From: Amedibacterium intestinale
GTDB lineage: Bacteria; Bacillota_I; Bacilli_A; Erysipelotrichales; Erysipelotrichaceae
Length of the DNA: 64,000 nt
Reading direction: 5' to 3'
NCBI RefSeq assembly: GCF_010537335.1
Contig: NZ_AP019711.1
Span: 372,001 to 436,000, forward strand
The position numbers and the translations under genes are program-made. Shown in pieces: positions 1 to 64,000 of this stretch (positions are counted from its first letter, which is position 1; every line of letters begins with the position of its first letter). The notes below the pieces were generated by a model, which was not told the origin of the DNA, did no database searches, and worked only from the letters and a program-made list of their open reading frames with translations.

Positions 1-968
1 CTTTTAAATTTACTGTAACTGTAAAACCAGAAGTAAAACTGGGAGCTTATAAAGGGTTAGATATTAAAAAAGAAGAAGTAAATGTAACTGATGAAGATGT
101 AAATGCTGAAATTTCTCGTTTACAGGATCGTTTCGCTGAACTTGTTGTAAAAGAAGAAGGATGCGTTGAAAACGGAGATACAGCAGTTATCGATTTTGAA
201 GGATTTAAAGATGGTGTTGCTTTTGAAGGTGGAAAAGGTGAAGCTTATCCATTAGTTATCGGAAGTGGATCATTTATTCCTGGATTTGAAGAACAGCTTG
301 TAGGAATGAAGAGCGAAGAAACAAAAGAAATCAATGTTACTTTCCCTGAAGAATATCAGGCAGAAGAATTGGCTGGACAGGAAGCAGTATTCAAAGTAAC
401 TGTACATGATATTAAAGCGAAAGTTCTTCCTGAAGCAAATGATGAATTGATCAAACAGGCAGAAATCAAAGATGTTGAAACTTTAGATGCTTATAAAGAA
501 TATGCACGTAAAAACTTGCAGGAAAGTAAAGAAAGAGCAGCACAGCAGAAATTTGAAAATGATGTATTAACTGCTGTTGTAGAAGCTTCTGAAGTAGAAA
601 TTCCTGAAGTTATGATCGAAGATGAAACAGATAATCTGGTACGTGAATTTGAACAGCGTATTCAGTCACAGGGATTCTCTTTGGATCAGTTCAAACAGAT
701 TACAGGACAAAACGATGAAATGATTCGTGGAGAAATGAGAAACGATGCTGAAAGCAGAGTAAAAGTTCGTTTAGTATTAGAAGCAGTCGCAGTTGAAGAA
801 AAACTTGCAATTGAAGATGCGGATGTAGATGCTGAAGTGGAAAGAATTGCGAATATGTACAGCATGCCTGCTGAACAGGTAAAACAATTAATTTCACGTG
901 ATGCAATTGCTTACGATTTACGTATCCGTAAAGCATTGGAATTGATTGAAGAATCCGCAGGTAAGTAG
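1..968 (+). CDS. tig: Trigger factor, 5'-truncated by window edge
   Basis: Ribosome-associated chaperone and peptidyl-prolyl isomerase. The reading frame is open from base 3, so the ribosome-binding N-terminal domain starts before the window. The visible part begins at the end of that domain (VKPEVKLGAYKG) and runs through the FKBP-type domain (GDTAVIDFEGFKDG, then a GSGSFIPGFEEQLVGM stretch) into the long helical C-terminal chaperone domain. The internal ATG at 306 is not the real start, because FKBP sequence continues upstream in frame. It is followed by a terminator and then lon; no clpX lies between, unlike B. subtilis. Family assignment is secure. Confidence 0.95.
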   Translation, partial: FKFTVTVKPEVKLGAYKGLDIKKEEVNVTDEDVNAEISRLQDRFAELVVKEEGCVENGDTAVIDFEGFKDGVAFEGGKGEAYPLVIGSGSFIPGFEEQLVGMKSEETKEINVTFPEEYQAEELAGQEAVFKVTVHDIKAKVLPEANDELIKQAEIKDVETLDAYKEYARKNLQESKERAAQQKFENDVLTAVVEASEVEIPEVMIEDETDNLVREFEQRIQSQGFSLDQFKQITGQNDEMIRGEMRNDAESRVKVRLVLEAVAVEEKLAIEDADVDAEVERIANMYSMPAEQVKQLISRDAIAYDLRIRKALELIEESAGK

Positions 969-977
969 TGTGGTCTT

Positions 978-1002
978 AAAAGACGCTAAGCGCGTCTTTT
1001 TT
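978..1002 (+). terminator. Rho-independent terminator after tig
   Basis: A 9-bp perfect stem (978-986 with 992-1000), a 5-nt loop and a T-run. It separates tig from lon. Confidence 0.8.
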
Positions 1003-1028
1003 GGCTTATGAAAGGAGTGTAGTTAAAC

Positions 1029-3353
1029 ATGAGTGAAAAAGATGCAAATCCAATTGTACAACTTCCGTTAGTATGTACGCGTGGAGTTATCGTATTTCCG
1101 GATCAAGATGTAATTATTGATGTTGGAAGAGAAAAATCAACCCGTGCAGTTGATGAGGCGCAGGAGAAATTCGATAGTCAGGTGGTTCTGGTAGCACAGC
1201 GCGATTTGGCTGTAGAAGCACCGGAAATCAACGATTTATATTCCTTTGGAACTTTATGTCAAATTCGTCATATACGTCGTATGGATGGGTATCTGCGCGT
1301 AAAATTTAAAGGTTTGCAGCGTGTAAAACTGCATACGATAATTAATGATGATGAAATGATGAGTGTTACTGCAGAAGTTGTGCAGGATATAGAACAAGAT
1401 CATTTAGAAGAGGTTGCTTTGGTACGTAAAATTGCCAGACAGTTTGAAGAAATTGAGGCAGTATCTCAAAATATTCCTAAAGAAATGATCAATGAACTTG
1501 CAAAAGGTGTGAGTGCAGCAAGATTGTCAGACCAGATTGCACAAATCTTTCCATTTTCAATTGAAAAACGTCAGACAATATTAGAAACATTTGGTGTTAA
1601 TGATCGTTTGATTTTGATTTTACAGGAAATGGAAAGTGAAAAGGAACTTTCTGTTATTGAAAATAAAATTAACGATAAAGTAAAAAATCGTATTGAAGAA
1701 AACCAGAAAGAATATTATCTTCGTGAAAAAATGCGCGCTATTAAAGAAGAGCTTGGCGATGTTGCGGAAGCAGATAAGGATGCAGATGAAATACGTAAAC
1801 GTTTAGATGAAAATCCTTATCCGGAAAATATCAAAAAGAAAGTTAAAGAAGAATTAAGTCGTTATGAAATGTTGCCAGCAGCAAGTGGAGAAACAGGAGT
1901 CATCAAAACTTATATTGACTGGGTAATGGATCTTCCTTGGTGGCAGGAAAGCAAAGATAATGAAAATCTTCAAGAAGCTAGTGATATTTTAGATGCTGAT
2001 CATTATGGATTAGAAAAAGTAAAAGAACGTATTTTGGAATATCTTGCTGTTAAACAAATGACAAATTCTTTAAGAGCTCCTATTATTTGTTTGGTAGGTC
2101 CTCCAGGAGTAGGGAAAACCTCACTTGCAAAATCTGTTGCGAAAGCATTAAATCGCAAATTTGTTAAAATTTCATTAGGTGGGGTAAAAGATGAGTCTGA
2201 AATCCGAGGACATCGCAGAACCTATTTAGGAAGTATGCCAGGACGTTTCATTCAGGCTATGAAAAAAGCCGGTACGATAAATCCAGTATTTTTAATTGAT
2301 GAAATTGATAAAATGGCAAGCGATTATAAAGGTGATCCTGCAAGTGCGATGCTGGAAGTATTAGATCCTGAACAAAATGCTATGTTCTCAGATCACTATA
2401 TTGAAGAAACTTATGATTTAAGCAAGGTTATGTTTATTGCAACTGCAAACTATTTGGAGAACATTCCAAATGCATTGCGTGATCGTTTGGAAATCATCGA
2501 ACTTTCCAGTTATACAGAACTTGAGAAAATTGAAATCGCAAAACGTCACTTAGTTCCTAAACAGATGAATGAAAATGGCTTAAAATCATCGCAGTTAAAA
2601 ATAGAGGATGACATGATTAGCTATCTGATTCGCTACTATACAAGAGAAAGTGGTGTGCGTCAGTTAGAACGTGTGATCGCAACTGTTTGCAGAAAGAGCG
2701 TTTTAGCTATCTTAAAAGATGGAAAACGTTCTATAAAGGTAACGAAGAAATTGATAAATACATGGCTTGGACATGAAAAATTTGAATATGGAAAACGTGA
2801 AAAGAAAGATCAGGTAGGTACAGTAACAGGTCTTGCCTATACTTCTTTTGGTGGAGATGTTTTACAAATTGAAGTTACACAGTTTGAAGGTAAAGGAAAA
2901 CTTGTAATTACTGGACAGCTTGGAGATGTGATGAAAGAATCTGCTTCCATAGCTTATGATTATGTTCGTGCAAATGCGAAAAAATTCAAGATAAAACCAG
3001 AGGTCTTTGATAAGACGGATGTGCATATTCATGTTCCTGAAGGGGCGGTGCCAAAAGATGGGCCAAGTGCTGGGGTTACTTTGACTACAGCTCTTGTATC
3101 TTTGTTTACAGGGACTCCTGTAAAAGCTGACTTGGCAATGACTGGAGAAGTAACATTACGTGGAAACGTGCTTCCAATTGGTGGCTTAAAAGAAAAATCA
3201 ATGGCTGCACATCGCTGTGGTATTTCTACTATTGTGATTCCAAAAGCAAATGTGAAAGATCTTGATGATGTTCCACAGGCAGTAAAAGATGCTGTTACCT
3301 TTATACCGGCAGAGAAAATTTCTCAAGTACTGGATGCAGCATTAGTAAAATGA
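1029..3353 (+). CDS. lon: ATP-dependent Lon protease (LonA type)
   Basis: Cytoplasmic AAA+ serine protease that degrades misfolded and regulatory proteins. At 774 aa it matches normal LonA length. Order: N-terminal substrate-binding LON domain (about 1-200), coiled-coil linker, AAA+ module with Walker A GPPGVGKTS and Walker B VFLIDEIDK, then the protease domain with the Ser-Lys dyad. Ser680 lies in PKDGPSAG and Lys723 is the second Lys of GGLKEK, with the same 43-residue spacing as in E. coli Lon. The ATG follows an AAAGGAG site. The stop overlaps the ysxC start (ATGA), indicating translational coupling. No membrane segments, so it is not LonB. Confidence 0.97.
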   Translation: MSEKDANPIVQLPLVCTRGVIVFPDQDVIIDVGREKSTRAVDEAQEKFDSQVVLVAQRDLAVEAPEINDLYSFGTLCQIRHIRRMDGYLRVKFKGLQRVKLHTIINDDEMMSVTAEVVQDIEQDHLEEVALVRKIARQFEEIEAVSQNIPKEMINELAKGVSAARLSDQIAQIFPFSIEKRQTILETFGVNDRLILILQEMESEKELSVIENKINDKVKNRIEENQKEYYLREKMRAIKEELGDVAEADKDADEIRKRLDENPYPENIKKKVKEELSRYEMLPAASGETGVIKTYIDWVMDLPWWQESKDNENLQEASDILDADHYGLEKVKERILEYLAVKQMTNSLRAPIICLVGPPGVGKTSLAKSVAKALNRKFVKISLGGVKDESEIRGHRRTYLGSMPGRFIQAMKKAGTINPVFLIDEIDKMASDYKGDPASAMLEVLDPEQNAMFSDHYIEETYDLSKVMFIATANYLENIPNALRDRLEIIELSSYTELEKIEIAKRHLVPKQMNENGLKSSQLKIEDDMISYLIRYYTRESGVRQLERVIATVCRKSVLAILKDGKRSIKVTKKLINTWLGHEKFEYGKREKKDQVGTVTGLAYTSFGGDVLQIEVTQFEGKGKLVITGQLGDVMKESASIAYDYVRANAKKFKIKPEVFDKTDVHIHVPEGAVPKDGPSAGVTLTTALVSLFTGTPVKADLAMTGEVTLRGNVLPIGGLKEKSMAAHRCGISTIVIPKANVKDLDDVPQAVKDAVTFIPAEKISQVLDAALVK

Positions 3354-3940
3354 TTACTTTTCAAAAAGCAGAGCTTGTAATTTCTGCACCTGATAAGAAA
3401 AGCTGGCCAGATACAGATCTGCCGGAAGTTGTATTGGCTGGTAGAAGTAATGTAGGTAAAAGCAGTTTTATCAATACGATGTGCGGAAGAAAGAAACTTG
3501 CATATGTAGGAAATTCTCCTGGGAAAACAAGACTGTTAAACTTTTTCAATTTAGATGATAAATATATGTTTGTTGATGTTCCAGGATATGGATACGCTAA
3601 AATATCAAAAACCCAGCTGTTGAAGTTTGGACAGATGATGGAAGACTATTTTTCACAGCGAAAACAAAAAAAAGGAATGGTTTTACTTGTGGATGCAAGA
3701 CATAAGCCAACAGAAGATGATATAACCATGATGGAGTTTGCTCGTTATTATGAAATTCCTATTTGTGTAGTTGCGACAAAAATGGATAAAGTTAAACCAT
3801 CACAGAAACATAAGCAGTTAAAAGAAATTAGAAGAGTCTTAGATATGAGAGAGGATGAACCATTGTTTCCTTTTTCCAGTGAGAGAAAAGAAGGAATGGA
3901 ACCTATTTGGGATTATTTAATTCCTATCTTTGAATCTTAA
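3350..3940 (+). CDS. ysxC: Ribosome-biogenesis GTPase YsxC/EngB
   Basis: Essential P-loop GTPase for 50S ribosomal subunit assembly in B. subtilis. It has 196 aa with G1 GRSNVGKSS, G3 DVPGYGYA, G4 TKMDK and a G5-like FSSERKEG. Length and motif order are typical. Its ATG overlaps the lon stop by 4 nt, the same lon-ysxC pairing as in Bacillus, so lon mRNA should carry it. A strong hairpin terminator follows and is shared with the convergent neighbour. Confidence 0.96.
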   Translation: MITFQKAELVISAPDKKSWPDTDLPEVVLAGRSNVGKSSFINTMCGRKKLAYVGNSPGKTRLLNFFNLDDKYMFVDVPGYGYAKISKTQLLKFGQMMEDYFSQRKQKKGMVLLVDARHKPTEDDITMMEFARYYEIPICVVATKMDKVKPSQKHKQLKEIRRVLDMREDEPLFPFSSERKEGMEPIWDYLIPIFES

Positions 3941-3944
3941 TATG

Positions 3945-3982
3945 AAAAAAGACAGATTTCAAATATTTGATCTGTCTTTTTT
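3945..3982. terminator. Bidirectional terminator
   Basis: A perfect 13-bp stem (3945-3957 with 3970-3982), A-rich on the left and T-rich on the right. It sits between ysxC (+) and the ThyX-like gene (-). Confidence 0.85.
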
Positions 3983-3984
3983 GG

Positions 3985-4620
3985 TTAATTTGCTGATTTA
4001 TTATCAATTACCTCAATAAATTTGTTCATGTAAGGAAGTGATTTGATCCAGTCACATACAGTATGCCATTCATCTAGTTTGTGATGTCTTCTTGCAAAAT
4101 AAATGTTTAATAATGTTTCGTAATTTAATGTACAAGTACGCATCTGATTATAACTGCTTGGAAGAAGTTGAATCATACTGTACCAGGTTTCTTTGTTCTT
4201 TGTTTCTAAATATTCCAAACGCAATTCTTCTAATACATATAATACATTTTCTAAACAAGCTAAGGCTTTCTGATTCATATGGTCATAAGAACAGTCATCT
4301 AGTTCAAATGGCTTGCTTGCAATCTTATGCATTGTACTTGTAGAGTTTGCAACGGTTGCGACTTTATAGGTATCATATTCTTTCCACCAGTATAGCGGTG
4401 CTGTAAAATCAACAGTTACAAATATTTGTCGAATAAATTTTCGATGATCTGTTCCAGCTCCTACTAAACGTAAGGCTAAATTTAAATCATTTTCTCCGAA
4501 GATGAAATTTCCATTTTCATCATAACTAGAATCCATGCGATTCCAGCTGTTCATTGGATTTCTAGCTCCACGAATCGCATTTTCAAAGTTCATTACACTT
4601 GTACGCTCGATTTTTATCAT
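3985..4620 (-). CDS. ThyX-fold-like protein lacking catalytic motif
   Basis: A 211-aa cytosolic protein resembling the flavin-dependent thymidylate synthase fold. The region after YWWKEYDTYKV aligns by eye with the ThyX signature RHRxxSxNExSxRY, but only the Asn and one Ser survive (ANSTSTMHK). A later stretch, LNYETLLNIYFARRHHKLDE, matches the ThyX helix with Asn, Arg and Glu/Asp spacing. The FAD- and dUMP-binding residues appear lost, so thymidylate synthesis is unlikely. The ATG at 4620 is chosen because GAGGAG lies just upstream; an in-frame start 30 nt earlier has none. Family call is tentative. Confidence 0.45.
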   Translation of the reverse strand: MIKIERTSVMNFENAIRGARNPMNSWNRMDSSYDENGNFIFGENDLNLALRLVGAGTDHRKFIRQIFVTVDFTAPLYWWKEYDTYKVATVANSTSTMHKIASKPFELDDCSYDHMNQKALACLENVLYVLEELRLEYLETKNKETWYSMIQLLPSSYNQMRTCTLNYETLLNIYFARRHHKLDEWHTVCDWIKSLPYMNKFIEVIDNKSAN

Positions 4621-4658
4621 TGTATACTCCTCATTTCTATTTTTTCTCACTTATTCTA

Positions 4659-4688
4659 TCATATTTACATATTTTTTGTCATATATAT
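4659..4688 (+). promoter_or_regulatory. Sigma-E-like sporulation promoter
   Basis: TCATATT, a 14-nt spacer, then CATATATAT. This fits the B. subtilis mother-cell sigma-E pattern (KMATATT - 14/15 - CATACAnT) and sits 21 nt before the SpoVID-like start. The match is by eye; AT-rich sequence raises the chance background. Confidence 0.5.
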
Positions 4689-4708
4689 TGATACTGGGAG
4701 GATGGAAC

Positions 4709-5287
4709 ATGAAAACAATGATGATAGAAAAACAGTTTTTCTTTACACCAAAAATAAAACAACTCATCTCTATACAGGCGAATGAACAATTATCTTATAT
4801 GCAGACAGAACAGGGGATTCGTGCGAAAGGCCCTATGTATGTAAGTGGAAATTATATAGATGCAGATGGAAATACGCAAGAGATTCATGAGACATTAGAT
4901 ATGGATGTACTGGCACCTTCTCATAAATTAAGTGGTGATATTGCATTTACTTTGCGAATACAAGAGGTAAAAGGTGAAGTACATGATGGAGCTCTTCTTT
5001 TGTATCTTACAATTATGGCAGAAGGGTTAAAAGAAGAAAAAACATGTGATGTTGATGAACCCCAAGAAGAAACAGAAGTTTTAGAAAATGAACATGATGA
5101 AGTGGCAGAATTTGAAGATTTATTTGAAGATGCAGATTGCACTTGTACTTCCTATCGCATGGTTGTGGCGAAAATCGATGACACATATGATACGATTGCA
5201 CAACGTTATAATGTAGATGTTTCAAAATTAAGAACTTATAATCATGACAAAGAGATCGTTCCTAAGAGTTTGTTAATACTTCCATAA
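4709..5287 (+). CDS. spoVID: SpoVID-like spore morphogenesis protein with LysM
   Basis: Predicted spore-coat encasement protein, 192 aa, shorter than Bacillus SpoVID. The N-terminal half (about 1-110) is a beta-rich domain with PMYVSGNYIDADG, resembling the SpoVID N-terminal domain. An acidic linker (about 118-145) follows, then a C-terminal LysM domain with DTYDTIAQRYNVDVSKL and the ending VPKSLLILP. No signal peptide. The start is set by GGGAGGATGGAAC before the ATG; an upstream in-frame extension runs back over the neighbouring gene. It sits between the lon-ysxC and valS blocks, where Bacillus has spoVID. LysM presence is clear; the spoVID name rests on position and architecture. Confidence 0.65.
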   Translation: MKTMMIEKQFFFTPKIKQLISIQANEQLSYMQTEQGIRAKGPMYVSGNYIDADGNTQEIHETLDMDVLAPSHKLSGDIAFTLRIQEVKGEVHDGALLLYLTIMAEGLKEEKTCDVDEPQEETEVLENEHDEVAEFEDLFEDADCTCTSYRMVVAKIDDTYDTIAQRYNVDVSKLRTYNHDKEIVPKSLLILP

Positions 5288-5320
5288 CAGATATTTTGAA
5301 AGATCATTCTATAATATTAC

Positions 5321-5346
5321 AAAGCACAGAGAAATCTGTGTTTTTA
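5321..5346 (+). terminator. Terminator after spoVID-like gene
   Basis: CACAGA-GAAA-TCTGTG hairpin followed by a run of T. Confidence 0.7.
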
Positions 5347-5367
5347 AGTTTCATCAAAAATAAATAG

Positions 5368-5396
5368 TTGAAAAGAAAAATAGTTTTGTTTATAAT
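5368..5396 (+). promoter_or_regulatory. Sigma-A promoter of the valS T-box transcript
   Basis: TTGAAA at 5368-5373, a 17-nt spacer, and a perfect TATAAT at 5391-5396, just before the T-box leader. Confidence 0.75.
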
Positions 5397-5403
5397 ATAC
5401 AGG

Positions 5404-5625
5404 TACATACGGTGAAGAGAAGGAGTACGTTTCTGAGTGAGCAAAGAGAACTTTCGGCTGGTGTAAGAAAGTATCACAGGAAATGGAAGGTAGTCTTGGA
5501 GTAGGTATTCTGAAAATAGTAGGAATATTCGCAGGCATCCAGCGTTAAGGATATAAGGCATGAAGTAGATTCATGTGAAATAAGGTGGTACCACGTTGAT
5601 AACGTCCTTTACAGGACGTTTTTTT
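5404..5625 (+). ncRNA. T-box riboswitch, probably valine-specific
   Basis: The leader contains the T-box signature GGTGGTACCACG at 5584-5595, followed by a terminator (AACGTCC at 5601-5607 with GGACGTT at 5614-5620 and a T-run). T-boxes sense uncharged tRNA and read through when it accumulates. GUA (Val) triplets occur in the region expected to hold the specifier loop (about 5500-5525), which fits valS downstream. I did not fold Stem I, so the exact specifier is unassigned. It controls the acetyltransferase and valS together. Confidence 0.88.
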
Positions 5626-5639
5626 GTTAGGAGAGTCTT

Positions 5640-6197
5640 ATGATTAAACAGATGCCTTTTGTTGAAACAGATCGTCTTTATTTAAGAGGGTTAGAGGAAG
5701 AAGATGTATGTGATATATATGCATACCTTTCCATGGAAGAAACAAGAGAATTTCTTGATTTAGAACAGCAGCAAAATATTGATCAGACATGGAATCTTTT
5801 ATATGAAGAGTATCTTCCCTATATTGAAAAAAGTTTATTTCAATGCTGGGTCATGGAACAAAAACAAAGCGGCAAGGTAATTGGACATCTTCGTTTATAT
5901 GAAGAACAACAATGCCTTTTTGTGGAAATGCTTCTTCATCCAGCTTACTGGAAACAAGGATATATGAAAGAGGCTTTGATGAAGATGCTGCAGCATGTCT
6001 ATACCTTCTTAAAATATCAAAATGTGTATGTGAAAGTGAGAAAAGAAAATAAAAACTGCATATTTTTATTAGAATCTTTAGGGTTTCAGTACATTACATG
6101 TGTTAAAGAAATTCTATCAAATGGGAAAATGTACGATATGTGGATAGAACGATTAAGTGAAAAAGAATGGAGGAAACAAAATGAGAAAAACACTTGA
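5640..6197 (+). CDS. GNAT-family N-acetyltransferase (RimJ/RimL-like)
   Basis: A 185-aa acetyl-CoA-dependent acetyltransferase of the RimJ/RimL type. It has the typical N-terminus ([17 protein letters not shown]), a central [10 protein letters not shown] strand, an acetyl-CoA-binding area [14 protein letters not shown] and the [11 protein letters not shown] segment. The substrate is unknown; relatives modify ribosomal proteins or small molecules. It is the first gene after the T-box and overlaps valS by 17 nt, so it is induced by valyl-tRNA shortage along with ValRS. GGAGAG precedes the ATG. Confidence 0.85.
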
Positions 6198-8805
6198 TGC
6201 GAAATATGATCACAATACAGTAGAGCAGGAACATTATAAAACCTGGGTTGAAAATGGTTATTTTACAGCAGGAGATAAAAGTAAAGATCCTTTTTGTGTT
6301 GTAATTCCACCACCAAATGTAACAGGGAAGTTGCACTTAGGACATGCATGGGATACGACTTTGCAGGATATCGTAGCTCGTTATAAACGTTTGCAGGGCT
6401 ATGATATGTTATGGCTTCCGGGAATGGATCATGCAGGAATTGCGACACAGGCAAAAGTTGATGCACGTTTAAAAGAGCAGGGTGTTTCCCGTTATGATAT
6501 CGGTCGTGAGAAATTTTTGGAAGCAGCTTGGGACTGGAAAGAAGAATATGCTTCTACCATTCGTAAACAATGGGCAAAAATGGGGTTGTCATTAGATTAT
6601 ACAAGAGAGCGTTTTACACTGGATGATGGTTTATCACATGCAGTTCGAAAAGTGTTTGTTGACTTATACAATGATGGTTTGATTTATCAGGGAGAACGCA
6701 TCATTAACTGGGATCCTGAAGCCAAAACAGCTTTATCTAATATTGAAGTTATTCATAAAGAAATTGAAGGTGCAATGTATCACTTTAAATATAAAGTGGT
6801 AGAAACAGGACAGGAGCTTGTTGTTGCGACAACACGTCCAGAAACAATGTTTGCAGACCAGGCAATTTTCGTACATCCTGATGATGAACGATATAAAGAT
6901 ATTATAGGAATGCATGCGATTAATCCTGCCAATGGAGAAGAACTTCCTATTATGGCAGATGATTACATTGATATGGATTTTGGTACAGCAGTTATGAAGT
7001 GTACACCAGCACATGATCCTAACGATTTCATGTTGGCAAAAAAATACAATTTACCTATGCCGATTTGTATGCATCCAGATGGTACGATGAATGAAATGTG
7101 TGGAAAATATGAAGGAATGGATCGTTTCGCATGCCGTAAAGCTTTAGTAGAAGATTTTGAAAAAGCAGGTGTTGTCGATCATATTGAAAAACATATGCAT
7201 CAGGTAGGACATTCGGAACGTACAGGAGTTATTGTAGAGCCTTATTTATCAAAACAATGGTTTGTAAAGATGAAACCACTGGCAGAAGAAGTGTTAAAAA
7301 ATCAGGAAATTGAAGATCAGAAAATTAACTTCTATCCAAAACGTTTTGAAAAGACATTCCATCAGTGGCTAGACGTTATTGAAGACTGGTGTATTTCCCG
7401 TCAGCTTTGGTGGGGACATCGTATTCCTGCATGGTATCATAAAGAAACAGGTGAGATTTATGTAGGAATGGATGATCCAAAAGATATTGAAAACTGGATA
7501 CAGGATGAAGATGTATTGGATACATGGTTCTCAAGTGCTTTATGGCCTTTTTCAACTTTAGGATGGCCGGAAAACAGTGAAGACTTACAGCGTTATTTCC
7601 CAAATGATTTGTTAGTTACAGGATATGACATTATCTTCTTCTGGGTAGCACGTATGGCATTCCAGACACGTTACTGTATGAAAAACCGTCCATTTAAAGA
7701 TGTCTTGATTCATGGATTGGTACGTGATCCGCAAGGAAGAAAAATGAGTAAATCTTTAGGTAATGGAATTGACCCTATGGATGTTATCGATAAATATGGA
7801 GTAGATGCTTTGCGTTTCTTCTTGACAACAAACTCTACACCAGGACAGGATTTACGTTTCTCTGATGAAAAAGTGGAATCTAGCTGGAACTTCATAAATA
7901 AAATCTGGAATGCTTCTCGTTTTGCGCTAATGCAGTGTGGGGAAGATATGCAGGTTGATGATATCGATTTAAGTCATGCATCTATGATTGATAAATGGAT
8001 TTTAGCTCGTTTCAATGAAGTGTTAAAAAATGTAACAGAAAACATGGAAAAATATGAATATGCATTAGTTGGTAATGAGTTGTATGGTTTTATTTGGGAT
8101 GATTTCTGTTCCTGGTATATTGAATTAAGCAAAGCTGGTTTAAACAGCGAAGATGAAGTTGTTCGCAGTGCAGCAAAATCTACTTTGATTACAGTATTAA
8201 GTGGTATTGTACGTATGCTGCATCCATTTATGCCATTTGTAACAGAAGAATTGTATTTAAGCATTCCACATGAAAAAGACAGTATCAATTTAGAAACTTG
8301 GCCAACTGCTGCTCCTGTTGAGATGAGCGAAGAAGAAATGACTTCTGTAAAACAGCTGATTACAATGATCGAGGCAGTACGTGCTTTAAAAGTAGATTAT
8401 AACTTAAAACCTAGTATGGATATTCAGGTCATCATCAAAAATGAAAAAGATGAACTTGTGCCATGTGATGAAAGTATTAATGCAATTCTTATGAAAATGT
8501 GCCATGCAAGCTGGGTAAGTGAAACAACAGAAGAAGAAATGGCAGTTCGTCCAATTTTAAATGGAACATTAAGTGTGCCATTAGCTTCCATTATTAATGT
8601 AGAAGAAGAAATAGAAAAACTTAGCAAAGAATTAAAACGTTTAACAGGAGAAATTAAACGTGGGGAAGGAATGCTAAGTAATCCTAACTTTGTAAATAAA
8701 GCCCCGGAAGCAAAAGTAAATGCAGAAAGAGAAAAATTAGAAGGCTATCGTTCGCAGTATGCAATTGTTGAAAAACAATTAGAAGATATGAAAAAGAAAG
8801 TATAA
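6181..8805 (+). CDS. valS: Valyl-tRNA synthetase
   Basis: Class I aminoacyl-tRNA synthetase charging tRNA-Val, 874 aa, normal length. The HIGH-type motif appears as [15 protein letters not shown], the KMSKS loop as [10 protein letters not shown], and the editing (CP1) domain sits between them. The C-terminal 60-70 residues form the ValRS coiled-coil arm. GGAGGAAACAAA precedes the ATG at 6181; an upstream in-frame ATG at 6157 lies inside the acetyltransferase gene and has no such site. Regulated by the upstream T-box. Confidence 0.97.
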
Positions 8806-8813
8806 AACATGAT

Positions 8814-8868
8814 AAAAAGGAAGATAAGATGCTGTTTGATTACATACATCTATCTTCCTTTTATGTTT
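8814..8868. terminator. Bidirectional terminator valS / apbE
   Basis: AAAAAGGAAGATA (8814-8826) pairs with TATCTTCCTTTT (8851-8862), with further pairing inside the loop. A-rich and T-rich flanks suit both strands. Confidence 0.75.
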
Positions 8869-8879
8869 TTGATTACATG

Positions 8880-9995
8880 TTATTTAACAATTTTTTCTTT
8901 TAAAGATGGGCTGTAGGAAATCGTATATTCCTGGTTTTTATAACTGTTTTCCAAATGTTTTGGAAGTGTGTTCTTGTCATATACCCATAAAGCTGAAGCG
9001 TGAATATCTTTTTCTTTGTTTATTTTATCAAGAAGTGCCTGACCATCTTCCTGTGACATGGTAAACAGTGCGGTTGATAAGATATCAGATGCTGTTCCAT
9101 CATCACATACAATTGACACGCTTCTAGCATATCTTGCCGGCTGCAAAGTTTCTGGATCAATAATGTGATGCATGATGGTTCCATCATATACGTAGAATCG
9201 CTGGTAATCACCACTTGTAACAATAGAAGTGTTTCCAGGTAAAGATAATGATGAAATAGAGTCTGTAGCCTGCTGTGTCAAATCGGGAATCTGTACGCCT
9301 ACAACCCAGTTTGAATCATCTGGTTTATTGCCAAGAAGACGAATATTGCCTCCTCCATTTAAAAATCCATGTTCAACGCCAAGTTCTTTTAAATGCTGAG
9401 ATGTTTTATCAATCGCATATCCTTTCGCAATTGCCCCAACATCAAGCCTTGTTTTAGGATCTGTTAAATAAACTGTATTTTTTTCTTTATCGATCTGTAC
9501 TTTATCCCAGCCGCTATGTTCTTTTGCATTTTCCAAGTCTTCCATGGAAGGAACAAAGGTGTTATCAGGATTCTTTTCTGCCTGTTCTCTAGCCTCTCGC
9601 CATAAATCCATAACACTACCTAAAGTAATATCAAACTTTCCATTGGTTAACTCTGCATATTCTTTTGAAATAGTTAGCAGGTCTATGATATCTTCGTTTA
9701 CCTCAACTGGTTTTTTTCCGGCGTTGTCATTGATTGTTTTAATGTTGTTGATACCTTCATAAGAGTTATAGCGATCAAAGATTTTGTTGTAGTAGGAAAT
9801 CTGTTTTGAAAGCTCATTTTCATATTTTTTAAATTCTTTCTCATTTTTTGTATAAGCAGTAAAAGAAATAACAGTATCAAATCCAAGATTGGTTGCTGTC
9901 ATAGAATGTTTTTCTAAATTCTGCTTTTGTGTACATCCGCTGCTAATACATAAACTGCATATGAACAGAAGAAGTTTCCATTTTTTGTTTTTCAT
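8880..9995 (-). CDS. apbE: ApbE-family FAD:protein FMN transferase, lipoprotein
   Basis: Extracytoplasmic enzyme that moves FMN from FAD onto Thr in SGAT-type motifs of membrane redox proteins. It has 371 aa, with a hydrophobic signal ending in SSGC (Cys about 21) that suggests lipid anchoring; the lipobox is imperfect. Family motifs are visible: TNGKFDITLGSVMDLW, LDVGAIAKGYAIDKT, GFLNGGGNIRLLG, IMHHIIDPETLQPA, and SDILSTALFTM. It lies divergently next to the rnf operon, whose RnfD and RnfG are the expected substrates. The internal ATG at 9995 is chosen because the signal peptide starts there; GGTGAT is a weak ribosome site. Confidence 0.93.
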   Translation of the reverse strand: MKNKKWKLLLFICSLCISSGCTQKQNLEKHSMTATNLGFDTVISFTAYTKNEKEFKKYENELSKQISYYNKIFDRYNSYEGINNIKTINDNAGKKPVEVNEDIIDLLTISKEYAELTNGKFDITLGSVMDLWREAREQAEKNPDNTFVPSMEDLENAKEHSGWDKVQIDKEKNTVYLTDPKTRLDVGAIAKGYAIDKTSQHLKELGVEHGFLNGGGNIRLLGNKPDDSNWVVGVQIPDLTQQATDSISSLSLPGNTSIVTSGDYQRFYVYDGTIMHHIIDPETLQPARYARSVSIVCDDGTASDILSTALFTMSQEDGQALLDKINKEKDIHASALWVYDKNTLPKHLENSYKNQEYTISYSPSLKEKIVK

Positions 9996-10103
9996 ATTAT
10001 CACCAGCAATCATTATAGACAAAAGTTAAAAAAAAATCTATGTAAGAATAGAAAAAAAGATAAAAAATTAAGTGAAATTCTTATCAAATTCTTTATTTTT
10101 TTC

Positions 10104-10132
10104 TTCAAGTGGAAAGATAAAAGTGTTATAAT
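10104..10132 (+). promoter_or_regulatory. Probable rnf operon promoter
   Basis: A perfect -10 TATAAT at 10127-10132 with a poor -35 (around 10104-10109), 76 nt upstream of rnfC. The weak -35 could mean activator dependence. The leader holds a short GTTTCTT/AAGAAAC hairpin. Confidence 0.5.
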
Positions 10133-10207
10133 AGTTCCGGTATGTTTCTTGGATAAAAAAAGAAACTGCAGGAGTAAAATAGTGCTTATAAGAAAGGTAA
10201 GGTGAAA

Positions 10208-11503
10208 ATGATGTCATTGTTTAAAGGACCAATGCGTCAGCACATACAAGGGCACAAAGAGCTCACAGAACACGTAGAAGCACAGGAGTTGAAAGCAGGG
10301 GAAAAAGTGTATATTCCTTTGTTTTGCGGAGCATCTACAAATCTGGAAGTTTTGGTACAGGAGGGAGATTCTGTTTGCATAGGAACAAAGATTGCCGAAT
10401 GCAAAGAACGTTTTTTTGTGCCAATTTATGCGAGTGTTTCCGGAACAGTTGCTGGAATTGAAAAAAGAATGCACGCTTCTTTGAAGCCGGTTCCTCATCT
10501 TGTTATTATAAATGATGGGCAGTATAAAGAGGTTGCTTCTTTTGAACCGTTGAATTATGAAACAGCGGATAGGGAAACTTTGATTGATTTTATGATGAAT
10601 GCGGGTATCATCGGTTTAGGTGGTGCTGGTTTCCCGGCTTTTGTTAAATATAAGTTTGCGAAAGACGTAGAAAAGCTTATTATTAACGCAGTAGAATGTG
10701 AGCCATTCATTACAGCAGATTACAAAACGATCTTTGCTCAGAAAGAAGAATTTGTAACAGGTTTAATGGCTATGAAAAAAATGGCAATGGCAAAAGAAGC
10801 TGTCATTGCGATTAAAAAAACACATCAGGATTTGATTTCTTTTGTTGAAGAAGCTGTAAAAGGACTGGATGGAGTTTCAATAGCAGCTGTACCAGATGTG
10901 TATCCAATGGGATGGGAACGTGTATTGGTGCGTGAAATCATGCATAAAGAATATGATCGTTTACCTGGAGAAGTAGGAGCAGTTGTAAATAATGCAACTA
11001 CTGCAATTGCATTTGGGGATGCATTATTACATGGACGTGCTATCGTTAAGAAAACAGTAACGGTATCAGGAACTGCTGTGAAAGAACCAAAAAATGTAAT
11101 TGTTCCTGTAGGTATGCCGGCAAGTGAAATTATTGCAGCTTGTGGTGGATATACAGAAGATTCTGTAAAATTGATTGCCGGTGGTCCTATGATGGGAAAA
11201 ACAATTGTTAATGATGCATTTGTTATTGATCGCAATATGAATGCCTTAACGGTTTTGGCAAATAAGCCTTATGACAGTATTTCCTGCTTGCGCTGTGGAA
11301 AGTGCAGTGATCACTGTCCAGCAGGACTACAGCCAGTACGTATCGCACAGGCTGTAAAAGCCGCAGATAAAAAGACAATGGAAAAATTATGCGCTGTAGA
11401 TTGTATTGAGTGTGGTTTATGTACCTATGTATGTCCATCACGTTTGGATGTTACAGAAAATGTACGTAAAGCAAAACGTCAGCTGCAGCTGGCTAAAAAG
11501 TAG
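10208..11503 (+). CDS. rnfC: Rnf complex subunit RnfC
   Basis: Peripheral NADH-binding subunit of the Rnf complex, which couples ferredoxin:NAD+ electron transfer to Na+ or H+ pumping. It has about 431 aa. The NQO1-like flavin/NADH fold includes GIIGLGGAGFPAFVKY and NAVECEPFITAD, followed by a SLBB-like region. Two 4Fe-4S motifs close the protein: CLRCGKCSDHCP and CIECGLCTYVCP. The first gene of a six-subunit operon. Start choice is uncertain: GTG 10202, ATG 10208 and ATG 10211 are all in frame after a TAAGGTG site; 10208 is taken for spacing. Confidence 0.95.
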   Translation: MMSLFKGPMRQHIQGHKELTEHVEAQELKAGEKVYIPLFCGASTNLEVLVQEGDSVCIGTKIAECKERFFVPIYASVSGTVAGIEKRMHASLKPVPHLVIINDGQYKEVASFEPLNYETADRETLIDFMMNAGIIGLGGAGFPAFVKYKFAKDVEKLIINAVECEPFITADYKTIFAQKEEFVTGLMAMKKMAMAKEAVIAIKKTHQDLISFVEEAVKGLDGVSIAAVPDVYPMGWERVLVREIMHKEYDRLPGEVGAVVNNATTAIAFGDALLHGRAIVKKTVTVSGTAVKEPKNVIVPVGMPASEIIAACGGYTEDSVKLIAGGPMMGKTIVNDAFVIDRNMNALTVLANKPYDSISCLRCGKCSDHCPAGLQPVRIAQAVKAADKKTMEKLCAVDCIECGLCTYVCPSRLDVTENVRKAKRQLQLAKK

Positions 11504-11518
11504 GGAGGATAAAGAGAA

Positions 11519-13039
11519 ATGAAGTTTGCATTTAACGTATCACCTAACTTGCGCCAGAAACAGAGTACAAAGCAAATCATGCTGGAGCTGATGATTGGTT
11601 TATTAGTAGTATTTGCTTTTTCTCTTTTCTATTATGGAACAGAATATGGCTCAAGTTATGTATTGCAGGCAATAAAACTATTGGCAGTATCTGTAATTGT
11701 TGCATTGCTTACTGAAATTGCATTTGCCTTTTTTACAAGAAAAGGACAAAAATTTGATTTTGCATATATTAAGAAATTTTTAAGTGGATCTTTTGGATGG
11801 ATAACAGCTATCATTTTGACAATGATGTGTCCTATTAGTATTTCTTTTTATGCGCTTGGAGTAGCAACTTTCTTTGCCATCTTCTTTGCTAAATTGCTGT
11901 TTGGGGGATTTGGAAACAATATCTTTAACCCTGCAGCAGTAGGTAGAGCTGTAATCTTCGCTACATTTGTTGGGGCTTCTACTGATATTATCACAATGGC
12001 TACACCAACAACTGTAATAGCTTCCAGTTATAACTGGCTGGTTGTAGATCCTGAAATGATTACAACTATGATGGATGAAATTGGTGGATTGCCTACCTTA
12101 TTTACAGGTATGTATCCTGGGGCAATTGGAGAAACAAGTGCTCTTGTTATTTTAATCGTTGGTATTATTTTATCTATTCGTAAAGTTATTGACTGGAGAA
12201 TCCCAGTAGTATATTTAGGAAGTATCTTTGTGTTAGCAATGGGAATCGCTTTGTTTAAAGGAGTAGGTTCTTATGGAAGTCTTCCTGGATTTATCTGGTA
12301 TCCATTGTTACATCTATTGACTGGTGGAGTTATGTTTGGAGCTGTCTTTATGTTAACAGATCCAGTTACTTCTCCAACAAGTGCACAGGGAAAATGTATC
12401 TTTGCTTTAGGAGCAGCAGTCTTGACTGTTTTGATTCGTATTAAAGCAAATCTTCCTGAAGGATGCTTATATTCTATTTTATTGATGAATATGCTAACTC
12501 CTATGATTGAACAGGCTTTGGCTGGAAAACAGCTGGCACTTCGTAAAAAAGCATCTATTATTTTTGGCAGTGTAGCTGTTGTTGGCATGGGATGTGTATT
12601 GCTTGCAGCAAATGTCATTGAACCAAAGGCAAAAGAAGTTGAAGAAGCACCTCAGCCTACTTTAGTTACATCAACAGATGAAGATATGCTAAGTATGGAT
12701 GCAAGCATTACCGATACCAAAGAGAATGGAAATGAAGTTGTTTATACGGTAAAGGCACACGGTTATACAGCAAATGAAAATCCAGATGTTTATAACGTGT
12801 TTGAAATTACAGTAGATAAAACAAATAATCAAATTACAAAAATGAGTTTTGTTGAATGTAATGATTCTGATTTTATTAAGACAGCAGTTCAAAGCAATCC
12901 TGAACTAGTAAATGTTGTAAATACAGATTTAAGTAAAGAATTTGAGTATACAACCGAAGATGTTGTTTCAGGTGCTACTTTTACAACAAAATCTGCTATG
13001 CGTGCTATGATCGAAGTTCAGCGCGCATTAGGGCTGTAA
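11519..13039 (+). CDS. rnfD: RnfD with extra C-terminal FMN-binding domain
   Basis: Membrane subunit of Rnf, unusually long at 506 aa against roughly 320-350 for most RnfD. Residues 1-370 are a normal RnfD with about 9-10 membrane segments, GGFGNNIFNPAAVGRA, and an ATP-containing stretch near Thr162 that corresponds to the usual flavinylated Thr. After the last membrane helix an acidic linker leads to an exported domain (about 390-506) ending in DVVSGATFTTKSAM. That is the SGAT motif of RnfG/FMN_bind proteins, with candidate flavin-bearing Thr487. A separate rnfG follows, so the domain is additional rather than relocated. AGGGAGG precedes the ATG. Confidence 0.93.
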   Translation: MKFAFNVSPNLRQKQSTKQIMLELMIGLLVVFAFSLFYYGTEYGSSYVLQAIKLLAVSVIVALLTEIAFAFFTRKGQKFDFAYIKKFLSGSFGWITAIILTMMCPISISFYALGVATFFAIFFAKLLFGGFGNNIFNPAAVGRAVIFATFVGASTDIITMATPTTVIASSYNWLVVDPEMITTMMDEIGGLPTLFTGMYPGAIGETSALVILIVGIILSIRKVIDWRIPVVYLGSIFVLAMGIALFKGVGSYGSLPGFIWYPLLHLLTGGVMFGAVFMLTDPVTSPTSAQGKCIFALGAAVLTVLIRIKANLPEGCLYSILLMNMLTPMIEQALAGKQLALRKKASIIFGSVAVVGMGCVLLAANVIEPKAKEVEEAPQPTLVTSTDEDMLSMDASITDTKENGNEVVYTVKAHGYTANENPDVYNVFEITVDKTNNQITKMSFVECNDSDFIKTAVQSNPELVNVVNTDLSKEFEYTTEDVVSGATFTTKSAMRAMIEVQRALGL

Positions 13040-13051
13040 GGAGGTTAGCGT

Positions 13052-13570
13052 ATGAAAAAAATATTACATCTGACCATATTTCTAGCGTTAGTAGCAGCAA
13101 TTGCCGGAGCAGCGCTTGGAATTGCAAACAGCTTAACTGCACCAGTTATTGCACGCAATGAACTGGAAGCAGAAAAGGATAATTTAAAAGTATTATATCC
13201 AGATGTACCTGATGAAGCATTTGAACAGGTAGAAAAGGATGTATCAGATACAATTCAAAAAATCTTCAAAGTTGAAGGAAAAAGCTATGTTTTTAAAATG
13301 AAGGTAACAGGGTATAAAGAAGGAACTACTTTCCTTGTTGCATTAGATGATAAAGGTACGGTTATCGATTATGTAGGTATTTCCAATGGAGATACACAAG
13401 GATTAGGTACACAGGTACTGGATGCACCTTTCCGTGAATCTTTAAAAGGAAAAGATGCTACATCAGATGAAATCTTAAATGATACAATTTCAGGTGCTAC
13501 ATTATCTAGTAAGCCAGTTCTTGAAGGTATTAAAGAAGCAGCTCAGTATCAAGCTGATAAATTAAAGTAG
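13052..13570 (+). CDS. rnfG: Rnf complex subunit RnfG
   Basis: Rnf subunit with one N-terminal membrane helix and an extracytoplasmic FMN_bind domain, 172 aa. It has the family strand GDTQGLGTQVLD and the flavinylation motif DTISGATLSSKPV with Thr150 as predicted FMN acceptor. Starts 12 nt after rnfD behind AAGGAGG. Slightly short but complete. Expected substrate of the neighbouring ApbE. Confidence 0.94.
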   Translation: MKKILHLTIFLALVAAIAGAALGIANSLTAPVIARNELEAEKDNLKVLYPDVPDEAFEQVEKDVSDTIQKIFKVEGKSYVFKMKVTGYKEGTTFLVALDDKGTVIDYVGISNGDTQGLGTQVLDAPFRESLKGKDATSDEILNDTISGATLSSKPVLEGIKEAAQYQADKLK

Positions 13571-13583
13571 GAGGTGGAACAGA

Positions 13584-14243
13584 ATGAATCGTAAAGAAAA
13601 TTTTACTGCAGGATTCTTACGTGAAAACCCTGTATTCTCATTGTATTTGGGACTATGTTCCACATTGGCAATTACAACTACATTAAATAATGCGATTGGT
13701 ATGGGTGTCGCTGTTATTGCAGTTTTAGTTATGTCAAATGTTATCATTTCTTTGATGCGTAATATTACACCATCTGAAATCCGTATTCCGGTTTATATTG
13801 TAATTATCGCATCTTTGGTTAAGGTTATTCAGATGTTAATCAAGGCTTATGCGCCAAGCTTAGATACAGCTTTGGGTGTATTTATTCCACTGATCGTTGT
13901 TAACTGTATCATTCTTGGACGTGCAGAAGCATTTGCAAGTAAAAACAAAGTGCTTGATTCTGCTTTGGATGGTCTTGGAATGGGACTTGGGTATACAGTT
14001 TCTATCGTTATTATGTCTGGTATTCGACAGTTGCTTGCAACAGGAGCTTTATCTTTTGATAATCCATTCAATGCAGCTCAGAATATTTTTACCTTAAAAA
14101 TTATTCCAGATGATTTCACAATTAGTATGTTCTCACAGCCTGTAGGAGCATTCTGTACATTTGCATGTTTAGCTGCCGGACTTGCAGCATATAAGTCATA
14201 TCAGACGAAAAAGGCAGCAGAAAAACAAAAGGAGGCGAAATAA
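13584..14243 (+). CDS. rnfE: Rnf complex subunit RnfE
   Basis: Integral membrane Rnf subunit, 219 aa, with about six hydrophobic helices. The family signatures ENPVFSLYLGLCSTLAITT and PLIVVNCIILGRAEAFA are clear; the latter contains the conserved Asn-Cys proposed to share an Fe-S cluster with RnfA in the membrane. Spaced 13 nt from rnfG behind AGGAGGTGG. Confidence 0.95.
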   Translation: MNRKENFTAGFLRENPVFSLYLGLCSTLAITTTLNNAIGMGVAVIAVLVMSNVIISLMRNITPSEIRIPVYIVIIASLVKVIQMLIKAYAPSLDTALGVFIPLIVVNCIILGRAEAFASKNKVLDSALDGLGMGLGYTVSIVIMSGIRQLLATGALSFDNPFNAAQNIFTLKIIPDDFTISMFSQPVGAFCTFACLAAGLAAYKSYQTKKAAEKQKEAK

Positions 14244-14246
14244 TTT

Positions 14247-14828
14247 ATGAATTGGAGTAACTTATTTGTCATGCTGATTACTTTTGTTTTCATCAACAAC
14301 GTTGTTTTGAACCAGTTTCTTGGTATGTGTCCTTTTATGGGGGTATCAAAGAAAAGTAGTTCAGCTTTAGGTATGGGGGCTGCGGTTACTTTTGTAATCG
14401 TTGCAGCATCTCTTGTAACATATGGATTGTATTATAAAGTCCTTGAACCACTTGGACTTGAATATATGGACTTAATTACATTTATTCTTGTGATTGCTGC
14501 GCTTGTACAGCTTGTAGAAATGATCATCAAGAAAACTAGTCCATCTTTATATAAAGCATTAGGTGTTTATTTGCCTTTAATTACAACAAACTGTGTTGTA
14601 TTAAACGTTACATTAAATAATATTTCTTTCAAATATGATTTTGCAGAAATGTTAACATATTCTATTGCTATTCCTTTAGGATTTACAATGGTATTATATA
14701 TCTTCTCTACGATTCGTGAGCGTCTGGATGCATGCGATACACCAGTTTCATGGAAAGGAAATCCAATTGCCCTGATTGTAGCAGCTATTATGGCTTTAGC
14801 ATTTAGTGGATTAACTGGGCTGGTATAA
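14247..14828 (+). CDS. rnfA: Rnf complex subunit RnfA
   Basis: Integral membrane Rnf subunit homologous to RnfE, 193 aa, six helices in inverted topology. Signatures VVLNQFLGMCPFMGVS and YLPLITTNCVVLN carry the two conserved Cys expected to bind the intramembrane 2Fe-2S cluster with RnfE. Starts after AAAGGAGGCG; 3 nt separate it from the rnfE stop. Confidence 0.96.
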   Translation: MNWSNLFVMLITFVFINNVVLNQFLGMCPFMGVSKKSSSALGMGAAVTFVIVAASLVTYGLYYKVLEPLGLEYMDLITFILVIAALVQLVEMIIKKTSPSLYKALGVYLPLITTNCVVLNVTLNNISFKYDFAEMLTYSIAIPLGFTMVLYIFSTIRERLDACDTPVSWKGNPIALIVAAIMALAFSGLTGLV

Positions 14829-14831
14829 GGT

Positions 14832-14996
14832 ATGGTACAGGCAGTCATTTATTTAGGAATCCTTGGTGGTATATATGCATTAGTATTCTATCTAAATCAT
14901 AAAACACCATTACCTAAAGGTTGCGAAAATTTAAAGGCAGAATGTGAGGGTTGTCATGACACTTCTTGTTGCAACAACCCTGCACATGATTTATAG
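14832..14996 (+). CDS. Small Cys-rich single-helix membrane protein in rnf operon
   Basis: A 54-residue ORF filling the gap between rnfA and rnfB. Residues 3-21 are a hydrophobic helix (VIYLGILGGIYALVFYL). The tail holds five Cys in CX6CX2CX4CC spacing (Cys31, 38, 41, 46, 47), enough to ligate a metal or Fe-S cluster. The layout resembles FeoB-associated Cys-rich membrane proteins, but homology is not shown. The ATG lies 3 nt after the rnfA stop (ATAAGGTATG), implying coupling. The rnfB ribosome site (AAAGGGGATT) follows immediately. Probably real, given operon packing and composition; function unknown. Confidence 0.75.
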   Translation: MVQAVIYLGILGGIYALVFYLNHKTPLPKGCENLKAECEGCHDTSCCNNPAHDL

Positions 14997-15013
14997 AAAG
15001 GGGATTTGACACC

Positions 15014-15334
15014 ATGTTAAATGCAGTATTAACAGCGCTTTTACTGATGCTTGTATTAGGTGCTATCCTTGGACTAGGTTTAGGAGTTGCAGATAAGTTT
15101 TTGAGTGTGGAAGTAGACGAACGTGTAGAAACTGTAGCTAGTATGCTTCCAAACTACAACTGCGGTGGCTGTGGTTATGCAGGCTGCAGTGGCTTAGCAG
15201 AAGCTTTGGTAAATGGGGAAGTTACTGTTGTAGGAACATGTAAACCTTGTAAACCAGATCAGAAAGCTGCAATTGCTGAATATTTGAATACGACACCTGG
15301 CCCTGATGGTACATGTCTAAAAGTTAAAGCATAA
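15014..15334 (+). CDS. rnfB: Short RnfB lacking ferredoxin-like domains
   Basis: Rnf electron-entry subunit, only 106 aa; RnfB usually has 180-330 aa including one or more 2[4Fe-4S] ferredoxin domains. Present are the N-terminal membrane helix (about 4-25) and the first Fe-S domain: NCGGCGYAGCSGLAEA (Cys50, 53, 58) with Cys76 and Cys79 in CKPC, and an extra Cys101. The ORF ends in a proper stop followed by a terminator, and no ferredoxin-type CxxCxxC sequence follows in any frame before asnA. It is therefore genuinely short, not frameshifted. The source of ferredoxin-docking clusters is unclear. Confidence 0.88.
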   Translation: MLNAVLTALLLMLVLGAILGLGLGVADKFLSVEVDERVETVASMLPNYNCGGCGYAGCSGLAEALVNGEVTVVGTCKPCKPDQKAAIAEYLNTTPGPDGTCLKVKA

Positions 15335-15340
15335 AAAAAT

Positions 15341-15373
15341 GAGGTACACTTGCATTGTGTATCTCTTTTTTTT
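15341..15373 (+). terminator. Terminator of rnf operon
   Basis: GAGGTACAC (15341-15349) pairs with GTGTATCTC (15357-15365), one G-T pair, followed by eight T. Confidence 0.85.
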
Positions 15374-15405
15374 TAGGTATAATAACATACAAAGAGGTGA
15401 ATGAT

Positions 15406-16422
15406 ATGGCGGTTAAAGATTTAATCATACCAAAAAATTATGAAAATAAGCTAGATGTTATATCTACAGAAGTCGCAATTAAATATGTAAAAGATTTATT
15501 TGAGAAACGATTGGCGCATCATTTAAATCTAATGCGTATTTCTGCACCATTATATGTAAGAAAAAGCAGTGGCTTAAATGATGATTTAAATGGAACAGAA
15601 AGACCTGTATCTTTTGATATCAAAGAGATTAGCAGTGAGGATATGCAAATTGTTCATTCCCTTGCCAAATGGAAGCGTATGGCTTTAAAACGCTATAATA
15701 TTGGTGTGGGTAAAGGTATCTATACGGATATGAATGCTATACGTAGAGATGAAATTTTAGACAATCTTCATTCTGCTTATGTAGATCAATGGGATTGGGA
15801 AAAAATCATTGATAAAAATCAGCGTACATTGGAATATTTGAAGATTACAGTGCAGCATATTTTAAAAGCATTGAAAGAAACTGAGCGTGAACTGGATATC
15901 GTATTTGAAAATTTAGAACCTTTTGTTTATGAAGAAGTATTTTATATTACAACACAGGAGTTAGAGGATAAATATCCAGATAAATCACCAAAGGAAAGAG
16001 AATACTTAATTACAAAGGAACATAAGACAGTATGCCTAATGCAGATTGGTGATAAATTAAGGAGTGGAAAACCGCATGATGGACGTGCACCTGATTATGA
16101 TGACTGGCATTTAAACGCAGATATTTTACTTTACTATCCAATTTTGGATTGTGTGGTTGAAATAAGCAGTATGGGGATTCGCGTTGATGCAAAGTCTTTA
16201 AAAGAACAATTAAAAAAAGCAGGATGTGAGGATCGCATCAAGCTTCCATTTCATCAAATGCTCTTGCAGCAGGAACTTCCATTAACTATCGGTGGTGGAA
16301 TAGGACAGTCTCGCATCTGTTTAATTCTTTTAAATAAAGCACATATTGGAGAGGTTCAAGTTTCCCAATGGAGCGATGAGATGCGAAAGGCATGTGATGA
16401 AAACCACATTCATTTACTGTAA
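15406..16422 (+). CDS. asnA: Aspartate-ammonia ligase (asparagine synthetase A)
   Basis: Makes asparagine from aspartate, ammonia and ATP. It has 338 aa, a class II aminoacyl-tRNA synthetase-like fold. Typical AsnA stretches: LMRISAPLYVRKSSGLND, RPVSFDI, HSLAKWKRMAL, DWHLNADILLYYP, ISSMGIRVD, and the C-terminal GGGIGQSRICLILLNKAHIGEVQ. The ATG at 15406 follows AAAGAGGTG; the frame is open further upstream but through the rnfB terminator. Monocistronic, ended by a strong hairpin. Confidence 0.97.
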   Translation: MAVKDLIIPKNYENKLDVISTEVAIKYVKDLFEKRLAHHLNLMRISAPLYVRKSSGLNDDLNGTERPVSFDIKEISSEDMQIVHSLAKWKRMALKRYNIGVGKGIYTDMNAIRRDEILDNLHSAYVDQWDWEKIIDKNQRTLEYLKITVQHILKALKETERELDIVFENLEPFVYEEVFYITTQELEDKYPDKSPKEREYLITKEHKTVCLMQIGDKLRSGKPHDGRAPDYDDWHLNADILLYYPILDCVVEISSMGIRVDAKSLKEQLKKAGCEDRIKLPFHQMLLQQELPLTIGGGIGQSRICLILLNKAHIGEVQVSQWSDEMRKACDENHIHLL

Positions 16423-16431
16423 ACAAGAGTT

Positions 16432-16491
16432 AAAAAAAGGAAGATCAAGATATGTAGACAAGTCCAAGATATCTTTCATCTTCCTTTTTTA
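16432..16491. terminator. Bidirectional terminator asnA / antiporter
   Basis: AAAAAAGGAAGAT pairs with ATCTTCCTTTTTT across a loop that can also pair internally (AAGATAT/ATATCTT). Convergent genes flank it. Confidence 0.75.
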
Positions 16492-16508
16492 TTTATCTTA
16501 TAATATTT

Positions 16509-17774
16509 TTATTTTGATGTACCTTCATCCTGACGTAATAATGCCTGAGAAGCACGTTCAAAGTCTTTAGCTTTTTCATAGCTGTTAACAAGTTCACTGT
16601 TTTCATAGTCAATAGAGTCATATTTAGAACTGTATACAACTTTCAACAGAATTGGCGTAATAACAGTTGTAACTACTACCATAAGAATAACAGGTGCTAC
16701 AAATTGTTCATCCATCAATCCTAATGCGATTCCTTTCATTGCGATGATCAAGGCGACCTCACCACGAGAAATCATACCTACACCAACACGTAAGGCTCTT
16801 GTATTTGGACATCCGCATAGTTTAGCACCAAGTCCACAACCAATAACTTTAGATAAGATTGCAACAATACAAATGACAATCGTAAAGGAAACAATCATAA
16901 AGTTCATTTGTGGTAAAACAACCTTTAATCCGATGTTTGCAAAGAACAATGGTGATAATAGCATATATGACAAGATTCCAACACGAGAAGATACATAAGT
17001 TGCTCTTGTTGTATTGGAAATAATTAAACCAGCAAGGAAAGCACCTGTAATATCTGCTACACCGAAGAATTCTTCTGCAATAAATGAATAAAGCAAACAG
17101 AAAGCAAAAGAGAAAACAGCAAATCTTCTTAAATCGCGGTCATGACGCTGCATCCAAACCTGGAATCCTTTGTGAAGCATAATACCAAGAACACCGCTTA
17201 AAACGAAGAAAGCAACTATTTTTAATGCCATGATTGCGATATTGACATTAGGGTCTGCGAAGCTAGTGATAACTGTTAATAAAATAACACCTAAAATATC
17301 ATCTATTAAGGCAGCTCCTAAAATAATGTTACCGGAACGAGTAGATAAACGCCCCATTTCCTTTAAAGTTTCAACAGAAATACTTACAGAAGTAGCTGTT
17401 AAGATAAGACCAATGAATACACTCTTCAATACATCTGCAGTACCTAATCCATAAGCCTGAGCAACTAGAAATCCTCCAACGAATGGAACGATAACACCTA
17501 ATGCTGCAACAATAAATGAACTTTTACCTGATTTTTTCAATTCGTTGATGTCGGTTTCCAAACCTGCATCAAACATTAAGACGATAACACCAAGCTCAGC
17601 AACCTGATTGATAAACTCAGTTTCACGTAGAATACCTAAGCAGGCAGGACCAAGAATCAAACCAGCTAACAAGGCACCAACGACCTGTGGAAGTTTGACA
17701 CGACGAGTTGCCATTCCAAGGATTTTGGTAGTAGCCAAAATTAAAGCCACATCAAAAATAAAACCATATTCCAT
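16509..17774 (-). CDS. CPA2-family cation:proton antiporter
   Basis: Membrane monovalent cation/proton antiporter of the KefB/NapA group, 421 aa with about 12-13 hydrophobic segments. Visible family features: LPQVVGALLAGLILGP near the N-terminus, ELGVIVLMFDAGLETD, and the ion-binding ALIDDILGV with adjacent Asp residues. A short charged cytosolic tail follows (about 385-421), but no TrkA-N domain. Cation specificity cannot be read. Start behind GAAAGGAGTTAAC. Stands alone; convergent with asnA. Confidence 0.9.
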   Translation of the reverse strand: MEYGFIFDVALILATTKILGMATRRVKLPQVVGALLAGLILGPACLGILRETEFINQVAELGVIVLMFDAGLETDINELKKSGKSSFIVAALGVIVPFVGGFLVAQAYGLGTADVLKSVFIGLILTATSVSISVETLKEMGRLSTRSGNIILGAALIDDILGVILLTVITSFADPNVNIAIMALKIVAFFVLSGVLGIMLHKGFQVWMQRHDRDLRRFAVFSFAFCLLYSFIAEEFFGVADITGAFLAGLIISNTTRATYVSSRVGILSYMLLSPLFFANIGLKVVLPQMNFMIVSFTIVICIVAILSKVIGCGLGAKLCGCPNTRALRVGVGMISRGEVALIIAMKGIALGLMDEQFVAPVILMVVVTTVITPILLKVVYSSKYDSIDYENSELVNSYEKAKDFERASQALLRQDEGTSK

Positions 17775-17888
17775 TTTTGTTAACTCCTTTCAAACTGTGT
17801 TATTGTACTCTGCTTGTGAAAAAAACACAACCTTTTTTTAAAAAAAATTAAATTATTACCTGATTATTATTAGAAGTTTATTTACTTA

Positions 17889-17917
17889 TTGACATATGAG
17901 CTATACAATGATAAAAT
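17889..17917 (+). promoter_or_regulatory. Strong sigma-A promoter of FMN_bind lipoprotein gene
   Basis: Perfect -35 TTGACA (17889-17894), 17-nt spacer, -10 TAAAAT (17912-17917). About 130 nt of leader follow before the gene; I see no known riboswitch in it. Confidence 0.8.
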
Positions 17918-18052
17918 CCTAATGCCCATTCATATACTGGAATATCTTTTAACAAGATTCCAGCAAGAATTAGAGTAAAGTTTGAATTAAGGAAAGGAAA
18001 AAGTATATTCCATTTTTCTTGATGAGAAATCGAATGTACCGGAAGAGAAATA

Positions 18053-18466
18053 ATGAAAAAATTAGCAGCATTAGTATTATTATGTGGTGTAGTATTAGCA
18101 GGATGTAGTTCAGCAAAAGAAGGAAGCGCAAGCGTAACTGGAAGCAATGGTGATGTTACAACTGCTACTGTAAAAGTTGATGGAGATAAAATCACATCTG
18201 TATCTATCGATACAAAACAGAAAGACAGCGACAAAACTAAAAAAGAATTAAAAGAACAGTATAACATGAAAAAAGCTAGTCCTATCAAAAAAGAATGGTA
18301 TGAACAGGTTCTAACTTTAGAAAACTATATTAAAGAAAACGGTGTTGATGCGATTAAGTTAAACAACGAAGGAAAAGCAACAAACGAAGACTTAGTAACT
18401 GGATGTACAATCAGCATTAGCGATATGGTAGATGCAGTTAAAGAAGCTCAGAAAAACGCTAAATAA
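18053..18466 (+). CDS. FMN_bind-like lipoprotein
   Basis: A 137-aa secreted lipoprotein with a perfect lipobox (VVLAGC, Cys18) after a short signal peptide. The mature part resembles a single FMN_bind domain: TVKVDGDKITSVSIDT strand pair, then EDLVTGCTISISDMVDA at the C-terminus. That sits where RnfG-type proteins have SGAT; here it is T-G-C-T with Thr119 as possible FMN acceptor. ApbE in this window could flavinylate it. The small size and strong promoter fit an abundant surface electron carrier as in flavin-based extracellular electron transfer; this role is inference. Confidence 0.65.
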   Translation: MKKLAALVLLCGVVLAGCSSAKEGSASVTGSNGDVTTATVKVDGDKITSVSIDTKQKDSDKTKKELKEQYNMKKASPIKKEWYEQVLTLENYIKENGVDAIKLNNEGKATNEDLVTGCTISISDMVDAVKEAQKNAK

Positions 18467-18515
18467 TTATTTTATAAATAAAAAGAGTTTTAATGTTATA
18501 GAGTGGGTATGAAAA

Positions 18516-18545
18516 AAAGAACAGGCATTTGGCCTGTTCTTTTAT
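18516..18545. terminator. Bidirectional terminator lipoprotein / rqcH
   Basis: AAAGAACAGGC (18516-18526) pairs perfectly with GCCTGTTCTTT (18532-18542), with A- and T-rich flanks. Confidence 0.85.
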
Positions 18546-20203
18546 TTACCTTTTTTTTCATGATGATCAATCATTTCCTGTATGATGGAAACTTCTGGGT
18601 CTATGTAAATGGTTTTGTATGTAGATAAAGAAACAAAACTTCCTTTATTCCCAGGTATTCTTTTTAATTGTTTTACACTGCAGTAATTAACGGGAACACT
18701 TGAGGAATAGCGACCTTTTGAATACCATGCCGCAAGCATAGCACCTTGACGAAGTGCTTCTTCATGAGGATTTTCCAACGTAATGATAACATGCGCACCA
18801 TGCAAATCTTTTGTATGCATCCATGTATCTGTTTTTCTAGCTAGTTTCCATGTGACATAATCATTTTGTAAATTATTTTTACCTACATAAATATTATAGT
18901 CATCAAAAACGAAGGTAGCATAATGAGGAAGTTCCTGCTTTTTCTTTTTACGAATACGAGTTTTTTGTGCTTTTACATATCCTTGACGAGACAATTCTTC
19001 ACGAATTTCCATAGCATCTTGTATAGTGGCCTGTGATAACTGCATTTCCATAGAAGTAAAGTAAGTAATTTCTTTTTCACAAAGCTCTATTTGTTCTTGT
19101 AAAATAACTTGTGCTCTTTTAAATTTATGATATTTTTGATAATAACGATTTGCATTTCCTTTTATATCGAAACGCATATCGATAGGAATTTCTATATTTT
19201 CTCCTGTTTCAAAAGAGGGAAGCGTTACTATCGGCTGCTTAGAAATCTCATGTTCATAAGCAAACAGAAGATCTCCATATTCTCTATATTTATCACAATC
19301 CATTGCTTCTTCAAGACTTTGTTTCAATTTTGGAAGCTTCGACTCATTTTTATGAAGCTCTTTTCTTACTGCTTTAAACAAATCACCGCTTTGTTGCTTG
19401 ATTCGCACCTTTTCTTCTTTCTGTGCAAACAAGATATCCATTCCTTCCATTAGTGGATAGGTTCTTGGTACGACTTGCAGATGTTTTAATGGAATACAGT
19501 GAAAATAAGTTTGTTCCTGTATATCACTAATATATACACAATCGGATTCATCAATCTGTCTCATAATATCATCAAAAGATGTATGTTCTTCCATCATGCG
19601 ATACTGTACTTCTTTAGATAATAAGGGAGAAAATCCATGAAACTGTTTTGTGAAAGATTCATTTACATCAATGCTTTCGTAGTGATATGGATCTTGTTTA
19701 TCTAGATGAGGTGCAGGAAGCTGAAACATTACATTTGGAAGGATGGTACGTTTGTTGTTTTCAAATGGGGGGATACGTTTTAAGGCATCAATAATTCTTC
19801 CATCCTCATCTACCAGAATTACATTGGCATATTTTCCCATCAGCTCTATATAAAGGTTCTTTTCATGAATATCACCCATTTCATTTCGAGCTTCAACTAC
19901 CATATGTAAAATACGATCCAGTCCAATCTGTTCCATGCTTTTTATAATTCCGCCATCAATTTGCTTTCTTAAAAGCATAACAAAATTATTTGGTACTTCC
20001 ATTGTGGTATAAGAAGCATTCGTATAATTTATACGATTATAAACACTATGTGTTGATATTAAAAGTTTTTTATTTCCTTTATTTGTGCGCAATGAAAATA
20101 ATAATTCACTGTCACTGATCTGCTGGATTTTTAAAATCTTTGCAGGCAGTGTTTTATCTATTTGCTTAAACAGCTGTCGAAGCAACAATCCATCGATTGC
20201 CAT
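18542..20203 (-). CDS. rqcH: Ribosome quality control factor RqcH (NFACT/Rqc2)
   Basis: Binds obstructed 50S subunits and drives addition of C-terminal Ala tails to stalled nascent chains; older name FbpA, a fibronectin-binding protein. It has 553 aa: NFACT-N domain (FVMLLRKQIDGGIIKSMEQ, ARNEMGDIHEKNLYIELMG), a long helical coiled-coil middle (about 280-420), and the C-terminal NFACT-R domain (RKTDTWMHTKDLHGAHVII). The ATG at 20203 is preceded by GAAGGAGTG; a GTG nine bases upstream overlaps that site and is less likely. Confidence 0.95.
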   Translation of the reverse strand: MAIDGLLLRQLFKQIDKTLPAKILKIQQISDSELLFSLRTNKGNKKLLISTHSVYNRINYTNASYTTMEVPNNFVMLLRKQIDGGIIKSMEQIGLDRILHMVVEARNEMGDIHEKNLYIELMGKYANVILVDEDGRIIDALKRIPPFENNKRTILPNVMFQLPAPHLDKQDPYHYESIDVNESFTKQFHGFSPLLSKEVQYRMMEEHTSFDDIMRQIDESDCVYISDIQEQTYFHCIPLKHLQVVPRTYPLMEGMDILFAQKEEKVRIKQQSGDLFKAVRKELHKNESKLPKLKQSLEEAMDCDKYREYGDLLFAYEHEISKQPIVTLPSFETGENIEIPIDMRFDIKGNANRYYQKYHKFKRAQVILQEQIELCEKEITYFTSMEMQLSQATIQDAMEIREELSRQGYVKAQKTRIRKKKKQELPHYATFVFDDYNIYVGKNNLQNDYVTWKLARKTDTWMHTKDLHGAHVIITLENPHEEALRQGAMLAAWYSKGRYSSSVPVNYCSVKQLKRIPGNKGSFVSLSTYKTIYIDPEVSIIQEMIDHHEKKGK

Positions 20204-20336
20204 TTTAATCACTCCTTCAATTTTCTATTATACCATATAAAACATTGTTTTATGGGACTGTATATACTTTTATTGGAAATAAAGGTTTGTAATGTTTTGT
20301 TATATGAATGTATTTAATGTTTATGTTAAAACATAC

Positions 20337-20365
20337 TTGACATTCCCAGGTGCTGCGAGTAAAAT
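20337..20365 (+). promoter_or_regulatory. Sigma-A promoter of gmk
   Basis: TTGACA (20337-20342), 17-nt spacer, TAAAAT (20360-20365), 24 nt before the gmk start. Confidence 0.8.
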
Positions 20366-20389
20366 TCTTGTAAAGAATTAGGAGGGGCT

Positions 20390-20962
20390 ATGCTCGTGAA
20401 AAAGGGATTGTTAATTATTATCAGTGGACCAAGCGGTGTTGGCAAAGGTACGGTTCGTAATTATTTTATGAATGATGAGTCTTTGAAACTTGTATATTCT
20501 ATTTCTATGACTACAAGATCTCCAAGAGCAGGAGAACAGGATGGGGTAGATTATATTTTTTCAACAAGAGAAGAATTTGAAAAGGCAATTCAAAATGGAG
20601 AACTTTTGGAATGGGCAGAGTTTGTAGGAAATTATTATGGTACACCAATCGCTCAGGTTGAAAAACTTCGTGAAGAAGGGAAAAATGTTCTTTTGGAAAT
20701 CGAAGTGCAGGGTGCAACACAGGTTAGAGAAAAATGTCCGGATGCAGTATCAATTTTCATTATTCCACCAAGCATGGAAGAGTTGGAAAATCGCATTCGC
20801 GGTCGAAGAAGCGAACCGGAAGAAATTGTGCAGCAGCGTTTAGCAAAAGCAGAAAAAGAAATGAAGATGATGAATAACTATAAATATATCGTCTGCAACG
20901 ATGATCCAAAATTGGCTGCAGATTTAATTAGTTCTATCATTAAACGAAATATGGAGAAATAA
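20390..20962 (+). CDS. gmk: Guanylate kinase
   Basis: Phosphorylates GMP to GDP with ATP. It has 190 aa with P-loop SGPSGVGKGT, the GMP-binding TTRSPRAGEQDGVDYIF, and the lid motif RGRRSEPEEIVQQRLAKA. The Gly-rich loop has KGT rather than the more common KST, which is also usual. GGAGGGG precedes the ATG. Next to rqcH (opposite strand) as in many Firmicutes. Monocistronic, closed by a hairpin. Confidence 0.97.
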   Translation: MLVKKGLLIIISGPSGVGKGTVRNYFMNDESLKLVYSISMTTRSPRAGEQDGVDYIFSTREEFEKAIQNGELLEWAEFVGNYYGTPIAQVEKLREEGKNVLLEIEVQGATQVREKCPDAVSIFIIPPSMEELENRIRGRRSEPEEIVQQRLAKAEKEMKMMNNYKYIVCNDDPKLAADLISSIIKRNMEK

Positions 20963-20966
20963 AAAG

Positions 20967-21009
20967 AAAGATGCTCTTGTCAGATATAGGATAAGAACAT
21001 CTTTTTTTA
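20967..21009. terminator. Terminator between gmk and gdhA
   Basis: AAAGATGCTCTT pairs with AAGAACATCTTT (one mismatch), flanked by A-rich and T-rich runs; serves convergent genes. Confidence 0.7.
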
Positions 21010-21031
21010 TAGTATTTTTTTGTGACGAATA

Positions 21032-22387
<1,356 letters not shown>

Positions 22388-22429
22388 TCATTATACTCGC
22401 TTTTGGATGAAATGAAAACAAAAAAGCGC

Positions 22430-22453
22430 ATATTTTCAAATTATTGAAAATAT
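22430..22453. promoter_or_regulatory. Inverted repeat in gdhA-feoA divergent region
   Basis: Perfect 10-bp arms ATATTTTCAA / TTGAAAATAT around ATTA. Its right arm includes a TTGAAA that could serve as -35 for feoA, with TAAAAA 17 nt on. A repressor operator is plausible; it does not match the Fur or DtxR consensus. Confidence 0.45.
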
Positions 22454-22546
22454 ATTCATGATCAAATAAAAAAAGAACCTTTTTTCATCAAAAGATTCCG
22501 ACGATTTTTCAACTTCTGTTTTTATATACTTAAGTCGGTGATAAAT

Positions 22547-22774
22547 ATGAGAGCAGATCAGTTAAAAAAAGGAGAAATCGCTAGGATCATACATATTGAT
22601 GTGGAACCATTCTTAAAAAAACGTCTATTTTTTATGGGCGTACATGAAGGAGGAAGAATACGCTATATTATGTCATCTCCTTTTTATGATCCATTGCTTT
22701 TTATGGCGGCAGGAAACTGGCTGCTGCTTCGAAAAGACATTGCGAAACAGATAGAAGTGGAGGTTGGACAATGA
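22547..22774 (+). CDS. feoA: Ferrous iron transport accessory protein FeoA
   Basis: Small SH3-like cytosolic partner of FeoB, 75 aa, with LKKGEIARIIHID and the KRLFFMGVHEGGRIRYI core that matches FeoA (rLxxmGixpGxxi). Overlaps feoB by 4 nt (ATGA). The ATG at 22547 follows GGTGAT; a GTG nine bases earlier is also in frame. Short but complete for the family. Confidence 0.9.
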   Translation: MRADQLKKGEIARIIHIDVEPFLKKRLFFMGVHEGGRIRYIMSSPFYDPLLFMAAGNWLLLRKDIAKQIEVEVGQ

Positions 22775-24849
22775 AAGAATATACGATTGCGTTTGCGGGA
22801 AATCCCAATACGGGGAAAAGTGCATGGATCAATGTGTTAAGTCATTCCAATTTTCAGGTAGGAAACTGGGCAGGGGTAACGGTAGAGAAAAAAGAGGCAA
22901 CACTTATCTGGAAACAAAACATGTATCATCTTATTGATTTACCCGGATGTTATGCATTAGATGAAGGTTATAATGAAGAACGTATTACGACAACGTATTT
23001 AAAAGAAAATCATGTTGATGTTATTGTTAATGTAGTGGATGCGACCAATCTTGCGCGAAATCTGCTATTGACCTTATATTTACGAGAATTGCAGATTCCT
23101 ATGGTAATGCTGCTGAATTTTATGGATGAAGCAGAAAAGCAGCATATCGTAATCGAAACACAAAAAATCGCAAGAAGATTGCAAATTCCGGTTCTGGCAT
23201 GCAGTGCTTTTGATAAAAGCTGTTATGCACGTGTAAAAGAAAGCATTATGGCACAGGTAGGAAAAGATGTATTATATTATCCGCTTCTTGATGAAGATTT
23301 GGTAAAAGTGTACATACGGATATTAGAACTATTGGAGAAGGCAAAACCAGTATCTTTATCTTTTACGGAAAGACAGTTTCATCAATTGACATTATCTTTG
23401 ATCTATCGAAAAAAAGAAGCCATCAGACAAGCAGATAGCTGGGGTATCCATAAAGAAACAATAGAAGAAATGCTGCAGGGATATCCAATTGAAACCATAG
23501 AAAATACACGTTTTCATGTGATTGACAGTTTATTAAAATATGTAAAACAAGATGTAGAGAAGCGCTATGAAAGAAGTATGAAAATCGATAAAATACTATT
23601 GCATCCCATCTTTGCATTGCCTATCTTTTTTTTGTTTATGCTTGTTTTTCTAGTTTGTATTTTTCATATCAGCAAGCCATGGACAAACTGGATCAATGAC
23701 ATGCTGCAGCTGTATGGAGGAGCGTTTTTTTCGTTTGTTCTGCAAGATTTTCCGCTCATTCGTCAATTATTTGTGGATGGTATACTGGCAGGATTATCCG
23801 GTGTATTAAGTTTTGTACCATTGATGGCATGTTTATATATAGCCCTTGGAATATTGGAAGAAAGTGGGTATATGGCGCGCATTGCCTTTTTGTTAGATCG
23901 TATCATGCGTCAGTTTCATTTAAGTGGAAAAAGCTTTGTGGCATTGCTGATGGGGTTTGGCTGTAATGTGCCAGCGATTTATGCCAGCAAGACACTGGAT
24001 GGGGAAGGATTAAAAAAACGCTGTGCTCTTCTTGTACCATTTATGTCTTGTGGGGCAAGACTTCCAGTATACTCTTTATTTTGTGCAGCTTTTTTTCCAG
24101 ATAAAGAAATATTTGTACTTGTTTGTTTATACGGTATAGGAATTCTAGTTGCACTTGTATTTGGTATTATTTTATATCATGGAGACAGAAAAAAAGAGAA
24201 AGATATCTTTGTATTGGAAGTTCCTCCTTATCGATTGCCGCGGTTGTCAATTATCTGGAAAAAAGCCAAAAAAGAAGTGCAGGCCTATGTAAAAAAAGCA
24301 TGTGGCATCGTCCTTTTTGCCATGTGTATTTTATGGTGCTTTAGTTACAGCCCAACACAGCATATAGAAGATAGTTTGCTTGCGAAAGGGGCAAAACAGG
24401 TGTCGTTCCTTTTTGAACCGCTGGGCTTTGGCAATCGCTGGGAATGTGTGGCTTCGCTTCCTGGTGGTATTCTTGCGAAAGAAACAATTGTTGGTTATTT
24501 TTCTTCTTTGCAATCAACCCAGCAAAAACAAGAACATGTAAAACTTGGATGGGAAGATATTAAGGAACGAACAACCACCAGTATTTCTCAAACCCTGTTT
24601 TTATCAAAAGAAGAACCGCAGGAAAAAGATACATCTTATATTCAAAATCTGTGGCATGATGAAAGAAGAAATCTTCGAGCATTCAGTTTTCTTGTCTATA
24701 TCTTATTAAGTGTGCCTTGCATTATGACACTACAGGCACTATATCATACGTATGGAAAAAAGGTCATGCTTACAAGTATTGTGGCAATGCTAGTAATTCC
24801 TTATATCGTATCTTTTTGTATCTTCCATTTTTTCTCTTTGTTTTATTGA
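22771..24849 (+). CDS. feoB: Ferrous iron transporter FeoB
   Basis: Inner-membrane Fe(II) importer with N-terminal GTPase. It has 692 aa. G1 GNPNTGKSAW, G3 DLPGCYALD, and a G4 NFMD precede the helical GDI domain. The membrane part has the two Gate regions with conserved Cys motifs GFGCNVPAIYASKT and FMSCGARLPVYSLF. The C-terminal helices (about 640-690) are complete. No feoC follows. Translationally coupled to feoA; suggests life in reducing, Fe(II)-rich surroundings. Confidence 0.96.
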   Translation: MKEYTIAFAGNPNTGKSAWINVLSHSNFQVGNWAGVTVEKKEATLIWKQNMYHLIDLPGCYALDEGYNEERITTTYLKENHVDVIVNVVDATNLARNLLLTLYLRELQIPMVMLLNFMDEAEKQHIVIETQKIARRLQIPVLACSAFDKSCYARVKESIMAQVGKDVLYYPLLDEDLVKVYIRILELLEKAKPVSLSFTERQFHQLTLSLIYRKKEAIRQADSWGIHKETIEEMLQGYPIETIENTRFHVIDSLLKYVKQDVEKRYERSMKIDKILLHPIFALPIFFLFMLVFLVCIFHISKPWTNWINDMLQLYGGAFFSFVLQDFPLIRQLFVDGILAGLSGVLSFVPLMACLYIALGILEESGYMARIAFLLDRIMRQFHLSGKSFVALLMGFGCNVPAIYASKTLDGEGLKKRCALLVPFMSCGARLPVYSLFCAAFFPDKEIFVLVCLYGIGILVALVFGIILYHGDRKKEKDIFVLEVPPYRLPRLSIIWKKAKKEVQAYVKKACGIVLFAMCILWCFSYSPTQHIEDSLLAKGAKQVSFLFEPLGFGNRWECVASLPGGILAKETIVGYFSSLQSTQQKQEHVKLGWEDIKERTTTSISQTLFLSKEEPQEKDTSYIQNLWHDERRNLRAFSFLVYILLSVPCIMTLQALYHTYGKKVMLTSIVAMLVIPYIVSFCIFHFFSLFY

Positions 24850-25211
24850 ATGTTCTTCTTTATATGTATTGGTTAAATAAACTATGGTTATGGATCGATT
24901 TAATCTAATCTATCATGTTAATTGGTACCAGTACTATGCTTGAAAAAAATGAGCTTTCAGGTTATATGAATAAGATAAAGTAAATAATGTAGGAAAACTT
25001 AAAAATAATTCTATTACACAAGTAAAAATTTGGGGGATGCATTGGTGTTTGGTGCATCTCTCATTTTTGTTTATACAGCCACTGTAAAAAATAAATCTTA
25101 TATCTTATATAAAACTTTCATAAAAATATGTGTTTTCTGATTGTTTTTATTTTAAATCATAAAAAAAAAGTCTATAATAGAAGAAAATGTGTAGTACAGG
25201 GAGGTCATTGC
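24850..25211. other. 362-base intergenic region upstream of pncA
   Basis: No convincing gene. It holds a hairpin at 25033-25068 (GGATGCA pairing with TGCATCT, then TCATTTTTG), possibly the feoB terminator or an RNA element, and a TATAAT at 25173-25178 with a weak -35 that probably starts the pncA transcript. The rest is plain AT-rich sequence. Confidence 0.5.
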
Positions 25212-25841
25212 ATGGCAAGAACAAGTGATGCGTTTATACAAAAGTATACAAAGATGGATATTGCGCAGTTAAAAGATCCGATTATCTTTGTTGTTGATAT
25301 GATCAATGGATTTGTTAAGGAAGGAGCTTTGCATGATGAAGCAATTTCGAAAACCATTCAGCCAATATGTGATTTACTAGATAAAGAAGTGGGAAGAGCA
25401 ATCTTTGTGGCAGATGCCCATCCGCCAAAAACAAGAGAATTTCTATCCTATCCATCGCATTGTGTGATTGGAACCAGGGAAAGTGAAGTCGTAGAAGAAC
25501 TTTATCCATATGTTCACGAGCTGTTTCATAAAAATAGTACGAATACATTTACAAGTGTCGATTTTCAGCAGTTCTTAAAAGAAAGAATGCCTATGTATCA
25601 GGATATTGTGATTTGCGGATGCTGCAGTGATATTTGTATTATGCAGTTTGCTTTATGTTTGAATGCATGGTTAAATGAGCATAATGAAACTAAGAAGCGT
25701 GTGATAATTCCTATGGACTGCATAGATACGTATCATATCGATGATGTACATGATGCAGTTGAATGGAATGAATTTTCTATTCGAAATATGGAAGCAAACG
25801 GAATTCAAGTCGTTGCTGGATTTAAAGGAGAAAATTGTTAA
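25212..25841 (+). CDS. pncA: Nicotinamidase / isochorismatase-family hydrolase
   Basis: Predicted to convert nicotinamide to nicotinate in NAD salvage. It has 209 aa with the cysteine-hydrolase fold: catalytic Asp in IIFVVDMINGF, metal/substrate area FVADAHPP, and the nucleophile Cys in VICGCCSDICIMQFA. It overlaps pncB by one base, which supports nicotinamidase over other isochorismatases. CAGGGAGGTC precedes the ATG at 25212; the upstream open frame has no ribosome site. Confidence 0.88.
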   Translation: MARTSDAFIQKYTKMDIAQLKDPIIFVVDMINGFVKEGALHDEAISKTIQPICDLLDKEVGRAIFVADAHPPKTREFLSYPSHCVIGTRESEVVEELYPYVHELFHKNSTNTFTSVDFQQFLKERMPMYQDIVICGCCSDICIMQFALCLNAWLNEHNETKKRVIIPMDCIDTYHIDDVHDAVEWNEFSIRNMEANGIQVVAGFKGENC

Positions 25842-27328
25842 TGGAAAGTTTGGATTATAAATTTGATTTTCGAGATGAAAGAAATCTAAGTCTTGTCATG
25901 GACTTTTATGAACTAACGATGAGCCAGTGCTATTTTAACAGTGATCACAAGGATCGCATTGTTACTTTTGACTTGTTTTATCGTAAAAATCCAGATAATG
26001 GAGGCTATGCAGTTTTTGCAGGTTTAGAGGAAATTATCGGCTATATTCAAAATCTGCACTTTGAAGATGAAGATATCGACTATCTTCGCTCTTTGCATAA
26101 GTTTTCAGAAGAATTCTTAGATTATCTTCGTCATTTCATTTTTACAGGAGATATTTATGCGATTAAAGAAGGAACGCCGGTTTTCCCAAATGAGCCATTG
26201 ATTCGAGTACGTGCAAAAATTATTGAAGCACAGCTTTTAGAAACTGCAATGCTTCTTTGTGTAAATCATCAGACATTAATTGCGACCAAGGCAAGACGCA
26301 TCGTAAAAGCAGCTGATGGACGTGCGATTATGGAATTTGGGGCACGTCGTGCACATAATTTTGACTCTGCTAACTATGGGGCAAGAGCGGCTTATATTGG
26401 TGGTGTTGCAGGGACTGCAACAACGTATGCCGGACAGAAGTTTGGGATGCCGGTTTTAGGAACGATGGCACATTCTTTTGTACAGTCTTTTGACAGTGAG
26501 TATGAAGCATTTTTAGCTTATGCGAAAACATATCCAGAGAGCTGTACGGTATTGCTGGATACGTATAATACATTAAAAAGTGGTTTGCCTAATGCCATTC
26601 GTGTCGCAAAAGAATATTTAGAGCCAAATGGCTATCGTATGCAGGGGGTACGTATTGATTCCGGTGATATGGCATATTTGTCCAAAAAAATACGAAAAGC
26701 ATTAGATGAAGCTGGTATGGAAGATTGCAATATCGTTGTATCAAACTCTTTAGATGAATACCTAATTCAATCTTTGATTCAGCAAGGGGCAAAAATCAAC
26801 AGTATGGGAGTTGGAGAAAACCTTGTCTGCAGTAAATCAACACCGGTTTTTGGCGGCGTTTATAAAATGAGTTCCATTTATGAAAATGGGGAAATGATTC
26901 CAAAAATCAAAGTTAGTGAAAATATTGAAAAAGTAACCAATCCAGCATATAAAGACTTGTATCGTATTTATGATAAAGAAAGTGGAAAAGCACTTGCGGA
27001 TTTGATGACATTGCATGGAGAAGTGCTTGATCCAAATGAAGATTTGACAATTTATCATCAGATGAACAGCTGGAAAAATAAAACCATTGAGAAAGGAACC
27101 TATACAGTAAAAAACTTGTTGGAACCGATATTTGTAAATGGAGAACTTGTCTATGATGTACCAAATTTAAAAGATGTGCGTGCATACAGTGAACAGGAAT
27201 TTACAACAATTTGGGATGAAATTCAGCGTTTTGAATATCCGCAGACATACTATGTTGATTTAAGTAAAAAGCTTCTGGATTTAAAATTAAAGATGCTGGA
27301 GAATGTAAAACATGTTGACAGTAAATAA
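25841..27328 (+). CDS. pncB: Nicotinate phosphoribosyltransferase
   Basis: Makes nicotinate mononucleotide from nicotinate and PRPP, using the nicotinate from PncA. It has 495 aa. Family stretches: VMDFYELTMSQCYF, FDLFYRKNPDNGGYAVFAG, EFGARRAHNFDSANYGARA, GTMAHSFVQSFDSEYEAF, LDTYNTLKSG and VRIDSGDMAYLSKK. AAAGGAG precedes the ATG at 25841; a TTG six bases upstream is less likely. Operon with pncA. Confidence 0.96.
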   Translation: MESLDYKFDFRDERNLSLVMDFYELTMSQCYFNSDHKDRIVTFDLFYRKNPDNGGYAVFAGLEEIIGYIQNLHFEDEDIDYLRSLHKFSEEFLDYLRHFIFTGDIYAIKEGTPVFPNEPLIRVRAKIIEAQLLETAMLLCVNHQTLIATKARRIVKAADGRAIMEFGARRAHNFDSANYGARAAYIGGVAGTATTYAGQKFGMPVLGTMAHSFVQSFDSEYEAFLAYAKTYPESCTVLLDTYNTLKSGLPNAIRVAKEYLEPNGYRMQGVRIDSGDMAYLSKKIRKALDEAGMEDCNIVVSNSLDEYLIQSLIQQGAKINSMGVGENLVCSKSTPVFGGVYKMSSIYENGEMIPKIKVSENIEKVTNPAYKDLYRIYDKESGKALADLMTLHGEVLDPNEDLTIYHQMNSWKNKTIEKGTYTVKNLLEPIFVNGELVYDVPNLKDVRAYSEQEFTTIWDEIQRFEYPQTYYVDLSKKLLDLKLKMLENVKHVDSK

Positions 27329-27980
27329 AAAAGAAATATTTTTGAAAAGGTTTTTATATGTATGTGCTGTGATATATGTGCTAACTTTAGCAGCAGGATT
27401 TTATATGAATTTTGTAAAAAAGGATTATGAAGCTCTTGGCATGACATTGGTCGCATGTATAACACCATTAATCGTACCAATTGGATTTAAACTTTTAAAG
27501 TTGAAACCGGTTTATGAAATTTATATTATATCTACTATTTTTGTATACTTTGCTTCTTTAATTGGAAGTGGTTTTGGCTGGTATAGTTATTTTGGATTTG
27601 ATAAGGTGCTGCATTTTACAAGTGGCTGGTTTGTTACAACACTTGCCGTTATTTTGTATTTTGCGATACGAAAAACAAATGCATTTGAAGAAAAGAAATA
27701 TTTTACACTGTTTTTGGTATTTATCAATGCAGTTAATATCGCTGTTGCAGAGTTATGGGAATTTTATGAATATGCCATGCTGATTTTCTTTAATAATGAC
27801 TGTATCAATCATTATTCTCAAGGGGTTCATGATACGATTACGGATTGTTTATGTGCAACATTCGCAGGTATTTTGTTGACGATCATGATCGTTCGCTATT
27901 ATAAGAGTGGGAAAAGCAATTTCTTTGTGAATGTATATGAAAAGTTTTATGTACGAAATATTGAAAGAAAGGACGTGTAG
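27312..27980 (+). CDS. DUF2238-like integral membrane protein
   Basis: A 222-aa membrane protein with about six helices. It contains FDKVLHFTSGWFV and, two helices later, AELWEFYEYAML and GVHDTITDCLCATFAG. The conserved Asp-His and Glu pairs recall the DUF2238 family, whose function is unknown. It overlaps the pncB 3' end by 17 nt, so it belongs to the pnc operon. Transport of a pyridine precursor is a guess from position only. The stop codon lies inside the first 21-bp repeat of the element downstream. Confidence 0.6.
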   Translation: MLTVNKKEIFLKRFLYVCAVIYVLTLAAGFYMNFVKKDYEALGMTLVACITPLIVPIGFKLLKLKPVYEIYIISTIFVYFASLIGSGFGWYSYFGFDKVLHFTSGWFVTTLAVILYFAIRKTNAFEEKKYFTLFLVFINAVNIAVAELWEFYEYAMLIFFNNDCINHYSQGVHDTITDCLCATFAGILLTIMIVRYYKSGKSNFFVNVYEKFYVRNIERKDV

Positions 27981-28198
27981 TCCTTTTCAGGTTGTTGACA
28001 AACTATATATTTTGAAAATATATAAAACCAATTTAAAAAAAGTGGTAGAAAGATTCCTTTTACTAGGTGATTTTTGGTAAATGATAGCTTAAAATCACCT
28101 GTTTTTTATACAAAAGTGGGGATAAAAAAAGACCGAATGACAAAGTCTGCTCAAAGAGCGACTTTGTCAACGGTCTGGAAAGGACGTGTAGTCCTTTT
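27967..28198. mobile_element. MITE-like 190-bp insertion with 21-bp direct repeats
   Basis: The 21-bp sequence GAAAGGACGTGTAGTCCTTTT occurs at 27967-27987 and again at 28178-28198. The 190 bp exactly between them begin CAGGTTGTTGACAAAC and end, on the other strand, CAGACCGTTGACAAAG, an imperfect terminal inverted repeat (13 of 18). Inside are a TATATATTTT-type palindrome (about 28003-28024), a terminator hairpin (28065-28107) and a long hairpin ending in GACTTTGTC (28131-28176). No coding capacity. The repeats themselves form a terminator-like stem. Confidence 0.5.
28065..28107 (+). terminator. Terminator hairpin inside the insertion
   Basis: AGGTGATTTT (28065-28074) pairs with AAAATCACCT (28091-28100), then GTTTTTT. 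It would stop the pnc operon transcript. Confidence 0.7.
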
Positions 28199-28276
28199 TA
28201 TGTGCAGTAACGAATAATTTTTCATAGCTTTTTTTACATATTTCGCTTATAATGTACAGCAGGTTTAGGTGATAAA

Positions 28277-29005
28277 ATGAAAAAAGCAACATTGCTGATT
28301 CGAAATATCGAAAAGATTTATACAATGCAGAGGAAAAAAGGAGAAGATGTTATTTATACACATGGAGCCATTGCATTTCATCATGATGAAATCTTATATG
28401 TAGGAGAGGAAGATGGTTCTAGATACATTGACAGTGATACACGTATCATTGATGGCACAAATCAAATTGCTTTTCCTGCGTTTATAGAATGTAATATAGA
28501 TGTTAACTATTCTTCTTTTGATGAAGAAAGAAAACTTCGCGAAAAATTATATCTGGCAAGTAAAAAAGGGGTATTAACTTATGGATGCAAACAACTGTCT
28601 TCTAATATCCAGGATGTTTACTGGAAACTTACTTCTTTACAAAATATGAAATATCCGCTATGCAGTGTAAAAGAGGTTGTTGTTTCATCAAAGAAATGGA
28701 AAAAGAAACGCTTTTGTATTAGCAGTGCCTCTTCTATCATGAAAGGAGAGGATCAGCTTTTAATGGCAAGATTATTACATCTGCATTCGCAAACAGATGC
28801 AATGACATTATTAAAAGCATTAACGCTATATCCTTCCAGATGTTTAAAAGGGGTAAATACCGGGGTTTTAGAAAAAGGAAGGCAAGGCGATGTTTTGCTT
28901 GTTTATGGAAATCATATAAATGAAGTCTTTTCCGTTATGGAGGAATGTCATTTTTCTCATATTATAAAAAGCGGAGTTCATATTTTTCCAAATCTAATCA
29001 TTTAA
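28277..29005 (+). CDS. Truncated amidohydrolase-like protein (HutI-type), metal site lost
   Basis: A 242-aa protein with both ends of an amidohydrolase such as imidazolonepropionase and little of the catalytic barrel. N-terminal: LLIRNIEKIYT, a GAIAFHHDEILYVGEE strand set and IIDGTNQIAFPAFIECNID. The usual PGFVDCHTH metal motif has become PAFIECNID, with both His gone. C-terminal: LLKALTLYPSRCLKG and GRQGDVLLVYG, which normally close the second beta domain. Functional enzymes have about 400 residues. The frame is intact and well translated-looking, so it may be repurposed rather than dead. TATAAT at 28247 region may be its promoter. Confidence 0.6.
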   Translation: MKKATLLIRNIEKIYTMQRKKGEDVIYTHGAIAFHHDEILYVGEEDGSRYIDSDTRIIDGTNQIAFPAFIECNIDVNYSSFDEERKLREKLYLASKKGVLTYGCKQLSSNIQDVYWKLTSLQNMKYPLCSVKEVVVSSKKWKKKRFCISSASSIMKGEDQLLMARLLHLHSQTDAMTLLKALTLYPSRCLKGVNTGVLEKGRQGDVLLVYGNHINEVFSVMEECHFSHIIKSGVHIFPNLII

Positions 29006-29063
29006 GCATGTTTCGACATTTTTCCATTCCTTTATCATATAGTATGGTAAAGAGGTGATAGGT

Positions 29064-29528
29064 ATGGAAATTCTTCAGCATAATTATGAACGTCAAAATA
29101 TATTGTTAACGGAAGATTATAGTCCAAATCCTGCGATGATCAATGAATTTCAAACGCTTTTTTTTACATGTAAGCTTATGAAAATCGAATTGTGCGGGCA
29201 GGAATTAAATGATTTTGTCGTAGATGATGATGCACAGTTTTTAATGCTGCATCTATCTATTAAAAATATTACGAATGAAATCTTAATGATGTATAAAGAT
29301 GATTTTATGATTACTTTTGATGAAGATGGACCGTTTGAAGCAGAAAATAATTTTGGGGTAAAGTATCAGTTGAAAGATGAGTATGCATTGAAACCGCAAG
29401 AAGAAATTCATGGTTGTCTGGTTTTTATCATTTCCTCTTCTGCAAAGAAAATCAAACTTAGCTATACTGAGTATTTTGATGATGAAAGTGAAGGGAAAAC
29501 TTATAAATTGAAGTATAAAATTAAATAA
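29064..29528 (+). CDS. Uncharacterised beta-rich protein
   Basis: A 154-aa acidic protein without signal peptide or membrane helix. The pattern of short strands (DDAQFLMLHLSIKNIT, DDFMITFDEDG, EIHGCLVFII, KIKLSYTEYF) recalls the Ig-like DUF4352/DUF5067 domains normally found on lipoproteins, here cytosolic. AGAGGTGATAGGT precedes the ATG at 29064; a GTG nine bases earlier is possible. Lies alone before the methionine T-box. Confidence 0.6.
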   Translation: MEILQHNYERQNILLTEDYSPNPAMINEFQTLFFTCKLMKIELCGQELNDFVVDDDAQFLMLHLSIKNITNEILMMYKDDFMITFDEDGPFEAENNFGVKYQLKDEYALKPQEEIHGCLVFIISSSAKKIKLSYTEYFDDESEGKTYKLKYKIK

Positions 29529-29541
29529 ATGAAAAAATCTA

Positions 29542-29570
29542 TTGACGAATATATAAAAAAGGAGTAATAT
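29542..29570 (+). promoter_or_regulatory. Promoter of metNIQ T-box transcript
   Basis: TTGACG (29542-29547), 17-nt spacer, TAATAT (29565-29570). Confidence 0.7.
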
Positions 29571-29852
29571 CTAAAGCAGATATAAAATGACGTTGAAAAG
29601 AAGAGTAGGCATTGGAACTTTTCTAGAGAGTTTCCGTTTGGTGAAAGGAAATAAAGGGAATTTGCTGAAAATGGTCTTGGAGTTGTGCAGTCGAATGAAA
29701 TTCAGGAGGCTGCAACGTGTTCGCCCGTTATAGCGATAGAGTATCTTTTCATTAGAAAACGTACTTGAAGAGGTCTATATTGCGAGATATAGATAAAATT
29801 AGGTGGTAACACGAAGTCAGCTTTCGTCCTATGGGATGAAAGCTTTTTTTTA
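29571..29852 (+). ncRNA. T-box riboswitch, probably methionine-specific
   Basis: The T-box signature AGGTGGTAACACG lies at 29801-29813, followed by a terminator (AGCTTTC at 29819-29825 with GAAAGCT at 29838-29844 and T-run). The Stem I region is long and purine-rich; an AUG in CTGAAAATGG near 29668-29677 is the best specifier candidate, matching the methionine transporter downstream. Rising uncharged tRNA-Met would switch metNIQ on. Specifier not proven without folding. Confidence 0.87.
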
Positions 29853-29874
29853 TAGCTGATGCAGGAGGGAAACT

Positions 29875-30903
29875 ATGATTAGTCTGGAACATGTTAGTAA
29901 GACATTTTCTTCAACAGCAGGGAATGTACATGCGGTTAAAGATGTTACATTGCATATTAAAGACGGAGAAATTTTTGGAATTATTGGTTTTAGCGGTGCA
30001 GGTAAATCAACATTAGTAAGATGTATCAATTTACTGGAAAGACCAACGGAAGGAAAAGTGCTGGTTGCAGATGATGACTTAATGTCATTAAGTGCGAAAG
30101 AACTAAGAGAGGTTCGAAAAAAAATCGGAATGATTTTTCAGCACTTTAATTTGATGAAAAGCAGAACAGTGTATCAAAACATTGCTTTTCCATTAAAAGA
30201 CAGTAAACTTTCCAAAGAAGAAAAAGATAAAAAAATTCTATCATTACTGGAATTGGTGGATTTAAAAGAGAAAAAAGATGCTTATCCATCACAGTTAAGT
30301 GGAGGGCAAAAACAGCGTGTTGCGATTGCCAGAGCTTTGGCAAACAGTCCTAAAGTTCTTCTATGTGATGAAGCAACGAGTGCACTTGACCCACAAACTA
30401 CAAAAAGTATTTTAAAGCTTTTAAAAAGAGTAAATGAAGAGCTTGGCATTACAATTGTCTTAATTACACATGAAATGGCAGTTATTAAAGAAATTTGTGA
30501 TCGTGTTGCTGTGATGGAAAATGGACATGTAGTGGAAGAAGGAAATATCGTAGATATATTCACAAATCCCCATGCAGAAGTTACTAGAAATTTCATTGCA
30601 TCGACTTCAAATTTAAGTCAGATTTATGAAATGGTAGAACAAGGTTCCGATCTAACACGTTTACAAAGTGGAGAAGTGCTGGTTCGTTTGCATTATGGAG
30701 GAACTGGAACAGGGAAACCTTTAATTAGTGAAATTTCCAGAAAATTTAATGTAAATACGAATATCATTTTTGGAAATGTGGAAGTACTTCATCACATCCC
30801 TTTAGGAGATTTGATTATGATTCTTGGTGGAGAACAGGTAGATGAGGCTTTGCATTATATGAAGGAACATGATGTTGATGTGGAGGTGATTAACAAATGC
30901 TAG
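29875..30903 (+). CDS. metN: Methionine ABC transporter ATPase
   Basis: ATPase of the D/L-methionine importer, 342 aa. Walker A GFSGAGKST, Q-loop FQHFNLM, signature LSGGQKQRVAIARAL, Walker B VLLCDEATSALD, H-loop LITHE. The C-terminal 80-90 residues (LVRLHYGGTGTGKPLISEI onward) form the NIL domain that binds methionine for feedback inhibition. Overlaps metI by 7 nt. GCAGGAGGG precedes the ATG. Confidence 0.96.
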   Translation: MISLEHVSKTFSSTAGNVHAVKDVTLHIKDGEIFGIIGFSGAGKSTLVRCINLLERPTEGKVLVADDDLMSLSAKELREVRKKIGMIFQHFNLMKSRTVYQNIAFPLKDSKLSKEEKDKKILSLLELVDLKEKKDAYPSQLSGGQKQRVAIARALANSPKVLLCDEATSALDPQTTKSILKLLKRVNEELGITIVLITHEMAVIKEICDRVAVMENGHVVEEGNIVDIFTNPHAEVTRNFIASTSNLSQIYEMVEQGSDLTRLQSGEVLVRLHYGGTGTGKPLISEISRKFNVNTNIIFGNVEVLHHIPLGDLIMILGGEQVDEALHYMKEHDVDVEVINKC

Positions 30904-31568
30904 AACAGTTATTTCCTAATTTGATTGAAAAAATGCCAGAATTTATTCAATCCATTATAGATACCTTTGTGATGCTTGGGGTTACTGGATTATTTTCTTT
31001 AATTTTTGGAACTTTCTTTGGTGTCATTCTCGTAATAACAAAAAAAGGGAATATTTTAGAAAATAAAATTGTTTATTCAATTTTAGGAACGATTATTGAT
31101 TTATTTCGTGCCATTCCATTTGTTATCTTAATTGCCTTTTTAACTCCTGCAACAAGAGCTATCATGGGAACAAGCATTGGTGTAAGAGGTGCATTGTTTC
31201 CATTGATCGTTGGTTCTGTACCTTTCTTCGCACGTCAGGTAGAATCTGCTTTATCGGAAGTAGATGGAGGCTTGATTGAAGCTAGTCAGGCAATGGGATG
31301 TTCTCCTTTCGAAATTATTATTCGAGTATATTTAAAAGAAAGTATTCCATCATTAATACGTGCCACTACGATTACCTTAGTTGCGATTATTGGATATATC
31401 ACTATGGTTGGTGCCATGGGTGGTGGCGGAGTTGGAGATTTCGCAATTCGTTATGGATATTATAGCTATGAAACAGATTCAACAATTGTTTGTGTCATCG
31501 TCTTGTTGATCATAACATCTTTGATTCAAGGTATTGGAAACTATTTAGAAAGAAAAACAACACATTAG
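30897..31568 (+). CDS. metI: Methionine ABC transporter permease
   Basis: Membrane permease, 223 aa, about five helices. Typical MetI stretches: DLFRAIPFVILIAFLTPATR and the EAA-like ALSEVDGGLIEASQAMGCSP that docks on MetN. Starts inside the metN 3' end, so coupled. Confidence 0.95.
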   Translation: MLEQLFPNLIEKMPEFIQSIIDTFVMLGVTGLFSLIFGTFFGVILVITKKGNILENKIVYSILGTIIDLFRAIPFVILIAFLTPATRAIMGTSIGVRGALFPLIVGSVPFFARQVESALSEVDGGLIEASQAMGCSPFEIIIRVYLKESIPSLIRATTITLVAIIGYITMVGAMGGGGVGDFAIRYGYYSYETDSTIVCVIVLLIITSLIQGIGNYLERKTTH

Positions 31569-31591
31569 GATGATGAAAAGAGGATAGAAGT

Positions 31592-31663
31592 ATGAAACAT
31601 CATTTTAAACAACATGCCCGTATTTGTCGAATGTGCAGCTTATATGCATATTTGAAAATATAG
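31592..31663 (+). CDS. 23-residue Cys-containing ORF between metI and metQ
   Basis: A short ORF with AAGAGGATAGAAG before its ATG. The peptide is basic, His-rich at the N-terminus (MKHHFKQHARICRMC) and has a CxxC pair, ending LYAYLKI. It lies in a 131-nt gap between two coupled genes. It could be a regulatory leader peptide for metQ or chance. Coding status is unproven. Confidence 0.35.
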   Translation: MKHHFKQHARICRMCSLYAYLKI

Positions 31664-31699
31664 GATAAACAAAAAGACAAGAAAGAAGAGGGAATGAAA

Positions 31700-32518
31700 A
31701 TGAAAAAATTATTTGTAACTTTATGTGCAGCAGTATTGCTTGCAGGATGTGCTTCAGGAACATCATCACAGTCTAAAGAAGATAAAACTTTGACAATTGG
31801 TGCCAGTGTAACACCGCATGCAGAAATTTTAAATCATATTAAACCAGTTTTAGAAGAAAAAGGATATAGCGTAGATATTAAACAGTTTACGGATTATAAT
31901 CGTCCAAATGTAAGCTTAGCTGATGGAAGCTTAGATGCTAACTATTTCCAGCATAAACCATATCTTGAAGAATGGATGAGCGATGCGAAAAAAGAAGGAG
32001 AATTAACAAGTGTATTTGCTGTACACTTTGAACCATTAGGTATTTATTCTGTGAAACATAAAGATTTAAATGTAAAAGAAAAAGCAGTTATCGGTATTCC
32101 AAATGATCCAACAAATGGTGGTAGAGCTTTAAAACTTCTGGAAGCTAATGGAATCATTAAATTAACAGAGGGTAAAGGAATTGATGCTACAATTAATGAT
32201 ATCGTGGAAAACCCAAAAAACGTAGAAGTAAAACCAATGGTTGCGGAAAACTGCGCAAAAAATATTCAGGATTTGGATTATGCAGTTGTTAATGGAAATA
32301 ATGCATTAAATGCCAAAATTTCTGATAAAGTATTAGCTACCGAAGATAAGACAAGTGAAGCTGCACAGAAATACGCAAATATCATTGCAGTACAGAAGGG
32401 ACACGAAGATGATCAAAAAATCAAGGATTTGATTGATGCATTAAATAGTGAAGATGTTAAGAAATTCATTGAAGATGAATATGATGGAATTGTAGTTCCT
32501 TTAGTGCCAGCAAAATAA
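31700..32518 (+). CDS. metQ: Methionine-binding lipoprotein
   Basis: Extracytoplasmic substrate-binding lipoprotein of the methionine importer, 272 aa. Signal peptide with lipobox LLAGC (Cys about 17). Family stretches: TIGASVTPHAEILNHI, LADGSLDANYFQHKPYLE, and VVNGNNALNAKI. An ATG six bases upstream is too close to AAGAGGG; the one at 31700 has good spacing. Confidence 0.95.
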   Translation: MKKLFVTLCAAVLLAGCASGTSSQSKEDKTLTIGASVTPHAEILNHIKPVLEEKGYSVDIKQFTDYNRPNVSLADGSLDANYFQHKPYLEEWMSDAKKEGELTSVFAVHFEPLGIYSVKHKDLNVKEKAVIGIPNDPTNGGRALKLLEANGIIKLTEGKGIDATINDIVENPKNVEVKPMVAENCAKNIQDLDYAVVNGNNALNAKISDKVLATEDKTSEAAQKYANIIAVQKGHEDDQKIKDLIDALNSEDVKKFIEDEYDGIVVPLVPAK

Positions 32519-32528
32519 GAATATAGAT

Positions 32529-32564
32529 GCTCTTTTCCTCTTTGTTTAGGGAAGGAGCTTTTTT
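32529..32564 (+). terminator. Terminator of metNIQ operon
   Basis: GCTCTTTTCC (32529-32538) pairs with GGGAAGGAGC (32549-32558) with G-T pairs, then TTTTTT. Confidence 0.75.
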
Positions 32565-32641
32565 CTTTTTGGATTTCCTATGTCAAGAGTGGTATTTCTT
32601 TAAAAAGATAGTATAATAAAAGAAAATAGGGAGGGATGTAA

Positions 32642-33418
32642 TTGAAAGATTCCCGTAGTTTTTGGAAGAAAAATGGATTTTTTATTATCTTAATGAGCAG
32701 CTTAGTTTTGATATCTGTATCTTTATTTATGTATACATTTTTAAAGAATCGCTCTCCACAGCAAATGATTTCAAATCCAAATACACCAGTTCAGGAAGAA
32801 GAAAATCAGGATGCTGTTATTACTATGTTTGAAGGAAAATACAATAACATTACACAAAATATAAATTTTAACTGGAGTTATACGAGCAATCAGTCTGCAA
32901 TCGAAAGTGTTAAATTATTTTTAGAAGATCGTGAACTATTAGATGTTACAAGCTATAGCTCTCAATCACTGTCTAGAGAGATGTATGGAATTCCTACTGG
33001 AAATAATACATTTACTTTAGTAATAACAGATGAAGAAGGAAAGCAGATAAAGAAGAGTACAAATGTGTTTGTAAATTATGTAACTTATATCCATCAGGAT
33101 ATAAAAACAAAACAAAATTCAATGGAAATAACATTGACGTATACCTATGAGAAAAAAAATCCGGTAAAAGAACCACAGATGCTGATTTTAGATGAAGAAC
33201 TTCCTTTTAATTATCTGCAATATAATGGAACAACTAGAAAAGAAGAAAATGGAATCATAACCGCAAAAACGGTATATGAAATATTCTGGAATGAGGAGTC
33301 TGGAAGTTATAATACATTCTCTGTGAGATGGTCTTTTGGAGATTACAGCGAGAATAATCAGGATTTTACAATTGATAAAACACCGGTATCGACTCCAAAA
33401 GAAAGTGAAAATGATTAA
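32642..33418 (+). CDS. Membrane-anchored extracytoplasmic protein, unknown
   Basis: A 258-aa protein with one N-terminal membrane helix (about 12-33, GFFIILMSSLVLISVSLFMY) and a large outside part. The ectodomain is rich in Ser, Thr, Asn and alternating hydrophobic strands, suggesting two Ig-like beta domains (about 60-145 and 150-245). No catalytic motif seen. Start is TTG after GGGAGGG; no ATG lies at suitable distance. Stand-alone gene between terminators. No family recognised. Confidence 0.7.
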   Translation: MKDSRSFWKKNGFFIILMSSLVLISVSLFMYTFLKNRSPQQMISNPNTPVQEEENQDAVITMFEGKYNNITQNINFNWSYTSNQSAIESVKLFLEDRELLDVTSYSSQSLSREMYGIPTGNNTFTLVITDEEGKQIKKSTNVFVNYVTYIHQDIKTKQNSMEITLTYTYEKKNPVKEPQMLILDEELPFNYLQYNGTTRKEENGIITAKTVYEIFWNEESGSYNTFSVRWSFGDYSENNQDFTIDKTPVSTPKESEND

Positions 33419-33443
33419 AAGCAGATTGGCTCTGCTTTTTCTT
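33417..33443 (+). terminator. Terminator
   Basis: AAAAGCAGA-TTGGC-TCTGCTTTTT hairpin immediately after the stop codon. Confidence 0.8.
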
Positions 33444-33465
33444 TACCAGGAAAGGAGCATATTTT

Positions 33466-34590
33466 ATGAAGATTTTACATACTGCCGACTGGCATTTGGG
33501 AATTGCATTGCATAAACAAAGTTTAATGGAAGATCAATATGATTTTATAAAACAGTTAAAACAAATTGTGATGGATGAAAACATCGATGTGATCATCATT
33601 GCAGGAGATATTTACGATACGACACTTGCCAGTAAAGAAGCCATCGAACTCTATGATAAGTGCATGCATATGCTTTGTATGGAGTTACAAAAACAGGTGA
33701 TAGTCATTGCGGGAAATCATGATTCACCAGTACGTTTATCATCCTGTTCCGCTTTGCTGGCACCAATGGGTTTGCATGTATATGGAAAACTGGAAGAAAA
33801 AGTAAAACCTCTTATATTAGGAAATACATGGTTTTATCCTATCCCCTACTTTCATCCGCAGACAGTTGCGAATCTTTATGGCGTTGAAATCCAAGATGAA
33901 GAGGAAGCATTTTTATGTATCCAAAACGATTTAGAGGAGAAATTAAACAAGAAAGATGTCTGTCATATTGCGATTGCGCATACGTTTATGGCAAATGCCA
34001 GCGTGAGTGAAAGTGATCGTTTCGCAACGATAGGAGGGAGTGGGATGGTTTCTTCCACGGTATTTGATAAGTTTGACTATGTTGCCTTGGGGCATCTTCA
34101 TCGTCATCAAAAAGCAGGACAGAACGCATATTACAGTGGTTCTCCGCTTCCTTACTCATTTTCAGAAGCTTCCTATGCGAAAAAAGTATTAATTTATGAT
34201 ACAGATAATGGTGAAATTCAAGAAAAATGTATACAGCCTCTTCATTCATTAAAAACATACAGTGGAAAATTAGAGGATGTCATCACACAATTAAAACAAG
34301 ATAATGACACACAAAGCTATGTGAAAATAGAAATTGAAGATAAACAGACAACGATCGATATGATGGAATATTTTCAAGAACTTCACGAAGGGATTTTACA
34401 GTTAAGCGGCATACACGAGGAAACACAAAGTCGGATTGGTGTTGATTTACAGACAATGGAAACCATGCAGGATGACAGTATTGTGAAACAGTTTTTTAAG
34501 GATATGTTTCAAGAAGAACTAGATGAAGAAGAAATGCAGCTTTTTTATGAAGCACAGAAAGCGGTAAAGGAGGAAGAGTATGCTTCCTGA
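33466..34590 (+). CDS. sbcD: Nuclease SbcCD subunit D
   Basis: Mre11-like Mn-dependent exo/endonuclease that cleaves DNA hairpins and protein-blocked ends with SbcC. It has 374 aa. Phosphoesterase motifs: HTADWHLG, AGDIYD, AGNHDS, IAHTFM and YVALGHLHRHQ. Start after AAAGGAGC. The 3' end overlaps sbcC by 11 nt. Confidence 0.96.
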   Translation: MKILHTADWHLGIALHKQSLMEDQYDFIKQLKQIVMDENIDVIIIAGDIYDTTLASKEAIELYDKCMHMLCMELQKQVIVIAGNHDSPVRLSSCSALLAPMGLHVYGKLEEKVKPLILGNTWFYPIPYFHPQTVANLYGVEIQDEEEAFLCIQNDLEEKLNKKDVCHIAIAHTFMANASVSESDRFATIGGSGMVSSTVFDKFDYVALGHLHRHQKAGQNAYYSGSPLPYSFSEASYAKKVLIYDTDNGEIQEKCIQPLHSLKTYSGKLEDVITQLKQDNDTQSYVKIEIEDKQTTIDMMEYFQELHEGILQLSGIHEETQSRIGVDLQTMETMQDDSIVKQFFKDMFQEELDEEEMQLFYEAQKAVKEEEYAS

Positions 34591-37500
34591 AAAATTAGTA
34601 ATACAGGCGTTTGGACCTTATGTTGAAAAACAGGAAATTGATTTTTCCGATATTTCCAGCCATCATTTGTTTTTGATCCAGGGAGAAACAGGAAGTGGGA
34701 AAACGATGCTTTTAGATGCGATTACCTTTGCATTGTTTGGAAAAAGCAGTGGTGGACAAAGGGAAAGTATGGAAGCGATGCGCTCTCGCTTTGCAAGTGA
34801 TGATATACATACATTTGTGGAATTTATATTTTCTTTAAAAGGGAAACGATATCGTTTTGTGCGAAAAGTAGAGGTAAAGACAAAGCGAAACAAAGAAAAA
34901 GTATGGAAAAGCAGTGTCGATGCCGGTGAAATTGTAAATGGAGAATTTCTTCCGTTTTTTGAGAATCCAAAACTAAAAAATGTGGAGGAAAAAGCAGAAG
35001 AACTGATTGGACTTCGCTATGAACAGTTTGTACAGGTCATGGTGCTTCCACAGGGGAAATTTGAACAGTTTCTGACAAGCAAAAGTGAAGAAAAGCAAGA
35101 AATATTAAAGACATTGTTTCAGATGGAACACTGGGAAAATATCAACGCGTGGCTGGTAGAATACATAAAACAAGAAAAACAGAAACTGGATGATCTGCAG
35201 GGAAAACAGCAAATCTATCTGGAAACGTTAAAAGAAGAATCTATTGAACAGGCAAAAGCAACTATGGATTCTTTGAAAACAGAGCTGGAAGAAAAGAAAA
35301 AGGAACTCATAAAACAAAATAAAAAGGTAGCGTGTTTGGAGAAAGAACTTGTAGAACAGAAACAAAGAAATGAAGATGAACAGGCATTTGAAACGTGCAG
35401 GAAAGAACTGGATACATTACAAGAAAAACAAGTTACCATCAATGCACAAAAAGAAAAGCTGGCTCATTATAAAAAACTGCAGGGTATTCTTCCTTATTAT
35501 CATGCATATGATACAGCTGCAAAACAATATGAAAAAAGGATGCAGCAATCCCAGTTGGCATATGAAAAACTAAAAAAGATACAAGAGGAAAGTTCTTTAG
35601 AGAAAGAGAGAAAACAGCAGGTAGAAAGTTTACAGAAACATGAGGAAATATGCAGAAAAACATATCAATCTTTACAGGAAGATATGGTCCTTTTAAAAGA
35701 AATAGAGATACTAAACAAAACATGGGAAGAACATCAAAAACAGCAGAAAGAAATACTGGAAAAAGAAGAAAACGTTAGTAGGCTTTTGGAAGATACGCTA
35801 AGAAAAAAAGATGCAATGCAGAAGGATATACAAATATTAAAACAGGAATTACAGAGCAAAGAAGATATAGATAATAGACATCGAAAGCTGGAACAGGCAA
35901 AAATACTGGATGAAGAAAAACAAAGTATCAATATAGCATTAGAAAAAGAAATCCAGAACCAGCAGATGCAGGAAGAGAAGAGAAAATCCTATGAATTGGA
36001 AGTTGAAACTGCAGATGCAAAACATGAAAAAGTGTACCAGCAGTATTTACAAACAGCTGCGCTGCAGCTTTCCAAAGATTTAGAAGAAGGAAAACCTTGT
36101 CCGGTATGTGGTTCTTTGCATCATCCTTCCTATGCACATGTTTCTCATATGTATGTTGATTTACAGGAATTAAAAACATATAAAGAAAAACTGGAACAGG
36201 CGAAAGAACAGTATCAGAAACAAAAGGACTTACTAAAAGAAATCAACCTTTCTATACAAACGAAAAAACAGCGTTGTATACAGATTGATAAAGAAATTTT
36301 GCAGTTATTGGAGAAACCATTTACGAACGAAGAGTTTGAGACTGTGCAAAATAATCTTCAAATAATGCAGAAAAAAGAAAAACAGTGGCAAAACTTGCTG
36401 GTGGATGAGCAAAATATACAAAACGAAATCCAAAGACTGTATGTATTAAAAAGTGAATATCAAAACAAATCTATCACATATAAAGAAGAAAACAGCGCAT
36501 ATAGTGCTACTTTGAAACAGAAAACAAGTCAGCTGCATTCTCAGGATTCTATGGAAGTTATAAAGAAGCACTACCAGCAGACAGAACAAAAACAAAAGCA
36601 GTATGAAAAAGAAATAGAGATGTTACAGAAGCAAATTGAAGAAGTGAAATTACAGGAAGCTGCTGTGAAAGAAAATTATGCACATGCACAAGAGGAAGAA
36701 AAAAAGGCAAAAGAAGAAAAGAAACAGGCAGAAGATAGGTTTGTAAAACAATGTTTTACATATGGAGTAGAGAAAGAAGAAATTGTAGAAATACCAGAAG
36801 AAAACATACTTTTAAAAATGGAAGAGAGCATTCAAAGCTATGAACAAAATGTTGTGGAAGTAAGTGCACGAAAGGAAATGTTAGAAGCACGTTTACAAAA
36901 GATGGAAAGCAAGGATGTTCCTGCTTTGGAAGAAGAAAGTGAACAGGCAAGAAATGGATTAAAACAACTGCAGGAAGATACGGCAAAACAAAGAAGTCAA
37001 TGGGAATTGTATCGAGCTACGTTAAAAAAAGCAGAGGATACACAACGTCTTATAGAAGTACAGATGCCGAAATTTTTAAAGAAACAGCACTTTGTAAAAG
37101 CAATGCGTGGCGATAATGGAGTGGGAATTGAACGTTATGTATTAGGTGTGCTTCTGCAAACAATTTTACAATATGCAAATCAGCTGTTGCGACAGGTTCA
37201 TGATGGAAGATATCAGCTGTATCGAAGTGATGAAGCGATTGGAAGAGTGCGAAAAAGTGGATTAGAACTGGGAATTTATGATTCCTATTCCATGGGACAG
37301 CGAAGTGTGGTATCGTTAAGTGGAGGAGAAAAGTTTCTGGTATCACTTGCATTATCACTGGCAACCTCTTTTGTTGTGCAGTCAAAAAATGGGGGTATGC
37401 AGCTGGATGCGATGTTTATTGATGAAGGATTTGGTACATTGGATGAACATAGTATTGCGGATGCTTTGCATATCTTGCAGACAATGACAAAGCGAAAAGG

Positions 37501-37609
37501 AATGGTTGGAATTATTTCTCATGTAGAGATATTAAAGGAAAATATTGCAGATGGTATAGAAGTATGTAAAACAAGAAAAGGAAGTACAATTCGATTTAGA
37601 AAGGCGTGA
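34580..37609 (+). CDS. sbcC: Nuclease SbcCD subunit C
   Basis: Rad50-like ATPase of the SbcCD complex, 1009 aa. Walker A GETGSGKT near residue 36, then two very long Glu/Lys/Gln-rich coiled-coil arms (about 170-480 and 530-850) meeting at a zinc hook CPVCG (Cys507, Cys510). The C-terminal ATPase half has the signature VVSLSGGEKFLVSLALSLA and Walker B AMFIDEGFGTLDE. Complete. Overlaps sbcD. Confidence 0.97.
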   Translation: MLPEKLVIQAFGPYVEKQEIDFSDISSHHLFLIQGETGSGKTMLLDAITFALFGKSSGGQRESMEAMRSRFASDDIHTFVEFIFSLKGKRYRFVRKVEVKTKRNKEKVWKSSVDAGEIVNGEFLPFFENPKLKNVEEKAEELIGLRYEQFVQVMVLPQGKFEQFLTSKSEEKQEILKTLFQMEHWENINAWLVEYIKQEKQKLDDLQGKQQIYLETLKEESIEQAKATMDSLKTELEEKKKELIKQNKKVACLEKELVEQKQRNEDEQAFETCRKELDTLQEKQVTINAQKEKLAHYKKLQGILPYYHAYDTAAKQYEKRMQQSQLAYEKLKKIQEESSLEKERKQQVESLQKHEEICRKTYQSLQEDMVLLKEIEILNKTWEEHQKQQKEILEKEENVSRLLEDTLRKKDAMQKDIQILKQELQSKEDIDNRHRKLEQAKILDEEKQSINIALEKEIQNQQMQEEKRKSYELEVETADAKHEKVYQQYLQTAALQLSKDLEEGKPCPVCGSLHHPSYAHVSHMYVDLQELKTYKEKLEQAKEQYQKQKDLLKEINLSIQTKKQRCIQIDKEILQLLEKPFTNEEFETVQNNLQIMQKKEKQWQNLLVDEQNIQNEIQRLYVLKSEYQNKSITYKEENSAYSATLKQKTSQLHSQDSMEVIKKHYQQTEQKQKQYEKEIEMLQKQIEEVKLQEAAVKENYAHAQEEEKKAKEEKKQAEDRFVKQCFTYGVEKEEIVEIPEENILLKMEESIQSYEQNVVEVSARKEMLEARLQKMESKDVPALEEESEQARNGLKQLQEDTAKQRSQWELYRATLKKAEDTQRLIEVQMPKFLKKQHFVKAMRGDNGVGIERYVLGVLLQTILQYANQLLRQVHDGRYQLYRSDEAIGRVRKSGLELGIYDSYSMGQRSVVSLSGGEKFLVSLALSLATSFVVQSKNGGMQLDAMFIDEGFGTLDEHSIADALHILQTMTKRKGMVGIISHVEILKENIADGIEVCKTRKGSTIRFRKA

Positions 37610-37614
37610 GGAAG

Positions 37615-38343
37615 ATGTATGAAGATTTAAAAAGAGTTTTACAGGAAAGCGAACATATTGTATTTTTTGGAGGTGCCGGGGTAAGTACGGAAAGCAACAT
37701 TCCAGATTTTCGTTCGCAAAGTGGAATTTACAGTAAAAAAACATATCCATATCCGGCAGAAGTTATGATTTCTCATGATTTCTTTGTAACACATCCAAAA
37801 GAATTTTATGATTTTTATTTCAGTGAAATGGTATATGAAAATGCACAGCCCAATCCTGCTCATATCGCACTGGCAAAACTAGAAGAAATGGGAAAGTTAG
37901 ATGCGATCGTTACGCAAAATATTGATGGACTGCATCAAAAAGCAGGAAGTAAACATGTTTTAGAACTGCATGGCAGCATTCATCGCAATCGATGCAGTGG
38001 ATGTCATCGTTTTTATACATTGGAAGAAATGAAAGAAAATCGAAAAGAGGGAATTCCAGTATGCCCACATTGCGGAAAAATTTTAAAACCAGAAGTGGTG
38101 CTGTATGGAGAAGCGCTCGATAATGCAGTTGTAGAAGAAAGTATTCGCTGTATTGCTCAGGCGGATACACTGATTGTTGGAGGAACTTCTTTAGTTGTAT
38201 ATCCAGCAGCAGGATTGTTACAGTATTTTAAAGGAAAACATTTGATACTTATTAATAAAGATATGACTTCAATGGATCATAAAGCAGATATAATTATTCA
38301 TGATCCAATTGGAGAAGTATTAAAAGAAGTTGTGTTAGATTAG
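37615..38343 (+). CDS. cobB: NAD-dependent protein deacylase (sirtuin)
   Basis: Removes acyl groups from lysines using NAD+, giving nicotinamide. It has 242 aa. Motifs: GGAGVSTESNIPDFRS, the QNIDGLH active site, catalytic His in ELHGS, a zinc site with four Cys (CSGCHRF and CPHCGK), and GTSLVVYPAAG. Start at 37615 follows GTGAGGAAG. Its nicotinamide product could feed the PncA-PncB route in this window. Confidence 0.95.
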   Translation: MYEDLKRVLQESEHIVFFGGAGVSTESNIPDFRSQSGIYSKKTYPYPAEVMISHDFFVTHPKEFYDFYFSEMVYENAQPNPAHIALAKLEEMGKLDAIVTQNIDGLHQKAGSKHVLELHGSIHRNRCSGCHRFYTLEEMKENRKEGIPVCPHCGKILKPEVVLYGEALDNAVVEESIRCIAQADTLIVGGTSLVVYPAAGLLQYFKGKHLILINKDMTSMDHKADIIIHDPIGEVLKEVVLD

Positions 38344-38350
38344 TAAAAGT

Positions 38351-38386
38351 AAACCCAACAGTAGTAAATAGTCTTCTGTTGGGTTT
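38351..38386. terminator. Bidirectional terminator cobB / UbiB-like
   Basis: AAACCCAACAG (38351-38361) pairs perfectly with CTGTTGGGTTT (38376-38386). Confidence 0.8.
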
Positions 38387-38396
38387 ATACATTTTT

Positions 38397-39998
38397 TTAT
38401 TTTCGTTTTCTCTTTTCTAAAAGAACAGTTGCAAGCAGCCATAATCCTAAACCAATTGCGGTAATATAACCAATAAATCCTAAAGCAGGGATACCAAAAA
38501 TCTTAGGTGTCATTTGTGTTGTGCACAGGATACTGCTTGCCATTAACAAACCTGCACTGACAACGCCAACAGTTAATTTGTTTACCATATGATTTACGGT
38601 TGTTAGAGGTACTGTGGAATCCATGATTTCCAGATTGATTTTTAATCGTCCTTTCATGATGGTAGAAAATACTTCAGATAGCTGGACGGGAATTCGAAGA
38701 GAATGGTTGGCGGCATCCCATACCTGTTTTCCACTTGTTGAAAGTTCTTTTTTAAAGTCTATTTTTTTTAGGATATGGGAACTGACATGGTTCGCTGCAA
38801 TTTCCAGAATATTCGTAGATGGGTCAAGAAGTGTCATTGTGCTTTCCATGGTTACTAATCCACGGGCAAGCATGCTGATACCTTTTGGCATAGAAATACG
38901 ATATCGATGGGCAATAGAGAAAATTTCCTGTACAGCATCACCGAGCTGGATATCCTGTAATTCCAGATGCAAGTATTTCTGCATAAAAGTTTCAATATCA
39001 TCATATAAAAGAGAATGGTCAATTCGTCCGTTATGAACACCCAATGTTAAGATGACATCTACAAGTTTTTGCGTATCATTACTGGCAATTGCGATAACGG
39101 CGTTTTTCATTAAATCTTTATCCTGTTTGGATAACACTCCCATCATTCCAAAATCAATCCATACGATTTTTCCATCACGAATACGAATGTTACCAGGGTG
39201 TGGATCTGCATGAAAGAACCCATCATCTACGATTTGCTTAATATAGTTTTCTGCCAGTTTGACTGCGATTTCTTTACAGTCATAGCCATTATTTTCTAGC
39301 AGAGAAAAATCATCAATTTCAAAACCGTCAATATATTCCATCACAAGTACACGGCTGGTAGAAGCATCTATCATGACCTTTGGTGCAGAGATATAGCGAA
39401 TATCTTCGTTCAAGCTTTCAAAACGCATGGCAAATTGTGCTTCATTTAAAAAATCCATTTCTTCCTTTGCTGTATGCCAGAACTCATCCAATACAATGTT
39501 GATATCGACAACGCTTCCAAGTATATCATTTAAGTGAAGCAGGTTGCCGGCTCTTCGAATAAGGGAAATGTCACGCTCCATAGTTTCATAGATGTGAGGA
39601 CGCTGTATTTTTACGACGATATCTTTTCCATCCATTAATTTTGCTTTATGCACCTGTGCAATTGAAGCACTTCCAAGAGGAGTGGTTTCAAAAGATTGAA
39701 ATACTTTGTCCATCTTCATACCATATTCATCCTCAATCACACCGATGACTGTTTCCATATCCATAGGAGCCACACTGTCACGAAGTTTGATAAGCTCTTT
39801 GCAGTATCGCTGGGAAAACATGTCTTGTCGAGCGGACATAATTTGTCCGATTTTTACAAATGTTGGACCTAGATCTTCTAGAATTTCACGAAACTTTACA
39901 GGATCGATCCCTTTGTTAATTTCATGCTTTTTTAGAATGCCGATGATTTGGGCAAGACGTTTTTTACTGCTTAGTGTAGAAGTAGCTTTATTCTTCAT
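38397..39998 (-). CDS. ABC1/AarF/UbiB-family atypical kinase
   Basis: UbiB-type protein-kinase-like ATPase, 533 aa. It has the family KxGQ motif (GPTFVKIGQIMSAR), the Ala-rich loop PLGSASIAQVHKA, catalytic-loop FFHADPHPGN and IVWIDFGMMG. Two C-terminal hydrophobic helices (about 475-525) anchor it in the membrane. In aerobes UbiB supports ubiquinone synthesis; no quinone genes are visible, so here a lipid-linked role is more likely. Coupled to the phasin-like gene upstream (11-nt overlap). Confidence 0.92.
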   Translation of the reverse strand: MKNKATSTLSSKKRLAQIIGILKKHEINKGIDPVKFREILEDLGPTFVKIGQIMSARQDMFSQRYCKELIKLRDSVAPMDMETVIGVIEDEYGMKMDKVFQSFETTPLGSASIAQVHKAKLMDGKDIVVKIQRPHIYETMERDISLIRRAGNLLHLNDILGSVVDINIVLDEFWHTAKEEMDFLNEAQFAMRFESLNEDIRYISAPKVMIDASTSRVLVMEYIDGFEIDDFSLLENNGYDCKEIAVKLAENYIKQIVDDGFFHADPHPGNIRIRDGKIVWIDFGMMGVLSKQDKDLMKNAVIAIASNDTQKLVDVILTLGVHNGRIDHSLLYDDIETFMQKYLHLELQDIQLGDAVQEIFSIAHRYRISMPKGISMLARGLVTMESTMTLLDPSTNILEIAANHVSSHILKKIDFKKELSTSGKQVWDAANHSLRIPVQLSEVFSTIMKGRLKINLEIMDSTVPLTTVNHMVNKLTVGVVSAGLLMASSILCTTQMTPKIFGIPALGFIGYITAIGLGLWLLATVLLEKRKRK

Positions 39999-40281
39999 TG
40001 TCAGCCTTTTGCAGTTGTTCGATTTTTTCTTTTAGTTTTGCCAAATCTTCAACACTCATGGTATCCAGATTTTGTAAGATGGTTTCTGTGTCTGGTGCGG
40101 GTGTCAGTTTTTCTTTAATGGTGTGTTTTAATTCTTCATTCAACACCTTTCCCTGTTCAACGGTAAGTTCTCCTTTTTCTACAAGCTGGTCAATCATTTC
40201 TTTTGATTTTTCAGCGGTTACAGCGGCAGCACCAATACCTGCCAATATTAGTTTTTTTAAATCTTCTGTTAATGTAGTCAT
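39988..40281 (-). CDS. Phasin-like small helical protein
   Basis: A 97-aa protein with a mildly hydrophobic N-terminal helix (LKKLILAGIGAAAVTAE) and long amphipathic helices (EKSKEMIDQLVEKGELTVEQ), ending in an acidic tail. The pattern is that of proteins labelled phasin family or PhaI-like next to AarF kinases in Firmicutes. No PHA synthase is seen, so granule coating is doubtful; a partner of the kinase is more likely. Start at 40281 chosen by AAAAGGAGATG. Confidence 0.7.
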   Translation of the reverse strand: MTTLTEDLKKLILAGIGAAAVTAEKSKEMIDQLVEKGELTVEQGKVLNEELKHTIKEKLTPAPDTETILQNLDTMSVEDLAKLKEKIEQLQKADNEE

Positions 40282-40409
40282 AAAACGACATCTCCTTTTC
40301 TTTACTTTAATTTTAACACTTTTCTGAAAAAAGAATACACTTTCATTCATTTTTAGAATGGATATTTTCATTTCTTTTATTCTTTGTTACAATAGATTTG
40401 GTGATATAT

Positions 40410-40616
40410 ATGAAATTTGTTTCCTTTGAAAAATATCTTCAACATGCGGGTATCTTATATAATAAAGTGCGATACAGCAAACAAGCGGAATATCAAAAAC
40501 TGCTTTGGGAAGATCACAAATGTTTTTATCGTGTGTATTTGATTGGACATAATTATACTGGAGAGTATGAGGAAATGGAAGAGCGCTTAAAAAATGTAAA
40601 AAGAAAGGCGGTGTGA
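40410..40616 (+). CDS. Small uncharacterised protein
   Basis: A 68-aa basic, aromatic-rich soluble protein (Tyr, His, Lys abundant; VRYSKQAEYQKLLWEDH). No motif recognised. The ATG at 40410 follows TTTGGTGATAT, the same weak GGTGAT site used by several genes here. It runs 3 nt into the lipoprotein gene, so the two probably form an operon. Confidence 0.6.
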   Translation: MKFVSFEKYLQHAGILYNKVRYSKQAEYQKLLWEDHKCFYRVYLIGHNYTGEYEEMEERLKNVKRKAV

Positions 40617-40619
40617 TTT

Positions 40620-41225
40620 ATGCGAAAACAATGGAAAATAGGAGTTGCTTTATGTCTTGTCATGGTTTTACTTTTCGGATGTAATGGAAATAAAGGAAAA
40701 GATGCAAGGATGGTTACAGATGCTTTTTTACAGGCTTTACAAAATCATAATGTTGCGGTTGCACAGGAGTATTCTTTATGGGAAAAAGAAGAACTGGAGC
40801 TTTATCAGGTTACAGAGGAAGATTATATAGCAGGTATAGATGAACAGCTGCAGGAAGAAGTTTTAAATAAAGTAATGCAATTCACTTATGTGATAGAGCA
40901 AGTTTATGAAAAAGAAGATAATGCTGCAGTTAGTATAGAATTGAATATGTATAGTTTTAAGGATGCATTGAAACAGGGAATAGAAGAAGCAGAGAAAAAA
41001 TTGAAAAATGCAGGCAATAAGAACGAAGCTGAAAAAGCACAGCAAGAAGTTTTACAGATTTTGTTTGAAAAGATGCAAAAAAGTGAAGACAAGCATATTA
41101 CTACTTTGAAAGTAAATTTAGTAAAACAAAATGGAGTATGGAAAGTTTCTGATAATAATGAAGAACTTCAAAAGGCATTAACAAAAAATATAGAAGATAT
41201 TTTACAGTATACAAACATGGAATGA
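40620..41225 (+). CDS. Lipoprotein, DUF5105-like
   Basis: A 201-aa lipoprotein: signal peptide with lipobox LLFGC (Cys21), then a helix-rich exported domain starting ARMVTDAFLQALQNHNVAVA and ending in strands with VNLVKQNGVWKVSD. This layout (NTF2/cystatin-like with a final W-x-V strand) matches uncharacterised Firmicute lipoproteins of the DUF5105 kind. Function unknown. AGGCGGTG precedes the ATG. Confidence 0.7.
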   Translation: MRKQWKIGVALCLVMVLLFGCNGNKGKDARMVTDAFLQALQNHNVAVAQEYSLWEKEELELYQVTEEDYIAGIDEQLQEEVLNKVMQFTYVIEQVYEKEDNAAVSIELNMYSFKDALKQGIEEAEKKLKNAGNKNEAEKAQQEVLQILFEKMQKSEDKHITTLKVNLVKQNGVWKVSDNNEELQKALTKNIEDILQYTNME

Positions 41226-41546
41226 AATTACATTAAATAGGCAAGTGTGTATGTAAAGTATTATATAGGTGGGATGAGTTATACGAATCAGAGTTCTTAA
41301 GTAAAAAATACCAAAAAAACACCTGATTCCATAAGCGAAAGAGGTGTTTTTTTGTACTACATTCGTATGGCGAGTGCTTGAATCTATCAATCAAATTGTA
41401 TCGCATATCGACCATATTGACAGCTGGATTTAATTTTTTCTTTTCAAAATCATATATTTTTGTATATATACTATAATTGTGAATTGTTATGTCTTCATAA
41501 AAATTACATCTTTTACAATATCTTTAAGAAATGAGGGGTCTATTTA
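41226..41546 (+). other. 321-base region: terminator and competing stems before the kinase
   Basis: No gene. A terminator AAAACACCT / AGGTGTTTTTTT lies at about 41316-41354. GAATCAG (41285-41291) can pair with CTGATTC (41323-41329), and overlapping ATACGAAT (41281-41288) with ATTCGTAT (41361-41368). A TATAAT at 41471-41476 probably starts the kinase transcript. TTTAAGAAAT at 41523-41532 matches the repeats before the ABC genes. Confidence 0.55.
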
Positions 41547-42914
41547 ATGTTAACAAAATCATTGATAGATATGTTATATACTATTTTAATTTATTTTGTA
41601 AATTCAATAAGTGTTATTGGGATAATGTGGGTTTATCAGAAAGTCAGAAATATAAAAATAAGTTTCATTAAATTTGCAGTGGCGATTCTTTTTTGTGTCA
41701 TAACTTATATTTTTTGTTTTGAAATTCTATTAGCTCCAGTAACCCAATGGATTCTATATGATTGCAATAATGATATTTTGTCATGGGCATATGTTAATAT
41801 AACCAATTATATTGTTTTAGTATCATCAATCTATTTATTTTTAGAAAAAGATATAAAAATAAATCTAATTCTTACTTCCATTTTATGGGCAATGTATACA
41901 TTTTTATTATTTGGATTTAATAACTTTTTATATTTGATTTCATCATCTGGATCAATATATTATCTTCTGTTAGGAATACTGATGGCAATTATGATCGCAC
42001 TTCTTCAAAATTTCTTAGCAAAAAAACTTCATTTAAATGAAATCATGATAGAGTTTGAAAAGAAAAATTATTCCTATTTATCTATCATCTGCATTTCTAT
42101 TTTGATTATAATGGCTTTTGCCTGGACACAAATCATCATACCAAAAGGCAAAGCAGAATTTCGATTAGAGGAAGTTATGATAATTTTTCTGGTCATCACT
42201 TTTTCAATTGTTTTAGTTCAATATGCATATAATCTCTTAAAAATCAAGCAGGAGAATGAATATAACCAAATAGTATTACACCAGCAACAGCTGTATATTC
42301 AAGATTTAGAAGATATTCAGCAAAACATGCGAGCTTTTAAACATGACTATAAGAATATGATGTCTAGTCTTTATCTTGATTCAAAGGAAGGGAATATCAA
42401 AAAGGTTGAAAACTTAATTCAGGGTATGATTGACGATTTTGATGATACTATAGATTCAAAAATGGCATTAACAACGCAGCTTTCCAATATACGCGAAAGC
42501 GAAGTCAAAAGTTTACTATTTAAAAAGATTACGGATATCTATCATAAAAAAATAAGTTTTCATTTGGAAGTGTTGTACCCACTGCATAAAAACAAAATCC
42601 AAACAATTGATTTAGTAAGAATATTAGGGATTCTTATGGATAATGCAATAGAAGAAGTGGAACAAAATCATAATGATTTAACCTTGCTGATATTACAGGA
42701 AGAAAATTCTTTAACAATTGTTGTAGAGAATTATGTGGAAAAAGAAGTAAATATTAATGATATAAATAATAGTGGTTTTACAACCAAAAAAGACCATTCT
42801 GGAATTGGTCTTCAAAGTTTAGAAACGATTATAGAAAAATATCCAAATATTTCTTATAAAGTTAGCTGTCGTAATCATCGTTTCATACAGGAAATTATTA
42901 TTTTTAACAGTTAG
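41547..42914 (+). CDS. AgrC-type sensor histidine kinase (GHKL)
   Basis: Membrane sensor kinase, 455 aa. About six or seven hydrophobic helices fill residues 8-235 with little exposed sequence. A short coiled coil follows, then the phospho-acceptor box MRAFKHDYKNMM, the N-box DNAIEEVEQ and the G-box HSGIGLQSLE. This is the HPK10/AgrC class that senses peptides or cell-envelope signals. GAGGGG precedes the ATG. The LytTR regulator follows 5-11 nt downstream. No agrB or agrD gene is nearby. Confidence 0.92.
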   Translation: MLTKSLIDMLYTILIYFVNSISVIGIMWVYQKVRNIKISFIKFAVAILFCVITYIFCFEILLAPVTQWILYDCNNDILSWAYVNITNYIVLVSSIYLFLEKDIKINLILTSILWAMYTFLLFGFNNFLYLISSSGSIYYLLLGILMAIMIALLQNFLAKKLHLNEIMIEFEKKNYSYLSIICISILIIMAFAWTQIIIPKGKAEFRLEEVMIIFLVITFSIVLVQYAYNLLKIKQENEYNQIVLHQQQLYIQDLEDIQQNMRAFKHDYKNMMSSLYLDSKEGNIKKVENLIQGMIDDFDDTIDSKMALTTQLSNIRESEVKSLLFKKITDIYHKKISFHLEVLYPLHKNKIQTIDLVRILGILMDNAIEEVEQNHNDLTLLILQEENSLTIVVENYVEKEVNINDINNSGFTTKKDHSGIGLQSLETIIEKYPNISYKVSCRNHRFIQEIIIFNS

Positions 42915-42925
42915 GGGAGATGTGT

Positions 42926-43672
42926 GTGTTACAGATTTATATTTGTGATGATGAAATCGAAATTTTAAACTTCATAAAAAAAGAAATTGATAATCAAGTT
43001 TTAATACAAGATTACGATATGATGGTTTGTTCTTGTTATACAAATCCTATTGATTTAATGAAGGATATCACAAACAGCAAAACAAGGCGAAACTTGTATT
43101 TTTTAGATGTTGAACTAAAAAATGAGAAATACGATGGTTTTCTTTTGGGAAAAGCGATTCGTAACATTGATCCGCATGCCACAATTGTCTATATCACAAG
43201 TTACAAGGATTTAGCATACAAAACGTTTCAGTACCATCTTGAAGCATTTGATTATATTGTCAAAGACAGTGAATTTAAATTAAGAGAATCTATTTGTAAC
43301 TGTTTGAAATCTATTGTGTCACAGATAGCTCAGGAAAATATTGATCCTATAGAGTACTATACTTTTAAAACTGGTGAAAAGATACACCATATTCCTTTAA
43401 ATGAAATCTTGTATATTGAAACTTCAATGAGATCTCATTTTGTGATTGTTCACGCATTACATGATCGAATCGAATGCATTGGCAGTCTATCCGATATAGA
43501 ACAGCAACTCAAACCCAGATTTTTAAAAATACATCGCTCTTACATAGTCGCATTGGATAAAATTGATGAGCTTGATCTTAAAAATAATCGAGTATGGATA
43601 CAGGGAAATATGTGTTTGGTATCTAGAAAAATGAAATCAAAACTTTTAGAAGCATTAAACAGGGTCTTATAG
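42926..43672 (+). CDS. LytTR-family response regulator
   Basis: Partner of the kinase, 248 aa from the preferred start. Receiver domain with acidic pocket (ICDDEIE), phospho-acceptor Asp in LYFLDVELK and a conserved Lys in YIVKDSEF. The C-terminal LytTR DNA-binding domain runs from about 140: KIHHIPLNEILYIET, FLKIHRSYIVALDKID, VSRKMKSKLLEAL. An ATG at 42920 abuts the AGGGGAG site, so the GTG at 42926, with 6-nt spacing, is the better start. Confidence 0.92.
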   Translation: MLQIYICDDEIEILNFIKKEIDNQVLIQDYDMMVCSCYTNPIDLMKDITNSKTRRNLYFLDVELKNEKYDGFLLGKAIRNIDPHATIVYITSYKDLAYKTFQYHLEAFDYIVKDSEFKLRESICNCLKSIVSQIAQENIDPIEYYTFKTGEKIHHIPLNEILYIETSMRSHFVIVHALHDRIECIGSLSDIEQQLKPRFLKIHRSYIVALDKIDELDLKNNRVWIQGNMCLVSRKMKSKLLEALNRVL

Positions 43673-43690
43673 GGATCCTTTTTTATGCTG

Positions 43691-43752
43691 TTTAGGAAAT
43701 AAATGAACCATTTAAGAAATAATCTGCTTTGTACTCTAGGAAACAATATAAT
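43691..43752 (+). promoter_or_regulatory. Candidate LytTR direct repeats and promoter of ABC genes
   Basis: TTTAGGAAATAA at 43691-43702 and TTTAAGAAATAA at 43711-43722 are 20 bp apart, so on the same DNA face. A third weaker copy (TCTAGGAAACAA) starts at 43735. The -10 TATAAT is at 43747-43752 and the -35 position (43724-43729) is poor. Repeats abutting a weak -35 suit activation by a LytTR dimer. Confidence 0.6.
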
Positions 43753-43775
43753 GATTGTGAAAGGAGTTGAACAAG

Positions 43776-44627
43776 ATGAAAAATGAATATATTCGTATAC
43801 AACACATATCAAAGGAATTTCATTCAACAGTGGTACTGAAAGATTTAAATGCAGTTTTACATAAAGGAGAAATACTAGGTTTTTTAGGGCCAAGTGGTGC
43901 CGGAAAAACAACGACCATTAAGATTCTAACAGGCCAATTAAAATTAACAAAAGGGGATGCATATGTTTTAGATATTCATTGTGACAACATAGATGAAACG
44001 ATTTATGAACAAATTGGTATTGTTACTGATAATAGTGGAATTTATGAAAGAATGAGTGTATATGATAATTTGAAGTATTTTTCTAAAATTTTGAATGTTT
44101 CAAAAGAAAGAATTGACGTATTACTAAAAAGAGTAGGATTGTTTGAGCATAAAATGAAGTTGGCAAGTCAATTATCAAAGGGACAAAAGCAGCGTTTGAT
44201 CCTGGCTAGAGCAATCCTGCATACACCCAAAATACTGTTTCTTGATGAACCTACAAGTGGATTGGATCCATCAACGGCCTTAACGATTCATAATTTATTG
44301 CTGGAGCTTAAACATGAAGGAATGGCTATTTTCTTAACAACTCATAACATGGAAGAAGCAACAAAACTTTGTGACCATGTTGCTCTTCTTAATGAGGGTG
44401 TGATTGTTGAGTATGGAAGTCCAAAAGAATTATGTATCAAGCATAATCAGGAAAAAAAGTATAAAGTTATTTTAAACGATGACAGTGAGCATATTTTATC
44501 AAACAAGGCTAATGATATTGAAAAAATGAGGCAATGGCTGTTGGAAGATAAGGTTGAGGCACTTCATTCCTGTGAACCAACATTGGAAGATGTGTTTATA
44601 CATGTTACTGGAAGGGGGTTAAACTAA
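43776..44627 (+). CDS. ABC transporter ATPase (CcmA/DrrA type)
   Basis: Cytosolic ATPase, 283 aa, of an ABC-2 exporter. Walker A GPSGAGKTTT, Q-loop region DNSGIYERMSV, signature LSKGQKQRLILARAI, Walker B ILFLDEPTSGLD, H-loop TTHNMEEA. The end ALHSCEPTLEDVFIHVTGR is the usual DrrA-like tail. Substrates of such pairs are peptides, lipids or drugs. Start at 43776 has AAGGAG nine bases before. Directly followed by its permease. Confidence 0.92.
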   Translation: MKNEYIRIQHISKEFHSTVVLKDLNAVLHKGEILGFLGPSGAGKTTTIKILTGQLKLTKGDAYVLDIHCDNIDETIYEQIGIVTDNSGIYERMSVYDNLKYFSKILNVSKERIDVLLKRVGLFEHKMKLASQLSKGQKQRLILARAILHTPKILFLDEPTSGLDPSTALTIHNLLLELKHEGMAIFLTTHNMEEATKLCDHVALLNEGVIVEYGSPKELCIKHNQEKKYKVILNDDSEHILSNKANDIEKMRQWLLEDKVEALHSCEPTLEDVFIHVTGRGLN

Positions 44628-45329
44628 ATGATTTGTATAAGAAAAATATCGGCAATCATGGAAATGAAAGCCAAAGCGTTAATGAGTAAAAATTTTTTAA
44701 TTATGATGTTATTTTCAATTGGGTATGGATATTTAATGAAAACAATCATAGGGGAAGTCAGTACGTATGCATTATCAATGGCTGTACTGTTTAATATCGC
44801 TATGGCATTGTATGTTACTGCTTTATTACTTGCCGAGGAAAAAGAAAAGAATACTCTGCGTGTACTTATGACATCTTCTGTTAGAGGCATTGAATATTTT
44901 TTAGGAACAGTATTTCCAATACTTATTGAAGTGGAAATTATCAATGTTATTCTTGCTTTGTTATTAGGTGTTACGATGAATCCTTATGTGTGGATGATCT
45001 ATCTTTTAATGACTTCCTTGGCAACGCTATCATGTACTATGATAGGGATGATATTTGGAATTTTTGCAAAAAATCAAATGAATACGAGCTCAATTATCAC
45101 ACCAGCAGTTATTATTTTAATGTTGATTCCAATGTTTTCTGAATTACTTCCATTTATGAAAGTCATCTCTGAGTATTTATTTACTGGTATTGTGATGAAC
45201 GTAATTAACAAATTATCTTATGCAAATATTTCCGTTTCGCTGATACAATGGTGCATATTATCTAGTGAATGTATTATTACTTTGCTGTTATTTCTGATTT
45301 TATACAAAAGAAATGGGTTTGAAGCCTAA
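44628..45329 (+). CDS. ABC-2 type permease
   Basis: A 233-aa membrane protein with six hydrophobic segments, including YVTALLLAEEKEKNTLRVLM, the amphipathic coupling motif typical of ABC-2 permeases (E-x-E-x-x-T-L). The ATG abuts the ATPase stop codon, so the two form one exporter. Together with the upstream AgrC/AgrA-like pair this is a probable bacteriocin-immunity or envelope-stress efflux unit. Confidence 0.88.
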   Translation: MICIRKISAIMEMKAKALMSKNFLIMMLFSIGYGYLMKTIIGEVSTYALSMAVLFNIAMALYVTALLLAEEKEKNTLRVLMTSSVRGIEYFLGTVFPILIEVEIINVILALLLGVTMNPYVWMIYLLMTSLATLSCTMIGMIFGIFAKNQMNTSSIITPAVIILMLIPMFSELLPFMKVISEYLFTGIVMNVINKLSYANISVSLIQWCILSSECIITLLLFLILYKRNGFEA

Positions 45330-45411
45330 TTTCAAAAGTATCATATTCAGATAAAATAACCAAAACAGTAAATTGTCCTTATAAAAATCTAAGAAAAAAA
45401 TAAAAGAAAAA

Positions 45412-45471
45412 GGTCGAATAGCCTAAGTGATAATTTTAAAAAATCACTTAACTGTTACGACCACTTTTTTT
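45412..45471 (+). terminator. Terminator after ABC exporter operon
   Basis: GGTCG (45412-45416) with CGACC (45458-45462) and AAGTGAT (45425-45431) with ATCACTT (45443-45449), separated by an internal loop, then TTTTTTT. Confidence 0.65.
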
Positions 45472-45480
45472 GACTTGAAT

Positions 45481-45504
45481 AAAAAAATCTCCTACTGGAG
45501 ATTT
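45481..45504 (-). terminator. Terminator of tRNA-His operon
   Basis: On the minus strand, AAATCTCC-AGTA-GGAGATTT followed by T residues, 11 nt past the second tRNA-His CCA end. Confidence 0.75.
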
Positions 45505-45515
45505 GCTTATCTATA

Positions 45516-45592
45516 TGGGGCGGACGATGGGGATCGAACCCACGCATGACGGGACCACAACCCGCTGTGTTAACCACTTCACCACATCCGCC
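45516..45592 (-). tRNA. tRNA-His (GTG), copy 2
   Basis: A 77-nt cloverleaf read on the minus strand: anticodon loop TTGTGGT (GTG), T-arm GTGGG-TTCGATC-CCCAC type, encoded CCA. The extra G at -1 pairs with C73 to give the eight-pair acceptor stem unique to tRNA-His. Identical to the copy 30 nt upstream on its strand. Confidence 0.97.
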
Positions 45593-45622
45593 ATGTATAC
45601 TCATACAAAGAAATAATATATA

Positions 45623-45699
45623 TGGGGCGGACGATGGGGATCGAACCCACGCATGACGGGACCACAACCCGCTGTGTTAACCACTTCACCACATCCGCC
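45623..45699 (-). tRNA. tRNA-His (GTG), copy 1
   Basis: Same 77-nt sequence as the neighbouring copy, with anticodon GTG, G-1:C73 pair and encoded CCA. The first of a tandem pair transcribed on the minus strand; copies share no flanking sequence beyond a few bases, so the duplication is confined to the tRNA. Confidence 0.97.
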
Positions 45700-45763
45700 A
45701 TATCTGACTTTGCTTGAGCGAGTCATATTATATCTTATCTCATTTTGTTTGTAAATACTTTTG

Positions 45764-45791
45764 TTGAATTTTTTTATAAAAATGATATAAT
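45764..45791 (+). promoter_or_regulatory. Sigma-A promoter of degV
   Basis: TTGAAT (45764-45769), 16-nt spacer, TATAAT (45786-45791), 19 nt before the degV ATG. Confidence 0.7.
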
Positions 45792-45810
45792 TTCACCAAG
45801 GAGTGATTCC

Positions 45811-46647
45811 ATGAAAAAAATAGCATTAATGTGTGATTCGAGTGCTGATATTACAGAAGAAGAAGCGAAGGCATTGGATATCCATGTTCTTCGAATGCCT
45901 ATCACAATTGATGGCAAGGAATATATTGATAGTAAAACGATTTCTGATAACGATATTATAGAAGCCTTACGGGCAGAAAAGCAGGTAAAAACTGCACAGC
46001 CGGTTATTGGAGATATGGTGAATATGTGGATAGATTTATTAAAAGATTATGATGAAGTTTTTTATCTTCCACTTTCTAACAAATTAAGCGGAACTTGCCA
46101 AACTGCAATTGGTTTATCGAAAAAGTTTGAAGGAAGAGTACATGTAGTTGATAGTGAGCTGGTATGTTATCCGGTAGTATCTGTATTAAAAATGGCTAGA
46201 GAATTACTGGAAGAAGGATATAGCTGTGCACAGGTCAAGAAGAAGATTGAAGATGACGGAGAACTATATGCTGTTATTATTCCTGAAAATTTAACTGCAT
46301 TAAAAAATGGTGGAAGAATTTCTCCTGCCGCTGCAGCATTGGCTGGTTTATTAAAAATTCAGCCATTATTAAGTGTGGAGCATGGTGCTATTGATTTAGT
46401 AGATAAAGTTCGTACCTTAAAAAAAGCATATCGAGAAGGTATTGAAAGAGTTACGAAAGATATTCATCCAGAAGATTACATTTGGATGATTATTGATGCG
46501 GATAATCGTGCGATGAGCGATGAATTAAAGCCAATTCTGGAAGAAGCATGTGGACAGCCGGTAGAACAGCGAACATTTAAAGCTGTCATTTTAACTCATA
46601 CAGGACCTGGAACGATCGGATTTGGAAGAATTCGAAAATTAAAGTGA
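45811..46647 (+). CDS. DegV-family fatty acid-binding protein
   Basis: Cytosolic fatty-acid carrier of the FakB/DegV family, 278 aa. Such proteins present fatty acids to the FakA kinase for phosphorylation. N-terminal ALMCDSSADITEEEA, then KTAQPVIGD, the lipid-binding LPLSNKLSGTCQTA, ALKNGGRISPAAAALAGLL and C-terminal THTGPGTIGFG are characteristic. AAGGAGTG precedes the ATG at 45811. No fakA in the window. Confidence 0.93.
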   Translation: MKKIALMCDSSADITEEEAKALDIHVLRMPITIDGKEYIDSKTISDNDIIEALRAEKQVKTAQPVIGDMVNMWIDLLKDYDEVFYLPLSNKLSGTCQTAIGLSKKFEGRVHVVDSELVCYPVVSVLKMARELLEEGYSCAQVKKKIEDDGELYAVIIPENLTALKNGGRISPAAAALAGLLKIQPLLSVEHGAIDLVDKVRTLKKAYREGIERVTKDIHPEDYIWMIIDADNRAMSDELKPILEEACGQPVEQRTFKAVILTHTGPGTIGFGRIRKLK

Positions 46648-46657
46648 GGGATTGCTT

Positions 46658-47380
46658 ATGATAGATGCACATATTGAATATCAAGGCGAGTATAGTTATG
46701 AGCATTTGATGGAGTATGTACAAGCAGCTATACATAATGGTATAGATGAAATAACGATTTTACAACCTACACACAAATTTAAAGAATGTTCCTTGTTATA
46801 TAGAGAAATTTGTGCTTCTTATCCCTGTCAGAAAGAATGGTATGATCGTATAGAAAAAACCTCAATAGGATCCTATCAAGCCTTTATCAAAGATATGAAA
46901 AAACAGGAGTTTCCTATAAAGATAAATTTTGGATTGCATGTCTGCTATTTTACACAGCATGAACATTTTATATCGCAAATGTTAAATGCTTTTCCTTATG
47001 ATGTAAAGGTAGGAAGTATTCAGTTTGTTGATAATCTGGCTTTTGACTGGAAAGAATCAAATAAAATGTTATGGAATAAGTATAATGCGGATTTTCTGCA
47101 TCGAAGATATTATGAAATGATGAATGCGATGTTAACATCAAACTTGTTTGATGGCATCAGTGGATTTGATAATATTCGTACTGCTGGTGTGATGCCAAAA
47201 TTCAGCCGTACACATACTTATCAAAAATTAGCAAAACTATTAATGCAGAATCAGATATATGTAGAAGATGATACAATGCTTCATCCTGATTTCTGCAGTC
47301 TTTGTACACATTACAGAGTGGTGTTAAAGCCTGTAAGCAGAAGTAAAAAACCTGATGATTTAGGAAAAGAAAATTATTAA
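46658..47380 (+). CDS. HisK/PHP-like protein with lost metal ligands
   Basis: A 240-aa protein resembling PHP-domain histidinol-phosphatase. MIDAHIEYQGEYSYEHLMEY matches the N-terminal motif (HTH-T-S reduced to one His), EITILQPTHKF the next (normally DH), INFGLHVCYF the third (normally GxE), and VGSIQFVDN the fourth (normally GSxH). Several metal ligands are replaced, so phosphatase activity is doubtful. It follows degV at 10 nt and likely shares its promoter. No his biosynthesis genes are near. ATG at 46658 chosen by AGTGAGGG. Confidence 0.6.
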   Translation: MIDAHIEYQGEYSYEHLMEYVQAAIHNGIDEITILQPTHKFKECSLLYREICASYPCQKEWYDRIEKTSIGSYQAFIKDMKKQEFPIKINFGLHVCYFTQHEHFISQMLNAFPYDVKVGSIQFVDNLAFDWKESNKMLWNKYNADFLHRRYYEMMNAMLTSNLFDGISGFDNIRTAGVMPKFSRTHTYQKLAKLLMQNQIYVEDDTMLHPDFCSLCTHYRVVLKPVSRSKKPDDLGKENY

Positions 47381-47391
47381 TATATTCGATT

Positions 47392-47426
47392 AACAGTGTT
47401 TTGTTTAGGAAACGCTGTTTTTTTTT
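47392..47426 (+). terminator. Terminator after degV operon
   Basis: AACAGTGTTT (47392-47401) pairs with AAACGCTGTT (47410-47419), one G-T pair, then a T-run. Confidence 0.75.
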
Positions 47427-47506
47427 CGTATAGTCTTAGGTCTTAAAAGTTAAAAATAAAGATCATACCTTTTTATGACGGGCTTTCTTTGAGTGTGGAA
47501 AAAATA

Positions 47507-47531
47507 TAAAAAAAGCCTTTATTTAAAGGCT
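47507..47531 (-). terminator. Terminator of tRNA-Ser
   Basis: On the minus strand AGCCTTT pairs with AAAGGCT and is followed by seven T. Confidence 0.7.
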
Positions 47532-47543
47532 TAAATGACTATA

Positions 47544-47631
47544 TGGCGGAGACTATGAGATTCGAACTCATGGTGGCGTTAACCACACGACGCTTCCAAC
47601 ATCGCACCTTAAACCACTCGGACAAGTCTCC
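47544..47631 (-). tRNA. tRNA-Ser (GGA)
   Basis: An 88-nt class II tRNA on the minus strand. Acceptor GGAGACT / AGTCTCC, anticodon stem CGATG / CGTCG around loop TTGGAAG (anticodon GGA), a long variable arm TGTGG...CCACC, T-arm ATGAG / CTCAT, discriminator G and encoded CCA. All are features of bacterial tRNA-Ser. Confidence 0.96.
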
Positions 47632-47799
47632 AATTACTTCTCTTATTTTACTGATATTCTTTTAAATGTCAATAATAATTCTTTGAAAAAATTGTATTAT
47701 GTTTTGTATTTTCTGTATTTTGTTTCGTATTAATATAAGGGAGAAATGGAGGGAATGAATTGTATGCTCTATACATAGAATGTATTGGGAGGTATTTAT

Positions 47800-48216
47800 A
47801 TGAATCGAAAACGTATTATTATCTTGCTTGCACTTTTCTTTTCCATACTTTTTTCTTCATTTTACTATATGTTGTTTTCAGTAATTGGAACATCTTCTTC
47901 ACAAAAAACATTACATATGAATCAGGTAGGATTGTATAAAGAAGAAAAAAACTTAGAGGAAGCAAAGCAGAAATTGGAGGAGGATGGTTTTCACGTTTAT
48001 CAAATGAAGCAGGGAGATGTTACAGCTTTGGTATGTGGTGTGAATGAGGATAAAAAGAAAACTGAAGAAGAACAAAAAGAATTAGCAGATAAAAACTACA
48101 GTTTTATAGAAAAAAGTGTGACAGTAAGCAGTGATGAAATTACAGACTTGATCAAACAGAAAAAATATAAGGAGGCTTTAGAAAAAATTGGGAATGAAAG
48201 TAAAACAGTTAAATGA
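47800..48216 (+). CDS. Membrane-anchored protein, SPOR-like
   Basis: A 138-aa protein with an N-terminal membrane helix (about 6-28) and a highly charged outer part. EEAKQKLEEDGFHVYQMKQGD followed by TALVCGV has the pattern of a half SPOR repeat (Ala...Gly-phi-phi-Val). This may be a divergent cell-wall-binding domain, but I am not certain. GGGAGGTAT precedes the ATG at 47800. It overlaps the radC start by 23 nt, in front of the radC-mre-min cluster. Confidence 0.65.
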   Translation: MNRKRIIILLALFFSILFSSFYYMLFSVIGTSSSQKTLHMNQVGLYKEEKNLEEAKQKLEEDGFHVYQMKQGDVTALVCGVNEDKKKTEEEQKELADKNYSFIEKSVTVSSDEITDLIKQKKYKEALEKIGNESKTVK

Positions 48217-48871
48217 AAAAGAAAGACCTAGAGAAAAGGCTTTATTAAATGGAATAAAAAGTTTAAGCAATAGAGAACTTATAGCGCTGCTGCTAAGAAG
48301 TGGGACAAGAGAAAAAAGTGCATTGGAGGTTGCGGATGAGCTGTTATGCACATTTGAGACGATGGGAGATTTGGGAAGTGCTTCTATACATGATGTAATG
48401 CATATCAAGGGTATTAAAGAAGCAAAGGCGGTAGAACTTCTTGCTGCTTTTGAGATAGGAAAGCGGATTGCTTTAGATGATATACAAGAGAAAGTACAAA
48501 TAGGAAAACCGGAAGATGTCGTAGATTGGCTTCAACAGGAAATTGGCTTCTGTAATCAGGAATGTTTCTATGTGATTTTTTTAAATCAGAAAAATCAGAT
48601 ACAATCTTATAAGCAGATGTTTACAGGAACCTTAACGAATGCCAGTGTGCATCCTCGTGAAATTTTTAAAGAAGCTATGCGCTTGGGCTGTGCAAGAATT
48701 ATGGTAGCTCATAATCATCCTTCAGGAGACCCCACACCATCAAATGCGGATATTGAGTTAACAAATCATATTGTAGAAAGTGGAAAGATGGTCGCAATCC
48801 CTTTGATGGATCATATTATTGTCGCAAGAAATGCATACATAAGTTTTCGACAAATGCGACTTATTGATTGA
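48194..48871 (+). CDS. radC: JAB-domain DNA repair family protein RadC
   Basis: RadC-type protein, 225 aa. UPF0758 N-terminal domain with helix-hairpin-helix (HVMHIKGIKEAKAVELLAA), then a JAMM metallo-domain with AHNHPSGDPTPSNAD. The cellular role remains unclear; a DNA-repair function is disputed. The start is either ATG 48194 or TTG 48188; AAGGAGG is 12-18 nt upstream. Placement before mreCD-minCD is as in Bacillus. Confidence 0.93.
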   Translation: MKVKQLNEKERPREKALLNGIKSLSNRELIALLLRSGTREKSALEVADELLCTFETMGDLGSASIHDVMHIKGIKEAKAVELLAAFEIGKRIALDDIQEKVQIGKPEDVVDWLQQEIGFCNQECFYVIFLNQKNQIQSYKQMFTGTLTNASVHPREIFKEAMRLGCARIMVAHNHPSGDPTPSNADIELTNHIVESGKMVAIPLMDHIIVARNAYISFRQMRLID

Positions 48872-48927
48872 ACTATTTTGGTTTAACAAGTATAATAGTA
48901 AAGAATTTAAGAGAGCGGTGAGTCGTT

Positions 48928-49758
48928 GTGAAGTTGAATCGATTACAGAAAATTATTTTAGGAGTTCTTGTTTTCTTTTTAATGATAGGACTTCTTTTAC
49001 AAGGTATAAATGGAAATACTACAAGCAATCTGGGGTATGATGCATTTACGATGCTGAAATATTCTTTAATTGATCATCCAGTGGAAACAATAAAAGAATG
49101 GACACATGATTTTGCGAGTCTTTGGAGCGTTAAAAAAGAAAATGATATTTTGCGTTATGAATTGAGTCAGGCGCCTTCTTATCAGGCAAAATATGAAGAT
49201 GCACAAAGAAGGATAACAGAGCTTGAAGAAGCCTTGGACCTGAAAGGGAAAGAACGCTATGAAAGTATTGCGGCAAATGTTGTTTCAAGAGATACATCTA
49301 CATGGAATGATCGCATTACAATTGATAAAGGCAGCAAAGACGGTATTGTAGAAGGGATGGCTGTTGAATCTGTAAAAGGCATGATTGGAAAAGTTGAAAG
49401 TACATCTGATTATACAAGTGTTGTAAAGCTTCTTACAAGTGAAGATAAAAAAAGCAATGCATCGATTAAAATAAATATTGATGAAAAGCATAGCAGTGAT
49501 GGAATATTGTATAGTTATGATGTGAAAAAGGGTGTCTATGTCGTATATTTATATGATGATACAGATAAAGTGAAAAAAGGAATGCAGGTTGTTACTAGCG
49601 GTAAAGGCGGTGTTTATCCTAGCGGGCTTCTTGTTGGAACCGTAGATTCTATACAATCTTTGAATAATCAAACCGGACAAACGATTTATGTTCGTCCAAT
49701 TGATGATATGCAGGAATTTTCTATTGTACGTGTAATTGGAAGTAAGAAAGGGGAATAA
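48928..49758 (+). CDS. mreC: Cell-shape protein MreC
   Basis: Bitopic membrane scaffold of the elongation machinery, 276 aa. One N-terminal helix (about 8-27), a coiled coil (VKKENDILRYELSQAPSYQ, EDAQRRITELEEAL) and the extracellular beta-barrel pair (RDTSTWNDRITIDKGSKDGI, GKGGVYPSGLLVGTV). Start is GTG after GAGCGGTGAG. MreB is absent from its expected place between radC and mreC. Confidence 0.92.
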   Translation: MKLNRLQKIILGVLVFFLMIGLLLQGINGNTTSNLGYDAFTMLKYSLIDHPVETIKEWTHDFASLWSVKKENDILRYELSQAPSYQAKYEDAQRRITELEEALDLKGKERYESIAANVVSRDTSTWNDRITIDKGSKDGIVEGMAVESVKGMIGKVESTSDYTSVVKLLTSEDKKSNASIKINIDEKHSSDGILYSYDVKKGVYVVYLYDDTDKVKKGMQVVTSGKGGVYPSGLLVGTVDSIQSLNNQTGQTIYVRPIDDMQEFSIVRVIGSKKGE

Positions 49759-49761
49759 GAT

Positions 49762-50316
49762 ATGGCGCATGTCGTTTTGTTTCTCGTATGTTCTTTATTT
49801 GATGAAATATTGAGTGTTTTGTTTCCAAATACATTTTTGGTGAATGATCTGCTGTTTATTCCAAATCTTGCATTTTGTATGATGATCTTAACGATTCGCA
49901 AGTTCTCATTAACAGATAAATGTTTGTTCGCTTTTGGATGTGGGATGTTTTATGATTTTTGTTTTGCCAATACGTTTTTGTTGTATGCCATCATTTATAC
50001 ACTTCTTGCCTGCATACTGCACTTATGGTCAAAACATTTAACAGAAACACTGATAGAATCGTTAATTCTATCAATTGTGACAATTTTCGTCAAAGACCTT
50101 TTGGTATATTTTGTAATGAGCTTTCAAGGCATTTCAGAGATTCCATTTCTTTTGTGGGCAGAACAGTTTGAATTATTAACATTGCTTGGAAATGCGGTTT
50201 TGGTATTGGGGATTGTTTTCCTTCAACGTAGCAAAGAGGATTATCTGGAAAAGAAAGCCAATAAAATACGAAGAGGGGAAAAAATACAATGGTTCAACTT
50301 AAAATCAAAGGAATAA
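49762..50316 (+). CDS. mreD: Cell-shape protein MreD
   Basis: Polytopic membrane partner of MreC, 184 aa with about five helices. Sequence is weakly conserved in this family; the call rests on helix pattern, length, ATG 3 nt after mreC and the gene order. FGCGMFYDFCFANTFLL resembles the MreD middle segment (GfxyDllf). Its tail is charged and overlaps minC by 28 nt. Confidence 0.85.
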   Translation: MAHVVLFLVCSLFDEILSVLFPNTFLVNDLLFIPNLAFCMMILTIRKFSLTDKCLFAFGCGMFYDFCFANTFLLYAIIYTLLACILHLWSKHLTETLIESLILSIVTIFVKDLLVYFVMSFQGISEIPFLLWAEQFELLTLLGNAVLVLGIVFLQRSKEDYLEKKANKIRRGEKIQWFNLKSKE

Positions 50317-50867
50317 ATGGAAAATTTCATGTTTATATGACATCTTCTTACTTTGAAGAAGAATTAAATGAACTAAGCACAAGGCTGAAAATATTTACTT
50401 CTCAGCAAGAGAAGATGTTTTCTGCCTTTTTTCATTTGGAAAATGCAGCACAGAAACAAATCCAAACTTTATTTTCTTTTTGTCGTGAACATGAAATCTT
50501 GATAGAAGGAATAGATTTGGGGAATTGCAGAAATAGCAAAACATTAGATATACGAGAAGAAACGCTTTTAAATGGACAAAGTTATATTTTAAACGAAGAT
50601 ACTTTACTTTTAGGAAATATTGAGCCTCAGGCATATGTTTGTTGTAAAGGTAGTTTATATGTTTTGGGATGTGTAGAAGGAAATATAGATTTATATTATG
50701 AAGATAATATTCTTTGTGCATCAGCTTTATGTGCGAACGTTCGCATATGTGATTCGAAATTTCAAAATATGACATTTTTCTCTCCTGTGAAAGTATATTA
50801 TGAAGAAGTACAATTAAAAACAAAGTCGTATAAGGAGGAGAAATTATGGGTGAGTCTATCGCAATAA
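50289..50867 (+). CDS. minC: Septum-site inhibitor MinC (divergent)
   Basis: FtsZ-polymerisation antagonist that keeps division at mid-cell, 192 aa. The N-terminal half (1-85) is poorly conserved. The C-terminal half shows the MinC right-handed beta-helix repeats: GQSYILNEDTLLLGNIEPQA, CKGSLYVLGCVEGNI and CASALCANVRICD. Overlaps mreD and minD on both sides. Name supported by position before minD. Confidence 0.85.
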   Translation: MVQLKIKGINGKFHVYMTSSYFEEELNELSTRLKIFTSQQEKMFSAFFHLENAAQKQIQTLFSFCREHEILIEGIDLGNCRNSKTLDIREETLLNGQSYILNEDTLLLGNIEPQAYVCCKGSLYVLGCVEGNIDLYYEDNILCASALCANVRICDSKFQNMTFFSPVKVYYEEVQLKTKSYKEEKLWVSLSQ

Positions 50868-51622
50868 CGTCTGGTAAAGGCGGAGTAGGGAAAAGCAGTA
50901 CGATTATTGGTATTGGAATGATATTGGCACAGATGGGGTATCGTGTCTGTATGATTGATATGGATCTGGGACTTAAAAATCTGGATGTTATGATGGGGCT
51001 GCAGCACCGCGTATTATATGATCTTAAAGATGTTATGGATGGCAAATGTACATTGTCACGTGCAATCTTACAAGATAAACAGCAGGATAATTTATATTTG
51101 ATTCCAGCTTGTAAAACCATACATATTGCTTCTTTTCAGGGAGATCATTTTGAAGAAATCGTACAGTCTTTAAAACAAAGTTTTGATTATGTGCTGCTGG
51201 ACACTCCTGCTGGAATGGAAAGTGGGTTTTTATACTCTATACGTTGTGTGAATAAGGCTGTGCTGGTAACAACACTGGATGTTACATCACTTCAAGATTG
51301 TGATCGAATTATTGGAATTTTGATGAAGGAAGGGATGGAAGAAATTTCTTTTGTTGTGAATCGCATGAATGTACATTTGATTGAAAAAGGAATCAGTGTT
51401 CCTTTGGAGGAAGCAAAAAAATGGCTGTCTGTTGAATTTTTGGGTTATGTTTTTGATGATGAGGAAGTTATGCGTTCGAATAATCATGGAACTCCAGTTG
51501 TTTTAAAAAGAGACACCTTACTGTATTCATGTTATTACAGTATTGTAAAAAATATGCTTGGTGAAAGGGTAGAACTTCCTAAATATAAAGAAAAGAGTCT
51601 TCTGCAAAAGCTGTTTGGATAA
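50846..51622 (+). CDS. minD: Septum-site ATPase MinD
   Basis: Membrane-cycling ATPase of the Min system, 258 aa. Deviant Walker A GKGGVGKSS, switch DMDLGLKNLDVMMG, Walker B VLLDTPAG. Ends in a basic amphipathic helix (KSLLQKLFG) as MinD membrane anchors do. AAGGAGGAG precedes the ATG. No MinE or DivIVA in the window. Confidence 0.96.
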   Translation: MGESIAITSGKGGVGKSSTIIGIGMILAQMGYRVCMIDMDLGLKNLDVMMGLQHRVLYDLKDVMDGKCTLSRAILQDKQQDNLYLIPACKTIHIASFQGDHFEEIVQSLKQSFDYVLLDTPAGMESGFLYSIRCVNKAVLVTTLDVTSLQDCDRIIGILMKEGMEEISFVVNRMNVHLIEKGISVPLEEAKKWLSVEFLGYVFDDEEVMRSNNHGTPVVLKRDTLLYSCYYSIVKNMLGERVELPKYKEKSLLQKLFG

Positions 51623-51626
51623 AAAG

Positions 51627-51655
51627 ACATGTTTCTTTTCTATCTTGCATAAACT
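51627..51655 (+). promoter_or_regulatory. Sigma-E-like promoter of spoIVF genes
   Basis: ACATGTT, a 14-nt spacer, and CATAAACT, close to the sigma-E pattern, 19 nt before the spoIVFA-like start. Matches the mother-cell control of B. subtilis spoIVF. Confidence 0.5.
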
Positions 51656-51673
51656 TGAGCAGGAGGGATGAAA

Positions 51674-52246
51674 ATGGATGAATTAAGAGATGTACGAAAA
51701 CGAATTTCTAAAAGACGAGGTGGTTATGGAGAAGAAAAACACAGACCCGTCTTTTTCTTTCGCTTTTTTTATCATGTTATCATGGCTGCTATGTGTATCT
51801 GTGTGCTTGTATTAGGGCTGCTTGTTTCAAATAAATTGGATCTGTTAGATCTTCCGGTATTAGAAAAAACATTACAGCTGGATGATCTTTCAAAGTGGAT
51901 TCCTTTTGAAAAATGGTTTTCCTTAAAGGAAGAGGCAGTATCCACAACCCCTGTGTATACTCCGCTAGAAGAAAATCAGTATACAAATGGAACAAACATT
52001 GCCTATAATGTTTATCATGGGGTTGTGCTGCATGTACAAACAAATAAAGATAATAAACAAAGTGTTAGTATAAAGCAGGACAATGGAGTCGTTGCGACAT
52101 ATGGGAATTTGGATGAAGTGAAGGTAAAAAAAGGAGAGAGGATTTTAAAAGAAAAAATACTGGGTACATATACCTCCTATGTCACCATTGACTTTTTAAA
52201 AGATCAAAAACTAATAGCTTATGATGAAGCACTTAAAGAAAACTAA
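51674..52246 (+). CDS. spoIVFA: SpoIVFA-like regulator of SpoIVFB
   Basis: Bitopic forespore-membrane protein that holds the SpoIVFB protease in check. It has 190 aa: basic N-terminus (RKRISKRRGGYG), one membrane helix (about 32-52), an acidic linker and a C-terminal degenerate M23/LytM fold (GVVATYGNLDEVKVKKGERI) without the metal ligands. This is the SpoIVFA layout. AGGAGGG suits ATG 51674 over ATG 51668. It overlaps spoIVFB by 26 nt. Confidence 0.85.
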   Translation: MDELRDVRKRISKRRGGYGEEKHRPVFFFRFFYHVIMAAMCICVLVLGLLVSNKLDLLDLPVLEKTLQLDDLSKWIPFEKWFSLKEEAVSTTPVYTPLEENQYTNGTNIAYNVYHGVVLHVQTNKDNKQSVSIKQDNGVVATYGNLDEVKVKKGERILKEKILGTYTSYVTIDFLKDQKLIAYDEALKEN

Positions 52247-52994
52247 GATTCATATTTCTTGGCTGTGGGTTGTGTATTTGTTTCTTTTTTTAAACTATGC
52301 ATATTTTTATTTAATGTTTTATATTTTTTTGATTTTAAGTATTCATGAAATGGCACATATTCTTATGGCGTGTGCTTTTCATTATCAATTTGAAAAAATT
52401 ACCATTTATCCTTTTGGCTTATCGGCACAAATAAAAAATTTAGGTTATGGAAACTTGATACAGGAAATCTTAATTATATGCAGTGGACCACTAACACATG
52501 TTTGCATGCCTTTGCTGTTTGACTTTTTATGCAGTACAGGTATGATTTCAGAAATATTTTATGAATATTTATGTATGATCAATGCTTCTATTTTGCTTTT
52601 TAATCTTTTGCCCATCTACCCTTTGGATGGAGGAAGACTGGTACAAGTTTTTTTTCATTGTTTTTGCATATATAAAACAGCAGAAAAATGCACGTATTTG
52701 ACAAGTTTTTTAGTCTTGTTGTTTTTTCTGTATAAAGGCTTATTTCAGGCTTATGCAGGATATATTGTCTTTATTTTTTTAGTTGTAGAATTATTTTTAG
52801 CTTGGAAAAGTCTTCCGTTACAAGCACTTCAATTTTATCGTTTCCGCTATCTTCATTCCTGCAAGGAAAAACCGTATCTGCACCATAAAAAGGACTTGTA
52901 TAGAGGAAGGTATAACTTGTTTTATCGAAAGGGAGGCTGGATAGAAGAAACCTCATGGTTGTTAGAGAAGTTTGTGCCAAAGAATAGGCATTAA
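52221..52994 (+). CDS. spoIVFB: Intramembrane metalloprotease SpoIVFB
   Basis: Site-2-type protease that cleaves pro-sigma-K in the mother cell. It has 257 aa with about six helices. HEMAH (zinc HExxH) lies in the second helix and NLLPIYPLDGGRLVQ supplies the third ligand Asp. There is no PDZ domain and no CBS domain, though a basic cytosolic tail (about 200-257) takes that place. Start after the spoIVFA-like frame. The window holds no sigK. Confidence 0.93.
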   Translation: MMKHLKKTKIHISWLWVVYLFLFLNYAYFYLMFYIFLILSIHEMAHILMACAFHYQFEKITIYPFGLSAQIKNLGYGNLIQEILIICSGPLTHVCMPLLFDFLCSTGMISEIFYEYLCMINASILLFNLLPIYPLDGGRLVQVFFHCFCIYKTAEKCTYLTSFLVLLFFLYKGLFQAYAGYIVFIFLVVELFLAWKSLPLQALQFYRFRYLHSCKEKPYLHHKKDLYRGRYNLFYRKGGWIEETSWLLEKFVPKNRH

Positions 52995-53036
52995 ATAAGA
53001 TTTATGATATAATCAATCCGTGAGGAGGCAGAGAGT

Positions 53037-53999
53037 ATGAAAATAAAAATGTTTTTAATTTCTTTGCTTTGTTTTACTTTGCTGAGTGGTTGTAAAAAAG
53101 AACATTTTCAAGTAGCGACAACAGTGTATCCGATACAGTATCTGGTAGAACGTATTGCAGGAACTTATAGTAATCTTTCTGTTGAAACAATAAGTGAAAA
53201 TTCTATGATTCAGCGTGCGCAGATCAAAGATAACTATACATCTATTTTAAAAAACAGTGATGCTTTGTTTTATATCGGAGGCTTGGAGCCCTATATGAAT
53301 ATGTATATGGAAGATATTCGTGAGAATGATATTGATATGGTAGATTTGGCTACGAAAAGTGCTATTTATAAATTTGAACGTTATACAAGTACCGTTGTAA
53401 ACGGGCAGACAACAGGTGTGGAAACACCATATTATGATGGAGAGCTGTTCCAAACGATTGAGACATATGATTATGACCCTCTTTTATGGATGGATCCGGT
53501 TGCTATGACAAGTATGGCAAGTGATATCTTAGAATATCTGAATGCAAAATATCCACAGTATCGTTCCATTTTTGATGATAATTATAATAAGTTAGAATTG
53601 GACCTTGCACGTTTAGATGCAGATTTTCAAAAAATCTCTACAGCAAATGAGAACATCAGCTTTGTTTCTATGACACCAAGTTTTGGTAACTGGCAAAAAT
53701 CGTATGGTATTGAGGTTTACCCTATTGTACTAAGCAAATATGGTGCTTTGCCTACAGCAGATCAGCTGGAAGTTATGAAGAAACGTATAAAAGATGATCA
53801 TGTGCGTTATATAGCTATGGAAGATAATCTGCCTGAGGATATGGTGAAGTTAAGAAAAAAACTGATTGATGAATTAGGGCTTATTCCTGTGAATTTAAAA
53901 AATTTATCTTCGTTAAGTAAAGAAGATGAAGAAGCAGGAAAAGATTATTTATCTATCATGTATGAAAATTTAGAAACGCTGGAAGCTATCGCATCATAA
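53037..53999 (+). CDS. ZnuA-like lipoprotein lacking metal ligands
   Basis: Cluster A-I (ZnuA/TroA-fold) solute-binding lipoprotein, 320 aa, lipobox LLSGC (Cys19). TTVYPIQYLVERIAG is the family N-terminus. The ligand His residues are replaced: DPHVWLDP is DPLLWMDP, and the HDAF-type motif is TPSFGNW. The His-rich loop is also absent. Metal binding is thus unlikely, and no permease or ATPase partner is present. A TATAAT near 53007 and GTGAGGAGG give its start. It may act as a signalling or assembly lipoprotein. Confidence 0.7.
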   Translation: MKIKMFLISLLCFTLLSGCKKEHFQVATTVYPIQYLVERIAGTYSNLSVETISENSMIQRAQIKDNYTSILKNSDALFYIGGLEPYMNMYMEDIRENDIDMVDLATKSAIYKFERYTSTVVNGQTTGVETPYYDGELFQTIETYDYDPLLWMDPVAMTSMASDILEYLNAKYPQYRSIFDDNYNKLELDLARLDADFQKISTANENISFVSMTPSFGNWQKSYGIEVYPIVLSKYGALPTADQLEVMKKRIKDDHVRYIAMEDNLPEDMVKLRKKLIDELGLIPVNLKNLSSLSKEDEEAGKDYLSIMYENLETLEAIAS

Positions 54000-54023
54000 G
54001 AAAGGTCTAAGGACCTTTCTTTG
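54000..54023 (+). terminator. Terminator
   Basis: AGAAAGGTC-TAA-GGACCTTTCTTT hairpin directly after the stop codon. Confidence 0.8.
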
Positions 54024-54059
54024 TGCGTTTTAAATAGCTGGGTATTAGGAGGAAGATTT

Positions 54060-56645
54060 ATGAAAAAATTAATGTTAATAGATGGAAATTCGATGCTTTT
54101 TCGTGCATATTATGCCACATTATATGGAAGAATGATGAAAACCAGCAATGGGATTCCAACCAATGCAGTTTATGGCTTTATTACGATGATCAATAAGGCA
54201 CTTTCTTTGATTGAACCAGATGCAGTTATGGTGGCATGGGATAGTGGAAAACCAACATTTCGTCATGAAAGCTATGATGCTTATAAAGGAACAAGAAAAC
54301 AGCTCGATCAAGAGCTCATTGTACAGTTTCCAATCGCAAGAGAATATTTGGATGCATGCGGGATTGCACGTTATGAATGTGATGGTATAGAAGCAGATGA
54401 TATCATTGGCTCCATTTCAAAGCAGCATCCTGATGTGCAAATACATATTTTATCAAGTGATCGAGATTTGCTGCAGCTGATTGATGATACAACAGATGTA
54501 TACTTGATGAAAAAAGGGATTAGTGAGCTGGAAGTTATGGACAAAGCGAAACTGAAAGAAACTTTAGGTATTCTTCCTTCTCAAATCATTGATTTAAAAG
54601 CGTTGATGGGAGATACAGCCGATAATATTCCCGGCGTAAAAGGAATTGGTGAAAAAACAGCCTTAAAACTACTGGATACATATGAAACGGTGGATAATGT
54701 ATATGCTCACATTGAAGAAATAAAAGGAAAGTTAAAAGAAAAACTGGAAAATGACAAAGAAAATGCTTTTATGTCAAAATTTTTGGCAACGATTCGCTGT
54801 GATGCGCAAATTCCTTTATCACTAGAAGATATGAAGATAAGCGAAAAGGAAGAATCTCTTCATGATTTCTTTGTGAAATATGAAATGAATACGTTTGCGA
54901 AACAAACAGCTAAAAAAGAAGAAAAGAAAGCAAAAAGAGAATATCGAGTTGTTCAGAAAATTGATGAAAGTTTATGTCAGAAACCAGGTTTTGTATATGC
55001 TGATTATGATAATGAGAACTATTATGATGCACAGTTATATGGTTTTGTATTATGCAATAAAGAGGATTGTGTTTATATAAAATTAGATGATGCGAAAAAG
55101 GATGAAACTTTTAAAGCGTATTTAAATCAGAAAGATGCACTAATGGTATATGATGCGAAAAACTTTTATCATGCATGTCATAAAAATGGATTGAAGTGTG
55201 GCGATGTAGTATTTGATTTGATGATTGCGGCATTTTTACTTGATGGAACAATTTCAGATTATGATAAGTTAAAAGAAAAATACGGATTTTATGAAACATT
55301 GAGCAAAGATGAAGTTTATGGTAAAAAAGGAAAGCCAAAACTTCCATCTTTTGAGGAACAGATAGAATATGCTTGTACACAGACAATGCAGATGTATGAC
55401 TTAGTGGAAGATATCACAAAACAGCTGGAAGAAGCTAGTATGAAACAATTATTTGAAGAAATTGAAGTTCCTTTGACACGTGTGCTTTATGCTATGGAAA
55501 AAGAAGGTGTTGTTACAAGTTTATCTACACTGGATGAGATTGCGAAAGAAACAAATAGAAAAATAGAAGATTTAGCGAAACAAATCTATGATTTGGCAGG
55601 TATGGAATTTAATATCAATTCTCCAAAACAGCTTGCAGGGGTTTTGTATGATGAATTAGGGTTAAAAGCAGGAAAGAAAAGAAGTACAGCTGCAGATGTA
55701 TTAGAAAAACTAATACATGTACATCCAATTATTCCTCTTCTTTTGGAACATCGTAAATACCAGAAGATTTATAGTACTTATGCAGTTGGATTAAGCCGTC
55801 ATGTATTGTCAGATGGAAAAATTCATACGATTTTTAATCAGATACAAACCCAGACTGGCCGTTTATCTTCTTCTGAGCCAAATCTGCAAAATATATCTGT
55901 ACGTGATGAAGAAGGCAAAGAAATAAGAAAGGCCTTTGTTGCGAGTGAACATCATGTTTTGATGTCTGCTGATTACTCACAGATTGAGCTGCGAATGTTA
56001 GCCCATATGGCAGATGAAAAGCAAATGATCGATGCATTTAATCACAACATTGATATTCATACCAAAACGGCAATGCAGATTTTTGATGTAGAGCAGGAAA
56101 ATGTCGATGCGAATATGCGTCGAAGTGCAAAAACGGTAAACTTTGGGATTGTGTATGGACAAAGTGATTTTGGTCTAAGTGAACAGCTGGGAATTACTAG
56201 AAAAGAAGCCCATGATTTTATTGAAAAATACTTTATTTCATATCCTAATATCAAAACCTTTATGGATCAAACAATTGCTTTTTGTGAGGAACATGGATAT
56301 GTGGAAACATTATTCCATCGCAGAAGATATATAAAAGAAATTAATGATAAAAATTATATGATGCGTGAATTTGGCAAAAGAGCAGCGATGAATGCACCAA
56401 TTCAGGGAAGTGCTGCAGATTTAATTAAGCTTGCAATGATACAGATTTATAAGAAAATGCAGGAAGAAAATGTAACATCACGTATGATATTACAAATTCA
56501 TGATGAGCTTATTTTTGATGTATGTGAAGAGGAAATTGATATTATGAAAAAAATTGTAGAGGAAGGAATGCAGAATGCGATGAAGTTAAAAGTTCCTTTG
56601 GTGGCAGAGGCTGCGATTGGAAAAACATGGTATGATGCAAAATAG
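54060..56645 (+). CDS. polA: DNA polymerase I
   Basis: Repair and Okazaki-fragment-processing polymerase, 861 aa. The 5' nuclease domain (1-290) has LIDGNSMLFRAYYA and GIEADDIIG. The 3'-5' exonuclease-like domain (about 300-460) has lost its acidic motif (ADYDNENY), as in Bacillus. The polymerase has motif A SADYSQIELRMLA, motif B RRSAKTVNFGIVYG and motif C QIHDELIF. AGGAGGAAG sets the ATG at 54060. First gene of a repair/replication cluster. Confidence 0.97.
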   Translation: MKKLMLIDGNSMLFRAYYATLYGRMMKTSNGIPTNAVYGFITMINKALSLIEPDAVMVAWDSGKPTFRHESYDAYKGTRKQLDQELIVQFPIAREYLDACGIARYECDGIEADDIIGSISKQHPDVQIHILSSDRDLLQLIDDTTDVYLMKKGISELEVMDKAKLKETLGILPSQIIDLKALMGDTADNIPGVKGIGEKTALKLLDTYETVDNVYAHIEEIKGKLKEKLENDKENAFMSKFLATIRCDAQIPLSLEDMKISEKEESLHDFFVKYEMNTFAKQTAKKEEKKAKREYRVVQKIDESLCQKPGFVYADYDNENYYDAQLYGFVLCNKEDCVYIKLDDAKKDETFKAYLNQKDALMVYDAKNFYHACHKNGLKCGDVVFDLMIAAFLLDGTISDYDKLKEKYGFYETLSKDEVYGKKGKPKLPSFEEQIEYACTQTMQMYDLVEDITKQLEEASMKQLFEEIEVPLTRVLYAMEKEGVVTSLSTLDEIAKETNRKIEDLAKQIYDLAGMEFNINSPKQLAGVLYDELGLKAGKKRSTAADVLEKLIHVHPIIPLLLEHRKYQKIYSTYAVGLSRHVLSDGKIHTIFNQIQTQTGRLSSSEPNLQNISVRDEEGKEIRKAFVASEHHVLMSADYSQIELRMLAHMADEKQMIDAFNHNIDIHTKTAMQIFDVEQENVDANMRRSAKTVNFGIVYGQSDFGLSEQLGITRKEAHDFIEKYFISYPNIKTFMDQTIAFCEEHGYVETLFHRRRYIKEINDKNYMMREFGKRAAMNAPIQGSAADLIKLAMIQIYKKMQEENVTSRMILQIHDELIFDVCEEEIDIMKKIVEEGMQNAMKLKVPLVAEAAIGKTWYDAK

Positions 56646-56652
56646 GTGAATT

Positions 56653-57483
56653 ATGCCAGAATTACCAGAAGTAGAAACAGTTGTAAGAACATTGGAACAT
56701 CAGTTGCAGCATGTAAGTATTCTTGACTGTAAAGTATTATGGGATAATATCATTGCTTATCCGGATGTTTCAACATTTACAAAATTGATAAAAGGAAAAA
56801 CCATACATTCTTATTCTCGTCATGGGAAATACCTTATGTTTGATTTAGGTGAATATATGTGGATCGTTCACTTGCGAATGGAAGGAAAATTTTATGTGAT
56901 GCAGCAAAATACTCCAATAAACAAGCATACACATGTGGTATTTAGTTTGAATGATGGAAGAGAACTGCATTATAACGATACACGTAAATTTGGAAAAATG
57001 TATTTATATGAAAAACAAGAAACTATAGAAGAATATCCCTGTTTTAAAAAAATTGGCTATGATGTTTTTGATGAAAGATTAAATGCACAGTATCTATATC
57101 GCCTCTTGCATAAAAAGCCAAGTGTATTAAAGGCAGTGCTGCTGGATCAAAACATTATGGCTGGTATTGGAAATATCTATGCCGATGAAATATGTTTTGC
57201 GATGAAAATGCATCCAGAAACAAAAATTTCACATTTGCGAAAAAAAGATTTTGAAGAATTGTTATATCAGGCGAGAAGAATCTTGTCAGGTGCAATAGCT
57301 GCAGGGGGAACAACGATTCGCTCTTATACTTCCAGTCTGGGAGTTGATGGGAGATTTCAGTTAAAGTTAAAAGTACATGCGAAAAAAGGAGAGAAATGTT
57401 TGGTGTGTCAAAGTGAAATCAAGAAGATTGTTGTAGCAGGAAGAGGAACCTGTTATTGTCCGACATGCCAGCGAAAACGATGA
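56653..57483 (+). CDS. mutM: Formamidopyrimidine-DNA glycosylase
   Basis: Removes 8-oxoguanine and nicks the strand. It has 276 aa. N-terminal PELPEVETV with catalytic Pro2/Glu3, H2TH region GIGNIYADEI, and a C-terminal zinc finger with CLVCQ and CPTCQ. Also called fpg. 7 nt after polA; the coaE ATG overlaps its stop. Confidence 0.97.
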   Translation: MPELPEVETVVRTLEHQLQHVSILDCKVLWDNIIAYPDVSTFTKLIKGKTIHSYSRHGKYLMFDLGEYMWIVHLRMEGKFYVMQQNTPINKHTHVVFSLNDGRELHYNDTRKFGKMYLYEKQETIEEYPCFKKIGYDVFDERLNAQYLYRLLHKKPSVLKAVLLDQNIMAGIGNIYADEICFAMKMHPETKISHLRKKDFEELLYQARRILSGAIAAGGTTIRSYTSSLGVDGRFQLKLKVHAKKGEKCLVCQSEIKKIVVAGRGTCYCPTCQRKR

Positions 57484-58058
57484 AAAAAATAGGATTAACA
57501 GGAGTAATGGGAGCTGGAAAATCCAGTGTTATTGAAATCTTGAAACAAAAACAGATCCCTGTTTTGGATTGTGATGCAATCAATGCATCCTTGCTGGAAA
57601 AAGGAGAAGAGGGTTATACGCAAATTATAGCGCATTTTGGAAGTGGTTTATTAGATGATGATGGAAATATAAATAAACAAAAGATGAGCCATGAGATTTT
57701 TAAAAACCCTTTAAACAAAACACAGGCAGAAAAAATTCTGCACCCTTTGATTCAAAAAAGAATCATGCAAATTTTGAATGATTTAAAAAAGGAAAGAATT
57801 GTAGTTGTTGAAGTGCCCCTTTTATTTGAAGTGCATTGGGAAAGTTTTTTTGATGAAGTATGGGTTGTTGCGTGTGAAGAACAAGTATTATTAGAACGTC
57901 TTGTGAAATATCGTCATGTCGATAAAGAAGAGGCAAAGATAAGATTGTCTCATCAGTTATCGCAGGATGAAAAAATCAAGCGTGGAGATGTCATTTTATG
58001 GAATAATGGGAATAAAAACGACCTATACCAAAAGATATGTGCTATACTGGAGAAGTAA
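57480..58058 (+). CDS. coaE: Dephospho-CoA kinase
   Basis: Last step of coenzyme A synthesis, ATP-dependent 3' phosphorylation of dephospho-CoA. It has 192 aa with P-loop LTGVMGAGKSSV, core DCDAINASL and VVEVPLLFEV. Starts in ATGA overlap with mutM, as is common in Firmicutes. Confidence 0.96.
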   Translation: MKKIGLTGVMGAGKSSVIEILKQKQIPVLDCDAINASLLEKGEEGYTQIIAHFGSGLLDDDGNINKQKMSHEIFKNPLNKTQAEKILHPLIQKRIMQILNDLKKERIVVVEVPLLFEVHWESFFDEVWVVACEEQVLLERLVKYRHVDKEEAKIRLSHQLSQDEKIKRGDVILWNNGNKNDLYQKICAILEK

Positions 58059-58075
58059 AGACGAGGAGGAAGTGT

Positions 58076-59260
58076 ATGGCTGGAAAAGAAGATAAGTGCT
58101 GTATAGAAGTCATGGGTGAAATGACGATGGAGAGAAGTGCTGCTTTTTCTATGCTGTATTATCCTTTGATTGGAAAAGATGCCGCCGTTTTGTATCATAC
58201 TTTAATGGCGATTGCGACAAGGTCAAGAAAAATAAAAAATCACTTATTAATTGAAAAAATCAGTGGATTATCTGCTGCATTGATAGAAAAAAACAGACAT
58301 GTATTAGAACAATTTCTGTTGTTGAAAACATATTACAAAGCAGAAGAAAATCGATTTGTATATCAGTTGTTTGTGCCAAAAAATGGAAATGAGTTTTTAA
58401 GACACGAAGTATTTGGCAGATTGTATATGAAAAAAATGGGAAAGCAGGTTTATGAGTTTAATAAATTGTGTTTTGCCTTGAATGTAGAAGATAAAAGCGA
58501 ATATTTGGAAATAACCGCTCCTTTTGAAAATCTTCTGGATGATGAATGGAAAGGAAAGGAAGAAGAAGCATTTCGAAAAAGCCGACCGAAAGAAGAAGGA
58601 TTATACCAAAGTGAATTCGCATTGCGATTTAATTATGATCGCTTTTTACAAGGGTTATCTACATCGGTATTTCCTCAAATGGCACGTAATGAAAAAAATC
58701 TTCGCTGTATTGGTGAGCTGGCGACCATTCATGGAATTGATGAAATGTCCATGCGTAAGTTAGTGTCACAGAGCATGAATTTAAAAGATAATACTTTAAA
58801 TTTAGAGGTTTTAAAAAGAAAGGCTAGAAGCTTTCAAGGGGAATGGAAACAGGAGGAAAAAGACATTTATAAACTTCCACCAGTTCGTTTCCTTCAAAAC
58901 CTGCAAAGAGGAATTGCTGTCAGCAATACAGATAAGAAATTAATTGAATCACTTTTGCATGATTTTCAGATGCAGCCGGATGTTGTCAATGTTTTGATAG
59001 AATATGTATTAGAAAAGACAAATCAGAAACTTACAAAATCTTATGTAGAAAAAATTGCAGGAGAGTGGGTTCGCTTGCAAATTGATACTTCTCAAAAAGC
59101 TTTTGAACATATTGCAAATGATAAACAGAAAAAAGTTGATAAAGTTTCATCGAAAAAACTTCCTGAGTGGTATCATAATCAGGACCTTGTACAGTCTAAT
59201 GATGTAAAAGTCGATGAGGAAGAATTAGAGCGTTTAATGAAACAGCTGGGAGGTGAATAA
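58076..59260 (+). CDS. dnaB: Replication initiation protein DnaB (membrane attachment)
   Basis: Bacillus-type DnaB, which with DnaD and DnaI loads the replicative helicase; it is not the helicase. It has 394 aa. N-terminal winged-helix region (SAAFSMLYYPLIGKDAAVLY) and a C-terminal DnaD-like helical domain (NRKL-type DVVNVLIEYVLEKTNQKL...YVEKIAGEW). GAGGAGG precedes ATG 58076. Placement before dnaI matches Bacillus. Confidence 0.92.
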   Translation: MAGKEDKCCIEVMGEMTMERSAAFSMLYYPLIGKDAAVLYHTLMAIATRSRKIKNHLLIEKISGLSAALIEKNRHVLEQFLLLKTYYKAEENRFVYQLFVPKNGNEFLRHEVFGRLYMKKMGKQVYEFNKLCFALNVEDKSEYLEITAPFENLLDDEWKGKEEEAFRKSRPKEEGLYQSEFALRFNYDRFLQGLSTSVFPQMARNEKNLRCIGELATIHGIDEMSMRKLVSQSMNLKDNTLNLEVLKRKARSFQGEWKQEEKDIYKLPPVRFLQNLQRGIAVSNTDKKLIESLLHDFQMQPDVVNVLIEYVLEKTNQKLTKSYVEKIAGEWVRLQIDTSQKAFEHIANDKQKKVDKVSSKKLPEWYHNQDLVQSNDVKVDEEELERLMKQLGGE

Positions 59261-59262
59261 CT

Positions 59263-60177
59263 TTGGAGAAAATGGAATTTAATTTTATGCTTAGCAAGGA
59301 GCAGCAAAGTGCAAAAGAAAAGCGAGTACAAAAATTATTACAAAACCCGTATTTGCTGGAATGGAGAAAAAAATACGCTGTGGATGATACGTTTGTGTAT
59401 GATCATAGCGGACGTTTCCAAGATTATTGTGACAGCATGGAAAAATGTAAGCATTGTCAGGGGCTATGTTTTTGCAGACAGCCTTTGCATGGAAAATATA
59501 TGGAGTTAAGAGTTGATGGTATTTTGGTTCAGGAACTTGTTAATTGTTCCTATCAGCTGCAAGAAAACAGCTTGTTTGCACATCAGAAAAAGTATCGTTT
59601 AATGGATATGCCTAAACAAAATCTTTTGGTAAATATTTCGAAGCTTGATCTTCGAAATGAAAGTATGGAATATAAACACGTTGTTATGCAGGTACTACAA
59701 AAACTGATGGATGAAGAAGATACAAAAGGGCTTTACTTCTGGGGAAAACCAGGTGTAGGGAAGAGTTATCTTGCGGCAGGGATGTGCAATTACTATGCAA
59801 AAAAAGGGTATGGAGTTGCCTTTGTGAATGTAGCAAGACTTATTGCAGATTTGAAAATGATGTTTCAAGATCCAGCTGCCATGGAGGAAAGAATTCGAAT
59901 GATTCAGCATGTTGATGTTCTTGTGCTGGATGATATTGGAGGAGAAAGTGTTACTTCATGGAGCAGGGATGATATTTTATTGCCTTTGCTTGATGCAAGA
60001 ATGGAAAACAAGAAAAGAACAATTTTTACAAGCAATTACAGCTTAGAAGAATTAAAAGATAAATTGGCTATGGCTGGAAGCAAAAAGCAGGAGCCGATGG
60101 CAGCTCAGCGTCTTCTTGAAAGAATATGTGCACTATCTTGTGAAATTTTTGTGAAAGGTTGTTCAAGAAGAAAATAA
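59263..60177 (+). CDS. dnaI: Primosomal helicase loader DnaI
   Basis: AAA+ loader of the DnaC-type helicase, 304 aa. The N-terminal domain has a zinc site (CKHCQGLCFC). AAA+ core: Walker A WGKPGVGKSYLA, Walker B VLVLDDIGGES, sensor IFTSNYS. The best ribosome site (GGAGGTG) has 9-nt spacing to a TTG at 59263; the ATG at 59272 is too far, so TTG is preferred. Confidence 0.95.
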   Translation: MEKMEFNFMLSKEQQSAKEKRVQKLLQNPYLLEWRKKYAVDDTFVYDHSGRFQDYCDSMEKCKHCQGLCFCRQPLHGKYMELRVDGILVQELVNCSYQLQENSLFAHQKKYRLMDMPKQNLLVNISKLDLRNESMEYKHVVMQVLQKLMDEEDTKGLYFWGKPGVGKSYLAAGMCNYYAKKGYGVAFVNVARLIADLKMMFQDPAAMEERIRMIQHVDVLVLDDIGGESVTSWSRDDILLPLLDARMENKKRTIFTSNYSLEELKDKLAMAGSKKQEPMAAQRLLERICALSCEIFVKGCSRRK

Positions 60178-60235
60178 ATGCTAGTAAAAATTGTCAGATA
60201 ATGGTATCATATAGGACGTGAATGGAGGAATTTAT

Positions 60236-61198
60236 ATGGTAAAACGTATAGGAGTTCTAACATCTGGTGGAGATGCACCTGGGATGAATGCAGCCATTCG
60301 TGCTGTTACCAGGGTGGCGTTAAACAGTGGAATCGAAGTCTTCGGTATTTATGATGGATACAAAGGTATGGTAGAGGGATATATTGAACCTTTAACAAAA
60401 GCCAGTGTAGGGGAAATTATAGATCGCGGAGGAACGGTTTTGGGTTCTGCTCGACTTCCTGAATTCAAAGATGTTGAAGTTAGAAAAAAAGCAGTTCAGC
60501 AGCTAAAGAAAAGAGGAATAGAAGCAATTGTTGTTATTGGCGGTGATGGTTCTTATCGTGGTGCTTTAGCATTGACGGAGATGGGTATTAACTGTATCGG
60601 TTTACCTGGAACAATCGACAATGACATTAACTGTACTGATTTTACGATTGGATTTGATACTGCACTTACAACGATTGTAGAAGCAGTCGATAAACTGAGA
60701 GATACTTCCAGTTCACATCATCGCTGTTCTATTGTCGAAGTTATGGGAAATCGCTGCGGGGATTTGGCAATCTGGTCAGGTATTGCCTGTGGCGCTGAAA
60801 TCGTTATAACTTCTCAAACAGGTTTTGAAGAAGGCGAAGTACTTGAAAGATTGCGCGATTTTGATTTGATTAAGAAAAAACGTCATGCAATCGTGGTAAT
60901 TTCTGAAAAAATTACAGATGTACATCAATTTGCTAAAAAAGTTAGTCTAAATACTGGTTTTTCCGGTCGTGCAACCGTATTGGGTCATGTGCAGCGTGGA
61001 GGATCACCTACACCAACCGATCGAGTGCTTGCAAGTCGAATGGGAGAAAAAGCAGTGGACTTGTTAATGCAGGGGATTGGTGGACAATGCGTTAGTATTA
61101 AGGACAACCAGATTATATCTGTACCGATTGAAGAAGCCTTGAACACGCCAAGAGAGTCTCGTAAGAAATTACAAAATCTATTTGAACGTTTGGTATAA
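60236..61198 (+). CDS. pfkA: 6-phosphofructokinase
   Basis: Commits fructose 6-phosphate to glycolysis. It has 320 aa. LTSGGDAPGMNAAIRA, the ATP-site GGDGSYRGA, catalytic GTIDNDINCTD and MGNRCGDLA are typical of the ATP-dependent bacterial enzyme. GGAGGAA sets the ATG at 60236. A possible extended -10 (TGGTATCAT, 60202-60210) precedes it. It shares an operon with pyk (47-nt gap). Confidence 0.96.
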   Translation: MVKRIGVLTSGGDAPGMNAAIRAVTRVALNSGIEVFGIYDGYKGMVEGYIEPLTKASVGEIIDRGGTVLGSARLPEFKDVEVRKKAVQQLKKRGIEAIVVIGGDGSYRGALALTEMGINCIGLPGTIDNDINCTDFTIGFDTALTTIVEAVDKLRDTSSSHHRCSIVEVMGNRCGDLAIWSGIACGAEIVITSQTGFEEGEVLERLRDFDLIKKKRHAIVVISEKITDVHQFAKKVSLNTGFSGRATVLGHVQRGGSPTPTDRVLASRMGEKAVDLLMQGIGGQCVSIKDNQIISVPIEEALNTPRESRKKLQNLFERLV

Positions 61199-61245
61199 AA
61201 ATCGGATAGTAGAAGTGAAATAGTTATTTGGAAAGGAAAGTATGT

Positions 61246-62664
61246 ATGATTGAAAATAGAAAAACAAAAATTATTTGTACGATTGGTCCTGTTTCAGAAA
61301 GTAAAGAAATGATGACAAAGTTAGTAGAAAACGGAATGAATATTATTCGTTTGAACTTTTCTCATGGTGATTATGAAGAACATGGAAATCGTATTAACAA
61401 TATTCGTGAAGTTGTTAAAGAAACTGGAAAAAATGTAGCTATTCTTCTAGATACAAAAGGTCCTGAAGTACGTTTAGGAGATTTCGAAAACAAACAGGAA
61501 ACTTATGAAAAAGGTGATGAAGTTACAATTGTTCGCGAAAAAATCTTAGGAACTCATGAAAAATTCCATATTCAGTGTCCTGAAATTTTTAACGATGTTG
61601 AAGTTGGCGGAACAATTTTAATTGATGATGGGAAATGCCGTTTAACTATCCTTGAGAAGAAAGAAGGAGAGTTGCGTTGCCGTATCGAAAATCCACATAC
61701 ATTGAAAAGCAGAAAAGGATGTAATCTTCCTGGTGTTAAATTAAGCATGCCATTTGTTTCCGCAAAAGATGATGCGGATATCCGTTTTGGATGTAAAATG
61801 GGTGTAGATTACATTGCGGCATCTTTTACTCGTAGAAAAGAAGATGTATTGGCAATTCGTAAAATCTTGGAAGAAGAAGGAAGACCAGATATTCAGATCA
61901 TTCCAAAAATTGAAAATCAGGAAGGATTTGACAATTTGCGTGAAATCCTAGAAGTGGCTGATGGTGTCATGGTAGCTCGTGGAGATTTAGGAGTCGATGT
62001 ATCTTTTGAATTGGTACCTCTATATCAAAAACAGATTATCAAAACAGCGAATGAACTAGGAAAACCAGTTGTTACAGCTACACACATGCTGGAAACAATG
62101 CAGCAGAATCCTCGTCCAACTCGTGCAGAAGCAAGTGATGTTGCAAATGCTGTATTAGATGGAACAGATGCTATCATGCTGAGTGGAGAATCTGCAGCAG
62201 GTGATTATCCAGTAGAAGCAGTACAAACAATGGATCGCATTGCGAAAGCAATGGAACCAACACTTCCATATCATGAACGTTTGAAAAATGCTATGAAAAC
62301 TAGCCAGAGAACAAAAAATGATGCAATTGCTATTTCTGTAGCAGATACTTCTATGACATTGGATGTTGCTGCTGTTATTGCGTTTACACAGAGTGGAAAC
62401 ACAGCACGCCGTATTTCTAAATACCGTCCAAAAGCACCAGTTATTGCTGTTACATTTGATGAAAGAACACAGCGTTCACTGGCTATGAACTGGGGAGTAA
62501 CAACAGTATTGTCTGAAGTTGCAAACAACCAGAACAATGAATGTGAGTTAGCACGTACTATTGCAAAAGAACATGGAATCAAAGATGGAGAAACAATCAT
62601 CTTGGTTGCAGGTTATCCAGTAGGATGCGGTGCTACTAATACAATGAAAATTATTGAAGTTTAA
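61246..62664 (+). CDS. pyk: Pyruvate kinase
   Basis: Makes pyruvate and ATP from phosphoenolpyruvate. It has 472 aa. RKTKIICTIGP, LDTKGPEVRLG, signature IIPKIENQEG, VMVARGDLGVD, MLSGESAAGDYP. Ends after the normal C-terminal domain and lacks the extra PEP-binding extension found in B. subtilis Pyk (about 585 aa). AAAGGAAAG precedes the ATG. Confidence 0.97.
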   Translation: MIENRKTKIICTIGPVSESKEMMTKLVENGMNIIRLNFSHGDYEEHGNRINNIREVVKETGKNVAILLDTKGPEVRLGDFENKQETYEKGDEVTIVREKILGTHEKFHIQCPEIFNDVEVGGTILIDDGKCRLTILEKKEGELRCRIENPHTLKSRKGCNLPGVKLSMPFVSAKDDADIRFGCKMGVDYIAASFTRRKEDVLAIRKILEEEGRPDIQIIPKIENQEGFDNLREILEVADGVMVARGDLGVDVSFELVPLYQKQIIKTANELGKPVVTATHMLETMQQNPRPTRAEASDVANAVLDGTDAIMLSGESAAGDYPVEAVQTMDRIAKAMEPTLPYHERLKNAMKTSQRTKNDAIAISVADTSMTLDVAAVIAFTQSGNTARRISKYRPKAPVIAVTFDERTQRSLAMNWGVTTVLSEVANNQNNECELARTIAKEHGIKDGETIILVAGYPVGCGATNTMKIIEV

Positions 62665-62672
62665 TAATTTAT

Positions 62673-62702
62673 GAAAATCCTGTTTTAAAACGGGATTTTT
62701 TC
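62673..62702 (+). terminator. Terminator of pfkA-pyk
   Basis: AAAATCC (62674-62680) with GGGATTTT (62692-62699) and TTTTAAAA in the loop, then T residues. Confidence 0.75.
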
Positions 62703-62737
62703 TATTATATGAATTTAGAAATGAAGGAAGTTGATAT

Positions 62738-62766
62738 TGTAGTGAAAATCACATATGTGATAAAAT
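62738..62766 (+). promoter_or_regulatory. Promoter with internal palindromic operator
   Basis: TTGTAG (62738-62743), 17-nt spacer, TAAAAT (62761-62766). The 14-bp perfect palindrome ATCACATATGTGAT (62748-62761) fills the spacer, where a bound repressor would block RNA polymerase. Confidence 0.5.
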
Positions 62767-62792
62767 AAGAAAAAAAGGAAGGAGCTTTCGAT

Positions 62793-64000
62793 ATGAAAGG
62801 TATGATTCAAAAATATGCAGAATTAGCAATTCGTAAAGGAGTTAATCTGCAAAAAGGACAAATTCTTATTATTAATGCTTCTGTCAATGCGGTTGAACTA
62901 ACAAGAGCTTGTGTAGAAGAAGCTTATAAAGCAGGTGCGAAAAGGGTACAGGTATTTTATCAGGATGAATATATAAATAGAAGTAACTATTTCTATCAGA
63001 GTGATGAAGAACTTCAGCATATCTATCCCTGGGAAATTGATAGTCGCTTAGATTTGATGAAAGATGGTGCATGTATTCTTCATATCATTTCTGAAATTCC
63101 AGGTATTATGAACGGAGTTGATGCATCTAAAATCAGTAAAGCAAGAATGGCGAAAGCAATATTAAGTAAAGACTTACAGGAATACACCATGTTGAATAAA
63201 ACACAGTGGTGTATTATTGCAGTTTCAAATAAGGAATGGGCAGATGTAGTATTCCCAGAATTTGAAGGAGAAATTGGTGCAGAAGAAGAACTTATGGATA
63301 GAATTCTTTCTAGTGTTCATGTAAGGGAAGATAATGATCCTATTGAAGAATGGACAAAATTAAATGCTTCTTTCCAGTCTAGAATTCAGAAACTTAATAC
63401 GTATCATTTTGATTCTTTGCATTTCGTGAACTCTTTAGGAACGGATTTATATGTTGAACTTCCTAAAACTCATATTTGGGCAGGAGGAAGTGAAAAAACA
63501 GAAAGTGGTGTAGAATTTAATCCCAATATGCCTACAGAAGAAATCTTTTCTATGCCAAAACGTGATGGGGTAAATGGAATTGTATATGCTTCTCGTCCAC
63601 TTCTTTATAATGGAACAATGATCAATGATTTCTGGATTCGTTTTAAAGATGGAAAAGCCGTTGAATTTGATGCTAAAGAAGGATTGGATGCACTAACAGA
63701 ACTTATAAATTTTGATGAAGGAAGTTCATATCTTGGAGAAGTTGCACTAGTTCCATATCATTCACCAATTTCAGAAAGTGGTATATTATTTTACAATACC
63801 TTATTTGATGAAAATGCGTCTTGTCATTTAGCACTTGGTGATGCATATCCTATGAATATAGAAAATGGTACTAAAATGAGTGAAGAAGAATTGAAACAGG
63901 CGGGTGCGAATTCTTCTTTAACACATGTTGATTTTATGTTTGGTAATGAAGATATGTGTATTACAGGAAATAAGGATGGCAAAGAGATTCCTGTATTCAA
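62793..64000 (+). CDS. M29-family aminopeptidase, 3'-truncated by window edge
   Basis: Metallo-aminopeptidase of the AmpS/AmpT/PepS family, first 402 codons visible. N-terminus MIQKYAELAIRKGVNLQKGQ is characteristic, as is IWAGGSEKTESGVEFNPNMP (metal-site region). The stretch FNTLFDENASCHLALGDAYP contains the conserved Glu and His ligands. The final HVDFMFG and the last strand are just reached; a stop lies beyond the window. AAGGAAGGAG precedes the ATG. Confidence 0.93.
   Translation, partial: MKGMIQKYAELAIRKGVNLQKGQILIINASVNAVELTRACVEEAYKAGAKRVQVFYQDEYINRSNYFYQSDEELQHIYPWEIDSRLDLMKDGACILHIISEIPGIMNGVDASKISKARMAKAILSKDLQEYTMLNKTQWCIIAVSNKEWADVVFPEFEGEIGAEEELMDRILSSVHVREDNDPIEEWTKLNASFQSRIQKLNTYHFDSLHFVNSLGTDLYVELPKTHIWAGGSEKTESGVEFNPNMPTEEIFSMPKRDGVNGIVYASRPLLYNGTMINDFWIRFKDGKAVEFDAKEGLDALTELINFDEGSSYLGEVALVPYHSPISESGILFYNTLFDENASCHLALGDAYPMNIENGTKMSEEELKQAGANSSLTHVDFMFGNEDMCITGNKDGKEIPVF

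Follow-up and report, generated by a model that had tools for sequence, protein, structure and literature searches.

A small Cys-rich membrane protein encoded in the rnf operon of Bacilli, a candidate accessory factor of the Rnf complex

The Rnf complex is one of the principal enzymes by which gut anaerobes and acetogens conserve energy. Its subunits RnfA and RnfE are described in the literature as homologues of NqrD and NqrE from the Na+-NQR, with the same intramembrane [2Fe-2S] cluster, and Fe delivery to NqrD/NqrE is the predicted function of NqrM (PMC6209661, PMC12174285). The Rsx system of E. coli needs RseC, which contacts RsxB and RsxD and contains a cytosolic CX5CX2CX5C motif, with its last three Cys conserved, that binds an O2-sensitive Fe-S cluster (PMC11729352). 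Rnf-dependent autotrophy likewise requires rseC in C. ljungdahlii, and the gene is missing from several Blautia and Marvinbryantia acetogens (PMC9124969); work cited in PMC11729352 reports that Rnf assembles without RseC in some bacteria. RnfF from R. capsulatus is described as an RseC homologue in its N-terminal part and as a homologue of the flavin transferase ApbE in its C-terminal part (PMC11729352), and this combination of RseC-like and ApbE-like halves fits a maturation role.

Here we analyse a small gene (smORF) from the rnf operon contained in a stretch of 64,000 nt from Amedibacterium intestinale (the window). We lean towards the view that its product is a dedicated Rnf accessory protein, the stand-alone form in Bacilli of a Cys module that Rnf obtains in three mutually exclusive ways (RseC, a tail on RnfE, or the smORF), and that it most likely loads or guards an Fe-S centre of Rnf.

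A small gene between rnfA and rnfB

The operon has the order rnfC-D-G-E-A-smORF-B, with a divergent apbE upstream (Table 1). The smORF product (MVQAVIYLGILGGIYALVFYLNHKTPLPKGCENLKAECEGCHDTSCCNNPAHDL) has 54 aa, and its gene is separated by 3 nt from the rnfA stop codon and by 17 nt from the rnfB start; the earlier note had read these gaps, the single membrane helix and the Cys pattern correctly from the sequence.

Table 1. Coordinates in the window of the rnf operon and of features in its vicinity.
Feature	Position	Strand	Evidence
apbE, flavin transferase, another Rnf maturation factor; divergent from the rnf operon	8880..10022	-	PF02424, 2.2e-73
rnfC	10211..11503	+	TIGR01945, 4e-103
rnfD, with extra C-terminal FMN_bind-like domain	11519..13039	+	TIGR01946, 8e-55; PF04205, 18.4 bits, under cut-off
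rnfG	13052..13570	+	TIGR01947, 8.9e-16
rnfE, without C-terminal Cys tail	13584..14243	+	TIGR01948, 2.3e-66; C-terminus ...YQTKKAAEKQKEAK
rnfA; by homology, RnfA and RnfE together hold the membrane [2Fe-2S]	14247..14828	+	TIGR01943, 1.3e-70, 237.7 bits; PDB 9eri_A, 2e-61
smORF, 54-aa Rnf-associated small Cys-rich membrane protein	14832..14996	+	ORF list; orthologues in 40/60 relatives; dN/dS ~0.07
smORF, single transmembrane helix, residues 2-24	14835..14903	+	AlphaFold2, pLDDT ~96
smORF, Cys module CX6CX2CX4CC (C31, C38, C41, C46, C47)	14922..14972	+	Alignment of 34 homologues and survey of 140 homologues
rnfB, 106 aa, natural short form, TM plus one FeS domain	15014..15334	+	PF04060, 9.5e-12
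Inverted repeat plus downstream T run, just 3' of rnfB; looks like the rnf operon terminator	~15340-15372		Read from the sequence
FMN_bind-like lipoprotein near rnf, which may act as an extracytosolic electron carrier	18053-18466	+	

Comparison with the orthologue from genome G007 revealed 16 synonymous and seven non-synonymous codon changes, with a dN of 0.086 and a dS of 1.22. The smORF is thus a genuine gene under purifying selection, and a spurious ORF arising by chance is ruled out by the dN/dS ratio and by conservation across the class Bacilli. In the relatives examined in which the gene was detected, it lies between rnfA and rnfB, often with overlaps of a few bases, and within Rnf loci from Bacilli it is a standard member of the operon.

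The RnfB from the window is also unusual in its length. Whereas the C-terminal domain of RnfB normally contains 2-7 clusters (PMC12174285), a profile search found no Fer4 match in the window RnfB, and the usual ferredoxin domain is likewise missing at every smORF-bearing Rnf locus where the whole RnfB could be read. The earlier note took this RnfB for a truncated protein; a short RnfB (~89-107 aa) is found in nearly all smORF-linked loci, and its conservation in about 120 loci speaks for a natural form rather than for damage. The Bacilli-type Rnf clade thus has a mini-RnfB consisting of a TM and one [4Fe-4S] domain, with no polyferredoxin domain, and two related loci (L281, L345) show instead a duplicated FeS domain in RnfB. 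As a separate observation, which also concerns loci L024, L035, L036 and L284, the extra FMN_bind-like domain of RnfD carries an SGATFTT flavinylation-like motif, and relatives have a domain of this type as a fusion to RnfE or, apparently, as a separate ORF; the domains suggest an extra extracytosolic flavin on such Rnf complexes.

The AlphaFold2 model of the smORF product (mean pLDDT 82) contains, besides the membrane helix, a short helix spanning residues 34-40. Lys and Arg are richer on the Cys side of the TM in 135 of 139 homologues, and the Cys tail is therefore predicted to be cytosolic, giving a predicted N-out/C-in topology with a short tail in the cytosol. The alignment defines the family signature TM-N22xxT25P26xP28xG30C31E32x5-6C38xxC41x4C46, and conservation is strongest in the Cys residues and in the NxxTPxP linker, not in the helix. 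Loss of the Cys pattern in relatives, which the earlier note had named as an outcome that would speak against its proposal, was not observed: C38, C41 and C46 are invariant and C31 is nearly so, while C47 is not conserved. Likewise, a CxxCx2-9C core was present in all 140 homologues surveyed, bar one doubtful match.

This Cys module could also be that of a stoichiometric electron-transfer subunit, with four Cys binding a [4Fe-4S] or rubredoxin-type centre for a relay between ferredoxin, the short RnfB and the RnfA/RnfE cluster. The CxxCx4C spacing is the same as in the FeS core of RnfB (NCGGCGYAGC), four Cys are found in most homologues (112 of the 140 have the fourth upstream of the core, and nine of the 22 without an upstream Cys have a downstream one instead), and such a subunit would operate next to an RnfB lacking the multicluster domain. 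However, the module comprises just three Cys in 13 homologues, and the spacing of the last two core Cys varies from x2 to x9.

Distribution of the gene and of Cys tails on RnfE

Among the matches listed for 392 Bacilli genomes, smORF and Rnf occurred together in 113, smORF only in two, Rnf only in 13 and neither in 264; five further Rnf-type genomes from a single genus are beyond the matches listed, and with them the Rnf-only class would be 18. The smORF is just downstream of rnfE in 104 of 122 loci. One of the smORF-only genomes (G365) has the gene at a contig start, directly followed by rnfB. Among the Rnf-only genomes, G049-G051 and G281 contain a Cys tail on RnfE (see below), five others (G223, G256, G283, G361 and G116) have divergent mini-ORFs with a TM and Cys in the rnfA-rnfB slot, and G267 has a weak smORF match in this same slot; no rnfB was found in the loci of G285 and G410, the latter being the inspected genome of the five-genome genus, whose Rnf locus is of a second type. 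The sole clear exception is G170, with a short RnfB and no module detected.

In about ten genomes the smORF is located away from rnf and is missing from the genome's own rnf locus; the relocated genes lie between aspS and a dCMP-deaminase-like gene or between phosphoglucomutase and a UDG-like gene, the neighbours being named from their sequences. That the smORF is kept together with Rnf even when unlinked indicates a functional tie between them. Additionally, genomes such as G177 and G083 contain more Rnf loci than smORFs, which is better explained by a trans-acting factor than by a fixed subunit. Overall, unlinked homologues occupy three kinds of chromosomal site (L229, L233, L240, L242, L244 and L245; L230, L232, L238 and L239; L234, L237 and L243), and in many of them the first Cys is replaced by a fourth Cys situated 14-30 residues downstream. 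Second loci of the RnfE/RnfA type were also seen in Bacilli (L252, L273, L275 and L276), with no RnfB found and with an RnfE ending in REL/IKYYE; they are possibly NQR-like complexes.

Searches with the smORF profile did not find the gene in 80 named Rnf loci from outside Bacilli (Clostridia, Bacteroidota and Desulfuromonadota-type genomes). Thus, the statement in the earlier note that standard rnf operons have nothing between rnfA and rnfB is correct for these loci, but not for Bacilli. The best match to the profile in these 80 loci was a C-terminal tail of RnfE (E 0.008; exemplified by CGGDCLHCHGSQC) containing a CxxCx4C module similar to that of the smORF. Among the 73 classified named loci, 13, mostly from Lachnospiraceae, carry such a tail, as does the long-RnfB Rnf of some Bacilli relatives, and none of 71 smORF loci does; the tails are found only with a long RnfB (253-270 aa). 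On the RnfA tree they have at least three origins (a Lachnospiraceae-type clade; L165; and L172 with L266), and the sister lineage of each tail lineage has RseC (L107, L109 and L115). Incidentally, a contig labelled as an uncultured Bacteroides MAG (L157) contains a Lachnospiraceae-like rnf with an RnfE Cys tail, which may be due to misbinning or to transfer.

These distributions bear on two alternative roles. The smORF product might be a structural or assembly peptide for the short RnfB, replacing contacts of its missing C-terminal domain and with the Cys as secondary features; consistent with this, the smORF accompanies a short RnfB at essentially every locus and no long ferredoxin-type RnfB was found alongside it. 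This correlation, proposed in the earlier note, holds in all fully readable loci, but the short RnfB is unlikely to be its cause because the equivalent RnfE tail appears only with a long RnfB. Since, in addition, the Cys and the linker are more conserved than the helix and some short-RnfB Rnf loci lack a local smORF, we consider a peptide of this kind rather improbable. The electron-transfer subunit described above is, in turn, unlikely: the gene can be unlinked and outnumbered by Rnf loci, and the equivalent tail on RnfE coexists with a long, cluster-rich RnfB. Variation in the number and spacing of the Cys, together with the unlinked positions, is better accommodated by the accessory role that we favour, in the supply of Fe or Fe-S or in the guarding of a cluster, than by a fixed redox relay. 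Of the two functions suggested in the earlier note, the assembly subunit is consequently close to our best reading and a fixed extra redox centre is less likely.

RseC and other small Cys-rich families

The RseC profile (PF04246) gave no match over the cut-off in any of the 13 genomes with an RnfE tail, versus 32 of the 37 genomes that carry neither such a tail nor a smORF (Fisher p 2.4e-8, with relatedness ignored). The remaining five of these 37 possibly correspond to incomplete metagenome-assembled genomes (MAGs), and many of the non-Bacilli genomes in the comparison are MAGs. There was also no match over the cut-off in the 60 relatives, and only two in the 392 Bacilli genomes, one of them to the TM part of the profile only and the other borderline, from a genome with no Rnf among the matches listed. 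Of the rows in the RnfA tree, 95 have the module without RseC, 32 have RseC without the module, six have neither and none has both. Phylogenetic pairs yielded five independent comparisons, about three of them informative, which are too few for significance (sign test p 0.25), and in Bacilli the smORF, the short RnfB and the loss of RseC are confounded because the Bacilli-type Rnf is a single clade with a short RnfB. In the sampled genomes, smORF, RnfE tail and RseC are mutually exclusive, with few independent transitions.

By analogy, the smORF product would be equivalent to RseC; we do not claim homology, and neither the window protein nor its 34-member alignment matched PF04246 (RseC_MucC). 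Deletion of RseC in C. ljungdahlii lowers rnf transcription during autotrophy (PMC9124969), so that RseC may be regulatory; as proposed there for RseC, the smORF product might be a redox or iron sensor controlling rnf expression or activity. This is very improbable for a protein of 54 aa with no DNA-binding or signalling domain, and a local biochemical role explains more easily that the module can be fused to RnfE itself. Separately, a Na+-NQR operon from Bacteroides finegoldii (L175) has no annotated nqrM beside it, and a Bacteroides genome (G423) contains RseC with no NqrM match; both observations would be consistent with RseC taking the place of NqrM.

No Pfam or NCBIfam family matched the smORF at a meaningful score, and its profile had no match among solved structures, the Rnf structures matched by RnfA being from other lineages. 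Together with its co-occurrence with Rnf, this bears out the earlier note on a small Cys-rich membrane protein that is new and linked to this complex; among open-licence papers, we found no earlier mention of the smORF or of the RnfE tail. In profile-profile comparisons with column-shuffled controls, the counts were 0/150 for smORF versus RnfE tails, 0/150 for smORF versus FeoB-associated proteins, 9/150 for smORF versus NqrM and 0/150 for NqrM versus FeoB-associated proteins. The strong profile matches cover mainly the CxxCx4C stretch, so that convergence is possible.

An NqrM orthologue was rejected and NqrM is kept as an analogy: the NqrM profile (PF04400) did not match the window protein, and the G[ST]CGG motif that follows the TM in NqrM is absent from the smORF (PKGCENL in the window versus QGSCGGL). 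PF04400 likewise had no match in 149 Bacilli genomes, including that of the window, the control genomes being also without match. As for iron-handling peptides of the FeoB-associated type, the window protein had no match to PF12669 (FeoB_associated), which weakly matched 10 of the 34 homologues (best E 0.005), and a Clostridia match of the smORF alignment profile adjoins FeoB. That such a peptide lies in the rnf operon by chance could draw on these matches and on a profile similarity beyond that of the 150 shuffles, but it is barely credible: the smORF tracks Rnf, also from unlinked positions, and is marked by an NxxTPxPxGCE signature of its own. A misplaced FeoB-associated protein was rejected, as the same genome has two FeoB loci (contig C1, near 248.4 kb and 1619.8 kb; L221 and L222), each with its own small PF12669-type peptide with a TM and a Cys cluster.

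Proposed role and comparison with known systems

In the accessory role that we favour, the smORF tail, with its CxxCx4C core and usually a fourth Cys, would act at the membrane as a binding site for Fe2+ or for a labile Fe-S cluster, and would help to load or keep intact an iron-sulfur centre of Rnf, as proposed for NqrM in Na+-NQR. The target would probably be the intramembrane [2Fe-2S] cluster between RnfA and RnfE. We put forward more tentatively, as a proposition that falls somewhat short of even chances, that Rnf needs a membrane-tethered, cytosolic, Fe-S-binding Cys module provided by three unrelated solutions (RseC, the RnfE tail and the micro-protein from Bacilli); NqrM would play the corresponding part in Na+-NQR, and this ORF would be the first member of a new family of factors for Rnf maturation.

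The pattern of exclusivity bears on how the Fe-S centres of Rnf are loaded and on what RseC does. If the proposal is true, one would expect this protein of 54 residues to be able to replace RseC or the RnfE tail, and it would be explained why many Rnf-bearing bacteria have no RseC; likewise, attempts to express Rnf of Bacilli or Lachnospiraceae in another host may fail unless the right module is supplied. The gene, which is short and had no match in the family libraries searched, is easily overlooked in annotation.

Like the smORF product, RseC is tied to Rnf and holds a cytosolic Cys cluster, tethered to the membrane, in which the last three Cys are conserved, and the genomes encoding it form, among Rnf bearers, the set complementary to those with smORF or tail. 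RseC differs in being of ~150 aa, with two TM helices arranged in a hairpin with both termini cytosolic and with the Cys module N-terminal of them, whereas the smORF product has a third of this size, a single TM followed by the Cys module, and other Cys spacing. The RnfE tail is likewise part of Rnf, and a TM helix leads into its CxxCx4C module, which is predicted to be cytosolic, but it is fused to RnfE, occurs with a long RnfB and lacks the NxxTPxPxGCE linker. NqrM (PF04400, DUF539), a maturation factor of Na+-NQR, also has one TM and four conserved Cys, and it is genetically tied to the NqrD/NqrE pair, homologous to RnfA/RnfE; it differs in its GSCGGL motif, other Cys spacing and a weak profile similarity. 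The FeoB-associated proteins (PF12669), small and with a TM and a Cys cluster, are the closest by profile comparison, although they are linked to feoB and have a different linker. Cys-rich elements at FeoB are found separately or as a C-terminal domain of FeoB (PMC8749426), the same alternation between separate and fused forms as that of the Rnf module.
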